A DNA stretch of 44,151 nucleotides from a virus: IMG/VR virus record IMGVR_UViG_3300009788_000056, positions 1-44,151 of that record; one strand, written 5' to 3'. The notes below the pieces were generated by a model, which ran no database searches, had not been told where the DNA came from, and saw nothing but the letters and a program-made list of their open reading frames with translations. Shown piece after piece: positions 1 to 44,151 of the stretch (the stretch's first letter is position 1; every line of letters begins with the position of its first letter). Made by a program: the position numbers and the translations under genes.

Positions 1-123
1 AGAGTGCTGTCTTTGTAAAAGTTGTGTAGAATCTCTAATTGATGCATGGGTGGGTGGGTGTGATAAGTTATTTGAAACAGAAGATATTAATAGGCTAAAG
101 AAATTATTCGCAATCGAGGTAGA
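1..123. repeat. Terminal direct repeat, left copy
   Basis: These 123 bases are identical to positions 44029-44151. An exact end-to-end repeat that also completes a split gene is the usual sign of a circular molecule assembled with an overlap. A true linear genome with terminal direct repeats is the alternative, but the uninterrupted reading frame across the join favours a circle of about 44,028 bp. Confidence 0.93.
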
Positions 124-133
124 AAATGAATAA
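2..133 (+). CDS. Zinc-ribbon mini-protein, 3' part (gene split by the circle junction)
   Basis: This is the C-terminal part of the gene that begins at 43967. Joined across the junction it encodes about 63 residues with C11-x2-C14 and C26-x2-C29 pairs, a likely single zinc ribbon, followed by a helical tail. The stop (131-133) overlaps the ATG of the next gene at 126. No specific function is recognised. Confidence 0.8.
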   Translation, partial: ECCLCKSCVESLIDAWVGGCDKLFETEDINRLKKLFAIEVENE

Positions 134-485
134 AATAAAATTACCATTCGGATGGAGCCTATATGTTTTAAGATGTAGTCAAGAAGAGTTAATTAATCAG
201 ACGAAGAAGCTGGGAGTAGATTTCAATTTTAAGAGAGAAGATAAAATAACGGGAATAGCAGAATTTATCTACAAAGAAAGCCCATGCGATAGTTTCTTTA
301 TAGCATGGGTAAATGGTGATAAGCCAGGTAACTTCTACCATTTATTACACGAACTTCATCATGTAATAAAACTATACACAGAACACCTAGAGATAATAGA
401 TGAAGAATTTAAAGCATATTTATTTGAAGATATTTGCAAACAATTAAAATTAGACGACGCAAAAGGGAGAGTTTCAGCACCATGA
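126..485 (+). CDS. Minimal HExxH zincin-like protein
   Basis: A 119-residue protein with HELHH at residues 75-79, followed by IIDEEFKAYLFE at about 90-101. This resembles the HExxH...E(x)nA arrangement of ImmA/IrrE-type zinc peptidases, with E93 or E94 as a possible third metal ligand. There is no signal peptide or membrane segment, so it probably acts in the cytoplasm. It is much shorter than cellular peptidases and carries no HTH. The ATG overlaps the stop of the preceding zinc-ribbon gene. The motif is seen directly; peptidase activity is inferred. A second HExxH protein lies at 5347. Confidence 0.7.
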   Translation: MNKIKLPFGWSLYVLRCSQEELINQTKKLGVDFNFKREDKITGIAEFIYKESPCDSFFIAWVNGDKPGNFYHLLHELHHVIKLYTEHLEIIDEEFKAYLFEDICKQLKLDDAKGRVSAP

Positions 486-688
486 TAACAGATGACATTT
501 TTATGGAAGTAAGATTTATGGATAATGAAGGACATTGTTATGGGAAAATAGAAGAATCAGAATTTGGTGAAAACATTTATACTTTTGTTCCAACAGACAC
601 TAATGAGATCCCTAATCCAATGCTTGAGAAAGCTAATGAGGTTGTAAAATTATTAAACGACGTTAAAGGAGAAAAAGACGATGAGTGA
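482..688 (+). CDS. Small acidic hypothetical protein
   Basis: A 68-residue acidic protein with no recognised domain. The ATG at 482 is chosen because it overlaps the upstream stop (ATGA), the arrangement used throughout this region; a TTG at 434 would extend it deep into the previous gene. It ends 8 bp inside the next gene. Confidence 0.65.
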   Translation: MITDDIFMEVRFMDNEGHCYGKIEESEFGENIYTFVPTDTNEIPNPMLEKANEVVKLLNDVKGEKDDE

Positions 689-1076
689 ACACATAAGTAT
701 TACAGGGGAAGTTGAACATTGGCATAGTCCACAGGAGATTTTTGCATACTGTCATAGATGCAAGAGAGAGAATATCAAACTAACTATAGAACTGAATCAA
801 AGTATTTGCGGATTTAACATGACAGCAAGATGTCCTAAATGTAAAAGAGCTATTTGGACAGCACCAGCAGATATGGATGAGCTGACATATTGGCATAAAA
901 AGAAAGATAAAAAATGTGATATTTGCAAAAAGCCAACCAATGAAAGAGACGCCGTTGCCTTCGGAGGAAAATTCAGTTCCAAGAAGATGCATTACTGGTG
1001 TTCAGACAAATGTTATAAAAAGTCTCAAAAGGAAGAGGACGACGCCTTAGTGTCAGGAGAAGAACAAGATGAGTGA
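681..1076 (+). CDS. Double zinc-ribbon protein
   Basis: A 131-residue protein with several cysteine pairs: CHRC near residue 24, CPKC near 51, CDIC near 79, and a C-terminal CSDKC near 107. These could form two zinc sites. The tail is acidic. It overlaps both neighbours by 8 bp, so it is translated within the same polycistron. Such proteins in viruses often bind nucleic acid or proteins; here the role is unknown. Confidence 0.72.
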   Translation: MSEHISITGEVEHWHSPQEIFAYCHRCKRENIKLTIELNQSICGFNMTARCPKCKRAIWTAPADMDELTYWHKKKDKKCDICKKPTNERDAVAFGGKFSSKKMHYWCSDKCYKKSQKEEDDALVSGEEQDE

Positions 1077-1332
1077 ATCTTTAAAAGAGATAGTAATAGT
1101 ACTTGGCATGTTTATTATAATATTATCATTTGTTGCTCTATTTTTAGGAGGGGCTTCAGAAGTAATCGGAGAAACTCCATGTGTTGATGGAATGAATAGA
1201 ATTAATCTAGAAGGGATAATGTGTGAAGATATAGAAAGAACATGGTTTGGGCAAAATGAGTGGTTATGTTTATTGGTTATAATACCAGCATTACTTGGAA
1301 TGTTTTTAATTAAATTAGGGGTGGAACAATGA
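1069..1332 (+). CDS. Small two-helix membrane protein
   Basis: An 87-residue protein with hydrophobic helices at about residues 8-27 and 66-83. The intervening loop contains two cysteines and may lie outside the cell. It is the first of a run of tiny membrane proteins. The start overlaps the upstream stop. No family is recognised. Confidence 0.65.
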   Translation: MSESLKEIVIVLGMFIIILSFVALFLGGASEVIGETPCVDGMNRINLEGIMCEDIERTWFGQNEWLCLLVIIPALLGMFLIKLGVEQ

Positions 1333-1520
1333 TAAATATAAAAAACTTCATAATCGGAGCAATTATATCTTTTGGGAGCATAGCCTTAGCAATGTGGTTT
1401 GGAAGAATAAATGACGTATTAGATTTCGTATTGTTATTCATTATGTTAATTGGAGTTCCTGGTGGGATGATAATTGCATGTTATCCAAAAGACGACGTGA
1501 AGGTGGAGGTCGACGAATGA
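1329..1520 (+). CDS. Small two-helix membrane protein
   Basis: A 63-residue protein with two hydrophobic stretches (about 5-24 and 31-50) and an acidic tail. It begins at an ATGA overlap with the preceding stop. No family is recognised. Confidence 0.62.
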   Translation: MINIKNFIIGAIISFGSIALAMWFGRINDVLDFVLLFIMLIGVPGGMIIACYPKDDVKVEVDE

Positions 1521-1681
1521 AAATATTACCAAATGTTTTAGCACATACAGGCAATGATGTTCTTGACCATTCATTCGGGAAAGCAGATGGAATAATAGGT
1601 ATAATCATAATCGGTATATTAATTCTGGTTGGTATCTGGTTAATTAGAAAACGTTACGCGAAGAAGGGAGAATCTGAATGA
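1517..1681 (+). CDS. Single-pass membrane mini-protein
   Basis: The ATG at 1517 overlaps the upstream stop (ATGA) and gives 54 residues; an upstream ATG at 1478 would extend it into the previous gene and is less likely. One strongly hydrophobic helix (IIGIIIIGILILVGIWLI) is followed by a basic tail. Function unknown. Confidence 0.6.
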   Translation: MKILPNVLAHTGNDVLDHSFGKADGIIGIIIIGILILVGIWLIRKRYAKKGESE

Positions 1682-1821
1682 TAAATTTAATAGACTGGTT
1701 GTTTACAGGAATTATTACATTGACAGGAGGAATAGGGTTATTTTTTACAACTAAAGAAATGGGCATTTTATGGAAAAGAATGTATCCTAATGGATTCCTA
1801 TATACGAGGAAACAAGAATGA
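1678..1821 (+). CDS. Single-pass membrane mini-protein, 47 aa
   Basis: Read directly from the sequence: MINLIDWLFTG..., with a hydrophobic segment over residues 4-25 and a basic C-terminal tail. It is coupled at both ends by ATGA overlaps, which is the main reason to believe so short a gene. Confidence 0.55.
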   Translation: MINLIDWLFTGIITLTGGIGLFFTTKEMGILWKRMYPNGFLYTRKQE

Positions 1822-1985
1822 TGGAATGTAAACACAAAAGAATAAAGAAGAATCATCCATTTGGACACAACGCAAGTCCCAGAATGCATTGCAAAGATTG
1901 TGGCAAAGTAATATCTTCAAAGGAGATCAGAGATAGAAATAAAAACAAACCTAAACAATTCGCGAAGAGAGGCAAAGATGAATAA
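1818..1985 (+). CDS. Basic single zinc-ribbon protein, 55 aa
   Basis: Starts with MMECKHKRIKKNHPFG and has a CKDC pair near residue 26; C4/H6 may complete a metal site. It is lysine/arginine-rich, so nucleic-acid binding is possible. It overlaps the preceding stop and the next ATG (1978). Confidence 0.58.
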   Translation: MMECKHKRIKKNHPFGHNASPRMHCKDCGKVISSKEIRDRNKNKPKQFAKRGKDE

Positions 1986-2277
1986 AGAAGATATTTTCCC
2001 TGTAATGGTATTATGTTTTATTGTAATTGTATTTGGTTCTATGATGGTATTAATAACATTATTAATGATTGATGGAGCAACTTCAGAATATAAATATAGT
2101 ATTGATGTACCATGTTATGATAAATTCGGGAATGAAATTTATGACTTAATGTGTGAAAAGGAAATACATTGTGGGGCTATCTTCAAGACAAGAATAGTTA
2201 ATGGTAATACTTATTCATGTGATGAAGACATAGGACTTATTCGTAATTCTAAACAAAGGAGTAAGGATGGGAAATAA
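1978..2277 (+). CDS. Single-pass membrane protein with cysteine-containing ectodomain
   Basis: A 99-residue protein with a hydrophobic helix at about residues 8-31, then a domain with four cysteines (VPCYDKFG, LMCEKEIHC, YSCDED) that could form disulfides outside the cell. The tail is basic. It overlaps both neighbours. Function unknown. Confidence 0.62.
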   Translation: MNKEDIFPVMVLCFIVIVFGSMMVLITLLMIDGATSEYKYSIDVPCYDKFGNEIYDLMCEKEIHCGAIFKTRIVNGNTYSCDEDIGLIRNSKQRSKDGK

Positions 2278-2587
2278 ACAAGAGAGAAGTTTAACTTGGA
2301 AGTATTTCTGGCAACAGAAATGGAAAGAGACTGGGTTTGTAATAATTCCATTAAGTTTATTATTATTGTATAGGATGTACAGATTACTAAGTATCAATGA
2401 AGTACAAGAGTTTATAATTTTCTTAAAAGATTTAATTGTAGGATTATTAATAGTTGGGATGATAGCATTGTTTTCTTTAGCAATATTGGTATATTTTATA
2501 GATTGGTTAATATGTAATTGGGAAACTGCAAAGAAAAGAGCTAAGAAGGAAGTTCGCAATATTAAAAAAGGGAGTCGTAAAAAATGA
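2267..2587 (+). CDS. Small multi-pass membrane protein
   Basis: A 106-residue protein with hydrophobic helices near 25-42 and 50-85 and a strongly basic C-terminus, giving a likely cytoplasmic tail. It overlaps both neighbours by a few bases. No family is recognised. Confidence 0.6.
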   Translation: MGNKQERSLTWKYFWQQKWKETGFVIIPLSLLLLYRMYRLLSINEVQEFIIFLKDLIVGLLIVGMIALFSLAILVYFIDWLICNWETAKKRAKKEVRNIKKGSRKK

Positions 2588-2787
2588 ATCTAACGACAGG
2601 CAATTGGGTTTATATGGGATTAATCTTTGGATCATTTGTGGGTATGTTGTATGATTATTGGATACAATTTTTTATTTTCACAGATGTTCTATTATTCTTT
2701 ATGATACTAGACATTATACAACGATGCAATTTAAATCATATGGGAAGTAAAACTAATAGTATTAAAAGGGAGGTTAAGAAGAAATGA
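2584..2787 (+). CDS. Small two-helix membrane protein
   Basis: A 67-residue protein with two hydrophobic segments (about 7-23 and 27-44) and a basic tail. It is coupled to its neighbours by ATGA overlaps. Its layout matches the genes on either side. Confidence 0.58.
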   Translation: MNLTTGNWVYMGLIFGSFVGMLYDYWIQFFIFTDVLLFFMILDIIQRCNLNHMGSKTNSIKREVKKK

Positions 2788-3077
2788 ATAAGAAACTAAA
2801 GAATTTTTTTATTGGAGTATGGGACTGTTTAGTATTTATAGCATATCTAAAATTTTATATTATGTGTCTATGCAGTTATTTGTTGGTATTAGTTCTTTCT
2901 ATTTATATCCTTGAACAAGCTGGAAAAGATATAACTATTATAGGTAATGCTGCGAAATATGCCGGATATGTAGGAATATTCTGGGTATTTATAATAATGT
3001 TCGATAAGGCAAATATGATGTGGCTGAAAAATAAAGTTCGCAATTTAAATCAAGGGCGTAAAGGTGAAAACAATTAA
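2784..3077 (+). CDS. Small membrane protein
   Basis: A 97-residue protein with three possible hydrophobic segments (about 9-25, 27-46, 62-76) and a basic tail with IRN/VRNLN-like residues, as in the gene at 2267. It is the last gene of the first small-membrane-protein run; the next gene has its own promoter. Confidence 0.58.
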   Translation: MNKKLKNFFIGVWDCLVFIAYLKFYIMCLCSYLLVLVLSIYILEQAGKDITIIGNAAKYAGYVGIFWVFIIMFDKANMMWLKNKVRNLNQGRKGENN

Positions 3078-3078
3078 A

Positions 3079-3087
3079 TATATAAAG
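3079..3087 (+). promoter_or_regulatory. TATA box of leaderless gene 3108
   Basis: TATATAAAG is centred about 25 bp before the ATG at 3108, the spacing expected when an archaeal transcript begins at the start codon. No ribosome binding site lies between. Confidence 0.6.
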
Positions 3088-3107
3088 TTTAAACTATTAT
3101 ATTTTTT

Positions 3108-3596
3108 ATGGTGTTGAAATCAACCATAGCAGCTAGAGGAGCTGCAAGGAGGGCCACGAAGGCCGCACAAAGAGAAAGGTCTAGATTAATCATACAAAAA
3201 AGAAGGACTAGTGGAAGGAGTAAGATATTAAAAACAAGTAGAGTTATAACCCAGAGTAAATCAAAAAGTGGGAGTAGTAGGTCTTCTTCTTCATCGAATG
3301 TGAAGAACACGAACATTAGAAGAAGAAAATTAATTAGTACAAATGATTTTGCTATCAAAAAATTTAATCAATTAAACGCAGGAAGAAGCGTAGCAGATAA
3401 ATCTTCTTTCACCGCAGCAACTCCAGTCGGGAGACAGAATGGTAAGCTTAAGATACAAGATATACAATATACTTTTCAGAAGAGAAAATTAATAGCCCTT
3501 AGGAGGCTTAATGGAACGGGAATAATCGATGAAGAAAAATTTATAAAAAAATCCAGAGTAGATCCAATTAGTAATAATGTTTACATAAGGATTTAA
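3108..3596 (+). CDS. Highly basic, low-complexity protein, probable nucleic-acid binder
   Basis: A 162-residue protein very rich in lysine, arginine and serine, with a serine run near residues 55-62. No cysteine motifs or membrane segments are present. Its composition resembles viral DNA-condensing or virion-associated basic proteins. It is the first gene of a transcript driven by the TATA box at 3079. Confidence 0.6.
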   Translation: MVLKSTIAARGAARRATKAAQRERSRLIIQKRRTSGRSKILKTSRVITQSKSKSGSSRSSSSSNVKNTNIRRRKLISTNDFAIKKFNQLNAGRSVADKSSFTAATPVGRQNGKLKIQDIQYTFQKRKLIALRRLNGTGIIDEEKFIKKSRVDPISNNVYIRI

Positions 3597-3617
3597 ACAT
3601 AAAGAGGAGACGTAAAA

Positions 3618-3782
3618 ATTCCACTACCAAGACCATGTAATAAATGCGGAAGAAGATTCCAGCCAAAAAAAAAAGAAAGGATATGTATAGACTGTAGGGC
3701 TACCGTAAAGAATGTAAACTTTATAAAGATGATATGCTATAGAAACAATATAGGAATCAAAAAGTTAAATCAATTTTGGTAA
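3618..3782 (+). CDS. Zinc-ribbon protein with apparent ATT start
   Basis: The open frame encodes about 54 residues with PCNKCGRRFQP and ICIDC, a classic CxxC...CxxC zinc ribbon with basic flanks. No ATG, GTG or TTG lies at the right place. A strong ribosome binding site (GAGGAG, 3604-3609) is followed 8 bases later by ATT at 3618, which opens the frame. ATT initiation is rare but known (bacterial infC). An upstream sequencing error that destroyed an ATG is the alternative. Confidence 0.55.
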   Translation: MPLPRPCNKCGRRFQPKKKERICIDCRATVKNVNFIKMICYRNNIGIKKLNQFW

Positions 3783-3790
3783 ACTAAATC

Positions 3791-3952
3791 ATGGAAAATG
3801 GTAAAGAAATACTAAAGCAGATATTAATACTTATATTAATCCTTACTGTGCCAGCATTAATCGGATGGATATTCGGCGCCTGGGGAGCAATTGTTGTATT
3901 GACCGTCGTATTATGTATTGTTGCTCATTATGCCATAAAATATCAAGGATAA
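3791..3952 (+). CDS. Two-helix membrane mini-protein, 53 aa
   Basis: Read from the sequence: MENGKEILKQ, then hydrophobic helices at about 8-25 and 28-46 with a short GAWGA turn. It ends HYAIKYQG and is followed two bases later by the next ATG. Function unknown. Confidence 0.58.
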   Translation: MENGKEILKQILILILILTVPALIGWIFGAWGAIVVLTVVLCIVAHYAIKYQG

Positions 3953-3953
3953 A

Positions 3954-4307
3954 ATGAAACAATTAAAATTTAACAAAAAAGATCCTAATATGGGAGACGT
4001 TTCTGGAATTCTTAGGATAGATGGTAAGATTTTATATTTTAAATTCAATCAATCAGAGCAAGCTCAAGCAATAATAACAAGTACAAAGGCAAGAGGGGCA
4101 ATTGTTACAGAGGGTAGAAAGTGGATTAGAATTAATATATTTGCAGAAAATAAGGAAGTAATTTTAAATAAAGAACAATTTAATGTCGACGATAAAACAG
4201 ATAATGAAGTAGAAGACATATTATTAAGATTTTATAGTGAAAAATATACTCAAGCTGGATTCGAGTGCGAAATTTCAGAATTAAATAAAAACGATACTGA
4301 GAATTAA
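3954..4307 (+). CDS. Hypothetical soluble protein
   Basis: A 117-residue soluble protein with mixed alpha/beta character and an acidic C-terminal third. No motif is recognised. Its stop codon lies in the loop of a perfect 8-bp inverted repeat (4292-4317). Confidence 0.6.
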   Translation: MKQLKFNKKDPNMGDVSGILRIDGKILYFKFNQSEQAQAIITSTKARGAIVTEGRKWIRINIFAENKEVILNKEQFNVDDKTDNEVEDILLRFYSEKYTQAGFECEISELNKNDTEN

Positions 4308-4317
4308 CCCAGTATCG
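4292..4317 (+). promoter_or_regulatory. Hairpin spanning the stop codon of gene 3954
   Basis: CGATACTG (4292-4299) pairs perfectly with CAGTATCG (4310-4317), with the TAA stop inside the 10-base loop. No T-run follows, so it is not an obvious terminator. It may affect mRNA stability or be a protein-binding site. Confidence 0.45.
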
Positions 4318-4342
4318 CCACGTCTCTGTTGAAACCCCTGCC

Positions 4343-4675
4343 ATGAAAGACAAACAACAACAAAACAAAAGTGAACAAACTTTAAAAGTTTTTGGAAAGA
4401 AGACAAACTTCTTTCTTTTTGTTTTATATATTCTTGGAGCTTTTCTGGTTGGATTTTTCAGCATAAAAATATTTCTAACACTTTTACTAACTCCAATTCT
4501 AGCGGTCTATAATGGTGCGTATAATCAATATATCATTTCTAATGACCCGGAATATTTTAAACTTGCTGCAATATTTGCAAAGAATTGGTTACAAGCTTGG
4601 ATTTTTTTAATATTGGGTGCGATGTTGTTGTTCTTTAGAAAGGCAATTAAAAATAAACTAGAAGAAAATGAGTGA
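4343..4675 (+). CDS. Membrane protein, 2-3 helices
   Basis: A 110-residue protein with a charged N-terminus, hydrophobic helices at about 22-56 and 80-97, and a basic, then acidic tail. It overlaps the next gene by 8 bp. No ribosome binding site is evident before the ATG; the hairpin at 4292 lies just upstream. Confidence 0.6.
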   Translation: MKDKQQQNKSEQTLKVFGKKTNFFLFVLYILGAFLVGFFSIKIFLTLLLTPILAVYNGAYNQYIISNDPEYFKLAAIFAKNWLQAWIFLILGAMLLFFRKAIKNKLEENE

Positions 4676-5027
4676 CAAAAAACCTAGAAAAAATCCACTG
4701 ATGATGTTTTTTTCATTAGGAGATAAAGTAACTAAAGGTAATCCTGTTACGAAAGCAAAATTTGATTACTCTTTTATGTGGATTTTATTTTCTGCCTTTG
4801 TCATTTTATTTCTCAGAAATTTAACCTTATTTATTCAGACATGGGAAATTGGTTATTTACCATGGACATTAATGGGATTGGCCATTTCATGGTTTCAATA
4901 CTATGCTTTGAAACAGTTTTACCATGTTAAGGAAAATATGATAAAGTTACACTCAGGACAGCTTACAAAGCCAGCAGAACCTATTATAGAGGATACTGTG
5001 AGTGAAATGATGGAGGAATTTAAATAA
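4668..5027 (+). CDS. Two-helix membrane protein
   Basis: A 119-residue protein with a basic N-terminus, hydrophobic helices at about 35-58 and 64-82, and a soluble acidic C-terminal tail. It overlaps the preceding gene. No family is recognised. Confidence 0.6.
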   Translation: MSDKKPRKNPLMMFFSLGDKVTKGNPVTKAKFDYSFMWILFSAFVILFLRNLTLFIQTWEIGYLPWTLMGLAISWFQYYALKQFYHVKENMIKLHSGQLTKPAEPIIEDTVSEMMEEFK

Positions 5028-5041
5028 TTAGGAGGTAAAAA

Positions 5042-5347
5042 ATGGAAGAACAAATAACACAACCAACACCAAAACAAACTGAACCAAAGCAGTCTTCAGA
5101 GGATAGAGAAATTGAAAGATTGTCTAGAGAGAATGAAGATAAACAAATCGCTTTTGATAAACAAAGAGAAATTGAAAGATTAAAAATACAAAGCAATAAG
5201 TTAGATATGCAGAGTAGAGATATGCAAAAAAGATTCAACCCTAGATTCAAATTTACTAAAGAAAAAGCCAAGTTTTGGTCAATAGCAACAGTGATAGCTA
5301 TTGCGGTGGCAATAATATTAGTTAAAATAGTGCAAAAATTATTTTAA
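5042..5347 (+). CDS. Coiled-coil protein with C-terminal membrane anchor
   Basis: A 101-residue protein with a P/Q/T-rich N-terminus, a charged heptad-like region at about 20-65 and one hydrophobic helix near the end (about 78-96). A tail-anchored topology is likely. A good ribosome binding site (GGAGGT, 5031-5036) supports the start. The stop overlaps the next ATG. Confidence 0.62.
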   Translation: MEEQITQPTPKQTEPKQSSEDREIERLSRENEDKQIAFDKQREIERLKIQSNKLDMQSRDMQKRFNPRFKFTKEKAKFWSIATVIAIAVAIILVKIVQKLF

Positions 5348-5694
5348 TGGTTAAAATTATAAAAACTAATTATGGAATTGCATCTAGGTGTGGAGATGTT
5401 GTTAGGGTAAATAGAAGACTTGATAAGTATCCAAAACTAAAAAAAGTCATTATAGATCATGAGTTATATCATTCTACTAAATATAATTTTGAAGATTTAA
5501 CAATGGAATTTTCTATTTCTCAATTAAAGGGGTTGAGATGGAATTATTATAACTTTATATTAACTCATCCAAGTTGCTGGACAGAATACTCTCCAGTATC
5601 ATTTGAAGATAAAGAAATTAAAGTGAGCCTAAGTATATTGATCTTTTGGTTGTTCGCCATTGGGTTTTTTTGGCTATTATTTACATTACTATGA
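5347..5694 (+). CDS. HExxH zincin-like protein with C-terminal membrane helix
   Basis: A 115-residue protein with HELYH at residues 38-42, then a conserved-looking stretch (YNFEDL, YYNFILTHP, CWTEYSP) and a hydrophobic helix at about 95-114. I recall similar short proteins in DPANN-associated sequences with HELEH, a ThxPKxW-like motif and a C-terminal helix; that recollection is unverified. The metal motif is seen directly. It could be a membrane-tethered protease or a degenerate zinc-binding protein. Confidence 0.65.
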   Translation: MVKIIKTNYGIASRCGDVVRVNRRLDKYPKLKKVIIDHELYHSTKYNFEDLTMEFSISQLKGLRWNYYNFILTHPSCWTEYSPVSFEDKEIKVSLSILIFWLFAIGFFWLLFTLL

Positions 5695-5945
5695 AGAATA
5701 AAACACAAATAATTATATTAGTATTCTGCATAGTTGTATCTTTATTACTTTCAGCGTCTATATATATCAGAGGTCATGATAATTCTTGTGATAAATGTCA
5801 AATAGATTTTATAACTACACAATATTCTGGTATTATTCTAGATAAACCTTATATAAAGACTGTTAATGTTACAGATTTGTATTCTGGTCTACTTAGAAAT
5901 GAATGTATAATTAAATGGGATAGGAATCAAGGTTATTATGGATAG
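5691..5945 (+). CDS. Single-pass membrane protein with CxxC ectodomain
   Basis: The ATG at 5691 overlaps the upstream stop and gives 84 residues; a TTG at 5646 is less likely. A helix at about 5-22 precedes SCDKCQIDF and a later cysteine. It resembles the next gene in layout (helix, then CxxC, then a distal Cys), suggesting paralogues. Confidence 0.58.
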   Translation: MKNKTQIIILVFCIVVSLLLSASIYIRGHDNSCDKCQIDFITTQYSGIILDKPYIKTVNVTDLYSGLLRNECIIKWDRNQGYYG

Positions 5946-6168
5946 TGATAAGGCGATTAAGTTGTTGAAGATTGTTTTGATAATTTCACTAGCACTCCTT
6001 GCGCTTACAGTTACAAAATATAAAACTAATGATTGCCAGTTATGTTTTTTTGAGATTAAAGAGAAAGAATTAAATATAGGATCTTTCTTAGATTATTACT
6101 ATGAAGAATGTTTTTATATGCGAGATGAGCTGATTGTAGAAATAAATAATAATGGAGGTAAAAAATGA
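5938..6168 (+). CDS. Single-pass membrane protein with CxxC ectodomain
   Basis: A 76-residue protein with a helix at about 8-26 followed by DCQLCFFEI and a later EECF. It has the same layout as the gene at 5691. It overlaps the previous gene by 8 bp. The exposed cysteines may be disulfide-bonded outside the cell. Confidence 0.58.
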   Translation: MDSDKAIKLLKIVLIISLALLALTVTKYKTNDCQLCFFEIKEKELNIGSFLDYYYEECFYMRDELIVEINNNGGKK

Positions 6169-6359
6169 AAGAACCAGAAAAATTAGTTTGTGATTGGTGT
6201 AAAAAACCTATCGAAAATAAAGATGAAAGATGTGAAGTTAAAGTATTTAACAAAGGCGAAGATAACGATGGCGATGTTTTAGACTGTTGTGTTAAGTGTT
6301 TTCAACCACTGAAGCCGAAAGCTGTTGGTAAAGGGAAGGGATTATCTTTGGGATTTTAA
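6165..6359 (+). CDS. Small zinc-ribbon protein
   Basis: A 64-residue protein with CDWC near residue 9 and DCCVKC near 40, a likely four-cysteine zinc site, and a basic glycine-rich tail. A GGAGGT ribosome binding site precedes the ATG by 6 bases. It is the last gene before a new promoter. Confidence 0.65.
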   Translation: MKEPEKLVCDWCKKPIENKDERCEVKVFNKGEDNDGDVLDCCVKCFQPLKPKAVGKGKGLSLGF

Positions 6360-6364
6360 TTAGG

Positions 6365-6378
6365 AAGCTTTATATATA
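6365..6378 (+). promoter_or_regulatory. TATA promoter of leaderless gene 6398
   Basis: AAGCTTTATATATA ends about 20 bp before the ATG at 6398 (TATA centre about -25), consistent with leaderless transcription. A nearly identical block (AAGCTTTAAATATA) precedes the fibre operon at 24006. Confidence 0.6.
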
Positions 6379-6397
6379 GGTAGTGAGTAGTATATTT

Positions 6398-6514
6398 ATG
6401 AAATGTAAACGATGTAAGCACGAATGGGAGTATAAAGGAAAGAGTGAATGGTATGCTACTTGCCCTCATTGTTATAATAAAGTTAGAATTATTAAGGAGA
6501 AGAAAGATGAATAA
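6398..6514 (+). CDS. Zinc-ribbon mini-protein, 38 aa
   Basis: Reads MKCKRCKHEWEYKGKSEW then YATCPHCYNKV: a compact CxxC-x15-CxxC ribbon with a basic tail. The ATG sits at the position expected for the start of the transcript from the 6365 TATA block. It overlaps the next gene by 8 bp. The form is common in archaeal and viral genomes; the role is unknown. Confidence 0.68.
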   Translation: MKCKRCKHEWEYKGKSEWYATCPHCYNKVRIIKEKKDE

Positions 6515-7064
6515 TTTTTTAAAATTTATTTTGTATTCGATAGTTAGTGCAGTTATATTTATTGGTGTTTTCTTTATTTTCGTAAATCCAAGTGTTGTTG
6601 GGGAAACTTATGAAAAAACTAAAGACTCTATTGACAGATTATCTTATGATGTGTCTGAGGATGAAAATATTATTTTTATTAATAATATTTCACTTAAATT
6701 GGCTAATCCAGAACCATTCGGTTTTAATAGGTTTAATGACATAAGTTATTCTATAAGTTATGTAGAAGATGAAGATACCTATTTTATAGTCGCTGATTTT
6801 AAAGACGAGAGTGGTTATCTGAATAATAAATGTTATAGAGTAATTCATCGAACTGCATTAAAAGATACTGAGTTGTGTGAAGAATGTTCAAATAATACTG
6901 CTGATAAAATTTACTGTGATATTCATTATGTGACAAAACTTAATTCTAAAGGAACATTAATTGGAACGTTTCGTACTGAAAATCCAGTAGGAAGTGGGTT
7001 AAAAGTTATTGGTTCTGATATGAATATTTGGCATATTATTGAAGATTACTGGAAGAATAATTAA
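6507..7064 (+). CDS. Membrane-anchored protein sharing the cysteine domain of the adhesin
   Basis: The ATG at 6507 is coupled to the upstream gene and gives 185 residues. A signal/anchor helix at about 5-24 is followed by an ectodomain. Its C-terminal half matches the membrane-proximal part of the LamG adhesin (17780): CYRVIHRTALKDTELCEEC here against CLRVINRDATGDTEICETC there, then a shared YC and G-T-x-I-x-T-F pattern. It therefore has the same four-cysteine domain without the lectin part. It may be a partner or competitor of the adhesin at the cell surface. Confidence 0.65.
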   Translation: MNNFLKFILYSIVSAVIFIGVFFIFVNPSVVGETYEKTKDSIDRLSYDVSEDENIIFINNISLKLANPEPFGFNRFNDISYSISYVEDEDTYFIVADFKDESGYLNNKCYRVIHRTALKDTELCEECSNNTADKIYCDIHYVTKLNSKGTLIGTFRTENPVGSGLKVIGSDMNIWHIIEDYWKNN

Positions 7065-7094
7065 GTTAACATAAGATGAAAGGAGGAATACAAA

Positions 7095-7700
7095 ATGGAG
7101 AAAAAAGAAAATAAAAATAAACCAAAAGTAAAAGAAACTACAGTATTAGTTGAACCTATCAATTTATCTATAATTAATTTTAAGATAACTGGAACAAGCC
7201 CATTATTAATGGATAAGTTTCCTGATGAGGCAAAGAAGCAAATTACAGAGAAACAAATGGGTAAGAGCCAGACAAAGAAGAAACCAAGAGATATTGATAA
7301 GGAAACTTTAGAGGCAGTACATAGGACTCAAGATGGAACTATAGGATTCCCAGCAATAGGATTTAAAGCTGGGTTAATCGAATCAACATCTTTTATCGGA
7401 GATAAGTTCTTTTCAAAGAAGTTACTAAAAGGTATTCAGATTGTAAATTCTACAGATGGATTAGTACCAATCGAGTTTAAGAAACAAGATATATTAGAAC
7501 ACAGTATTCAAAGTAATACGAAATATACACCACAGTTTCACGAATGGAGTTGCGTTTTACAAATACAATTTGATCAGAACAACATATCAAAAGAAGATTT
7601 GGCAAACCTAATAAATTACGCGGGATTTTACTATGGTATTGGTATATGGTCTCCAAGATGTAAAAGTGGAGGAAGTTATGGAATGTATAAACTCGGTTAA
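7095..7700 (+). CDS. Conserved phage-type protein (PLLM...GFPA family)
   Basis: A 201-residue soluble protein with TGTSPLLMDKF near residue 35, IGFPAIGFKAGL near 80-91 and GIGIWSPRCKSGGSYG near the end. I know this pattern from phage and mobile-element proteins of unknown function, usually followed by a protein with an FEWDD motif, as here. The pair often lies in replication/recombination regions. A strong AAAGGAGG site precedes the ATG. Function uncertain. Confidence 0.6.
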   Translation: MEKKENKNKPKVKETTVLVEPINLSIINFKITGTSPLLMDKFPDEAKKQITEKQMGKSQTKKKPRDIDKETLEAVHRTQDGTIGFPAIGFKAGLIESTSFIGDKFFSKKLLKGIQIVNSTDGLVPIEFKKQDILEHSIQSNTKYTPQFHEWSCVLQIQFDQNNISKEDLANLINYAGFYYGIGIWSPRCKSGGSYGMYKLG

Positions 7701-8139
7701 AACATTTAAAGCAAGAACTGGTGCGCCATTTAAACAAGATGAGGCACAAGTTATTGGAGAGACTTTAGACGAAATTCGTAAAAAGAATGGAGGAAATCTT
7801 AGAAGTGAAGAGATAGTTAAAGAAGCTAAGATTAAGAAGAACCCATTGCACGAACATTTTGAATGGGACGATACAGTTTGCGGAGAGCAACACAGACTAA
7901 ATCAAGCAAGAAATATTACCAGTCACATAGTAGAAGAATTAGTTGTAGATGGAAATCCAATAGAGCAGAGGTCTTTTTTAAGTGTTACAAATCAAGAATC
8001 TGAAATAGTATATGTAAGCTTAGAAGATGCAATTGTTAATATCGACTATAAAAAACAACTATTAGACAAAATGATAACTATGATGGAAAATTTGACGGTT
8101 ACAATGAAACTTTTTAAGATAAAAGATTATCCTAAATAA
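7678..8139 (+). CDS. Conserved phage-type protein (FEWDD family)
   Basis: The ATG at 7678 lies just after a GGAGGAAG site and overlaps the previous gene, giving 153 residues. The stretch PLHEHFEWDDTVCGEQHRLN followed by QARNI is the recognisable signature. It partners the gene at 7095. It is the last plus-strand gene before the pentamer-phased region and faces the recombinase gene. Confidence 0.6.
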   Translation: MECINSVKTFKARTGAPFKQDEAQVIGETLDEIRKKNGGNLRSEEIVKEAKIKKNPLHEHFEWDDTVCGEQHRLNQARNITSHIVEELVVDGNPIEQRSFLSVTNQESEIVYVSLEDAIVNIDYKKQLLDKMITMMENLTVTMKLFKIKDYPK

Positions 8140-8157
8140 CTATTACTATTACACTTA

Positions 8158-8415
8158 GTTGGGCTTAGTGCCGTTGCTGTTTTGTAAAGTTACGTATTGT
8201 TTTGTAAAGTATCGTGTAGTATTGTCAAGTAAAGATTTAAAATTTTGCCTTTTATTTTTGAGGCAAATTCATATTCAATGTGACGTAAAGTATCGTGATG
8301 TTTTGTAATGTTCGGTATGGCGTTGTGCTGTGTTGTTTGGTAAAGTAGAGTTTAGTAGAGTAAAATATAAGTGTTGACCCGTATTGTGGGGTAATGTTGT
8401 GTTCGGTGCTGTATT
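8158..8415. repeat. GTNNN pentamer-phased array in the convergent intergenic region
   Basis: In this gene-free stretch GT dinucleotides recur every 5 bp on the plus strand. Block 1: 11 consecutive GT at 8179-8229. Block 2: 16 of 17 positions from 8280 to 8360. Block 3: 8 of 9 from 8371 to 8411. A short prelude has GT at 8158, 8168 and 8173. Phase slips by one base between blocks, and a hairpin separates blocks 1 and 2. The three bases between GTs vary, so this is not a simple satellite. Half-turn spacing suggests a protein-binding array, such as a replication, partition or recombination site. Confidence 0.85.
8244..8267. other. Hairpin between the two GTNNN blocks
   Basis: TTTGCCT (8244-8250) pairs with AGGCAAA (8261-8267) around a 10-base T-rich loop. 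It sits in the 46-bp interruption of the pentamer array. It may be structural, or a terminator for transcripts from the left. Confidence 0.5.
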
Positions 8416-8428
8416 ATAAAGAAAGTTT

Positions 8429-8447
8429 GGCGGAACTATAAACCGCC
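8429..8447. terminator. GC hairpin after the recombinase gene
   Basis: GGCGG (8429-8433) pairs with CCGCC (8443-8447) around a 9-base loop, 7 bp beyond the recombinase stop. It is conspicuous in this AT-rich sequence. No clear T-run follows, so terminator is a guess; a protein-binding site is the alternative. Confidence 0.4.
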
Positions 8448-8454
8448 GTTAATA

Positions 8455-9126
8455 TCAATCTTCAAGATATTGCCTTAGCTCTCCACCACCTATTTTAAGA
8501 TATTGTTCAGTTTGAGCAACGGTTGCATGCTCTAAAGCATCTTTAATAACTATCATACCAGCAGGTGTTTTAATCTTCTTAGCTAAATCAATTGCGTAAC
8601 TATGTCTGAAGTGGTGTGGATGTGGATCGCTTCCACCAACCTTAAACACTCCAGCTTTAAAACAAACATCACGTACAATCTCCCAACATCTTTGCCTTGA
8701 TAAGTGACATTCGGCTTTATATGGACTTTCCAGTATATATGTATTCAGTTCTAATTTTTTAGATTCGACATAATTTTTTAATATATTTAATGTTTTTTGA
8801 TCCATTGCTTTTCTAACTGTTAAATCTATTCTTTTTGTTTGGTAGTGTTCTACACCATCTTTACCAATATACTTAAGTTTCTCACCATTCTTTCCAATTA
8901 CTTTTTTAGACTTTTTTAAGATATGCCAGATAATATCCTTGTTTTCAAAATCAATATCTCTAACTTTTAATTGTAATAACTCACTTATTCTTCTACCGCT
9001 TTTCCAGAGAAGTCTTATTAGAACCCTATCTCTATCGCTTTTACAAGCTGCATAAATACTTTCTCTCTGGCCTTCTTTAAAGAAACCATCAAGATCTCTC
9101 ATAACTTTACTACTCCATTCCTCCAT
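8455..9126 (-). CDS. Tyrosine recombinase / integrase
   Basis: A 223-residue protein with the phage-integrase catalytic set: Arg in SGRRISEL (R46), HHFRHSY (H171, R174), LEH (H200) and QYLK (Y209). It catalyses site-specific strand exchange through a 3'-phosphotyrosyl intermediate. It is compact, lacking a large N-terminal arm-binding domain, like archaeal XerA-type and viral integrases. It lies alone on the minus strand behind the ATPase operon, facing the GTNNN array, with an 8-6-8 inverted repeat just upstream. It could integrate the element or resolve multimers. No second att site can be seen without the host genome. Confidence 0.9.
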   Translation of the reverse strand: MEEWSSKVMRDLDGFFKEGQRESIYAACKSDRDRVLIRLLWKSGRRISELLQLKVRDIDFENKDIIWHILKKSKKVIGKNGEKLKYIGKDGVEHYQTKRIDLTVRKAMDQKTLNILKNYVESKKLELNTYILESPYKAECHLSRQRCWEIVRDVCFKAGVFKVGGSDPHPHHFRHSYAIDLAKKIKTPAGMIVIKDALEHATVAQTEQYLKIGGGELRQYLED

Positions 9127-9137
9127 GTTAATCGACC

Positions 9138-9159
9138 TTACAAAAGATATGTTTTGTAA
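9138..9159. other. Candidate recombination core site (8-6-8 inverted repeat)
   Basis: TTACAAAA (9138-9145), a 6-bp spacer GATATG, then TTTTGTAA (9152-9159): perfect 8-bp arms with the spacer length seen in Xer/dif-type crossover sites. It lies 12 bp upstream of the recombinase start. The same octamer TTTTGTAA occurs three times in the GTNNN array (8180, 8200 and 8301 regions). It could alternatively be an operator of the recombinase gene. Confidence 0.5.
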
Positions 9160-9243
9160 CCTCCCTCTAACTCCACATTAAAATCATGATGGTATATATG
9201 ATTATATAATAATAAAGTATATCTTCCGTGCCATGTCACACTT

Positions 9244-10185
9244 CTACTCGCCATCGCCAACCTCCTTAAAACCTTTCATTTTCTCGTAGTCTTCAATACT
9301 TCTCATGGAACGCCTGATAGTATCTGCTGTTACTCCAATCTCCACACCAATTTGACTATGGGTCAGTCCCTTATTTTTCAATTCTAAAATTCTCCGCCAT
9401 CTTTCTATCCTTTCTCTACTAACTTTATCACGATAACTTTCTGTTTCAGTATCTACATCTTCATCTTTAGTCCTAGAATCCAATTTCGCTTCTTGATACT
9501 CTTTCCAAACCTCTTTAGGAACAGGAGGAATCTTTGTGTAAAACCAGTAGCATTGTGTGTATTGTTCAACCCTAACAGATTCGCCCAGTGTTCTTTCAAA
9601 CACTCTTTTATTCTTCCACCTTTTAGTTTTAAGTTTATAATTCTCATCAATGTGCCACGGATCACGGCAATCTTTGTCGTCGTCCCTTTTATAGAAAATC
9701 GCCAGTCCTCTGATTGGCACATGCACCCAATATTTAATCATAAAGTTTCTAAAATTCTCTGCAAAATTCTGGAACCTAGGCATCAATAAAGCAGTACATA
9801 AATGATGACCTTCTCTATTCACATCATATAATTCATTTAATTTTTGTTGTACTTTGTCATGCCACTTATGTTTATGTAATCCCCTCGAGGCTTCATCTAT
9901 ATGTAAAAATGAATGTATCGGAAGCTCCATATATTGTTTTTCTATTTGTGCAGAATTAGGTATAAAACAAATATTTTTATCAAAATCATAATCATGGTCA
10001 ATCATAGTACCAAGTATTGCCGCAGCATTTGATTTTCCACATCCTGGATAACCAGTAACAGCAATCACTACATGCCCCTCATTTCGTAAATCCTTCCTAA
10101 TTTCACTGACAAATATTTTTAAGTTTGGGTCTAAATTTTTAAAAAAATCTGGATCAATAACTTTTATTTTTTCTCTAACACTCAT
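9244..10185 (-). CDS. P-loop ATPase with C-terminal HTH
   Basis: A 313-residue protein with Walker A GYPGCGKS (45-52), Walker B FLHIDEAS (about 93-100) and a C-terminal segment (about 260-305, LTHSQIGVEIGVTADTIRRS) that reads as a helix-turn-helix. The DVNREGHH and LMPRFQNF segments recall Zot/HerA-like and archaeal viral ATPases. It could package DNA, open an origin, or act in partition; the HTH implies site-specific DNA binding, possibly to the nearby array. It is the last gene of a three-gene minus-strand operon. Confidence 0.75.
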   Translation of the reverse strand: MSVREKIKVIDPDFFKNLDPNLKIFVSEIRKDLRNEGHVVIAVTGYPGCGKSNAAAILGTMIDHDYDFDKNICFIPNSAQIEKQYMELPIHSFLHIDEASRGLHKHKWHDKVQQKLNELYDVNREGHHLCTALLMPRFQNFAENFRNFMIKYWVHVPIRGLAIFYKRDDDKDCRDPWHIDENYKLKTKRWKNKRVFERTLGESVRVEQYTQCYWFYTKIPPVPKEVWKEYQEAKLDSRTKDEDVDTETESYRDKVSRERIERWRRILELKNKGLTHSQIGVEIGVTADTIRRSMRSIEDYEKMKGFKEVGDGE

Positions 10186-10682
10186 TATGCCGTAGGGAGA
10201 TTATCAAAATTCTTATCTCCCCTTATCCCCTTTTTAATTCTTTCAGCGGTTGTCATATTTCTTCTAACAACAATACCTAGTCCAATAACTTGTTTTGTTG
10301 AATATAGTTTTGTTTTTAAATCCTTACATAAATCTACAAAATCGAATATTAATTTTTTACTAATAGGTGCCCTAGACCTTAATGACTGTTCCCATCTCCT
10401 TTTTAATACAATTCCTTTTTTTATTAAAACGTCGTATTCTTTCTGTAAATTACCAAGAGCGATTAATGGTTTAAAGTCATCATATAAATTTACTAACTCA
10501 GAAAGAAATTTTTGCATTAATTCTAACGATGGAAGCGCAGTGGAATTAACAATTCCACTCAGTTGATCTATATTAATTAGCGTCTTATCATACCTTGCAA
10601 AATCATACTGCCCCATTGAAAATTCAGATTGATATTTTGGTCTCCAGCTTGGCTTAAATCCGTCACTTTTAGTTTCTTCCAT
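10185..10682 (-). CDS. Helical hypothetical protein in the ATPase operon
   Basis: A 165-residue soluble, mainly helical protein with a basic C-terminal third (RRNMTTAERIKKGIRG). Its stop overlaps the ATPase start (TAATG), so the two are co-translated and may be partners. No domain is recognised. Confidence 0.6.
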   Translation of the reverse strand: MEETKSDGFKPSWRPKYQSEFSMGQYDFARYDKTLINIDQLSGIVNSTALPSLELMQKFLSELVNLYDDFKPLIALGNLQKEYDVLIKKGIVLKRRWEQSLRSRAPISKKLIFDFVDLCKDLKTKLYSTKQVIGLGIVVRRNMTTAERIKKGIRGDKNFDNLPTA

Positions 10683-10845
10683 TATAAATGATCACTCGCT
10701 GTTTATTAGATTTAAATACTAAAAAAGCACCAACAAAAAAAAATCCAACACTAACAACACCACGACCACCAATTAATAATATTGCTCCTAGAAACCCAAG
10801 TATATATCCAATCATTTTATAGGTAAATAATTTTAAATCTTGCAT
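10669..10845 (-). CDS. Two-helix membrane mini-protein, 58 aa
   Basis: Read from the minus strand: MQDLKLFTYKMIGYILGFLG..., with hydrophobic helices at about 11-25 and 30-44 and a basic tail. It overlaps the next minus-strand gene by 14 bp, and its ATG lies about 24 bp from a TATA box, making it the first gene of a leaderless operon with the ATPase. A membrane partner in the operon could tether the ATPase. Confidence 0.6.
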   Translation of the reverse strand: MQDLKLFTYKMIGYILGFLGAILLIGGRGVVSVGFFFVGAFLVFKSNKQRVIIYNGRN

Positions 10846-10863
10846 AATAATATAAGATATTGG

Positions 10864-10884
10864 TATATATAAGGTTTACATTCT
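10864..10884 (-). promoter_or_regulatory. Promoter of the minus-strand ATPase operon
   Basis: On the minus strand this reads GAATGTAAACCTTATATATA, a TATA box with an extended upstream element, at leaderless distance from the ATG at 10845. Nearly the same block (GAATGTAAACYTTATAAAG) occurs at 3713 and 14884. Confidence 0.6.
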
Positions 10885-10897
10885 ACCCAATACATAA

Positions 10898-10906
10898 GTA
10901 TTTAAA
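10898..10906 (+). promoter_or_regulatory. TATA box of the small gene at 10928
   Basis: GTATTTAAA lies about 25 bp before the ATG at 10928, divergent from the minus-strand promoter only a few bases away. Competing or coordinated transcription from this switch region is possible. Confidence 0.5.
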
Positions 10907-10927
10907 CTATTAATTAGTATTATTTAT

Positions 10928-11044
10928 ATGAGTGATTGGACAGATTTTATGAAAGGAAGGATGGGACCTTATATAAAAAAATATGGTAGCTATAAAAAAG
11001 CCATAAAGGCCTTGGCTGTAGATTATAAAAAGAAGAAGAAATAA
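10928..11044 (+). CDS. Small basic protein, 38 aa
   Basis: Reads MSDWTDFMKGRMGPYIKKYG, then SYKKAIKALAVDYKKKKK. It is strongly basic at the C-terminus and tyrosine/lysine-rich. The ATG is at leaderless distance from the TATA at 10898. It resembles small virion-associated or DNA-binding peptides; no family is recognised. Confidence 0.55.
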   Translation: MSDWTDFMKGRMGPYIKKYGSYKKAIKALAVDYKKKKK

Positions 11045-11059
11045 TTTTAAATTACAAAA

Positions 11060-11068
11060 CTTTAAATA
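11060..11068 (+). promoter_or_regulatory. TATA box of the virion operon micro-ORFs
   Basis: CTTTAAATA is centred about 29 bp before the ATG at 11094. No stronger promoter is seen before the large virion gene at 11497, so this probably drives the first virion transcript. Confidence 0.5.
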
Positions 11069-11093
11069 CTTAACACACCTCTAATAATAGAAT

Positions 11094-11150
11094 ATGAGAT
11101 TCCAATTATTGAAAAAAACTAAATTAGAGATGAAAGTCTTTAATGTATAA
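11094..11150 (+). CDS. Possible 18-residue peptide ORF
   Basis: MRFQLLKKTKLEMKVFNV starts at leaderless distance from the 11060 TATA and overlaps the next micro-ORF by 8 bp. It is so short that it may be only a translated leader. The case rests on the chain of overlapping ORFs. Confidence 0.3.
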   Translation: MRFQLLKKTKLEMKVFNV

Positions 11151-11253
11151 CTGGCTTGGTTCGTTTAGGAGAAGGGGTGTTAAGAGAAATAAATATTTTT
11201 TATTTTTAAATAGGAGAAAAAGATTATGGCAAAATATTATAAGAGACGTATAA
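11143..11253 (+). CDS. Possible 36-residue very basic peptide
   Basis: Reads MYNWLGSFRRRGVKRNKYFL, then FLNRRKRLWQNIIRDV, with about a third of residues Arg or Lys. It overlaps the ORFs before and after it. Basic mini-proteins coat DNA in some archaeal spindle-shaped viruses (SSV1 VP2), which is only an analogy here. Confidence 0.4.
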   Translation: MYNWLGSFRRRGVKRNKYFLFLNRRKRLWQNIIRDV

Positions 11254-11270
11254 GGGAGGTGAATTTATGA
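11226..11270 (+). CDS. Possible 14-residue basic leader peptide
   Basis: MAKYYKRRIREVNL follows an AGGAG site and stops in an ATGA overlap with the gene at 11267. It may couple translation into the virion operon or be a functional peptide. Confidence 0.35.
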   Translation: MAKYYKRRIREVNL

Positions 11271-11497
11271 ATAAGTTTTTAGTTATTGGGGTTGTGGCGA
11301 TAGTAATCTGTTCGGTTGTTCTTTATGGATATTACGCAACTCCAGTGTTAATTGGAGAAGATTTTGATTGTGATTCAGAACGAGGACAGACTGGTATTCC
11401 ATATAAAAGGAGACCATTACCACTTGAATCATCACAACATTATATTAATAGAATAAATGAAGCTTTTCAAAATCAAATAAAAGAGGCTTGTGATTAA
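11267..11497 (+). CDS. Small N-terminally anchored protein
   Basis: A 76-residue protein with a hydrophobic helix at about 4-24, then DFDCDSERGQTG and a basic/proline segment ending in KEACD. Two ectodomain cysteines may pair. A GGGAGGTG site precedes the ATG. It directly precedes the 1003-residue virion protein and overlaps its ATG region (TTAATG). Confidence 0.6.
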   Translation: MNKFLVIGVVAIVICSVVLYGYYATPVLIGEDFDCDSERGQTGIPYKRRPLPLESSQHYINRINEAFQNQIKEACD

Positions 11498-14400
11498 TGG
11501 GAATGACTCCTGCCCAAAAAAAGGCAACGGCAGAAGCAAGAGAAAAATTAAGACAAGCAGAGAAAACGCTTGGAAAAGAAGCTGGAGCAATTAGACAAAG
11601 GATAAGAACAGGAGGAAGGACTTCTGTTATCCCAAGTAAAGTAACAGAAATCACTCCTGGTGTTTATAGATATATTGATCCAATAACTGGAAGAGCAAGC
11701 ATAACAACATCAAAAGCTGATGCCGAGAGATATGCTATGGGTGGTGCCATAGAATTAACTAAAGAGTTTCAAGAGAAATATAGAGACACTGGCCGTATAA
11801 GATTAATTGAAGAATTAGCTAGAAGAGGAGATGTATCAGCCATAGAAGAATTGAAACAAATAAAAAAATCTCCATTTCAAATCCCAACACGACAAGAACA
11901 AATTATCGCAGAAAGAACAGCACCAACAATATCATCAGCACAACAAAGATATATAGCATCTTTAAGAAGTGGAATAACCCCCACAATAGAAGCATACAGA
12001 GGAGTTGGGTTTGACGTAAGAGCTAAAGATATTACATGGCAAGAACCTGTTTTTGGAACTATAACACCAGATACAACAACAGGATTTCGTGAGAGGTCTG
12101 TTTTTGAAGAATTAAAATTAAGAGAAGTTATTGATCCTGATATTTCTATACCAGTTGAAGTTCTTTATCAACAACAAGCCGATAGAATTGCTAATAAAAT
12201 TATAGAAGAAGAAACCACTAAAGCCCAAGCAGTTCTTCAAAATTCTTTAGATAAAATACAGGCTAAAATTGATAGTGGTGAGATGTCTGTAATGAGAGGT
12301 AATGAAGCTCTTGATAGAATAACTGATACTGCTAATAGAAAACTTCAAAGTAATATAATTATTAAGTTTGATAAACAATTAACGGCGGCTCAGAAATCCA
12401 AAGCATTTAAGGATAAGTTAAGCAAAGCAACAGGATTTAGAGAAGCATATAAATTTGTTGATCCTGAATTTATTAAAGAAAGAACGAAGCGAAAAATAAA
12501 AACCGCTATTGATATTACTGCTGCGGTTGTTAGTGGTGTTGCTCCTCCTGTTGGTATTGCTTATTTTGGAGCTAAAGGATTATATTTAGGTACAAAAAAA
12601 CCTACCAGAAAAGAGGCTTTAGCAGATATTGGTGCAGCATGGCAACAATCTCTAAAGGGGAAGGAAGTAACTGAATCTGAATTACTCCAAAAATATAAAG
12701 GATATAGAAGAGAAGCCGGAGTTAGTTTATTATTTGCTGGAATGTCTGGTATTACTTATGCCGGACAAATTGGAGGACAAATAACAACAGGGAGAGCGGC
12801 GGCATTGAAGGCAAAACCGTGGACTATAACAGGCCGAGAGATTGGTAAAGATAAGGGAGTAACCGTTCTAAAAGTATCAGCATCTAAAACAACTGGTGTA
12901 GCTTCTGCTGAAGCTGAATTGATATTACCTATACAAATGGACGCAAAGGGTGGATATAAAATACTAGCTGGTAAGGGGTCTGTTAAAACTAGAGTAGTAG
13001 ATTTTATGAGGCAAGGGGTTGTTAAACCTGGTGAAGATGTTATAAAAGGTTCTTTGAAATTTACTACATTTGGGAAAGGAACAACAAGAGAAGGATTTTT
13101 TAGAACTGATTTTGGAAACATTAAGTTAGATAAGTTAGGTATAAAGGTAACTGCTGGTGAGGGTTATATTTCTCCTAATACCGTTCAGAATATTAGGACT
13201 GAGGCAGTAACTAGAAGAAGGTGGATTAGTAAAAAACCATTTGATGTTGGGACTAAACAAGAATGGTTAACTCGATTCGATGTAGCAACTAAACCAGAAC
13301 ATTTTAAGTTTGGAGGTATTAGTAGAGAAACACCAACCGGTACACAATTTATATCTGGGAAGTTATCTAGGGCGAGACTATATCCAGCAGAGGGTAGGTT
13401 TACTGGTTTGTTTAAAATTGGGGCAAAAGGAGAAATAATAAAAAAAGGTGCTGTGGAAGAGGCTGCTAAGGGATGGAGAACCTTTACTGGTGGTGGTACT
13501 AAATCATCTAAAGCTTTCTTTGAGCAATTATATGCTCCCAAAGTTGTTCCAAAAGTAATAACTAAGGCTGAAGTTGCGGCTAAACAAATCACTCCTGGTA
13601 TCTTAGGTGCTGCTGAGAAAGGTGTTATTACTACAACTAAAATAGCTCCGAGTGTATTCGCTAGAACTGCCTTATCAACTCTTCCTGTAGTTGGTGCAAA
13701 AGCTGCTCCTGTTATCACTCCATTAATAGATATTAAATCAACTGGAAGACTAAAAGATAAATATGGTGTTGCTCCTGGCGTTGATGTTGGTATAACTGGG
13801 CGATCTATTTCTGAAGGATTGGATGTGAATCCAATCACAGGAGTTAAACCTTCTACTGATGTTTTTTTTAGACCTGCTAGTGCCGTTAGTCCTAGATTAT
13901 CTACGAGACAAGCTGCTAGGCAGATAGTAAAACCGGTGCAAGCCCCTGGGGTAATCCCTCCAATATCTACACCAACACCAAGAGATATACCTACACCAAT
14001 TCCATCCATAAGTCCTCCTATATTCTTCGGTTTTGAAAAGAAGAAGAAACCTCAAGTAGTTAAAGCTCAAGGATTCGATGCGTTTTATTTGAGGCATGGG
14101 ACAAAACCGGTAGCACAAAGAAGCTGGGTTAAGATTAATAAAAAACCTCTAACAAAGAAAAGTGCTTTGAGTATGATGGGTCGAACTGTGGACGAAAGAA
14201 TTAGTGCGAGAGGGAAGATTGAGAAAACACCAATTAAGAAAGGAAAGCCCAAGGTTGGTTTAGTTCTTGATACTAAAGATAAATATTGGCAAAGAAGTTC
14301 GAAGAGATTTAGGCCATGGAAACAAAAGAAGGGGGTTAGGACACCTTTAGGACAGGACAGATATATAGAACGCCAGAAATTCAGAATTTCATCTCCACAG

Positions 14401-14508
14401 GAAAAAGCCTCCCTGCGATCTGCTCGTGGTGTAGCGGGGTTCTTAGGTGGTGTTAGAAACCAACCCACACCTAATTTAAGAACTAAGAAAGGGGTGTTCC
14501 GACTATGA
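11497..14508 (+). CDS. Large putative virion structural protein, 1003 aa
   Basis: The longest gene. The N-terminal ~300 residues are charged and helical. Hydrophobic stretches at about 330-358 (AIDITAAVVSGVAPPVG) and 405-425 suggest membrane association. The middle is beta-rich and Gly/Thr-rich, with further hydrophobic patches near 720-745. The C-terminal ~180 residues are very basic and contain AQGFDAFYLRHG, WVKINKKPLTKKSAL and an RTVDERISARGKIEKT stretch, a module I recall from other large archaeal virion proteins (unverified). It lacks Walker, protease or tape-measure coiled-coil signatures. It probably links the virion membrane or coat with DNA. Confidence 0.6.
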   Translation: MGMTPAQKKATAEAREKLRQAEKTLGKEAGAIRQRIRTGGRTSVIPSKVTEITPGVYRYIDPITGRASITTSKADAERYAMGGAIELTKEFQEKYRDTGRIRLIEELARRGDVSAIEELKQIKKSPFQIPTRQEQIIAERTAPTISSAQQRYIASLRSGITPTIEAYRGVGFDVRAKDITWQEPVFGTITPDTTTGFRERSVFEELKLREVIDPDISIPVEVLYQQQADRIANKIIEEETTKAQAVLQNSLDKIQAKIDSGEMSVMRGNEALDRITDTANRKLQSNIIIKFDKQLTAAQKSKAFKDKLSKATGFREAYKFVDPEFIKERTKRKIKTAIDITAAVVSGVAPPVGIAYFGAKGLYLGTKKPTRKEALADIGAAWQQSLKGKEVTESELLQKYKGYRREAGVSLLFAGMSGITYAGQIGGQITTGRAAALKAKPWTITGREIGKDKGVTVLKVSASKTTGVASAEAELILPIQMDAKGGYKILAGKGSVKTRVVDFMRQGVVKPGEDVIKGSLKFTTFGKGTTREGFFRTDFGNIKLDKLGIKVTAGEGYISPNTVQNIRTEAVTRRRWISKKPFDVGTKQEWLTRFDVATKPEHFKFGGISRETPTGTQFISGKLSRARLYPAEGRFTGLFKIGAKGEIIKKGAVEEAAKGWRTFTGGGTKSSKAFFEQLYAPKVVPKVITKAEVAAKQITPGILGAAEKGVITTTKIAPSVFARTALSTLPVVGAKAAPVITPLIDIKSTGRLKDKYGVAPGVDVGITGRSISEGLDVNPITGVKPSTDVFFRPASAVSPRLSTRQAARQIVKPVQAPGVIPPISTPTPRDIPTPIPSISPPIFFGFEKKKKPQVVKAQGFDAFYLRHGTKPVAQRSWVKINKKPLTKKSALSMMGRTVDERISARGKIEKTPIKKGKPKVGLVLDTKDKYWQRSSKRFRPWKQKKGVRTPLGQDRYIERQKFRISSPQEKASLRSARGVAGFLGGVRNQPTPNLRTKKGVFRL

Positions 14509-14885
14509 GCGATACAAAAGTTTTAGTAGAAGAGAAAGAGACAATACAAAGTCCTGCTTTATCTTATGAATTTGAAAGAAAGGCTCATGTAATTGATAGT
14601 GGAGGTATTTATTTTAAAAAACCTCAACCAATAAGTCCTTATGTAGAGTTAGTTGCTCCTAATCAAGTTCGTCCTAGGATTATGTATGAAGAAGAAGAAT
14701 CTGAAGTTTCTAAATTACAAAAGGTAAGAACTTCTTTTCAAAATGTCGAAAGATTTAGCGGAAGATTAGGTGCAGCGTTTGCTAAGAGATCTCCACAAAT
14801 TGGGATTTTAGATAATAGTAAAAGAAAACCGTCAACTACAAAGGTTACTGTCAAAAAACGAACTAAAAATTTATTTGGGTTGTGA
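14505..14885 (+). CDS. Hypothetical virion-block protein
   Basis: A 126-residue soluble protein, acidic in the middle (YEEEESEVSKLQK) and basic at the end (KVTVKKRTKNLFGL). It is coupled to the 1003-residue protein by an ATGA overlap, so it may be a partner or minor virion component. Confidence 0.55.
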   Translation: MSDTKVLVEEKETIQSPALSYEFERKAHVIDSGGIYFKKPQPISPYVELVAPNQVRPRIMYEEEESEVSKLQKVRTSFQNVERFSGRLGAAFAKRSPQIGILDNSKRKPSTTKVTVKKRTKNLFGL

Positions 14886-14902
14886 ATGTAAACCTTATAA
14901 AG
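14884..14902 (+). promoter_or_regulatory. Promoter of the membrane-protein virion operon
   Basis: GAATGTAAACCTTATAAAG is a TATA box with extended upstream element, centred about 26 bp before the ATG at 14924 (leaderless). It matches the blocks at 3713 and, on the minus strand, 10864. Confidence 0.6.
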
Positions 14903-14923
14903 ATTATATAACTAATATTTAAA

Positions 14924-15571
14924 ATGGAAGAGGCACCAATCCCACAACAACAACCTCAGCAAACTTATCAACCGACTTTAATTCCTTCTGCTGATGTACA
15001 AGGTGATATGAATTCTTTGTCTTCCATCTCTAAAATGTTAGATTCTATTTCAGATTATCCAAATACTTTACGAAGAGAATTTAGAGGAGAGATGATGTAT
15101 GAAGATAAAGAAGGTAGTATCCATTGGGTGCAATCAACAAAACCTGTTTTTGTTAAAGTTGATTTTAATACTGGAAAACCACTTAAAGAAAAAGTAAAGA
15201 TGCCATGGGGAGAAGAGAAGGAATTATACATCGTAAATGATGAAGCTGTTGAAGAAGTAATTTCTATGTTAAAGTTTGTAGGTATCAATCAAATTAACCC
15301 AATAGGGTATAACTCCCCTGATAATTATCAAGATGATTTAAAAGAATTTGAATGTAAACTTGCAGGGTTATTAGCATTGAAACAGAAAGAATGGGGGATT
15401 GATAAAGAACTTTTGCCAACCGTACATTTAAAATTAAAGACAATAGTACAAGATGTTAGAAGTTTAAGTGTTAATGGAAATTTATTAAAGACTATCCAGA
15501 CTACTACACAGAGAATTGAACAGTTTGTAGAAAACAATGCAAGTAAAAAATACAACACAAACCCATATTAA
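14924..15571 (+). CDS. Hypothetical virion-block protein, 215 aa
   Basis: The N-terminus is rich in Pro/Gln (QQQPQQ), followed by a mixed alpha/beta domain with two aromatic segments (residues ~60-110) and a helical C-terminal half. There is no signal peptide or membrane helix. As first gene of the transcript encoding the membrane virion proteins, it may be an internal or assembly protein. No family name can be assigned. Confidence 0.58.
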   Translation: MEEAPIPQQQPQQTYQPTLIPSADVQGDMNSLSSISKMLDSISDYPNTLRREFRGEMMYEDKEGSIHWVQSTKPVFVKVDFNTGKPLKEKVKMPWGEEKELYIVNDEAVEEVISMLKFVGINQINPIGYNSPDNYQDDLKEFECKLAGLLALKQKEWGIDKELLPTVHLKLKTIVQDVRSLSVNGNLLKTIQTTTQRIEQFVENNASKKYNTNPY

Positions 15572-15572
15572 A

Positions 15573-15842
15573 ATGATAGACAAATTAAAAAAAGAAGGTA
15601 GATTGGAATTTTTAGTTAAGAATGTATTAATTGAAAATAAATATAATACTGAACGAATATTAACATTCTTATTTGGCATAATTGGAATTATTATTGTTTC
15701 TGTTGGTTTAACATTCTTAGGATTTATTGTTCTTGTAGTTTTTGTTTTATTTTCGATCAGAGATAGAATTACTTTTCTTAATAACAAAAAAAACCTTTTC
15801 AACGAATACTTTGAAGTAAAACCCAGGAGTAATAAAAGATGA
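15573..15842 (+). CDS. Two-helix membrane protein
   Basis: The ATG at 15573 directly follows the previous stop and gives 89 residues; a TTG at 15537 would overlap it. A charged N-terminal segment precedes two adjacent hydrophobic helices (about 30-46 and 48-65) and a basic tail. Confidence 0.6.
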   Translation: MIDKLKKEGRLEFLVKNVLIENKYNTERILTFLFGIIGIIIVSVGLTFLGFIVLVVFVLFSIRDRITFLNNKKNLFNEYFEVKPRSNKR

Positions 15843-16597
15843 GCTTACTTAGTATTTTAACTAATGTACTTACAATAGTTAAATATGGTTGGCCATTCGC
15901 TATTCTATTCTGGTTAGTTGCATGTAAAATAAGATGGAAAGCATGGCCACTAGAAGCAATTATTATAGAGAAACGTGGAGATAACTTAATTAAAACATAT
16001 GATAGAATGGGTAAATATGTAGATAACTTCTCAGGAATGACTGGATATAGGTTTATGAAATCTGGTGACACCGTTCCTGTTATTGATTTTGACTGGATAT
16101 TACATAACGCATCTAAACCAACTAACATATTAGAGAGACTAGTTAAGATACTTAGACCTGATATGGGTACTGTATTTTTATTTAGATATGGAACAAAACA
16201 ATATAAACCCTTATCTCCTGATTATGATGAGAATGCGAAGATAGAATGGGAAACTATAAAAGGGGATGATGGTAAGGATGTAGTAGTACAAAGATACCAA
16301 CAATACGATCCAAGGGGCTCATTAAAGGTAATCGACTTTGAAGTTGTAGATTGGGATAATATGAATTTCATGGTTCAAGAGATGAGGACTTCTTTTGAGA
16401 GAAGGCAAAAAAGAAGTGCATGGATTAAAGAAATAGCTATTCCATTGGCTATGTTGGCAGCAACAGCATTAGTATGTATAATCATGATTAAATTCGGATT
16501 TGATTATGCTAAAACTGCTCCAGGGGGAGTACAACCTTCAACACAGGCAACAACACCAGATCTTCCACTAGTAGGCAATGTTATACCAGGTGCATAA
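15839..16597 (+). CDS. Membrane protein with soluble middle domain
   Basis: A 252-residue protein with a hydrophobic N-terminal helix (about 13-29), a soluble alpha/beta region with YRFMKSGDTVPVIDFDWILH, and a second helix at about 203-222 followed by a Pro/Thr-rich tail. The two anchors suggest both ends in the membrane and the middle on one side. It is coupled to its neighbour by ATGA. It is probably a minor virion membrane protein. Confidence 0.58.
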   Translation: MSLLSILTNVLTIVKYGWPFAILFWLVACKIRWKAWPLEAIIIEKRGDNLIKTYDRMGKYVDNFSGMTGYRFMKSGDTVPVIDFDWILHNASKPTNILERLVKILRPDMGTVFLFRYGTKQYKPLSPDYDENAKIEWETIKGDDGKDVVVQRYQQYDPRGSLKVIDFEVVDWDNMNFMVQEMRTSFERRQKRSAWIKEIAIPLAMLAATALVCIIMIKFGFDYAKTAPGGVQPSTQATTPDLPLVGNVIPGA

Positions 16598-17279
16598 AAA
16601 AGCGACTTTTGTGGTCTTTTCATTCTTATTAGTCTTAACTATGGTTGGATTTGTTAATGCTTCTGCATGTGCACAGTTGGAGAATCCTGTTCAAAGAAAT
16701 ACTAACTTCCAAATATTTCAAACTTGTAATAACTGTACTTTCTGTGACTTTACTTTTTTTACCCCATCTGATCCTTACGGTGTTTTTTATAACGCTGATA
16801 CAAATAATAATTGGAGATATTATAAAAATCTAAGTAGTAGTAATTTTACAGAGCTTGGAGTATATCGTTGGGATTATGTATGTGGTAACGTTGTAGAGAA
16901 TTTAACTGGATGTGTCGAATCAAAGATTACTGCTAGTGGTGATTATTTTAATGAATCACATCCTATAGCAATACTATCTCAAATTGGATTTATAGCTTTA
17001 TTAACTGTTATCGGATTTTCGTTTAGGAAAGAGAAGTGGAAATTGAAAAGTTTCTTTTTTATATCAGCATTACTAATGGCATTAGTTTTATTAAATTCGA
17101 TTAATATTATTACTGGCTCTTCTAGTGGCATGTATAGTATGGGGCAGATAAGTTTGGTAATTGGAATAACAATAGTTAGTATTATGATTATGTATTTCTT
17201 AATAAACTTTACAATCGAAGTGTTAAATTACTTTAAGAAGAAAAAGAAAGATAAATGGAGTATGAATGATTATGAATAA
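16578..17279 (+). CDS. Secreted/anchored surface protein with cysteine-rich ectodomain
   Basis: A 233-residue protein with an apparent signal peptide (FVVFSFLLVLTMVGFVNAS), an ectodomain with NCTFCDF-type cysteines and several N-x-S/T sites, a LGVYRWDYVCG segment and three C-terminal membrane helices (about 132-148, 158-175, 190-212). I recall this layout from DPANN-associated viral gene sets (unverified). The ATG at 16578 overlaps the previous gene by 20 bp; a GTG at 16590 would remove that oddity and leave a cleaner signal peptide. Confidence 0.58.
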   Translation: MLYQVHKKATFVVFSFLLVLTMVGFVNASACAQLENPVQRNTNFQIFQTCNNCTFCDFTFFTPSDPYGVFYNADTNNNWRYYKNLSSSNFTELGVYRWDYVCGNVVENLTGCVESKITASGDYFNESHPIAILSQIGFIALLTVIGFSFRKEKWKLKSFFFISALLMALVLLNSINIITGSSSGMYSMGQISLVIGITIVSIMIMYFLINFTIEVLNYFKKKKKDKWSMNDYE

Positions 17280-17571
17280 AAAAGGATTCATCGCTTGGTT
17301 TTTAGTTGTAGTTGTAATTATGGCATTTTCTGTATTTGCATTAATAATAAATAAGACATGGGGTGAAATAGAAACTCCATTAGCGGCAACATTAGAAGAT
17401 AATATGCCAGATGATTCACCTGTTAATGTTACAGAAGAACTAGGTAAAGTTAGTTCTACAATGAAAAACTTTAGTGATATGTTACCATTTTTAATTATAG
17501 GTTTGTTAGCTTTTGTAATGATTTCTGCTGGTGCCATGATGAAAAGTCCTGCAATGATATTGTTGGAATGA
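17266..17571 (+). CDS. Two-helix small membrane protein, possible minor coat protein
   Basis: A 101-residue protein with helices at about 8-28 and 73-92 joined by an acidic loop. An in-frame ATG at 17272 gives MNKKGFIAWFLVV, resembling archaeal class III signal peptides, and may be the true start. The two-helix plan matches the coat candidates at 21372 and 21753. Confidence 0.55.
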   Translation: MIMNKKGFIAWFLVVVVIMAFSVFALIINKTWGEIETPLAATLEDNMPDDSPVNVTEELGKVSSTMKNFSDMLPFLIIGLLAFVMISAGAMMKSPAMILLE

Positions 17572-17783
17572 TTGTTATGGGTGTTTTATTATTACTTGCA
17601 GTTGTATTCTCTAATGTTTATACTGGAATAGCTGAGGCTGATGAATTTGTATCAACTGCTAGTGATTTGGTTATACAAGGAGTATTTATGGACTTTCTTC
17701 CTGTGATAGTATTCTTTATTGCTATTGGTATTGTGGTTTTTATTTTATATGGTAAATCGGCTGGTGGTGGTGGCGCGTTATGA
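17568..17783 (+). CDS. Two-helix mini membrane protein
   Basis: A 71-residue protein with helices at about 2-20 and 43-61 and a glycine-rich C-terminus (SAGGGGAL). It is coupled on both sides by ATGA overlaps. Size and topology resemble small coat proteins of membrane-containing archaeal viruses. Confidence 0.55.
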   Translation: MIVMGVLLLLAVVFSNVYTGIAEADEFVSTASDLVIQGVFMDFLPVIVFFIAIGIVVFILYGKSAGGGGAL

Positions 17784-20257
17784 AGAAGATATTATTAGTT
17801 TTATTTTTAGGATTGTTTATGGTTAGTATAGTAAGCGCTAATTTGAATGATGATTTAGTATCTTATTATAAGATGGATGATGATTTAGCTACTACAAACA
17901 TCATAGATTCGTTAGGTTTAAATAATGGTACACTAGATGGGGGAGATAATACAGACGATTTAAGTACTAATGGAATAATAAATCTATCATTAAACTTTAA
18001 TGGAATTGATGATTATGTGGATACTGGTTTCGCGCCAAGTTATTCAAATAATACATGGACATTGTGGTATAACGGAACAACATCAGCTACTAGATTGATG
18101 TCGTCTCTTTCTACAGATCCACGTCAATCAAGTCAACTAGATATATCAGTTAATGCCGAAGGGTTTCTTCAAATATCAGTTTTTGACGACGTTTCCTCTA
18201 AATTTCTAGCAGCAACAACGGGGACGATTAACGATAATACATGGCATTTCATTGCTTTAACTATTGAGAGTGACGTATATGCTAGAGGATATGTTGATGG
18301 AGTAGAGATAGTGAATTTTTCTATAGATACTATAACACCAGCGAATACACAGGATCTTTGGTTAATGAGGTATCCGAGATTCGATACAACTTACGCAAAC
18401 GGGACTTTGGACGAAGTTGGTGTTTGGAATAGAACATTAAGCCAATCTGAAATTACAGAACTTTGGAATGGGGGGAACGGTCTAACATATCCATTTACTA
18501 CTGTTGGGGTTACAGTAGCTCTAATTACCCCAATAAATAATTCACTCATTAGCACAACAGATATAAATTTTACAGCAAACATTTCATCGGGAGGATTAAA
18601 TCTAACAAATGCTACATATTTTGTATGGTATGATAATGGAACATTATTTAATCAAACTACAGTCACATTACCAAATACTAATGAAACTAGTTATACATTA
18701 GAAATTTTTGATTTTGATTTTGATAACTACAAATGGAATCTATATGGTTGTTCTTCTGATAATACTTGTAGTTTCAGTAATAATAATAACACATTTACAG
18801 TTTCGCCGTTTTCGGTTGATGTAGTTACATATAATACAAGTGTGTATGAAACCTCTTCCCAAACTTTCAGTATTAATATATCTGCAAATCCAACCGTTAA
18901 TTCTGTTTCTGGATTATTCTGGTACAATGATTCTTCATACACAGCACTTATTACAAGTCCATCTAATGGAAAATATATTGCTACAAGTATTATAGATATA
19001 CCACTACAAAATTCTGTTGGGAATAAATCATTTAAATGGCAATTTGATTTTGAATTAACAGATTTATCAGAACAGCAACAAAATACTACTGATTATTCTA
19101 ACGAAGTAAATAGAACGTATATATTTTTATGTAACGTTACATATACGTCTGAGATAATCAATTTCACAACAAGAAATGCTGAAAATCCCTTTCCTAAAGT
19201 TAATGGTATATATAAGTCTGCTTGGCAATGGTTTCTTGGAACAGGGGGTGTTTTTAGAAATATGAGTTATGAGGATATGACTGAAACTAAATCTGATTTT
19301 GATTTTTGTGGACTTAATGATAATATAGATTATATTTTTACTATAGATGTAGAAGCAGATGCTACCGATTTTTCAAAGAACTTCTATTATTTCACAGAGG
19401 CTACTAAAACATCTGGTAATGCAACTGAAACTGATTTATATTTATTAAACGATACCTTATCAACACCAACAACATTACTCGTTAGAGACAGATATCAGAG
19501 AGTTATAAGCGATGTGTTGATATTTGTACAATTTTATGATGTAGGGACTGATACATTTTATACAGTGACTATGGGTAAAACAAACCAAAATGGAGAAGAT
19601 ATTGTTTATTTAAATTGGTTTGATAGTCTTTATAAATTTATATTAGTACAGAATGGAACAACAATATTGACAACTAATCCATATAAAATTGGGGACACCC
19701 CTCAAATATTTCAGATAGAAGATGATATTGTTTATGATTTTGATAAATTTAGAGACTTCCAATATTCTTTAATTTTTAATAATGCTACTAATAACTTTGT
19801 ATTGACTTATATAAAACCGAGTGGATTAGTTGAGAGTGCATGCTTGAGAGTTATTAATAGAGATGCTACTGGAGATACTGAAATATGTGAAACGTGTTCT
19901 ACATCAGCGTCGGCAACACTCTATTGCAATATTGCTTTGGCTGGCAATGGGACATTTATAGCTACGTTTTATGCAACTGGATCATTGGCAGTAATTGATT
20001 GGATAATACAAGAAGTTGGTATAGGGATGTCTGAAACAATATTTAATTTATTAGATAAAAACGACGCAGCATTTTATACAATATTAATGTCAAGTATTGT
20101 TCTATTAATATTCTTAATTAGTCCTGTGTTTGGAATACTTGGAATACTTGCTGGATTATTACTATCTTCTGCACTTGGATTTTCACTAATATCTTATGCC
20201 TCTTTCTTATTTATATCATGTGTAGGAGGTACAATAATATGGTTATTACGAAGATGA
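17780..20257 (+). CDS. LamG-domain adhesin with C-terminal membrane anchor
   Basis: An 825-residue surface protein. It has a signal peptide (MKKILLVLFLGLFMVSIVSA), then a concanavalin/LamG domain at about 22-235 (LVSYYKMDD..., NFNGIDDYVDTGF, NTWHFIAL, LDEVGVWNRTLSQSEI), then Ig/CARDB-like beta regions (about 245-450), and a four-cysteine domain near 680-735 shared with the gene at 6507. Two or three membrane helices end the protein (about 770-822). Many N-x-S/T sites suggest heavy glycosylation. It probably binds host glycans during attachment, analogous in layout to spindle-shaped-virus end-filament proteins. Confidence 0.78.
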   Translation: MKKILLVLFLGLFMVSIVSANLNDDLVSYYKMDDDLATTNIIDSLGLNNGTLDGGDNTDDLSTNGIINLSLNFNGIDDYVDTGFAPSYSNNTWTLWYNGTTSATRLMSSLSTDPRQSSQLDISVNAEGFLQISVFDDVSSKFLAATTGTINDNTWHFIALTIESDVYARGYVDGVEIVNFSIDTITPANTQDLWLMRYPRFDTTYANGTLDEVGVWNRTLSQSEITELWNGGNGLTYPFTTVGVTVALITPINNSLISTTDINFTANISSGGLNLTNATYFVWYDNGTLFNQTTVTLPNTNETSYTLEIFDFDFDNYKWNLYGCSSDNTCSFSNNNNTFTVSPFSVDVVTYNTSVYETSSQTFSINISANPTVNSVSGLFWYNDSSYTALITSPSNGKYIATSIIDIPLQNSVGNKSFKWQFDFELTDLSEQQQNTTDYSNEVNRTYIFLCNVTYTSEIINFTTRNAENPFPKVNGIYKSAWQWFLGTGGVFRNMSYEDMTETKSDFDFCGLNDNIDYIFTIDVEADATDFSKNFYYFTEATKTSGNATETDLYLLNDTLSTPTTLLVRDRYQRVISDVLIFVQFYDVGTDTFYTVTMGKTNQNGEDIVYLNWFDSLYKFILVQNGTTILTTNPYKIGDTPQIFQIEDDIVYDFDKFRDFQYSLIFNNATNNFVLTYIKPSGLVESACLRVINRDATGDTEICETCSTSASATLYCNIALAGNGTFIATFYATGSLAVIDWIIQEVGIGMSETIFNLLDKNDAAFYTILMSSIVLLIFLISPVFGILGILAGLLLSSALGFSLISYASFLFISCVGGTIIWLLRR

Positions 20258-20697
20258 ATAAAAAAGGTAGTACCTTAACAACGCTCGTCGTAACAATGCT
20301 TATGGTAATTGGAATATTTAGTGGATATTATTTATTTTTTGTGGAACAAATGGATAATTATGATACGGTTTTAGATGAAAAATATAATAAAACATATCAG
20401 TCGTTGCTACAAGAACAAGCTGATATAGATGAAGATGTTAATGAAATAAAGGAGAGTATACAAGAAGTAGAAGAAGCTGATAATACATTTTTAGCGGCCA
20501 TAGCCGGTTTTAAGGGACTTGGTTTTGCATTGTTATTATTGGTTAACTTTGTTGAAAGTGGAGTTAATATATTCACAGCAGTATTTTTCTCTACGGACAT
20601 AATACCAATAGATGTACAGAATCTGATGTTAATAGGAATCATTGCATTCATTATATTATTAGTAATAGCAATTTTAAAAGGGGAGGGTAAAGTATAA
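20254..20697 (+). CDS. Membrane protein with class III-like signal and coiled-coil
   Basis: The ATG at 20254 overlaps the adhesin stop and gives 147 residues beginning MNKKGSTLTTLVV, a pilin-like N-terminus. A charged helical region (about 30-72) may form a coiled coil, followed by two helices (about 78-100 and 118-137). It may cap or assemble with the adhesin. Confidence 0.58.
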   Translation: MNKKGSTLTTLVVTMLMVIGIFSGYYLFFVEQMDNYDTVLDEKYNKTYQSLLQEQADIDEDVNEIKESIQEVEEADNTFLAAIAGFKGLGFALLLLVNFVESGVNIFTAVFFSTDIIPIDVQNLMLIGIIAFIILLVIAILKGEGKV

Positions 20698-21017
20698 TGG
20701 TATGGAATTATCCCACAAATTATAGTAATGGAAGTATTGTGACTGGACCTGGAGATTTCTTTATGGGCTATCCAAGTTCTATTATACCACAGTTTGGTGG
20801 TGGGATATTGTTGATGTTGTTTCTAGTTGTGTTTGCAATAAGTTCTTTTATGGGTGCAAAAAAAGCATTACTTGTGTCTTGCTTCATTACTGGATTAATG
20901 TCAATGTTCTTCGCTGTTAGGGGTTGGGTAAATGCTGTGATTCCAATTAGCCTCGGTGCGATTACTGTTATTATAATTATTATAGCATTGCTTGAGGGGA
21001 GTGGAGGTGAGTTATAA
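20697..21017 (+). CDS. Three-helix membrane protein
   Basis: A 106-residue protein with an N-terminal NYSNGSIVTGPGDFF segment and three hydrophobic helices (about 35-50, 56-74, 79-98). The first part contains an N-glycosylation sequon. It is tightly coupled to the genes on both sides in the virion operon. Confidence 0.58.
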   Translation: MVWNYPTNYSNGSIVTGPGDFFMGYPSSIIPQFGGGILLMLFLVVFAISSFMGAKKALLVSCFITGLMSMFFAVRGWVNAVIPISLGAITVIIIIIALLEGSGGEL

Positions 21018-21244
21018 TGGTTAAGACAGTTAACATGAGAGTTTTTGACGGATTAGCCCCTGCGTTTGAGAGGGTTTGTAAAGGAGTGGCTTTACATATG
21101 AAGAATAAATATAATTTGGATGAGGTTATAGTACCATCTACAATGGCTTCACAGATAGTTGCTGCTAAGATAATGGGTAAGAAATATCTTAATTTCGAGA
21201 TAGAAAAGAGAGGGCACAAGAAAGGTGTCTTAAAGTTATTGTAA
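21017..21244 (+). CDS. Small basic soluble protein
   Basis: A 75-residue lysine-rich protein with no membrane segment or metal motif. It is coupled to the previous gene by TAATG and is the last gene before the coat-protein promoter. A small virion DNA-binding protein is possible but unproven. Confidence 0.5.
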   Translation: MVKTVNMRVFDGLAPAFERVCKGVALHMKNKYNLDEVIVPSTMASQIVAAKIMGKKYLNFEIEKRGHKKGVLKLL

Positions 21245-21260
21245 CAGTTTGTTGGCACTA

Positions 21261-21285
21261 TTTTATATACTATTTTTTTATATAA
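21261..21285 (+). promoter_or_regulatory. Coat-protein promoter region (two TATA-like boxes)
   Basis: TTTTATATAC (21261-21270) and TTATATAA (21278-21285) are both plausible TATA boxes. From the first, transcription would begin near 21291, exactly at the hairpin that opens the leader; from the second, near 21307. Confidence 0.55.
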
Positions 21286-21287
21286 TT

Positions 21288-21340
21288 ATTGAGACGTAAG
21301 GGGTTGACATACGTCTCGTCATCTTCTTACGTTCCTCAAT
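21288..21340 (+). promoter_or_regulatory. Structured leader of the coat-protein gene with two alternative hairpins
   Basis: GAGACGTA (21291-21298) can pair with TACGTCTC (21310-21317). The same left arm, extended as 21288-21300, can instead pair with 21326-21340, forming 13 bp with a 2-base bulge. The pairings exclude each other, as in attenuator-like leaders. The leader precedes the presumably most abundant viral mRNA, so a role in stability or translation control is plausible. Confidence 0.6.
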
Positions 21341-21371
21341 AAATAAATGAAAAATATATTAGGAAGATAAT

Positions 21372-21656
21372 ATGGAATATAAGTTGAAAGCTCCTGCTGT
21401 GGACTTAACTGACTTAGCTATAGGTATCGTTGTTCTAGGTATTGTTGTATCTATTGGTGCTACTGTTTTGATTGGTGTACGAGACACTAACACTGCAAAT
21501 GACATCGCATACAACTTAGCTAACGATGCTGCATTAGGTCTTGCTGAATATGGTGACTGGTTCGACATTATTGTTATTGTCGGAATAGCTGCTGTAATCC
21601 TTGCATTGATCTTTATGGCTTTCGGTGGTCGAAGTGGCGCTTCTATGTCTTACTAG
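21372..21656 (+). CDS. Putative major coat protein, two-helix type (short form)
   Basis: A 94-residue protein: short N-terminus, helix 1 at about 13-36 (DLAIGIVVLGIVVSIG), a short polar linker, the segment GLAEYGDWFD, then helix 2 at about 64-83 and a glycine-rich end. This plan matches coat proteins of spindle-shaped archaeal viruses (SSV VP1/VP3, His1 type). It has its own strong promoter and structured leader and a longer paralogue immediately downstream. No sequence search was possible, so the call rests on topology, context and duplication. Confidence 0.6.
   Translation: MEYKLKAPAVDLTDLAIGIVVLGIVVSIGATVLIGVRDTNTANDIAYNLANDAALGLAEYGDWFDIIVIVGIAAVILALIFMAFGGRSGASMSY
21522..21631 (+). repeat. 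110-bp exact repeat, copy 1 (coat gene 1)
   Basis: Identical, including all synonymous positions, to 22146-22255 in the second coat gene. It encodes the second helix and preceding GDWFD segment. Exact DNA identity implies very recent duplication or ongoing gene conversion. Confidence 0.92.
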
Positions 21657-21752
21657 ACATAGTTCGCTAACTGCAAAAAACAATCTTTACTATTAGTCTT
21701 GACATTATTTTTTAGACAAGACAAAAAACAAACTAAATTAACAAATATAGAA

Positions 21753-22289
21753 ATGAAAAATATGAAAAACTCAGCTGTGGACTTAACTGACTTAGCTTTG
21801 GGTATTGTTGTTCTAGGTATTGTTGTATCTGTTGGTTCTATTATACTAATTGGTGTACGAGATACTAGTCTTACTGATTCATCAGTTTATGCTACAGCTA
21901 ATGAAACTGTTACTGGTAGTAATACTACTGCTGTTTCTTTAGATAATGCATGGTTTAATGGTATTACAAGTGTTGTTAATGCTACAGATGGTGCCGCTGT
22001 TGGTAGTGGAAATTATACAACTAGTATAAATACTGCTACAGGACAAGGACAGTTTTTAGTGGTTGGTAGTGAGTTCAATGGCGAATCTCTGAATGTAAGT
22101 TATAATTCTTACAATACTACTGGAAATCCTGCATGGACATTAGGGAACGATGCTGCATTAGGTCTTGCTGAATATGGTGACTGGTTCGACATTATTGTTA
22201 TTGTCGGAATAGCTGCTGTAATCCTTGCATTGATCTTTATGGCTTTCGGTGGTCGTGGAGCTAGTGCTGGTGTCGGTGGAAGTTATTAA
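21753..22289 (+). CDS. Coat-protein paralogue with sequon-rich insertion (long form)
   Basis: The ATG at 21753 (or 21762) is chosen so the N-terminus matches the short form; the frame is open from 21699. The protein (178 aa) has the same helix 1 and the same C-terminal GLAEYGDWFD-helix 2, but about 85-90 extra residues between them. The insertion is Ser/Thr/Asn/Gly-rich with six N-x-S/T sites, against none in the short form. Since it joins the two helices, it is probably displayed on one face of the virion and may be glycosylated. Confidence 0.6.
   Translation: MKNMKNSAVDLTDLALGIVVLGIVVSVGSIILIGVRDTSLTDSSVYATANETVTGSNTTAVSLDNAWFNGITSVVNATDGAAVGSGNYTTSINTATGQGQFLVVGSEFNGESLNVSYNSYNTTGNPAWTLGNDAALGLAEYGDWFDIIVIVGIAAVILALIFMAFGGRGASAGVGGSY
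22146..22255 (+). repeat. 110-bp exact repeat, copy 2 (coat gene 2)
   Basis: Second copy of the exact repeat at 21522-21631. Recombination between the copies would delete the sequon-rich region and fuse the two coat genes. Confidence 0.92.
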
Positions 22290-22306
22290 ATAACTTAATT
22301 TACTAA

Positions 22307-22810
22307 ATGGTGAACGGACTAAGGAGATTTAGTTTGAACAGAGGAACACGAAGAAGAGTTCTACTTAATCAGACAAGGAAAGAGAATAATATAATTTATG
22401 GCGGACAGGCATTAAAAGCTAGGATGGGTGCTATTGCTAGAAATACGCAAGACTTTGATATTCTCTCAAAAAAACCAGTTAATTCTGCCAAAATTACTAA
22501 AAATAGATTTAATGATGTCCATGGTTCAAATGATTTTTATATTAAATCTGGCAGTTATAGATATACTAAAAAAGTAATGTGGAAAGGAGCAGATGGTAAA
22601 AAAGGAACATTCGACGATGTTGGAGTAGTAGATTATACTAAACAAAGAAGAAAAATTCCGGTTAGAAAAATTAGAGGTGTAAAGTATGCTACAATAGGAC
22701 ATGAACTTGGAAAGAAGAGGAATATTATAAAAGAAAAACGATTTCAATATAGACACCAAAAAGATCAAGATGATATAAAGCGAATTAAATTTTTTGGAGG
22801 GAGACTATAA
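22307..22810 (+). CDS. Nucleotidyltransferase-like basic protein
   Basis: A 167-residue basic protein with IIYGGQALKAR (about 29-39), then a spaced TQDFDIL (about 48-54) and VGVVDYTK (about 106-113). This matches the nucleotidyltransferase-fold pattern hGG...Dh[DE]h with a later third carboxylate. I recall similar YGG...DYDIFSK proteins in uncultivated archaeal viruses (unverified). It sits just after the coat genes, so it could be packaged. Substrate unknown; a degenerate fold is possible. Confidence 0.5.
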   Translation: MVNGLRRFSLNRGTRRRVLLNQTRKENNIIYGGQALKARMGAIARNTQDFDILSKKPVNSAKITKNRFNDVHGSNDFYIKSGSYRYTKKVMWKGADGKKGTFDDVGVVDYTKQRRKIPVRKIRGVKYATIGHELGKKRNIIKEKRFQYRHQKDQDDIKRIKFFGGRL

Positions 22811-22938
22811 TGGCAAAGGAGAAAAAGAAAATTCCAGATATTAATAGGTTAGGTGTTAATGAATGTACAATCTGTAAAACCGGTAGAAGACTTGATTACC
22901 CTTACGATAAAGCTAAAAAGTTCACTGACTTACTTTAA
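22810..22938 (+). CDS. Small basic protein with one CxxC, 42 aa
   Basis: Reads MAKEKKKIPDINRLGVNECT, then ICKTGRRLDYPYDKAKKF. It contains one ECTICK pair only, so dimerisation or a half-site would be needed for zinc binding. Coupled to the previous gene by TAATG. Confidence 0.55.
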   Translation: MAKEKKKIPDINRLGVNECTICKTGRRLDYPYDKAKKFTDLL

Positions 22939-22959
22939 TTAAACTGGAGGTTAAAAAAT

Positions 22960-23115
22960 ATGGGCAACAAAAAAAATAAGAGATTGAAAAAGAAGCTTAA
23001 AGCATATGATGAAGCTATGGAAGAAGCTTCAGTTGTAGAAGGTCCTGCTAATATTCTCGGAAGGGTTAGGCACAAAGGAAAAATTCTAGGGAAATACAAC
23101 GCATTAATTTACTAA
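22960..23115 (+). CDS. Small basic protein, 51 aa
   Basis: Begins MGNKKNKRLKKKLKAYDEAM and ends GKYNALIY. A good GGAGGT site lies 8 bases upstream. One of several lysine-rich small proteins in this part of the virion block. Confidence 0.55.
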   Translation: MGNKKNKRLKKKLKAYDEAMEEASVVEGPANILGRVRHKGKILGKYNALIY

Positions 23116-23126
23116 TTATAATAAAA

Positions 23127-23456
23127 ATGGTGAAGAAGAAAGGTAAGAAAAGGATAACTGCCGTTGAAAAAGCGATAGCGAAAGAAAAGGCTGCAAGTTT
23201 TACGAAGAGATTACAACCTAAATTTACAAGTAAAGATATTAGAGCAACACAATTCCAAATATCAAAGAATCAAATGATACTAAATGGTATGTTTGGTGGA
23301 GGTGTTGGGCAAAGAGTTCTTGGAGATACTAGACCACGAATTAATAAAACACTACAAGGAGGAGATGATCCATTTGGATTGTTAAAGAATAGAGATAGAG
23401 GAGAGACTAGTAATTTAATGTTTCCAACAGGTAGGAGGGTGGGAAGATTATGGTGA
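23127..23456 (+). CDS. Basic virion-block protein, 109 aa
   Basis: A lysine/arginine-rich N-terminus (VKKKGKKRITAVEKAIAKEK), a glycine patch (GMFGGGVGQRV) and a GGDDPFGLL segment, ending in GRRVGRLW. No membrane helix. It may bind DNA or the coat layer inside the virion. Confidence 0.55.
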   Translation: MVKKKGKKRITAVEKAIAKEKAASFTKRLQPKFTSKDIRATQFQISKNQMILNGMFGGGVGQRVLGDTRPRINKTLQGGDDPFGLLKNRDRGETSNLMFPTGRRVGRLW

Positions 23457-23483
23457 TAAAAATTAAATTTTATGGAGGACACT

Positions 23484-23615
23484 ATGGTAAAAGATGAAGA
23501 TTATGTATCAAAACTTATAACTGGAAGAAAAGTTGATGCACCAAAAGTTTCAAAAGAAAACGCTAAGAAACTAAAGAAAGAATTAAAAGATGGATATGGA
23601 TGGGTAAAATATTAA
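23484..23615 (+). CDS. Small hypothetical protein, 43 aa
   Basis: Begins MVKDEDYVSKLITGRKVDAP and ends DGYGWVKY. A GGAGG site (23474-23478) supports the ATG. Charged and helical; no family recognised. Confidence 0.55.
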   Translation: MVKDEDYVSKLITGRKVDAPKVSKENAKKLKKELKDGYGWVKY

Positions 23616-23616
23616 T

Positions 23617-23820
23617 ATGGTAAAAAAGAAATATAATATGACAACAGTTCCATTTGGATTAGCTGGTATAACTGTTGGTTTTGGGATTGCAAGTAAAGCT
23701 TTTCATTCACCAGGGTTAGGCGTAGCTGGTGTTGCTTCTGGTAAGTTTATTGCACCAGCGGTTAATATTGGCATGGGAGGATATTTAATTAATCAAGTAA
23801 GAGGATTTGGGAAGAAATGA
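23617..23820 (+). CDS. Small glycine-rich hydrophobic protein
   Basis: A 67-residue protein with a basic N-terminus and a glycine/alanine-rich hydrophobic body (FGLAGITVGFGIASKA, GVAGVASGKF). It may form one or two weak membrane helices. It is coupled to the next gene by ATGA. Confidence 0.55.
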   Translation: MVKKKYNMTTVPFGLAGITVGFGIASKAFHSPGLGVAGVASGKFIAPAVNIGMGGYLINQVRGFGKK

Positions 23821-24014
23821 AATATAGTAAAAAACAGATGATGATTGGGAGTAAAATAGAATCTGAGCACAGAGAAACACTTAAATTCATTAAATCATAT
23901 TTTAGAAAACATAAAACATTACCTCCAAATTCAAAAATTTATAAACAAATTGCTATGAATCATTTGGATGAAAATCCTAAATATTATACAAAACTTAAAA
24001 GGTGTAAGCTTTAA
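23817..24014 (+). CDS. Small protein resembling DUF5661-type phage proteins
   Basis: A 65-residue helical protein with SEHRETLKFIKSYF and QIAMNHLDENPKYYTKLKRC. The A-x-x-H-L-x-E-x-P-x-Y-Y pattern resembles a family I know from phages (DUF5661), whose role is unknown. The match is from memory only. Last gene before the fibre promoter. Confidence 0.5.
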   Translation: MKYSKKQMMIGSKIESEHRETLKFIKSYFRKHKTLPPNSKIYKQIAMNHLDENPKYYTKLKRCKL

Positions 24015-24024
24015 ATATAAGCTT
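24006..24024 (+). promoter_or_regulatory. Promoter of the fibre gene cluster with flanking inverted repeat
   Basis: AAGCTTTAAATATAAGCTT: a TATA-like core flanked by AAGCTT on both sides, forming an inverted repeat. The left 14 bases nearly match the promoter at 6365. The first fibre ATG is at 24047. Confidence 0.55.
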
Positions 24025-24046
24025 TTCCTTAGAACCATGATAAAAG

Positions 24047-25474
24047 ATGGTAAAATATATATGTTTTGTTAGTCTCCTTTTATTAGTGATTCTTACATCT
24101 CTTAGTTCTGCTAGGCTTGAAGTTGGATTAATTGATAGTGGAGTTAGTCCTTCAATTGGATTAGATCTTAATCTTAATCCACTAGATATAAATTATGGTG
24201 GGAACTATTCTATAAATACTAATTCTTCTGAATGGTGGAATACAAATTTAGGACCTTTAGGAAATGCTAACTCGGCCCAATTCGATAACATCGGAGGAAC
24301 TTTAACAATAGATGAATCGCACATAGAACTTATTGGTAATGATTGGTGGCTAAGACGAGACGGAACAAACTCTCCTACTGCAAATATTAATTGGGGAAGT
24401 TTTGATATAACTAATCTTAACAATATAACCGCAAATAATTTCTTAGGAGGTGACGGATTCTTTGATAACATCTATTCCAAAGATGAAGTCGATGAATTAA
24501 TAGCGGGTGATTTGCAATTATATTTTAAAAATACAACCTCTGGAATTTCTACATACTTGGATATGAATAGGACTGCAAATGAAAGACCAAAAAATTCTAC
24601 TTCTCAAACTATTTCTGTCACAAATACCGAGATAGGAGCATTTATTTCCAAAAATGCATCCGACCTAGGAATTACCGGATTAGATTCAGGAGTTGTTAAT
24701 GGACACTTTCACGCTAATGTAGATTTGGTTGTTGGTAAGAAAACCGTAGAGGGGTGGTTTCAACTTTATATTAGAAATTCTACAGGGTCTGAAACTCTCA
24801 TTACTTCTAGCCATCTAGTAACAGTAGATGTAACAGAAGAAGGAACTTTTGAAGCCCATGCACAAATTTTATCTGATGTTGATTTAAATGACAGCGATAG
24901 AATCTTAATTAAATTAATTGCTAATCTTTCTGGAGCTGGAGGAAATCCAGTGTTAACAACTTATATTCAAGGGGGTACTTTATCGAGATTAGAACTTGGA
25001 AGTCTTGGTATAAATTTCTTAACGACTGGACAAGCTAATAAAAATTACTTTAGATTAGATGGAACGAATATTGGGGATCTTAATGCATCTTCTATTACTC
25101 TTAATGATACAACGATTGAAGATTGGAATGAAATAGGAAATGTAACAATAACAACAAACGTTTCTATAAACTTTGGTGCAAATGAATCTAATACATCAGG
25201 CCCAGCAATACCATGGTTGTTCGACGAGAGAGGAGTGGCACAAATAAATGCTGCTTCACCAGTAGCATCAACTATTTGGGAACAGGTACTAAGTGAAATA
25301 AGAAATGTTGCCGGAAATATATTTAATTTTACTGGAAGTTTTATTTTGTCTGGGAATATTGATATGGGCGGGAATTTAACTACTATACATGGAGCAAAAT
25401 TTTGGAGTAATACAACATGTGCATTTATATCAAGTCCAAATGGAGGAACAGTACAAGAGATATGCGACCCTTAA
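24047..25474 (+). CDS. Secreted fibre/spike-like protein 1
   Basis: A 475-residue protein with a signal peptide (FVSLLLLVILTSLSSA) and an N-terminal module WWNTNLGPLGNANSAQF...GTLTIDES...LRRDGTNS that recurs in the fibre protein at 28110. A beta-sandwich-like middle region follows, then a C-terminal stretch with cysteines near the end (NTTCAF, QEICDP). Many N-x-S/T sites are present. Proteins with this N-terminal module occur widely in DPANN archaea and their viruses as I remember. It probably acts in host attachment. Confidence 0.6.
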   Translation: MVKYICFVSLLLLVILTSLSSARLEVGLIDSGVSPSIGLDLNLNPLDINYGGNYSINTNSSEWWNTNLGPLGNANSAQFDNIGGTLTIDESHIELIGNDWWLRRDGTNSPTANINWGSFDITNLNNITANNFLGGDGFFDNIYSKDEVDELIAGDLQLYFKNTTSGISTYLDMNRTANERPKNSTSQTISVTNTEIGAFISKNASDLGITGLDSGVVNGHFHANVDLVVGKKTVEGWFQLYIRNSTGSETLITSSHLVTVDVTEEGTFEAHAQILSDVDLNDSDRILIKLIANLSGAGGNPVLTTYIQGGTLSRLELGSLGINFLTTGQANKNYFRLDGTNIGDLNASSITLNDTTIEDWNEIGNVTITTNVSINFGANESNTSGPAIPWLFDERGVAQINAASPVASTIWEQVLSEIRNVAGNIFNFTGSFILSGNIDMGGNLTTIHGAKFWSNTTCAFISSPNGGTVQEICDP

Positions 25475-25510
25475 ACCAAAAAAGATAAATACAACAAAGA
25501 CTATAAAATT

Positions 25511-25687
25511 ATGGAAATGACAGAAAAACAAAAGAAGTATCTGAATAAAGCTGATAAAAAAATTAGAGGAGCTAGGAAAGATATAGACATAGTAATAAAA
25601 GAAGAATCAAGTTCAACTAAATTAAGGAGGCAGGATACTGCCGACTCTGATGAGTGTATGGAAGTACAAGAATCAGATCCAATGTAA
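25511..25687 (+). CDS. Small charged protein between fibre genes, 58 aa
   Basis: Begins MEMTEKQKKYLNKADKKIRG and ends MEVQESDPM. Highly charged and helical. Its end overlaps the GTG start assigned to the next gene by 34 bp, so one boundary may be wrong. Possibly a fibre-assembly chaperone by position. Confidence 0.5.
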   Translation: MEMTEKQKKYLNKADKKIRGARKDIDIVIKEESSSTKLRRQDTADSDECMEVQESDPM

Positions 25688-28116
25688 AGATATGTATAAT
25701 AATAATGGCATGTATGATTTTTTTAATTATTAATGTATCTGCGAGTATAACCTATAGGATGAATGATGAGATGATGTTGCAAAGTAGTAGTGATGGTCCG
25801 GCAATGATTAAGGGTGGTTTAAATATAACTGCTGGACATTTATATATTGGGGGAGATTTGCATTTAGATGGTTCATTACTTCACGATATAGGAAATGTCT
25901 CTTTCAGTGGTGGAGATTTTAGTATTGATGGCGATACTTTCTTTATTGATAATAGTAATAATAGAATTGGTATTGGAACTTCTGAACCTGCGAGAACGCT
26001 TCACATACAAGATGATAATGGAATGGTAAGAATTGACAGGGATGCAAATTCTCCTGCATTTATGCTTTCAAGATTTCCAAACAATAATTACACAATTCCT
26101 TGGAAAACTTTTGTTGTAGGAGTTGCAGCAGATGGTTCAGATAATGGAACTTTCCATATTACAGACTTTGGTACTTCAGTAAGTGGGGGAGGAGATAGAA
26201 GATTAACTATTGAAAATGATGGAACGGTAGATATTCTTGGAGATTTAGTAGCTGATAAGATTTATCTTCAAGATAGCGGATCTGATTATATGGATTGGCA
26301 ATCGGGTGATGGTGTTTTTAGATTCTCAAGTGGTCTTGATGTTGGTAATACCCTTTTCGCTAGTGATATTAGTGGTGGTGATTGGACGGGCGCAACGATA
26401 GATGCAACTGATTATGTTGAAACTCCATTAATATATAACACCGACGGTGATACTCTTACAGTCCAGGATAAGCTAGATGTAACAGGTCTGATTAGTTCAT
26501 ATGTTGGTTTAAATACAACAGAAATTTCTAACACTCTTGGTGATTTAAAAATTCAACCAGATGTTCAAGGTAACGTAGAATTATTTGGAGATACTGATGT
26601 TGCTAATAATGAAGCTGGAAAAGAATTCATAGTCTGGAGAAGGGCGCCAGAAGGAAATGATAAGGTTAGAATTTATTGCGGTGCTAGTAGAACTTGTTAT
26701 ATTCATTCTTCTAATGATTTAACATTACAAGCACAAGTCCCTTTTACAATCAATTCTGTTACAGAAGATATAATCTTTAAGGTTGGAGATAATGCTGGGA
26801 CAAAGAAGTTTTATTTTAAAGATAGTGATGGAACTGAAATTGCAAATATTGATAGCGATGGTAATGCTTGGTTTGCTGGAAGTGTTGGAATTGGGGTAAA
26901 TAGTCCTTCGGGTAATTTGAAGTTAGATGTCGCTGGTTCTAATCCAATTATAAGAATCAGCAGTACAAAAAATGGAGAGTGGATAGTTGGTGAACAATTA
27001 GGTGCATTAGAATTCTATGGAAGTGATGGTTCATCACCTGGAGCAGGTGTTAAAGCAGAAATAGGTATTCCAGCTAGAACTACCTATGGTAATTGGTTTG
27101 ACATAACATTCAAGATTCAAAATACATCAGGGGAATTAAATGAGTTAATGAGAATAGTTCAAAATGGTAATGTAGGTATTGGAACAGATAATCCGCAAGA
27201 GAAACTCCACGTTGTTGGAGATTTCTTTGTTGAAGGGAGTGTAAGATTTAATGATACTTTTTTCACAGACTCTGGAGAAGTTGGGATAGGGATTGTTAAC
27301 CCAGATGAGAAATTACATGTTTATGATGGAAATATGAGAATAGAAAGTACATCAGACCCAACTCTTTATTTTACAAGAACTTCTGATAATGATACTTTTG
27401 GATTTAAGTATGATGAAAGTGAGAATGATTTTAGTATTATTATGGGAAATAATAATAGAAATCCAAGTTTCTTGGATGATATAATGACATTTACTCCTTC
27501 GTTTTATGTTGGTATAAAAAATTCTAATCCTACTCACGAACTCGATGTAAACGGAAATACTTTCTTAGATGGAACTTTAGAAATAACTGGAATAATAAGT
27601 CCACTTCAATTTGCGTCAATAGCAGAACCAAAATTAAATCTTTATGGATCCAATTATGCAATCGGTGTTGAATCAAGTGAATTAAGAATTTCAAGTAATG
27701 CCCGTATTACATTTAGAACAGATGGTTATGATGGAAATGAAGATATGATTATAGAAGATGATGGGGATGTTCTTATGTTGAATGGAAAATTGGGTTTAAA
27801 AACACCAACCCCACAAGAAGAATTACATATTAATTCCACTAATCCACAGATAATATTTGAGGAATATGACGCAGGAAATTCTGAAAAAGTTTGGGAAATT
27901 GGAGCAACCAACGAAGAGTTTTTAATTAGAACTCAAAGTGATCTTTATAGTGCAAGTCAAACAGTTTTTAGAATAGGATGTAGAGGAGGAACATCTATTG
28001 GGTGTATTGATTTTCCTCATGGAGATGTTACTATCTCAGACCTATCTGGTTCTGGAAACGATTATGCTTGTTTAGATTCAACTGGTAAATTATTTCGGAG
28101 CAATTCAGCATGTTAA
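25654..28116 (+). CDS. Secreted fibre protein 2 with repeated GIG/KLHV modules
   Basis: An 820-residue protein with a signal-like N-terminus. At least six repeats of the phage tail-fibre pattern occur: IGIGTSEPARTLHI, VGIGVNSPSGNLKL, VGIGTDNPQEKLHV, VGIGIVNPDEKLHV, VGIKNSNPTHELDV and LGLKTPTPQEELHI. Such modules fold as trimeric beta-structures in fibres. The C-terminus ends with two cysteines (YACLDSTG, SNSAC). The frame opens with GTG at 25654; ATG at 25705 gives MACMIFLIINVSAS and is a good alternative start. Confidence 0.68.
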   Translation: MYGSTRIRSNVKICIIIMACMIFLIINVSASITYRMNDEMMLQSSSDGPAMIKGGLNITAGHLYIGGDLHLDGSLLHDIGNVSFSGGDFSIDGDTFFIDNSNNRIGIGTSEPARTLHIQDDNGMVRIDRDANSPAFMLSRFPNNNYTIPWKTFVVGVAADGSDNGTFHITDFGTSVSGGGDRRLTIENDGTVDILGDLVADKIYLQDSGSDYMDWQSGDGVFRFSSGLDVGNTLFASDISGGDWTGATIDATDYVETPLIYNTDGDTLTVQDKLDVTGLISSYVGLNTTEISNTLGDLKIQPDVQGNVELFGDTDVANNEAGKEFIVWRRAPEGNDKVRIYCGASRTCYIHSSNDLTLQAQVPFTINSVTEDIIFKVGDNAGTKKFYFKDSDGTEIANIDSDGNAWFAGSVGIGVNSPSGNLKLDVAGSNPIIRISSTKNGEWIVGEQLGALEFYGSDGSSPGAGVKAEIGIPARTTYGNWFDITFKIQNTSGELNELMRIVQNGNVGIGTDNPQEKLHVVGDFFVEGSVRFNDTFFTDSGEVGIGIVNPDEKLHVYDGNMRIESTSDPTLYFTRTSDNDTFGFKYDESENDFSIIMGNNNRNPSFLDDIMTFTPSFYVGIKNSNPTHELDVNGNTFLDGTLEITGIISPLQFASIAEPKLNLYGSNYAIGVESSELRISSNARITFRTDGYDGNEDMIIEDDGDVLMLNGKLGLKTPTPQEELHINSTNPQIIFEEYDAGNSEKVWEIGATNEEFLIRTQSDLYSASQTVFRIGCRGGTSIGCIDFPHGDVTISDLSGSGNDYACLDSTGKLFRSNSAC

Positions 28117-30068
28117 TGAAAAACAAAATATTAATTCTAATCATAGGAATGATTTTGCTTAGCTCTTGCTTTGTTGTTGCAGCAGACAATAAAATATGGT
28201 TTGGAATTAATGACTCAAACCCATCACAATTTATTCCAGTTAGACTTACTAACACTGGAGTATTAATGACAGATATGAATTTCTCCATCGCTGATATTTG
28301 GAATACAAACATAGGACAATTAACAGATGCTAATGATACTGAATTTAATAATGTTGGAAATACTTTAACAATAGACAAGGCATGGCTAGAAACATTTAAT
28401 GATGGAAAATATTTTAGACTTGACGGAACGTCGACAATGCAAGGAAACGCGAACCTTGGTGGATTTAATATTACTAATGCAGACTGGGGAAATTTTAACA
28501 ATTTAAATGTAACAAATAATTCATATTTTCAGGATGATGTATTTATAGATAATGGTGCTCCTGCTTCTCCAATTTTATCTTTTATGAATTTAAATGGGGA
28601 TGTATTTGAAATGAGATTAGATGATTTAAGTAACCCAACCCTTCAAGTTGTAGGAGATACTGGAGATCAATTTCATTTTCAATTAAAAAATAAAGGAGGA
28701 GAAGTTGGACAGGATAATGATTTTACGGGTTTAATCTTTCAAATGGAAAGTGACGACAATAATGATTTAGAAAATGTTGGAGAAATTAGATTTATTATGA
28801 CAGATGCTTCAGATGATTCAGTAGATAGTGAAATGGTTTTTTATACTGCTAAAGACAATGTTTTGGGAGAATCATTCAGAATAGATAATGAAGGGGATAT
28901 TCAGTTTATAAATAATAATTTCAATGGAAGTGGAGATATTACAACAACTGGAACATTAACAAGCCCAACAGTATCAGACCATCCCCACCAAGATGTTACA
29001 ACAACCGCTTCCCCATCATTTGAAGAGTTAGATATTACAGGAGGAACTGTAAACTATATGATCAGAGGAGTAGATGGTCATTTAACATTCTCCTCTGCTT
29101 CTGGAAATGCTTTATTTGATGTTGTAGCAAATGAGGGTGCAGGTGCTACTGCTTCAAGATTAATATTATTTAATTTAGGAGAAGAAGGTGCTGCTAATTT
29201 TGAAAGATTATCCTTAACTTCATCAACTACTGTAACAAGTATTATGTCTCAGGTTGGTGGAACAGGAACTCCAAGACCTTTAAATTTAGGAACTGATGCG
29301 ACAGCCCTAACTATTGATACAGACAATGATGTGAATATTATAAATAATTTAATTGCTTTGGATGATATAACAGTAACAGGAAATATTAGAGTAGGTGCTA
29401 ATGGAGCTGAGTTTAGCTGGATAGGAGAACAAGCAGTTGGTAGAGGTGGTACTACCAGCAATGACAGACTTATGGTAACTAAAGTAGGTACTAAAACAAC
29501 AGGGCCTCTTAGAACCGTTCAATCTATCCTTAATTTGCAAAATACGGCCGAAAGAACAGGTGGAGCAACTTGGGCTTTAAATGCTTTTACGGATATTTCT
29601 GGTACAGGTAATGTTTCAACTTCTAGTCTTGGTGGGGGGCTTTATGGCGGTAGATTAACATCAGCCGTAACAGTTTCAGATTATAATGGAGCAGCTGCTA
29701 ATATAAGAATTAACGACGGTATAGCAGGAATAATCACTAATGCAAGAGGGTTTTTGGTTCAAGCATACAATGCTAATGTTGGAGAAATGAGTAACATAAT
29801 AGGATTTGAAGATTCTGTACATATTAAAGATGGAGGCGGAGTAATAGGGAATATTTATGGACTAAAACTTGCAGACCAAACAGCTACTGTTACAGGTACT
29901 AAGTATGGTGTTTTTCAGGAAGGAAGCAATGCTATTAATATTTTTCAGGGGGATACAGATTTTGTTGAAAATTTAACTGCTGGAACTATTCAAGCAGATA
30001 ATGGATTTACTGGTGATTGTGTTAATGTTTCTTTTGTAAGTGGAATAGCTGTGGGGTGTAATGATTAA
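28110..30068 (+). CDS. Secreted fibre/spike-like protein 3
   Basis: A 652-residue protein with a signal peptide (ILILIIGMILLSSCFVVAA) and the same N-terminal module as the protein at 24047 (IWNTNIGQLTDANDTEF, GNTLTIDKAWLETF, RLDGTSTM). The body is beta-rich and Gly/Asn/Thr-rich; the end is DCVNVSFVSGIAVGCND with paired cysteines. The ATG at 28110 overlaps the previous stop; ATG 28116 also possible. It is the third tandem fibre, suggesting alternative receptor-binding proteins. Confidence 0.6.
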   Translation: MLMKNKILILIIGMILLSSCFVVAADNKIWFGINDSNPSQFIPVRLTNTGVLMTDMNFSIADIWNTNIGQLTDANDTEFNNVGNTLTIDKAWLETFNDGKYFRLDGTSTMQGNANLGGFNITNADWGNFNNLNVTNNSYFQDDVFIDNGAPASPILSFMNLNGDVFEMRLDDLSNPTLQVVGDTGDQFHFQLKNKGGEVGQDNDFTGLIFQMESDDNNDLENVGEIRFIMTDASDDSVDSEMVFYTAKDNVLGESFRIDNEGDIQFINNNFNGSGDITTTGTLTSPTVSDHPHQDVTTTASPSFEELDITGGTVNYMIRGVDGHLTFSSASGNALFDVVANEGAGATASRLILFNLGEEGAANFERLSLTSSTTVTSIMSQVGGTGTPRPLNLGTDATALTIDTDNDVNIINNLIALDDITVTGNIRVGANGAEFSWIGEQAVGRGGTTSNDRLMVTKVGTKTTGPLRTVQSILNLQNTAERTGGATWALNAFTDISGTGNVSTSSLGGGLYGGRLTSAVTVSDYNGAAANIRINDGIAGIITNARGFLVQAYNANVGEMSNIIGFEDSVHIKDGGGVIGNIYGLKLADQTATVTGTKYGVFQEGSNAINIFQGDTDFVENLTAGTIQADNGFTGDCVNVSFVSGIAVGCND

Positions 30069-30193
30069 TATGGGAAAAAATAATAGTTATGGATTTTGTC
30101 CTAAGCTTTAAAGTAAAAAGAATTAGTCGTATTAACTGAAAGAGAACGAACTATTAGAAAGATACTTTGGTTTATAAATATTTGTGTGATTTA

Positions 30194-30230
30194 GTTTTTG
30201 CAGATTTTTTTGTTACGACTTTTTAGTTTT
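30194..30230 (+). terminator. T-rich terminator region after the fibre operon
   Basis: Several T-runs (GTTTTTG, ATTTTTTTG, TTTTTAGTTTT) follow within 40 bases, the usual archaeal intrinsic termination signal. The 254-bp gap from 30069 to 30322 otherwise holds TATA-like boxes at 30171 and 30238 and no gene that I can support. Confidence 0.5.
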
Positions 30231-30237
30231 AATGAAA

Positions 30238-30247
30238 GTATATAAAG
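30238..30247 (+). promoter_or_regulatory. Promoter and structured leader of the replication operon
   Basis: GTATATAAAG is a clear TATA box. Transcription from it would start near 30269, leaving a leader of about 54 bases that contains two small hairpins capped by TTCG (30276-30289 and 30297-30308, the second GACC-TTCG-GGTC). Stable UUCG caps in this AT-rich leader suggest control of the replication genes. Confidence 0.55.
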
Positions 30248-30322
30248 GACGATTTGTTATGCTTAATTGCACTTTGTTGCTTCGGTAATGGAGTGTGACC
30301 TTCGGGTCTTAGTAATAATAAA

Positions 30323-30589
30323 ATGGAAAATGAAGTGATGTCTTATGATGAAAAAGCAAACACAGATAAGTTAGAATTCTATTGTAATGAAAAAATAAAA
30401 GTTCATATTATTCTTAAAAAAGATTCCCAGAAGGATGGGAAAAAGATTTGGATTAATGTTTTAGTTTTAGAAAGATTAAGTGAACGACTTTGGAAGGTTG
30501 AGGATTTATTAACTAGAAGAGTATTTGAATTATCTATTTCTGAAATTAATCCGTGGGGTATTGATAAATTTACTGAGGTGAAATCATGA
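30323..30589 (+). CDS. Hypothetical protein, first gene of the replication operon
   Basis: An 88-residue soluble protein with a beta-rich middle (KVHIILKKDSQKD, WINVLVLERLSERLWKVEDL). It may be a small nucleic-acid or regulatory protein. It overlaps the next gene by ATGA. Confidence 0.55.
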   Translation: MENEVMSYDEKANTDKLEFYCNEKIKVHIILKKDSQKDGKKIWINVLVLERLSERLWKVEDLLTRRVFELSISEINPWGIDKFTEVKS

Positions 30590-30735
30590 TGTTTTGCTAC
30601 AAACATAACACATTCTATCGGGGAAGTAAATGCCAAATGTGTATTGATAAAAAACCTCCATATAAATATTCTCGGAATGAGATTGCTGATCCTGATGAGT
30701 GGGCTAGATTTTGTAGGCTTGGGTGGGTGCGGTGA
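30586..30735 (+). CDS. Small cysteine-containing protein, 49 aa
   Basis: Begins MMFCYKHNTFYRGSKCQMC and ends ARFCRLGWVR. C4/H7 and C16-x2-C19 could form one zinc site. It overlaps both neighbours within the replication operon. Confidence 0.55.
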   Translation: MMFCYKHNTFYRGSKCQMCIDKKPPYKYSRNEIADPDEWARFCRLGWVR

Positions 30736-30860
30736 TGGTGACCATTGAGACTAAGGATGTTGGTGATGTTAAGGATAGGAGAGATAAAAATGCCGTCTAC
30801 AAAAGACAACTTGAAGATGATAATGAAGAATATATTAGGAGGCAATTAAACATAAAATGA
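30735..30860 (+). CDS. Small charged protein, 41 aa
   Basis: Begins MVTIETKDVGDVKDRRDKNA and ends EYIRRQLNIK. Charged, helical C-terminal half. It shares the A of the preceding stop and overlaps the nuclease ATG. Confidence 0.5.
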   Translation: MVTIETKDVGDVKDRRDKNAVYKRQLEDDNEEYIRRQLNIK

Positions 30861-31552
30861 ATTCAGAAAGAGAAGTTGAAATTAAGTTATGGGATTGGAT
30901 AAAGACAAAAAGTTATAACGTTAAAGAAATATTTTTTAATTCTATAAATGAAGTAAATGCTCCTATTTTTAAAGTCCGAGGAAATAAAAAAATACCGGAC
31001 TTATTAATTTTATTTTTAAATCCATATACTAATGAAAAACAATATATGGCCGTTGAAGTTAAAGATGCTACTAATAGTATTAATGTCAGGAATGGCAGAA
31101 AAATATATGATATATATTTAAAAAATTATATAAAAGGAAAAACTAAATATTTTATAGATAATCAAGAAATCAAAATAAGTCATTTTGCTATAGCTACTCA
31201 ATATTCAGAATGCGGACATCTTAAAAAGAATGAGAAACTAGAATTTAACGAAAAAGTTAGGGGAAAAAGTTTTGGAAACAAGAATGTTCCATTCTTTGAA
31301 TTCATCAGTACAAAAGAAATATATAGAGGAATGTTATCTAGCTATAGCCAATATAGAAAAAGTAATAAATTAATAAGTGTTCCCCTTCCATCTCTGGGGA
31401 TTTTAATATCTGATGTATTGAAAAAATTTGATATAATTGAATTAGAAAGACAATATGGCATGGAAGGTTCTCCAATGTATCAATGCTCTACTTATAATCC
31501 TAATAGTAATAAGGGTAAAGGAGGATTTACACAATGTCTAATGAAAATATAA
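30857..31552 (+). CDS. PD-(D/E)XK-type nuclease-like protein
   Basis: A 231-residue protein with KIPDLLILF at about 44-52 and YMAVEVKDAT at about 63-72: the PD...ExK signature of restriction-like nucleases (D47, E68, K70). It overlaps the primase-helicase gene by 19 bp, indicating a joint role in replication or recombination, for example processing of branched DNA. A restriction-like role is the alternative. Confidence 0.68.
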   Translation: MNSEREVEIKLWDWIKTKSYNVKEIFFNSINEVNAPIFKVRGNKKIPDLLILFLNPYTNEKQYMAVEVKDATNSINVRNGRKIYDIYLKNYIKGKTKYFIDNQEIKISHFAIATQYSECGHLKKNEKLEFNEKVRGKSFGNKNVPFFEFISTKEIYRGMLSSYSQYRKSNKLISVPLPSLGILISDVLKKFDIIELERQYGMEGSPMYQCSTYNPNSNKGKGGFTQCLMKI

Positions 31553-33918
31553 AAATAGAATATTTTTTAAAATTTTATAATTGCCTGATGAAAAATGCTC
31601 CGGACAAATATATTCCTTGGTTTTTTCCTTGTATGAAGAATGGAAAAAATCCTGATCCTAAAGCGATATTAAAGATTGATTCTAATAGTAAAGGAAGTTG
31701 GCATCACGAATCTGCAAGATTATCAAAAGAACAATGTATAGAACATATCAAAATGGGATATAATTTAGGCATCAGTGCAAGAAAGGGAGATAAATTAGTT
31801 ATTGGAGACATAGATGAAAAAGAATATCTTAAAGATGTTCCACCAAACACATTAACAGTAACTAGTAGAAAAAGAGACGGGATACATTTCTTCGGTTGGG
31901 ATAAAGATGGTTCTGCTAAAATTAACCAACCTACAGACTATGGGGAAATGAGATCAGAGAATCAATACGTTCTTGCGTGTGGTAGCTATGTCCCGTTTGA
32001 TTTACAAAATAACAAAGACAAAAAAGCTTTCGATAATTTATCAGAAGAAACAAAAAAAGATAATTTAATTGGATATTATACTGTTAGGGACGAACTTAAT
32101 CCAAGAGAAATTATATTCTCAGATTTACCTAAGTTTTTCCAACAAGAGAAAAGAGAGGACGATGTAGCAGACATAGAAATTATACAACGAGAAGAGGAAA
32201 AGAAATATAACAAAGATGGAAAATATTCTGATTTATTTAAATTAAAAGTAAGTGATATTGTTGGAAAATCCTCATCTAATAAACGTAGCGGTCATCCACT
32301 GCACGAAAGCGACACAGATGCCAACTGGAGTTTAAGTAAAGATGGTAATGTTGGACATTGCTGGAGACACTCTGTATGTTTAAATGCAATTCAATATCTT
32401 TGTGTTAAAGCCGGATATATTGGATGTAAAGATGCTGGTACACCACACAACTCGAAAAAACCAGGGTACAACGGTAGAAAATATAGTAAACTTAAAGGCG
32501 ATAATGAATCATTAAAGATTGCATATAAAGAAGCAATAAATATGGATTTAATTAAAGAAAAGACTATCTCAAAAAATAAAAACATACTATTAGACAGAAT
32601 TACACAAACAATAGAATATCATAATTCCAACCCATTTTTTTATGATAGAAACAGAATTTGGTTTTCTTGGAATAAAGAAAAATATAGATGGGACAAAAGC
32701 GATGAAGTTGATATTTTAGCCGATATTTATGATGATGCTGGTGCAGATATAACTACCAGTAAGGAAAGGACAGAAATAATTAACGCACTTAAACACGTCG
32801 GGAGGAGAAATATACCCAGAGAATTAGCTGGTGCTTGGATACAATATAAAGATACACTTTATAATATTGAAGATGGAGCAGAAATAGAAGCAACCCCTAA
32901 GTTTTTTATAACAAATCCGATACCACATAGTATGGGAGATAGCGAAGAAACCCCAGTTATAGACAAACTATTTACTTCATGGGTTGGAAAAGATCATAAA
33001 CAAGAACTATACGAACTACTATCATTTGCTCAAGCACCAAGATATTTCATACACAGAATTATTTGCTTAATTGGATCTGGGTCTAACGGGAAGTCTACAC
33101 TACTAAGTTTACTAAGAAATTATCTTGATGATAATAATGTTGTAAGTTCTAGCCTAGACGCTTTAATGAAAATAAGATTTGAAGGTTCAAAACTTTACAA
33201 AAAACTAGTATGTCTAATGGGGGAAACGAATTTTGGTACACTCACACAAACAGAATACATCAAGGGATTATCAGGAGAAGATAAAATGAGAATTGAATTT
33301 AAAGGAAAAGATGGTTTTGACGCTGTAAATAATGCTAAGTTAATACTAGCTACAAACTCATTACCTACCACAAACGATAAGACTGTTGGATTCTATAGAC
33401 GTTGGAAAATAATAAATTTTAATAATCAATTTAAAGAGGAAAAAGACGTTTTAGTAGAAATTCCACAAGAAGAATATAATAACCTAGCTAAAAAATGTTT
33501 TAGAATTTTACAAGAAATGTGGGTTAAAAGAGTTTTCACAAACGATGGTAATTTTGAAGATAGAAAAGCCAATTATGAAAAACACTCTAATCCACTTGTG
33601 ATATTTATGGAAGAAACATTTGAAAAAAATATTAATTCAGATTATATTGTTGATGATTTTAGAGAAGAATTCGCTGGGTTTTTATCAGAACATGGTTTTA
33701 GAATTATGTCTCCAAAAGAAGTAACTAGAGGATTAAATGATAATGGGTATGAAATTAAACAAATTAACAGAAAGGGTATTAATAGAAAACGTATTTTAGG
33801 TGTAAAACGGCGGAATGTATCGGATGTATCGGATGTATCGGAAAATCCTATTCAAAACCACATGAGGAATCAAATACAAAAACGTGATACAAGTGATACA
33901 AGTGATACAAAAACTTAG
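31534..33918 (+). CDS. Replication protein: prim-pol primase fused to SF3/D5-type helicase
   Basis: A 794-residue protein. The N-terminal ~220 residues match the bifunctional primase-polymerase fold: MGYNLGISARKGDKLVIGDID (acidic D-x-D) and GIHFFGW (catalytic His). A middle segment with HPLHES...GHCWRHSVC may bind zinc. The C-terminal helicase has Walker A GSGSNGKST (about 513-521), Walker B-like LVCLMGET, motif C KLILATNSLP and arginine GFYRRW (about 618). It primes and unwinds DNA for replication. Its extreme C-terminus is encoded by two 3x9-bp repeats. Confidence 0.88.
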   Translation: MSNENIKIEYFLKFYNCLMKNAPDKYIPWFFPCMKNGKNPDPKAILKIDSNSKGSWHHESARLSKEQCIEHIKMGYNLGISARKGDKLVIGDIDEKEYLKDVPPNTLTVTSRKRDGIHFFGWDKDGSAKINQPTDYGEMRSENQYVLACGSYVPFDLQNNKDKKAFDNLSEETKKDNLIGYYTVRDELNPREIIFSDLPKFFQQEKREDDVADIEIIQREEEKKYNKDGKYSDLFKLKVSDIVGKSSSNKRSGHPLHESDTDANWSLSKDGNVGHCWRHSVCLNAIQYLCVKAGYIGCKDAGTPHNSKKPGYNGRKYSKLKGDNESLKIAYKEAINMDLIKEKTISKNKNILLDRITQTIEYHNSNPFFYDRNRIWFSWNKEKYRWDKSDEVDILADIYDDAGADITTSKERTEIINALKHVGRRNIPRELAGAWIQYKDTLYNIEDGAEIEATPKFFITNPIPHSMGDSEETPVIDKLFTSWVGKDHKQELYELLSFAQAPRYFIHRIICLIGSGSNGKSTLLSLLRNYLDDNNVVSSSLDALMKIRFEGSKLYKKLVCLMGETNFGTLTQTEYIKGLSGEDKMRIEFKGKDGFDAVNNAKLILATNSLPTTNDKTVGFYRRWKIINFNNQFKEEKDVLVEIPQEEYNNLAKKCFRILQEMWVKRVFTNDGNFEDRKANYEKHSNPLVIFMEETFEKNINSDYIVDDFREEFAGFLSEHGFRIMSPKEVTRGLNDNGYEIKQINRKGINRKRILGVKRRNVSDVSDVSENPIQNHMRNQIQKRDTSDTSDTKT
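33815..33910. repeat. Two 3x9-bp repeat arrays in opposite orientation at the primase 3' end
   Basis: ATGTATCGG is repeated three times (33815-33841) and GTGATACAA three times (33884-33910). The cores TGTATC and GATACA are reverse complements, so the arrays form an inverted pair 42 bp apart. They encode VSDVSDVSE and DTSDTSDT. They look like iteron-type binding sites embedded in the replication gene. Confidence 0.75.
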
Positions 33919-33939
33919 AAGAATTGCAGGAGTTTTTGA

Positions 33940-33946
33940 TTTATAA
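33940..33946 (+). promoter_or_regulatory. TATA box before gene 33971
   Basis: TTTATAA is centred about 28 bp before the ATG at 33971, suggesting a near-leaderless transcript for the next operon. Confidence 0.45.
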
Positions 33947-33970
33947 TGATTTGTAACATACACAAATAAA

Positions 33971-34198
33971 ATGAAAACTCCTAAATCAAACGCAGAAATT
34001 CAAACCGAAGAAGCAATTAATCATATGAAAATTATGATTAGTAAGCAAAACGTTAAAATACAAGACGCAGAATATCTAGTTGGCACATGTTATAAAGTTT
34101 TATATAAATGTGAAGAATTAAGAAAATCAAGAGATTTGGCTATATGTAGAAGAAACGAGGCACAAGAGGAATTAAAGAAAATCAAAAAGTCACTATGA
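33971..34198 (+). CDS. Small helical hypothetical protein
   Basis: A 75-residue charged helical protein with heptad-like spacing and two cysteines. It is coupled to the next gene by an ATGA overlap. No family recognised. Confidence 0.55.
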   Translation: MKTPKSNAEIQTEEAINHMKIMISKQNVKIQDAEYLVGTCYKVLYKCEELRKSRDLAICRRNEAQEELKKIKKSL

Positions 34199-34431
34199 CA
34201 TACCAACCAAGATTCCAACAATGCCCATATAGAACATCATGTGGTAAATGTGTTTATAGATATAGAAAACAGAAAATAACCAGAAGAAAGCGTAGATGTG
34301 GGCACAAACACCCAGAGAACTGCGAAATGTATTGCGAATGGTTAGAGATGAGTAATTCTACGGATTTAGAAGAAAAATCGATTTCTATACCTATAACCAG
34401 CCCTCAAACCAATATAGGAGAATCAATGTGA
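34195..34431 (+). CDS. Cysteine-rich probable zinc protein
   Basis: A 78-residue protein with CPYRTSCGKC, then RRCGHKHPENCEMYC: at least six cysteines and two histidines, enough for one or two zinc sites, with a basic stretch between. The C-terminal third is polar and probably flexible. Confidence 0.6.
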   Translation: MTYQPRFQQCPYRTSCGKCVYRYRKQKITRRKRRCGHKHPENCEMYCEWLEMSNSTDLEEKSISIPITSPQTNIGESM

Positions 34432-34434
34432 GAA

Positions 34435-34581
34435 ATGAAACGATCATACATAAAAAAGATATGCCCATGTTACGGAGACAAAAATAAATTCATGGAAAAA
34501 AATCAATGTTATAACTGCCAATTTAAGAAGAGGTGTTTATTACTCTGTAATGATATGGAGGTTTTTGCAGTTACAAATTGA
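34435..34581 (+). CDS. Cysteine-rich probable zinc protein, 48 aa
   Basis: Begins MKRSYIKKICPCYGDKNKFM and continues CYNCQFKKRCLLLC. Cysteine pairs CxC, CxxC and C-x3-C suggest a zinc site similar in style to the preceding gene. Confidence 0.55.
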   Translation: MKRSYIKKICPCYGDKNKFMEKNQCYNCQFKKRCLLLCNDMEVFAVTN

Positions 34582-34604
34582 TTACTATAGAATTACTACA
34601 AGGT

Positions 34605-34612
34605 TTTAAATA
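34605..34612 (+). promoter_or_regulatory. TATA box of leaderless regulator gene 34634
   Basis: TTTAAATA centred about 26 bp before the ATG at 34634. Confidence 0.55.
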
Positions 34613-34633
34613 GTAAATATTATTATAAATAAT

Positions 34634-34831
34634 ATGATAAACGAACTACAAAAAAATGGTGACCTGATTCTTCAGGCATTAAAGAAAGAGAAGCAACTTA
34701 CTATATCAGACATAGAGAGAAATTATGATATTATAAGATGCCAAGTTAGAGCATCGATTGCATATTTATTAGGTGCTGATAAAATTGAAGAATTAAAGAT
34801 TGGTATGGCTAAAGTCTATTTTTTAAAATGA
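34634..34831 (+). CDS. Winged-helix DNA-binding protein
   Basis: A 65-residue protein: helix (QKNGDLILQALKKE), HTH (LTISDIERNYDIIRCQVRASIAYLL) and a wing-like end (KIEELKIGMAKVYFL). This is a minimal winged helix, probably a transcription regulator. It is leaderless and is the first gene of its operon. Confidence 0.65.
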   Translation: MINELQKNGDLILQALKKEKQLTISDIERNYDIIRCQVRASIAYLLGADKIEELKIGMAKVYFLK

Positions 34832-35052
34832 ACATAAAACAACTAATCAAACAAAAAGTAGGAAATAAGAAATATCCAACTCTAAAGAGAATTAAGATAG
34901 GCCGAGTATTATCATCTATTGCAGCTTTACCACTTTTCACTTCTTGGATGTTTTTTATATCTACCCCAATGTGTATGACAATTAGTCCAACAGTTTGGTT
35001 AAAAGGAAGAATAAATATATTTAAAGGAAATGGAGATTTACAATATGAATAA
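34828..35052 (+). CDS. Small basic protein with hydrophobic patch
   Basis: A 74-residue protein with a basic N-terminal half (KQKVGNKKYPTLKRIKIGR) and a hydrophobic segment at about 30-52 containing Cys and Pro. A weak membrane association is possible. Confidence 0.5.
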   Translation: MNIKQLIKQKVGNKKYPTLKRIKIGRVLSSIAALPLFTSWMFFISTPMCMTISPTVWLKGRINIFKGNGDLQYE

Positions 35053-35164
35053 TAGATTATTCCCAATAGAACTTTGTAGATATACATTAAGACAATCTCT
35101 TAGTGATGATGGTAAATATCCAGAATTCTACACGGCCCAAGAATTATTGGAGGAATCAGAATAA
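35045..35164 (+). CDS. Small hypothetical protein, 39 aa
   Basis: Begins MNNRLFPIELCRYTLRQSLS and ends AQELLEESE. It overlaps both neighbours, which supports its reality. No motif. Confidence 0.48.
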   Translation: MNNRLFPIELCRYTLRQSLSDDGKYPEFYTAQELLEESE

Positions 35165-35547
35165 TGGAAACTTACGAACCAGAAACAGATCCATTTGAAG
35201 ACGAGGAGAAACCACTGCTAACATCACCAGAACCAACCCCAATAATTCCAATAGTAAAAAAGAATAAAAAAATCATAAACATATCATTACTAATTATCCT
35301 AGGAATAATTATCGGAGTAGCACTTGTAATTGTAGCTGTACAATTTAATATGAGTTCTGTAGTTACTACAACTGACAATTGTATTTTGGGAATGCAAGAA
35401 TCATTCAATTTAGGAGTTGAGAATATATTAGTTCAATTAACAAACGAATCAATAAATTGTAGACAAATTCCAATTAACTATTCTAATTATAGTTATACAT
35501 TAATTTCCATTGAATGTTTACAACAAAACCTAGGAGGTGAACAATGA
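35164..35547 (+). CDS. Single-pass membrane protein with acidic cytoplasmic and cysteine ectodomain
   Basis: A 127-residue protein: acidic, proline-rich N-terminus (~35 residues), helix at about 40-61, then an ectodomain with three cysteines and several N-x-S/T sites (NCILGMQ, INCRQIP, SIECLQ). An inside-acidic, outside-disulfide layout. Function unknown. Confidence 0.6.
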   Translation: METYEPETDPFEDEEKPLLTSPEPTPIIPIVKKNKKIINISLLIILGIIIGVALVIVAVQFNMSSVVTTTDNCILGMQESFNLGVENILVQLTNESINCRQIPINYSNYSYTLISIECLQQNLGGEQ

Positions 35548-35660
35548 ACTCACAATCAATTATAAATTCATGTGATGATCCATACGATATTAATCAATTA
35601 AAAAGAGAAATTAGAGATGCTGAATTCCTTGCTAATGCAAGAAATAAATTCAACAACTAA
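35544..35660 (+). CDS. Small hypothetical protein, 38 aa
   Basis: Begins MNSQSIINSCDDPYDINQLK and ends NARNKFNN. Starts in an ATGA overlap with the previous stop. No motif. Confidence 0.48.
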   Translation: MNSQSIINSCDDPYDINQLKREIRDAEFLANARNKFNN

Positions 35661-35681
35661 ATAATAACGGAGGTTAAAAAA

Positions 35682-36071
35682 ATAGAAACTGAAACTGAAA
35701 ACACTGAAACTGAAACTACTGAAGATATGAGTTGGAGTTGGATTAAGGAAGAACTTGAAGAACTTGAAGAAAATTCACCTTTTGATGGCGAAAGAAAACC
35801 AGCTTTACAACTTGAAGAGAATAAACCAGTAAAGATGAAGATTGATTTTTCTGAGCCATTTAAGAAATGGGTAGACACAGAAAATAATACTGTTAAAAAG
35901 ATTGTCCCAGTACATGTTGGAGCAGTAGATTTAGTTTGGTGGTTAAATGTTAAGAATCCAATCTATAAGCAGATTATGGAGAAGGGTGCTGATGGACAAA
36001 CAGAATTCACAGTACTACAAACTGGGAACAAGAAGACTACCAAATATATCTTAGTTGAAGACCAAGATTAA
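35682..36071 (+). CDS. Possible OB-fold ssDNA-binding protein with apparent ATA start
   Basis: The frame is open from ATA at 35682, 7 bases after a perfect GGAGGT (35669-35674), and encodes about 129 residues; the first ATG is only at 35727 and lacks a ribosome binding site. The N-terminus is Glu/Thr-rich. The body (KPVKMKIDFSEPFKKWVD, VGAVDLVWWLNVKNPIYK, EFTVLQTGNKKTTKYILVE) is beta-rich with aromatic residues, which suggests an OB-fold DNA-binding protein. The leader matches ones elsewhere ending in ATG, so ATA may be a natural ATG-to-ATA change or an error. Confidence 0.5.
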   Translation: METETENTETETTEDMSWSWIKEELEELEENSPFDGERKPALQLEENKPVKMKIDFSEPFKKWVDTENNTVKKIVPVHVGAVDLVWWLNVKNPIYKQIMEKGADGQTEFTVLQTGNKKTTKYILVEDQD

Positions 36072-36101
36072 ATTCCTGGAGAAAAAGAAATTTATTTTTA
36101 A

Positions 36102-36231
36102 CCTGCTTTAATTTGTGAGCAGGATTTATACTCGCCGGTGGTTCCCACCACCTCATAAAAGTCGTTGGGCGAGCAACGCTAAGTGGTCTAATTCCCACTT
36201 ATACCTCCCACCCCGACTTCGGTTGGGGTGG
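36102..36231 (+). ncRNA. Candidate structured RNA with five hairpins and a loop pseudoknot
   Basis: Five helices lie in a row in a gene-free gap. P1: 36102-36107 with 36118-36123. P2: GGTGG 36137-36141 with CCACC 36145-36149. P3: CGTTG 36163-36167 with CAACG 36174-36178. P4: 7 bp, 36180-36186 with 36195-36201. P5: 10 bp (one G-U) capped by TTCG, 36208-36217 with 36222-36231. The whole 6-base loop of P3 (GGCGAG, 36168-36173) is complementary to CTCGCC at 36131-36136, a pseudoknot. Hand-counted GC over 36131-36232 is about 58%, far above the surroundings. P5 ends 9 bases before an ATG. Known ribozyme or riboswitch cores were not recognised. Confidence 0.7.
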
Positions 36232-36240
36232 CTTACGTTC

Positions 36241-36387
36241 ATGGAAATAAAAAAAGTAAGAGAACTAATGCTAATAGCATTTAAGAAGGGCCAAGAGAAA
36301 TATGAAGCTGACACTGAAGATGAACCGGTTAGACTTTGGATAGCTGGAGTGTTAGATGATTTGAAGAATGGGGAAAAACATGGATAG
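36241..36387 (+). CDS. Small hypothetical protein downstream of structured RNA, 48 aa
   Basis: Begins MEIKKVRELMLIAFKKGQEK. The ATG at 36241 is chosen because an earlier start (36115) would translate the hairpin region into an implausible Trp/Pro/Arg-rich peptide. No ribosome binding site is evident between the P5 stem and the ATG. Confidence 0.5.
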   Translation: MEIKKVRELMLIAFKKGQEKYEADTEDEPVRLWIAGVLDDLKNGEKHG

Positions 36388-36565
36388 GAAAAAACAAGAA
36401 GCTATAGATAGACTTAATGTTAGATGGGCTAATATGTTTCGATTAATGCAATCTCTAATTGGAGAATTTAAAATGTTTAAAGCGTGTCATCAACATTTAT
36501 TAAAAGAATATTATGAAGATGATTCCCAGAGTGCAGATACTACGTCGCAAGGAGAAAAGAAATGA
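36368..36565 (+). CDS. Small helical hypothetical protein
   Basis: A 65-residue helical protein with a polar, acidic tail. ATG 36380 is an alternative start. It overlaps both neighbours. Confidence 0.5.
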   Translation: MGKNMDRKKQEAIDRLNVRWANMFRLMQSLIGEFKMFKACHQHLLKEYYEDDSQSADTTSQGEKK

Positions 36566-36789
36566 AAACAAAATTAGAACATTGCTCAAAATGCGGAGAA
36601 GAAACACTACACGATATTGGAAAAAAACAAGCAGGAGAAAGATCTGGAAAACATTATACAAGAAGAACAATAGATAGATGTAGAGGGTGCGGAACCAGAG
36701 AAATTAATCACAGAAAAAAGGGAAGAAGGATTGTTGTAGAAAAAGATGGTACAGAATCTAAACAGATTACGAATGAGGTGAAAGAATGA
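36562..36789 (+). CDS. Zinc-ribbon protein
   Basis: A 75-residue protein with CSKCGEETLHDIG near residue 8 and DRCRGCGTREI near 40: a four-cysteine ribbon with basic residues between (GKHYTRRTIDR). Starts at an ATGA overlap. Nucleic-acid binding likely. Confidence 0.65.
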   Translation: MKTKLEHCSKCGEETLHDIGKKQAGERSGKHYTRRTIDRCRGCGTREINHRKKGRRIVVEKDGTESKQITNEVKE

Positions 36790-36920
36790 AAAAAGAATAC
36801 ATAATTGAAATAAAGGTTAATAATAATAATAGAAACTTCGGAGAAATCGCAAAGGGAATAATGAAAACGTTAATTGAAAGGGATGGAGTTGAGGGTGCTA
36901 CCATTAGGAGTAAAGAATGA
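36786..36920 (+). CDS. Small hypothetical protein, 44 aa
   Basis: Begins MKKEYIIEIKVNNNNRNFGE and ends GATIRSKE; beta-alpha-beta-like. It overlaps the stops on both sides. Confidence 0.48.
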   Translation: MKKEYIIEIKVNNNNRNFGEIAKGIMKTLIERDGVEGATIRSKE

Positions 36921-37090
36921 TTTCGTCCTGTATCAATAAAGCGAATGATGATGGGAACTTAACACAAGGAGTGGCAGACGTAGCCGGTAAAATATTACAG
37001 CCTTCGTTTAATGTCCATATCACGTCGCAACAGGATAAAAGCAAAGAAAGTATCCCATCAGAACAGGATACTAGGGAGGCGTCGCCATGA
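36917..37090 (+). CDS. Small polar hypothetical protein, 57 aa
   Basis: Begins MISSCINKANDDGNLTQGVA and ends QDTREASP. Polar, probably partly disordered at the C-terminus. ATGA overlaps at both ends. Confidence 0.45.
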   Translation: MISSCINKANDDGNLTQGVADVAGKILQPSFNVHITSQQDKSKESIPSEQDTREASP

Positions 37091-37176
37091 AACGAGAGCC
37101 AACAAAACAACAAATCAAATTATGGAACAGATTAGTTGATGAAGTATTTGAACATCCGAGGTCTGAATATTCTTAA
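37087..37176 (+). CDS. Very small hypothetical protein, 29 aa
   Basis: MKREPTKQQIKLWNRLVDEV then FEHPRSEYS. Starts at an ATGA overlap; the size makes it tentative. Confidence 0.38.
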   Translation: MKREPTKQQIKLWNRLVDEVFEHPRSEYS

Positions 37177-37182
37177 TTTGTA

Positions 37183-37329
37183 ATGGAAATGATTAAGAGA
37201 AGGGTTCTCGGAACATCTAAAGAAGAATTTAGAGGATCAATAACAACCCATAAGAAACTTGGAATTAAGTGTCTTCTATTTAATCCGATGAAGAGTTCGC
37301 AGAATCTAAATAAGGAGTCGCAAGAATGA
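37183..37329 (+). CDS. Small basic hypothetical protein, 48 aa
   Basis: Begins MEMIKRRVLGTSKEEFRGSI and ends NKESQE. The stop overlaps the ATG of the next gene. No motif. Confidence 0.45.
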   Translation: MEMIKRRVLGTSKEEFRGSITTHKKLGIKCLLFNPMKSSQNLNKESQE

Positions 37330-38027
37330 TATGTTATAAATGTGAAAAAGATAAAAAGACTGTAAAGACTTTTGGAAAAGATATTTGCTTAGAATGTTTA
37401 GAAAAAAGAAAAACTGGAAGAAAAGGACATAGTGGAATGATATATCACCCAGAAACAAAACCATCAGATTATTGCAACCTATCAACTGGAATATCTCTAT
37501 TAAAAGTTAAAAAATCACATCCATTATTCGTAAAATGGTACATAGAACATTATCCAAAAAGTAAAGGAATTGTAGGAAGGCAGTTGAATTATCTTATCTA
37601 TTTTGAGGGAAAACCAGTTGGAATTATCAGTGCAGTATCACCACCATTAAATTATAAAATGTTTAGGAAATTTTTTAATGTAACAGATGATAAGGCGTTT
37701 GTTAATAATGGAGTATTTAGGGTAGTGAGGAGTCCTAAAAAGAATTTTGCATCACAAGTTCTAAAAGTTTTTAGATTAAAGATTAAGAAAGATTATATGG
37801 ATGTTTATGGAGATGATCTTTTGGGAATAATAACGTTTGTAGAACCACCAAGAAATGGTGGGATTTATCTTGCAGATAATTGGCTTAAACTTGGAAAGAC
37901 CCAAGGGGTAGAAGTTAGAAGAAGAGGAACGGATTGGATACACAAAACATATTCTAAAACTGGAAATAAGAAATGGATATTTGTATATAAATATAAAACG
38001 ACGCAATCTCATGGGGGCAAGTCGTAA
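37326..38027 (+). CDS. Possible Mom-like DNA-modification protein with N-terminal zinc ribbon
   Basis: A 233-residue protein. Residues 3-24 hold CYKC...CLEC, a zinc ribbon. The rest reads like the GNAT-fold Mom family of phage Mu type: GKPVGIISAVSPPLNY, then NNGVFRVVRS, NFASQVLKVFRLKIKKDY, LLGIITFVEPPRNGGIYLAD and WLKLGKTQGVEVRRRG. Mom converts adenine in DNA to a carbamoylmethyl form that blocks restriction. The match is by pattern memory only; a different GNAT-like protein is possible. The element also carries two DNA methyltransferases. Confidence 0.5.
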   Translation: MICYKCEKDKKTVKTFGKDICLECLEKRKTGRKGHSGMIYHPETKPSDYCNLSTGISLLKVKKSHPLFVKWYIEHYPKSKGIVGRQLNYLIYFEGKPVGIISAVSPPLNYKMFRKFFNVTDDKAFVNNGVFRVVRSPKKNFASQVLKVFRLKIKKDYMDVYGDDLLGIITFVEPPRNGGIYLADNWLKLGKTQGVEVRRRGTDWIHKTYSKTGNKKWIFVYKYKTTQSHGGKS

Positions 38028-38215
38028 TGGGATTAATATGTATGTTGCGTGGGCACGACCTAGATGACGAAGAAATAATAGCAATTCACAGGAATACAAA
38101 TGTAAAAGGAAAAATGGCAAAAAAGCCAGGACATTTCTGTAAAAGATGTCAGTGCTTAATCTTTAAGAGATGGGAATTATATTCGCAGAATACAGGAGAC
38201 AAGAATAATGGATAA
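38027..38215 (+). CDS. Small zinc-binding protein
   Basis: A 62-residue protein with ICMLRGH, GHFCKRCQCLIF and an SQNTG end. The C/H residues could bind one zinc. The ATG directly overlaps the stop of the Mom-like gene (TAATG). Confidence 0.52.
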   Translation: MGLICMLRGHDLDDEEIIAIHRNTNVKGKMAKKPGHFCKRCQCLIFKRWELYSQNTGDKNNG

Positions 38216-38333
38216 TCAAGAATTACTTTGGGAATGGATAGGGAAGTTTTATAGAGATAATAATAGAATACCAACAAGAACTGAAGTCCAAGATGCATGG
38301 GATTCGCAGAATACAAGGAAGGTGACGGGATGA
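38208..38333 (+). CDS. Small HTH-like protein, 41 aa
   Basis: Begins MDNQELLWEWIGKFYRDNNR and continues IPTRTEVQDAWDSQN. The IPTRTEV segment resembles the turn of an HTH, but the protein is too short to be sure. It overlaps both neighbours. Confidence 0.45.
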   Translation: MDNQELLWEWIGKFYRDNNRIPTRTEVQDAWDSQNTRKVTG

Positions 38334-38506
38334 GATGTAAAAAATGTCCTAAAATGATTAGACAACCCAAGAGCAATAAATCAGGATTATGTGGTGGTTG
38401 TCTTGCTGACGATGCCCAATTTAAAGCACGTGAGAAACAATATAAAAAAAATAGAGAAGAAACTTTAAAGAAGCTTGGGCGGGAGAGTTCACATGAACAA
38501 CGATAG
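38330..38506 (+). CDS. Zinc-ribbon protein, 58 aa
   Basis: The ATG at 38330 (ATGA overlap) gives MRCKKCPKMIRQPKSNKSGL then CGGCLADD: a CxxC-x15-CxxC ribbon followed by a charged helix. A start at 38297 would lie deep in the previous gene. Confidence 0.62.
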   Translation: MRCKKCPKMIRQPKSNKSGLCGGCLADDAQFKAREKQYKKNREETLKKLGRESSHEQR

Positions 38507-38693
38507 ATTAACAGAAGGCAAATTAATATTACAGGCAACAGAATTGATTGGGCTTGGAGAAACACAGAGAAGAATCTATGAGGACATACAAAAAAGTGGA
38601 GACATGGACGGAGATATATTAAAAGCCTATAGACATCACGAAGAAGAATTACAACTCTTAATTAAATATCAGAAGTCTTTGGTTTCACCATAG
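38493..38693 (+). CDS. Small helical hypothetical protein, 66 aa
   Basis: The ATG at 38493 follows a GGCGGGAG site; a TTG at 38475 is less likely. The sequence (NNDRLTEGKLILQATELIGL...) is helical with no motif. Confidence 0.5.
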   Translation: MNNDRLTEGKLILQATELIGLGETQRRIYEDIQKSGDMDGDILKAYRHHEEELQLLIKYQKSLVSP

Positions 38694-38709
38694 ATAGTTA
38701 AGACGAACA

Positions 38710-39045
38710 ATGGGAAAACAAATACCTTATAAAAAATTAACAAGGAAGCGAGGTAACAGATCTAAATCTATTTGTGATGGTTGTAAAAAAGATTTAAGGG
38801 TTAGAAATTTGGTTTTATTTAAAGGGGAATATTTATGTAAGAATTGTAGAAATCAAAAAGAGAGTTTTAAAATTCAAGCTTCGGCAGGACAGATTGGAAG
38901 AGGATATATTACATTAGAAGAAGCATTAAATAAGACATATGAAGCAAGAATATATGGTTCTAGTTGTGTAATAAATCTCCCCATATGTTTATCTGAAAAG
39001 AAAATAAAAATAACGATAGTAGAGGAGGAGACGCAAACTGATTAG
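38710..39045 (+). CDS. Zinc-ribbon protein with beta-rich C-terminus
   Basis: A 111-residue protein with CDGCKKDL near residue 22 and LCKNCRNQ near 43 (zinc ribbon), then a beta-rich tail (ARIYGSSCVINLPI, KKIKITIVEEE) resembling the end of the protein at 39294. Basic N-terminus; nucleic-acid binding is likely. Confidence 0.58.
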   Translation: MGKQIPYKKLTRKRGNRSKSICDGCKKDLRVRNLVLFKGEYLCKNCRNQKESFKIQASAGQIGRGYITLEEALNKTYEARIYGSSCVINLPICLSEKKIKITIVEEETQTD

Positions 39046-39046
39046 T

Positions 39047-39172
39047 ATGGGGAGATTATTTAATGAAGAGAGATGCCCAACTTGTGGAAAGTTGATATGC
39101 GAGGATCAGAAGACACAAGAGATAGTCAAAAGAGGAAAGGAAGCAATTAAAAGACTGAGGCTTCGTAATTGA
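39047..39172 (+). CDS. Small zinc-binding protein, 41 aa
   Basis: Begins MGRLFNEERCPTCGKLICED and ends KRLRLRN. One CPTCGKLIC cluster followed by a basic helix. It resembles truncated zinc-finger/helix peptides that bind nucleic acid. Confidence 0.55.
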   Translation: MGRLFNEERCPTCGKLICEDQKTQEIVKRGKEAIKRLRLRN

Positions 39173-39186
39173 ACTAAAATGGGAAC

Positions 39187-39195
39187 TTATATAAA
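39187..39195 (+). promoter_or_regulatory. TATA box of operon 39294
   Basis: TTATATAAA would start transcription near 39217, leaving a leader of about 70 bases with a strong AAAGGAGG site. The leader contains ACTGAGGCTTCG (39239), a repeat of 39154-39165. Confidence 0.5.
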
Positions 39196-39293
39196 CAATG
39201 AAAAACACATATTATAATCAGCATAACTCGGTTGTAGTACTGAGGCTTCGGCGCGGATCAACAAACATACAATGAAAGGAGGCAATAATTTTA

Positions 39294-39653
39294 ATGACAT
39301 TTGAAATAGTACAGAAACGAGTAGGTCTAATGATTGGAGTCAATCAAGTATCTGTAAAAAAAACAAGTTTTTCGTTCGGATCAGAGATAGGAAAGCAATT
39401 TAAAGGACACGATTTTGTAGAGATTTATTTAGATACAAAACGTAGAAAAGTTGGTTTCAAGGCAACAGACAGTAAGATTACTGGATTTAAGATACAGAGA
39501 AGTTCTGAGAGAAGTAATAATCTATCTTCTCCAACAATTACAAAGAGATTAGATTCTGGAGTATATAATGCTAAAATTGAAGATGGATTTGTGGTAATCA
39601 ATGTTCCAAGAATCTTAAAGGAAGGTCGGGAAGTTGTAAAACAAGATGAGTGA
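39294..39653 (+). CDS. Hypothetical beta-rich protein
   Basis: A 119-residue protein with beta-rich ends (DFVEIYLDTKRRKVGFKA, YNAKIEDGFVVINVPR). No family is recognised; the C-terminal strand pattern is similar to AbrB-like or small regulatory proteins. The ATG at 39294 lies 11 bases after the ribosome binding site; an in-frame ATT at 39288 sits at the better distance of 5 bases, so the true start is uncertain. Confidence 0.55.
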   Translation: MTFEIVQKRVGLMIGVNQVSVKKTSFSFGSEIGKQFKGHDFVEIYLDTKRRKVGFKATDSKITGFKIQRSSERSNNLSSPTITKRLDSGVYNAKIEDGFVVINVPRILKEGREVVKQDE

Positions 39654-39984
39654 AAAAGAAATATCAATAGAATTGAATTTGGATGTAAAGGAATTTGAAA
39701 AGCAAAAGAACTCTGCTAAGAAAAGATTCAATGAAGAATGGAAGAATGACGAACAGGACTCTACGTATATGTGGGATGAATTATATCTAGATTCATATGA
39801 AGATGAAGTACAAGGAAATATGTTAAGGATTAATGGTGGGTTAAAAGATGATGATGGAAATTATTTAGGGAGTATAAAGTTAGACATACCATTAGATTTT
39901 GAGAAACTGATAGACATATTCCAGGGATATATTAAAAAACTTAACAAAGTAAAGACTGTAATGGAAACCGTTAAGGAAGAATAA
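39646..39984 (+). CDS. Acidic hypothetical protein
   Basis: A 112-residue acidic soluble protein with KKRFNEEWKNDEQDSTYMWD and a helical end. It overlaps the previous gene by 8 bp. No domain recognised. Confidence 0.52.
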   Translation: MSEKEISIELNLDVKEFEKQKNSAKKRFNEEWKNDEQDSTYMWDELYLDSYEDEVQGNMLRINGGLKDDDGNYLGSIKLDIPLDFEKLIDIFQGYIKKLNKVKTVMETVKEE

Positions 39985-40014
39985 TTATCCAACTAAAACA
40001 ACTTATTATTATTT

Positions 40015-40032
40015 GCCCCAATGTTGTGGGGC
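40015..40032 (+). terminator. GC hairpin after gene 39646
   Basis: GCCCCA (40015-40020) pairs with TGGGGC (40027-40032) around a 6-base loop, 30 bp after the stop. It probably ends or stabilises the upstream transcript. The rest of the gap to 40153 holds the operators and TATA box of the next gene. Confidence 0.45.
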
Positions 40033-40085
40033 TTCACATTCGCACTAGGCTTGAAATAAGAATTTATGTTATCACTACAAAGTAA

Positions 40086-40138
40086 TCGGACTAATCTGTT
40101 GTCATTAAGAAATAGTCCGAAAGACTTAAATAGTCCGA
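40086..40138. promoter_or_regulatory. Three operator-like TAGTCCGA sites around a TATA box
   Basis: TCGGACTA (40086-40093, inverted), TAGTCCGA (40113-40120) and TAGTCCGA (40131-40138). The two direct copies lie 18 bp apart, flanking and overlapping the TATA box CTTAAATA (40125-40132), which is at leaderless distance from the ATG at 40154. A protein bound here would block transcription, so the downstream winged-helix gene is probably autoregulated. Confidence 0.65.
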
Positions 40139-40153
40139 TACACTAATAAAAAC

Positions 40154-40516
40154 ATGAGATTACAAAAAGAAGTAGAAGAAAGAATAAATAAAGTAGAAGC
40201 ATATTTAGAAATGTCTAAAGAATTTGGTAAGTTTAATTCTAACGAAAGAAATAAACTCAATAAAGAAATAAGTGTTTTAAACTGGGTTCTCGGTGATAAA
40301 ATAATTCAAAAAGAAGTAATACCATTTCAACCAGTAAAAGACCAAATTGTATCATATCTTAGAGAGCAAACCACACCAAAGACTACTAGCGAAATTATAT
40401 ATGCTTTAAATAAACCAGAAGGAAGTCTATCAACAGCATTAAGAACATTATCAAAAGAAAAGAAAATAGAGAGAACTGGAGAGAGTAGGAGATATTCATA
40501 CTCTGTTAAACAATGA
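40154..40516 (+). CDS. Winged-helix transcription regulator
   Basis: A 120-residue protein. The N-terminal ~55 residues are helical/coiled-coil-like (KEVEERINKVEAYLEMSKEF). The C-terminal ~55 residues form a winged helix: VKDQIVSYLREQTTPKTTSE, IIYALNKPEGSLSTALRTL and wing GESRRYSYSV. The N-terminal helices may dimerise. It is leaderless, and its promoter carries three operator-like repeats, so autorepression is likely. Confidence 0.7.
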   Translation: MRLQKEVEERINKVEAYLEMSKEFGKFNSNERNKLNKEISVLNWVLGDKIIQKEVIPFQPVKDQIVSYLREQTTPKTTSEIIYALNKPEGSLSTALRTLSKEKKIERTGESRRYSYSVKQ

Positions 40517-40668
40517 AAAAACAAACAAAAATCACACAAGATAAAACCCAGACAAGATCTACAATCCCAAAAGAGTTCGTGGACAAACACAAGGTCACTA
40601 AGAAGGATTCGATTGAGTGGGATGACGAAGATGGAAAACTAAAAGGAGAATTAAAGAAAAATGGATAA
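40513..40668 (+). CDS. AbrB/SpoVT-like DNA-binding protein, 51 aa
   Basis: Reads MKKQTKITQDKTQTRSTIPK, then EFVDKHKVTKKDSIEWDDED. The R-S-T-I-P-K-E...D-S-I-E-W pattern is typical of swapped-hairpin AbrB-type domains that bind DNA as dimers, as chromosomal regulators or antitoxins. No toxin is evident beside it. Starts in an ATGA overlap. Confidence 0.62.
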   Translation: MKKQTKITQDKTQTRSTIPKEFVDKHKVTKKDSIEWDDEDGKLKGELKKNG

Positions 40669-40861
40669 AACACATGAAGAATTTATGAAAGATGTAGAAG
40701 TTGAATCTTCACTTCCAGCACAAACACAAAGAGCATTAGGCCCAGAATCAGACGAAGATGTTGCAATGTATTTGCAAGAGTACGATAATCAAACTGGAGC
40801 AGTTAAAGAAGAGCTAGACGAAATAATTAAAGACGCAGTTGAAAAGGAAGGTGAACAATGA
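40661..40861 (+). CDS. Small acidic hypothetical protein
   Basis: A 66-residue strongly acidic helical protein. Coupled to both neighbours. Possibly a DNA-mimic-like or partner protein, but only its charge suggests so. Confidence 0.5.
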   Translation: MDKTHEEFMKDVEVESSLPAQTQRALGPESDEDVAMYLQEYDNQTGAVKEELDEIIKDAVEKEGEQ

Positions 40862-41124
40862 AAAACCTAAGCGAGATTGCCTCAAAAATATTGAACAAGT
40901 GGAGAGACAAATTAGAAGAATTGGATAACGAGGAAGGGGCAGAATATTTAGATTTTGATATATGTGAATCAATAATGGTTGGGACTATACATGAAGAAAT
41001 GCTCAAGTGGTATAATAGAAGTGATGGAGACAAGCATCAATTTATTAGGATTTTTCTTAATACCACAGAAGATGAAATTAAAAAAGCTAAATTGGACGCA
41101 GACCAAAAAGGAGACGAACAATGA
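40858..41124 (+). CDS. Acidic helical hypothetical protein
   Basis: An 88-residue charged protein with LDNEEGAEYLDFDICESIMV and a helical tail. ATGA overlaps at both ends. No family recognised. Confidence 0.52.
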   Translation: MKNLSEIASKILNKWRDKLEELDNEEGAEYLDFDICESIMVGTIHEEMLKWYNRSDGDKHQFIRIFLNTTEDEIKKAKLDADQKGDEQ

Positions 41125-41288
41125 AGTTTAGTGGACTAGATATTACTCTGTTTATATTTTTTGCAGCTAATGTTGTGATTGGAGTTCTGTTGAAAAACAT
41201 ATCATCTGCGTTAGGGTGGGGAGTTGCAACCATGTGGTTTTATAGATCATTAAAACTAACAGACGCATTAGGAGGCAAATCAGAATGA
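41121..41288 (+). CDS. Two-helix membrane mini-protein, 55 aa
   Basis: Begins MKFSGLDITLFIFFAANVVI; hydrophobic segments at about 9-24 and 29-41. Coupled to both neighbours. Confidence 0.52.
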   Translation: MKFSGLDITLFIFFAANVVIGVLLKNISSALGWGVATMWFYRSLKLTDALGGKSE

Positions 41289-41464
41289 TAGAACCAAATT
41301 TTAACTTAATGTTATGGATAATCTTTGCTAGTTGGATTCTAAAAGCAATTTGTAGAATCGCACTAGGAGCCGCTGGAAAAGAAAAAGAAACTAAATATGA
41401 TGCAGGAGATGTTATCGTTGGAGTTATTAGTTTAATAATAGCTTTAATAATAGCATTCGCATAA
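41285..41464 (+). CDS. Two-helix membrane mini-protein, 59 aa
   Basis: Begins MIEPNFNLMLWIIFASWILK and ends VIVGVISLIIALIIAFA, with a charged loop between two hydrophobic segments. Starts at an ATGA overlap. Confidence 0.52.
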   Translation: MIEPNFNLMLWIIFASWILKAICRIALGAAGKEKETKYDAGDVIVGVISLIIALIIAFA

Positions 41465-41481
41465 TTGGGAGTTAAGGAATA

Positions 41482-41586
41482 ATGGAATGTCCTAATTGTA
41501 AAGAAAACCCATTTTTTGATGAAGAAGAACAATGTCATGCTTGTGGTTACGCCAACTGCACCAAAAGCGACGAGGTGAAAGAATGA
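41482..41586 (+). CDS. Zinc-ribbon mini-protein, 34 aa
   Basis: MECPNCKENPFFDEEEQCHA then CGYANCTKS: CPNC...CHAC ribbon in only 34 residues. Its stop overlaps the next ATG. Confidence 0.6.
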   Translation: MECPNCKENPFFDEEEQCHACGYANCTKSDEVKE

Positions 41587-41906
41587 GTTACGATTTTGGA
41601 ATGAAGGCAGACTTAGGTAATGGTAAGATATATCTGAATTATGAAAAGAATTATACTTACAACATAAGTCCAATGTTTTATGAAGCGTTCGGTGAGCCAG
41701 GAATAAATTTTATTAGAGAGAAAACTGGGAAAGAATGTCTTGTGAAATTAAAGAAAGGGTTATCAGAAATGAAGAACAATAGAGAGATGTATGAAGCTAT
41801 GAATCCCGATAATGGATGGGGATGTTATGAAGGTGCTATAGAAGTTATTGAAACTCTAATTAAATGGGCTAAGGAATCTCCTTTAGCCGAGTTTTATGTA
41901 GAATGA
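41583..41906 (+). CDS. Conserved phage-type protein (MSYD...SPMFYEAFG family)
   Basis: The ATG at 41583 (ATGA overlap) gives MSYDFGMKADLGNGKIYLNY, then YTYNISPMFYEAFGEPGINF and a helical end with GAIEVIETLIKWAKESP. I recognise this pattern from phage proteins of unknown function. Soluble, about 107 residues. Confidence 0.58.
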   Translation: MSYDFGMKADLGNGKIYLNYEKNYTYNISPMFYEAFGEPGINFIREKTGKECLVKLKKGLSEMKNNREMYEAMNPDNGWGCYEGAIEVIETLIKWAKESPLAEFYVE

Positions 41907-41946
41907 TATTCCTATACTGTGTGACAAGCGTCGCAGGGGGCGAAGA

Positions 41947-42462
41947 ATGAAGGGAAATGATGGAACTGGCAATATAACAGAAAGAGACTTGTGGCAGACA
42001 AATCAAGAGTTATTTGACAAATTAAATAAGCAATACAATTTTGTCTTTGATTGTTGTGCCAGTTCAAGAAATACTAAATGCAAATCCTTTACTATAGATT
42101 TTGAAGGAGAATTTGAATTAGATAACTGGGGGGTATGTTGGATGAACCCACCATTTTCTAAAGCAAAAGAGATGTTTAAACATTTCTTTAATGTTGTTGA
42201 GAAAGGTGTTTGTATTTATCGTTGTGATAATTTGGAAACAAGAATTTGGCAAGACATAATTTTTAAACATGCAAATTGGATATTAATCCCAAAAGGTAGA
42301 GTTAGTTATAAATCGTTTGAGTATAAAAGAAAAGAGGGGACAGGATCAAGATTCCCTAGTGCTTTGATTGGGTTTAATGTTGAGCCACCTAAACATGTTG
42401 AAGGAACAATATTATTCCTATATGCACTGACAGACGAAACGGAGGATAAAGATGAAAATTAA
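41947..42462 (+). CDS. Phage-type DNA N6-adenine methyltransferase (Dam family)
   Basis: A 171-residue protein with DLWQTNQELFDKLNKQYNF, FDCCASSRNTKCKSF and the catalytic motif WMNPPF (NPPF at 67-70). This matches phage Dam-type enzymes that transfer a methyl group from S-adenosylmethionine to adenine N6. The length fits the family. Likely protects the element from host restriction. Target sequence unknown. Confidence 0.82.
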   Translation: MKGNDGTGNITERDLWQTNQELFDKLNKQYNFVFDCCASSRNTKCKSFTIDFEGEFELDNWGVCWMNPPFSKAKEMFKHFFNVVEKGVCIYRCDNLETRIWQDIIFKHANWILIPKGRVSYKSFEYKRKEGTGSRFPSALIGFNVEPPKHVEGTILFLYALTDETEDKDEN

Positions 42463-42691
42463 TTGGAAAAAACAAATGATGGAATTTTTGAAGGGTCACG
42501 GATGGGAAGTAGTAGATGAAGGATTGATCGAACATCCATTATTCCCACTAATAGAAGATGTAAGTACAGAGAAATTATTAACAGAATTTGTTGAAAAGTT
42601 TTATGAAAACCCATGGAAATCATATAAGAGCTTGATTGATTGTTACGCAAACGTATTGTTAGACGAATCTGGAGGTAAAAATGGACAGTAA
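42452..42691 (+). CDS. Hypothetical protein between methyltransferases
   Basis: A 79-residue acidic helical protein (MKINWKKQMMEFLKGHGWEV...). A GGAGG site precedes the ATG. It overlaps both methyltransferase genes and may be a partner by position only. Confidence 0.5.
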   Translation: MKINWKKQMMEFLKGHGWEVVDEGLIEHPLFPLIEDVSTEKLLTEFVEKFYENPWKSYKSLIDCYANVLLDESGGKNGQ

Positions 42692-43385
42692 AATAATCTG
42701 TGGTGATTGCGTTGAGGAGCTAAGAAAGCTTCCAGATAATTCAGTAGACCTAATTTTGACAGATCCACCATATAAATTATCCCAGAAATATGGTACAAGT
42801 GTTGATGCAGATAATCTTATGGCAGTTGCTTCATTAAAAACATTATTACCTGAAGTTTCAAGAGTTCTAAAGAAGGGAAGATTTGCAGTTATTTTTTATG
42901 ACAATAGAATTTTACCATTTCTATTCGATTCAATAAAGGGAACGGATTTGAGATACAAAAGACAGATATTTTTATATCGAAGGGCTGGAAATGCACATAA
43001 GGTTTTCAACTGGATGTCAACAACAGACCCAGTCTGTATTTTTACAAAAGGAGACGATAAGCCATTTAGACCAGATGAAAAAGGGAAATATAAACACGAT
43101 TGCTACGTCAAAGCTACAATGGAAAAAATAGGACATGGACACCCAGCACAAAAACCAGCAGAGATAGTAGAAGACATAATATTGGCATTCTCAAATAAGG
43201 GAGATTTGGTTTGTGACCCTTATATGGGTTCAGGTACAACGGCAGAAGCATGTAGGAAATTAGATAGAAAATGTCTTGGAATTGAACTTAATCCAGACTA
43301 TGTAGAAATCATAAACAAACGGTTATCCCAAGAGGTATTAAGCGACGTTATTGTAGCCAAGTCGGTCGAAGGAGATGGAAAATGA
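42681..43385 (+). CDS. Type II-like DNA methyltransferase (N4-cytosine/N6-adenine class)
   Basis: A 234-residue protein with catalytic DLILTDPPYKL (DPPY at 28-31) near the N-terminus and the cofactor motif DPYMGSGTTAEACR near 179, so motif order is IV then I, as in beta-class enzymes. A GHGHPAQKPAEIVEDII segment supports this. It methylates an exocyclic amino group in DNA. No adjacent restriction endonuclease is evident, so it is probably an orphan protective methylase. Good GGAGGT site before the ATG. Confidence 0.9.
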   Translation: MDSKIICGDCVEELRKLPDNSVDLILTDPPYKLSQKYGTSVDADNLMAVASLKTLLPEVSRVLKKGRFAVIFYDNRILPFLFDSIKGTDLRYKRQIFLYRRAGNAHKVFNWMSTTDPVCIFTKGDDKPFRPDEKGKYKHDCYVKATMEKIGHGHPAQKPAEIVEDIILAFSNKGDLVCDPYMGSGTTAEACRKLDRKCLGIELNPDYVEIINKRLSQEVLSDVIVAKSVEGDGK

Positions 43386-43555
43386 TAAAGTGTACAGATG
43401 AAAATATTAATAATGCTATGTTTTGGGTGAGCCAAAAGAAAGAAGCAGATATGGATTCTGGTGACAGGGACGAAAAAATTGCTCAGTTAATGATTCTTTG
43501 TATTGAAGAAGGGTTTAAGGAAGCATTATTAGAAGTCGGGAGGAGGGAAAAATGA
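43382..43555 (+). CDS. Small hypothetical protein, 57 aa
   Basis: Begins MIKCTDENINNAMFWVSQKK and ends LLEVGRREK. Helical, coupled to the methyltransferase by an ATGA overlap. Confidence 0.5.
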   Translation: MIKCTDENINNAMFWVSQKKEADMDSGDRDEKIAQLMILCIEEGFKEALLEVGRREK

Positions 43556-43728
43556 AATATAAACCTTGTCCAAATTGTGGTAAGAAAGGTTTTTATGAAG
43601 CAACTGCAAACTCCACCATATTTATTGGTGGGAAGACACACAAATGCAAATATTGTGAGATGGAGTTTAAACTGACAGTAAATAAAGGAGAAAAGGTTTG
43701 GCTGGGCGACATCCCAACATTCGTATAA
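43552..43728 (+). CDS. Zinc-ribbon protein, 58 aa
   Basis: Begins MKYKPCPNCGKKGFYEATAN and continues KCKYCEMEFKLTV: a CPNCG...CKYC ribbon. A GGGAGGAGGG site lies just upstream of the ATG. Confidence 0.65.
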   Translation: MKYKPCPNCGKKGFYEATANSTIFIGGKTHKCKYCEMEFKLTVNKGEKVWLGDIPTFV

Positions 43729-43735
43729 CGAGACA

Positions 43736-43963
43736 ATGGCGATTAACAATACATTAATAATTTTGGAGAATGAGTTAAAAAAACTTATTAATGTATTAAC
43801 AGATATTGATTGTATAGAAAAGACAAATCCAGAGATGTCTAATCTTAAATTTGAAACTAGAAAAGAAGATGCCAGGAAGTCAATGAGGATTAGAATAGAA
43901 TTAAAAAAAGCGTATCTTGACGGCTACAAAAAAGCCCTTGACGACGCCTCTAGAGGAAACTAA
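43736..43963 (+). CDS. Helical hypothetical protein
   Basis: A 75-residue charged helical protein with a likely coiled coil (ILENELKKLINVLTDID) and a basic second half. No family recognised. Confidence 0.55.
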   Translation: MAINNTLIILENELKKLINVLTDIDCIEKTNPEMSNLKFETRKEDARKSMRIRIELKKAYLDGYKKALDDASRGN

Positions 43964-43966
43964 GTC

Positions 43967-44151
43967 ATGGCAATATCAGATGAAACAACAATATATTGTA
44001 ATAGATGTCAGAGTTATAACATTGGAGAAGAGTGCTGTCTTTGTAAAAGTTGTGTAGAATCTCTAATTGATGCATGGGTGGGTGGGTGTGATAAGTTATT
44101 TGAAACAGAAGATATTAATAGGCTAAAGAAATTATTCGCAATCGAGGTAGA
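43967..44151 (+). CDS. Zinc-ribbon mini-protein, 5' part (gene continues across the circle junction)
   Basis: Begins MAISDETTIYCNRCQSYNIG and runs off the right end in frame. It continues at position 2 of the window (after the repeat is collapsed, at 124) to a stop at 131-133, giving about 63 residues with two cysteine pairs. Confidence 0.8.
   Translation, partial: MAISDETTIYCNRCQSYNIGEECCLCKSCVESLIDAWVGGCDKLFETEDINRLKKLFAIEV
44029..44151. repeat. Terminal direct repeat, right copy
   Basis: Exact copy of positions 1-123. See the left copy for interpretation. Confidence 0.93.

Follow-up and report, generated by a model that had tools for sequence, protein, structure and literature searches.

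A GT grid between convergent genes

What could be the function of a tract in a viral genome in which GT recurs every 5 bp while the bases in between vary? The DNA analyzed here was IMGVR_UViG_3300009788_000056, positions 1–44,151, and this whole stretch of 44,151 nt is referred to as the window. When the GT positions were mapped, 35 GTs were found in three blocks on a 5-bp grid from 8179 to 8411. GT occupied all 11 units of block 1 (8179–8229), 16 of the 17 units of block 2 (8280–8360; the exception at 8320 is GC), and eight of the nine units of block 3 (8371–8411; the exception at 8376 is GA). The blocks are separated by phase slips of 51 and 11 bp, each equal to 1 modulo 5, and both the counts and the one-base slips given in the preliminary description were exact. 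Three extra GTs at 8158, 8168, and 8173 lie in an earlier phase. The array region contained 31 GT-GT pairs at lag 5, whereas 5000 dinucleotide-preserving shuffles gave 6.9 ± 2.3 pairs with a maximum of 15, and its longest GT run was 11, compared with 8 or fewer in the shuffles. No comparable GT grid was present elsewhere in the window, and no Rfam family matched the array.

The array lies between a gene on the + strand (7633–8139) and a tyrosine recombinase gene on the − strand (8455–9126). It was confirmed to be non-coding and not a simple repeat, and to sit between convergent genes beside the recombinase, as had been noted. An origin as coding sequence was rejected because the period is 5 and the block spacings are not multiples of 3. 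The recombinase is short (223 aa) and matches just the catalytic part of integrase families. A P-loop ATPase with a C-terminal HTH is encoded at 9244–10185; a scan of IMG/VR for close relatives of this protein found none.

A RAMP gene family accompanies the arrays

IMG/VR was scanned for ten GTs spaced 5 bp, which gave at least 119 stretches. Among the matches listed were some microsatellites and many long arrays with GT and one further base fixed and two bases variable; the fixed-core classes among them were GTC/NN, GTT/NN, GTG/NN, GGT/NN, TGT/NN, and CGT/NN, and the arrays listed consisted of blocks with short conserved linkers between. An all-against-all comparison of the ORFs from 60 array loci revealed one gene family in 44 loci, which includes window ORF 7095–7700, and a second in 13 loci, which includes window ORF 7633–8139. 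No genes of other array loci clustered with the recombinase or the ATPase-HTH gene.

ORF 7095–7700, just upstream of the array, matches phrog_4652 (E 1e-22), a family whose function is not known, and no Pfam family above the cut-off. As a single query it found the Vipr chain of SUSP1 in PDB 36pp (E 1.2e-7), and a family profile built without SUSP1 found the same chain with E 1.5e-22; the two proteins share 29% identity over 186 aa. Its AlphaFold2 model (pLDDT 86, pTM 0.77) retrieved type III and VII CRISPR subunits in Foldseek (E 2e-5), and VIA-align gave a best Z of 11.3 over 145 residues with a Csm-complex chain of the Csm3 kind. Since all the top fold matches were Csm3/Cas7-type RAMPs, a Cas7/Csm3-type RAMP fold is predicted for this ORF. 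Three glycines close to the C terminus (G177, G181, and G196) are invariant. A search of GTDB found no close relatives of the window protein.

VIPR (Viral Interference Programmable Repeat) is a virus-encoded CRISPR relative described in 2026 (PMC13142463 / bioRxiv 2026.04.26.720920). Its parts are Vipr, which is a small viral RAMP, the accessory protein vap, and guide RNAs called vrRNAs, each of which has 9–16 GGY/NN units followed by a structured tail (PMC13142463). Vipr holds its guide with a glycine-rich loop and a thumb. The NN bases recognize double-stranded DNA by pairing, with one target base skipped per unit (the 1-nt skip rule), and the system silences competing phages; in SUSP1 the arrays give rise to RNA that is bound by Vipr (PMC13142463). 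The skip rule was demonstrated for SUSP1 and may not define every type of VIPR. We found that the SUSP1 arrays carry the same GT grid, in the form GTNNG, that is, GGU/NN.

The profile of the first family, hereafter Vipr, detected members in 48 of 57 array loci and in none of 162 control loci, which comprised 120 random unrelated viral loci (1.03 Mb) and 42 microsatellite-GT loci. Because the profile was made from array loci, the weight of this association is carried by the controls. Two short contigs, L121 and L122, encode a version of ORF 7095–7700 that is 81% identical and retain the vipr-vap-array synteny. Their GTNNN array occupies the same place as that of the window with different spacers, so that the grid is conserved in relatives. 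The VIPR locus of L121 and L122 is flanked by clusters of 8–15 tRNA genes.

Because the co-occurring gene family is homologous to SUSP1 Vipr and is predicted to have a RAMP fold, it is very likely that the window locus is a VIPR-type system of a virus or provirus and that the GTNNN grid is its vrRNA array. The locus resembles the type II VIPR of SUSP1 in its homologous RAMP, its two-gene vipr-vap organization, its viral setting, and its intergenic pentamer array on the vipr strand with several vrRNAs. The Vipr homologue is predicted to have an RRM core, a vap gene is adjacent, and the 11, 17, and 7 pentamers in register agree with the ~9–16 tandem units of VIPR arrays. The two systems differ in that the window core is a fixed GU rather than GGY, which is absent, with three instead of two variable bases per unit; in addition, no relationship of the window vap to SUSP1 vap1 was found. 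The paper gives the core as GGY or 'a related consensus' (PMC13142463), and GU/NNN may already be among the types covered by that wording.

The preliminary description had interpreted the 5-bp step as half-turn phasing of a filament-forming or cooperatively binding protein on DNA, at an origin, a partition centromere, arm-type recombinase sites, or a RadA/SSB loading strand. A DNA-level element of this sort would account for the strictness of the spacing and for the adjoining tyrosine recombinase, and the sign of the GC skew switches across the convergent genes at 8.5–11 kb. However, this switch follows gene direction. Moreover, the arrays track the RAMP gene across viruses, and the homologous arrays of SUSP1 are transcribed and Vipr-bound (PMC13142463). 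We therefore regard sites for a filament-forming DNA-binding protein as a very improbable explanation, and none of the four proposed elements gained support. What survives of the proposal is a functional, non-coding element and an oligomerizing protein, since assembly of a protein along nucleic acid is the most likely basis of the 5-nt step, whereas half-turn phasing on duplex DNA is not supported. The earlier remark that no named element has this pattern has been overtaken by the naming of VIPR vrRNA (PMC13142463).

A decaying or neutral pentanucleotide satellite is hardly credible. Fixed-period repeats are common, and 42 loci of the first scan were themselves treated as microsatellite-like; none of these 42 contains a Vipr gene, GT is held in the window while three bases vary freely, and the position of the array is conserved in relatives. 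A selfish-repeat origin was rejected because the arrays associate with the Vipr gene.

Organization of the putative VIPR locus

With the array taken as that of a VIPR-type system, the + strand carries the vipr gene, the vap gene, and an array that would encode about three vrRNAs. The vipr gene (7095–7700) encodes a RAMP homologue of 201 aa, presumed to be the vrRNA-binding effector subunit. The vap gene (7633–8139), whose true start may be ATG 7678, belongs to phrog_15946, the 'LHxxFEWDNxxAGExYRxxQAR' family found beside arrays in 13 loci, and has no Pfam domain above the cut-off. PADLOC contained no defence family for vipr or vap.

The repeat tract of putative vrRNA 1 (8158–8233, + strand) has 11 in-register GUNNN units (8179–8233) preceded by a few out-of-phase units, and is homologous to block a of L121. 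Its 3' tail (8234–8267, + strand) is AT-rich and contains a predicted terminator-like hairpin at 8244–8267 (−9.7 kcal/mol) that does not clearly surpass shuffles (z −1.5); this tail aligns with the tail of the first L121 block. A leader-like motif, ATTCATATTCAA (8267–8278, + strand), precedes block 2 as well as block c of L121. The tract of vrRNA 2 (8280–8364, + strand) comprises 17 units, 16 with GU and one with GC. Read as codons, its triplets give DKIDFNSMVAVLKRLRK, and the contiguous 30-nt target predicted for vrRNA 2 is GACAAAATCGATTTTAATTCGATGGTTGCT. The tract of vrRNA 3 (8371–8415, + strand) has seven in-register GUNNN units (8381–8415) preceded by GTGTT GACCC. A possible tail follows (8416–8447, + strand), whose hairpin, GGCGG (8429–8433) with CCGCC (8443–8447), is no better than shuffles (z −0.02).

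By analogy with SUSP1, ORF 7095–7700 would supply the small RAMP and ORF 7633–8139 its accessory protein, and the grid would be transcribed into about three vrRNAs, in each of which a 3' tail comes after a series of 5-nt units. The Vipr subunits would align along the RNA, one per unit, gripping the fixed GU and leaving the remaining bases of each unit exposed for pairing with target DNA. Genes of competing mobile elements would be the expected targets of binding and silencing by the complex. For the window locus, transcription, RNP formation, DNA binding, and silencing are all inferred from this analogy.

Arrays with and without a third fixed base

A complete second scan of IMG/VR, which excluded the fixed-third-base classes by design, gave 32 stretches. 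GT alone is fixed in the arrays of the window, L121/L122, and about eight further viral contigs. In the Vipr tree the GU/NNN members do not form one clade: the window and L121 fall in a poorly resolved group of 13 with GGU/NN, GUC/NN, and GUU/NN members, and L016 (GU/NNN) is sister to L091 (GGU/NN). The tree suggests that GU/NNN arrays may have evolved on more than one occasion, possibly through freeing of the first G of GGU.

Several loci deserve description. L094 (IMGVR_UViG_3300038424_000145, record G001) has a 17-unit GU/NNN array with an L121-like tail (GTTACGCTTCTCC..AAGAAGGG). No Vipr gene was found on the entire 16.9-kb record, and the array is possibly an orphan or satellite-borne vrRNA. 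L012 has, at 7889–8428, four ~150-bp copies of 20–24 GTCNN units each, which share an identical 38-bp linker and differ in their NN bases. In many GTC/NN and GTG/NN loci (L012, L024, L028, L034, L045, L063, L081, L087, L106, L118, and others) the GT strand is opposite to vipr, which is not the case in the GU/NNN loci or in most GGU/NN loci. Mycobacterium phage LastJedi (L125) and Gordonia phage ODay (L124) also encode Vipr homologues, both of which carry the annotation hypothetical protein; in LastJedi the gene lies between repressor/Cro/antirepressor genes and excise. There is no GT grid near either gene, and therefore their vrRNAs, if any, use another core.

The free bases of GU/NNN units behave as neighbors

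In the GU/NNN variant all three free bases might be read, so that the joined triplets would represent an uninterrupted stretch of target. Since guides copy their targets, bases that are adjacent in the target are expected to show natural dinucleotide bias even where the guide separates them. This was evaluated with 381 de-duplicated GU/NNN units from 10 contigs, using column-shuffle nulls and the dinucleotide odds of each contig; the units are not 381 independent observations, and the pooled result should be weighed as one from 10 contigs. The three pairs predicted to be adjacent by a contiguous reading gave z values of 2.62 (p3-p4), 2.94 (p4-p5), and 3.54 (p5 to the next p3), with a combined z of 5.35 over the 10 contigs. 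The 16 control pairs had a mean of −0.19, an sd of 0.97, and a maximum of 1.72. The junction signal was positive in nine of the 10 contigs, and it fell to z 0.68 when the junction was scored as lag 2 and to 1.50 as lag 3. An earlier offset scan without de-duplication was noisier, with control offsets reaching −3.7 and +3.3. For the junction of the window itself z was 0.39, or 1.85 with another segmentation and without de-duplication; the window by itself does not provide enough array sequence to prove the code.

The GTx/NN arrays served as a positive control. Their N1-N2 pairs behaved as neighbors (z 4.96), whereas N2 to the next N1 gave z 2.5–2.6 at lag 2 and −0.6 to −1.7 at lag 1. The test recovers the published 1-nt skip without knowledge of any target. 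In both the GTx and xGT classes, NN best fits codon positions 1–2, which agrees with the published wobble-skipping. The 1-nt skip signal of xGT/NN arrays was not significant (z 0.7).

The unit triplets also resemble codons. When all six reading frames were compared, that of the unit triplet (frame +0) ranked first in 18 of 30 array stretches. The codon likelihood of this frame was higher than that of column shuffles (z 3.18). Peptide-like translations were obtained from the triplets of the window (DKIDFNSM), G015 (VEHEFLMRFPDANFDDD), G013 (LSGNGIRRALQSPSIFETSDVL), and G001 (KEEELQEIVIKAVEKRY). The codon-usage and neighbor tests are post hoc, having been devised after these translations were seen; the controls were not tuned. 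A plain stop-codon test on the guide triplets was weak (p 0.06). In G013 (L265/L312) two vrRNAs have their last seven target-specifying units in common and unrelated units upstream, and the sole differences in the shared units are two unit-final bases, 3 target bases apart. Such a pattern would be expected from guides that record synonymous differences between related targets.

An ordinary VIPR array, in which two bases per unit are read with a 1-nt skip and the third free base is no more than a relaxed GGY position, is the principal alternative. The skip rule is the published one (PMC13142463) and was recovered here in GTx/NN arrays, the composition of position 3 is unlike that of positions 4 and 5 (p ~0.002), and the searched collections yielded no contiguous target. 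On the other hand, the free bases of GU/NNN units correlate with both neighbors as if adjacent, across the GU, and not at lag 2, and the frame +0 likelihood lies above that of the shuffles. A skipping array therefore appears rather unlikely. Because the joined triplets have the nearest-neighbor statistics of natural DNA across the fixed GU, and these favor a contiguous target over the 1-nt skip of SUSP1, we consider it probable that the GU/NNN variant reads contiguous codons, one whole target codon per unit with no skipped base. One unit would then usually correspond to one codon of the target gene on the sense strand.

Searches for targets

Searches of viral and genome collections and of phage records, as well as a search with the shared seven-unit stretch, revealed no target for any GU/NNN array. 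Local searches of ~2.6–5.1 Mb with skips of 0 to 3 returned self matches only or nothing above shuffles. An exact xNN scan with ten units of vrRNA 2 gave no match in IMG/VR and two in GTDB, both of which failed on extension; with seven units of vrRNA 3 it gave more than 120 chance matches. Exact scans with ten units of L016 and with the shared seven-unit stretch of L265 gave no matches, and translated or contiguous guides found nothing in phages, PHROGs, or Pfam.

Relation to other programmable and repeat-binding systems

The predicted effector fold (Z 11.3) and the proposed holding of a guide by repeated subunits relate the window locus to the Cas7/Csm3 backbone of Class 1 CRISPR-Cas, which differs in having a period of 6 instead of 5. 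The locus has no repeat-spacer CRISPR array: a repeat search of 8100–8460 found short degenerate families only and no identical repeats with unique spacers of ~25–40 nt. No other Cas family was found among the selected window ORFs scanned. A 5-nt period in RNA bound by a protein oligomer also occurs in the (G/U)AGNN repeats recognized by TRAP (trp RNA-binding attenuation protein), which differs in its protein, in its fixed number of triplets, and in the absence of programmable bases.

VIPR has been proposed as a CRISPR ancestor and a minimal programmable DNA binder, and the present loci add virus lineages far from SUSP1 as test material. If the contiguous reading is true, three bases would be read per unit, which is 50% more information per subunit, and the footprint would be fixed at 3 target bases per subunit. 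The change of rule would be directly testable and would depend on which positions of the guide unit are fixed, and the GU/NNN variant could plausibly represent an intermediate on the way from a gapped code to the contiguous one used by CRISPR.
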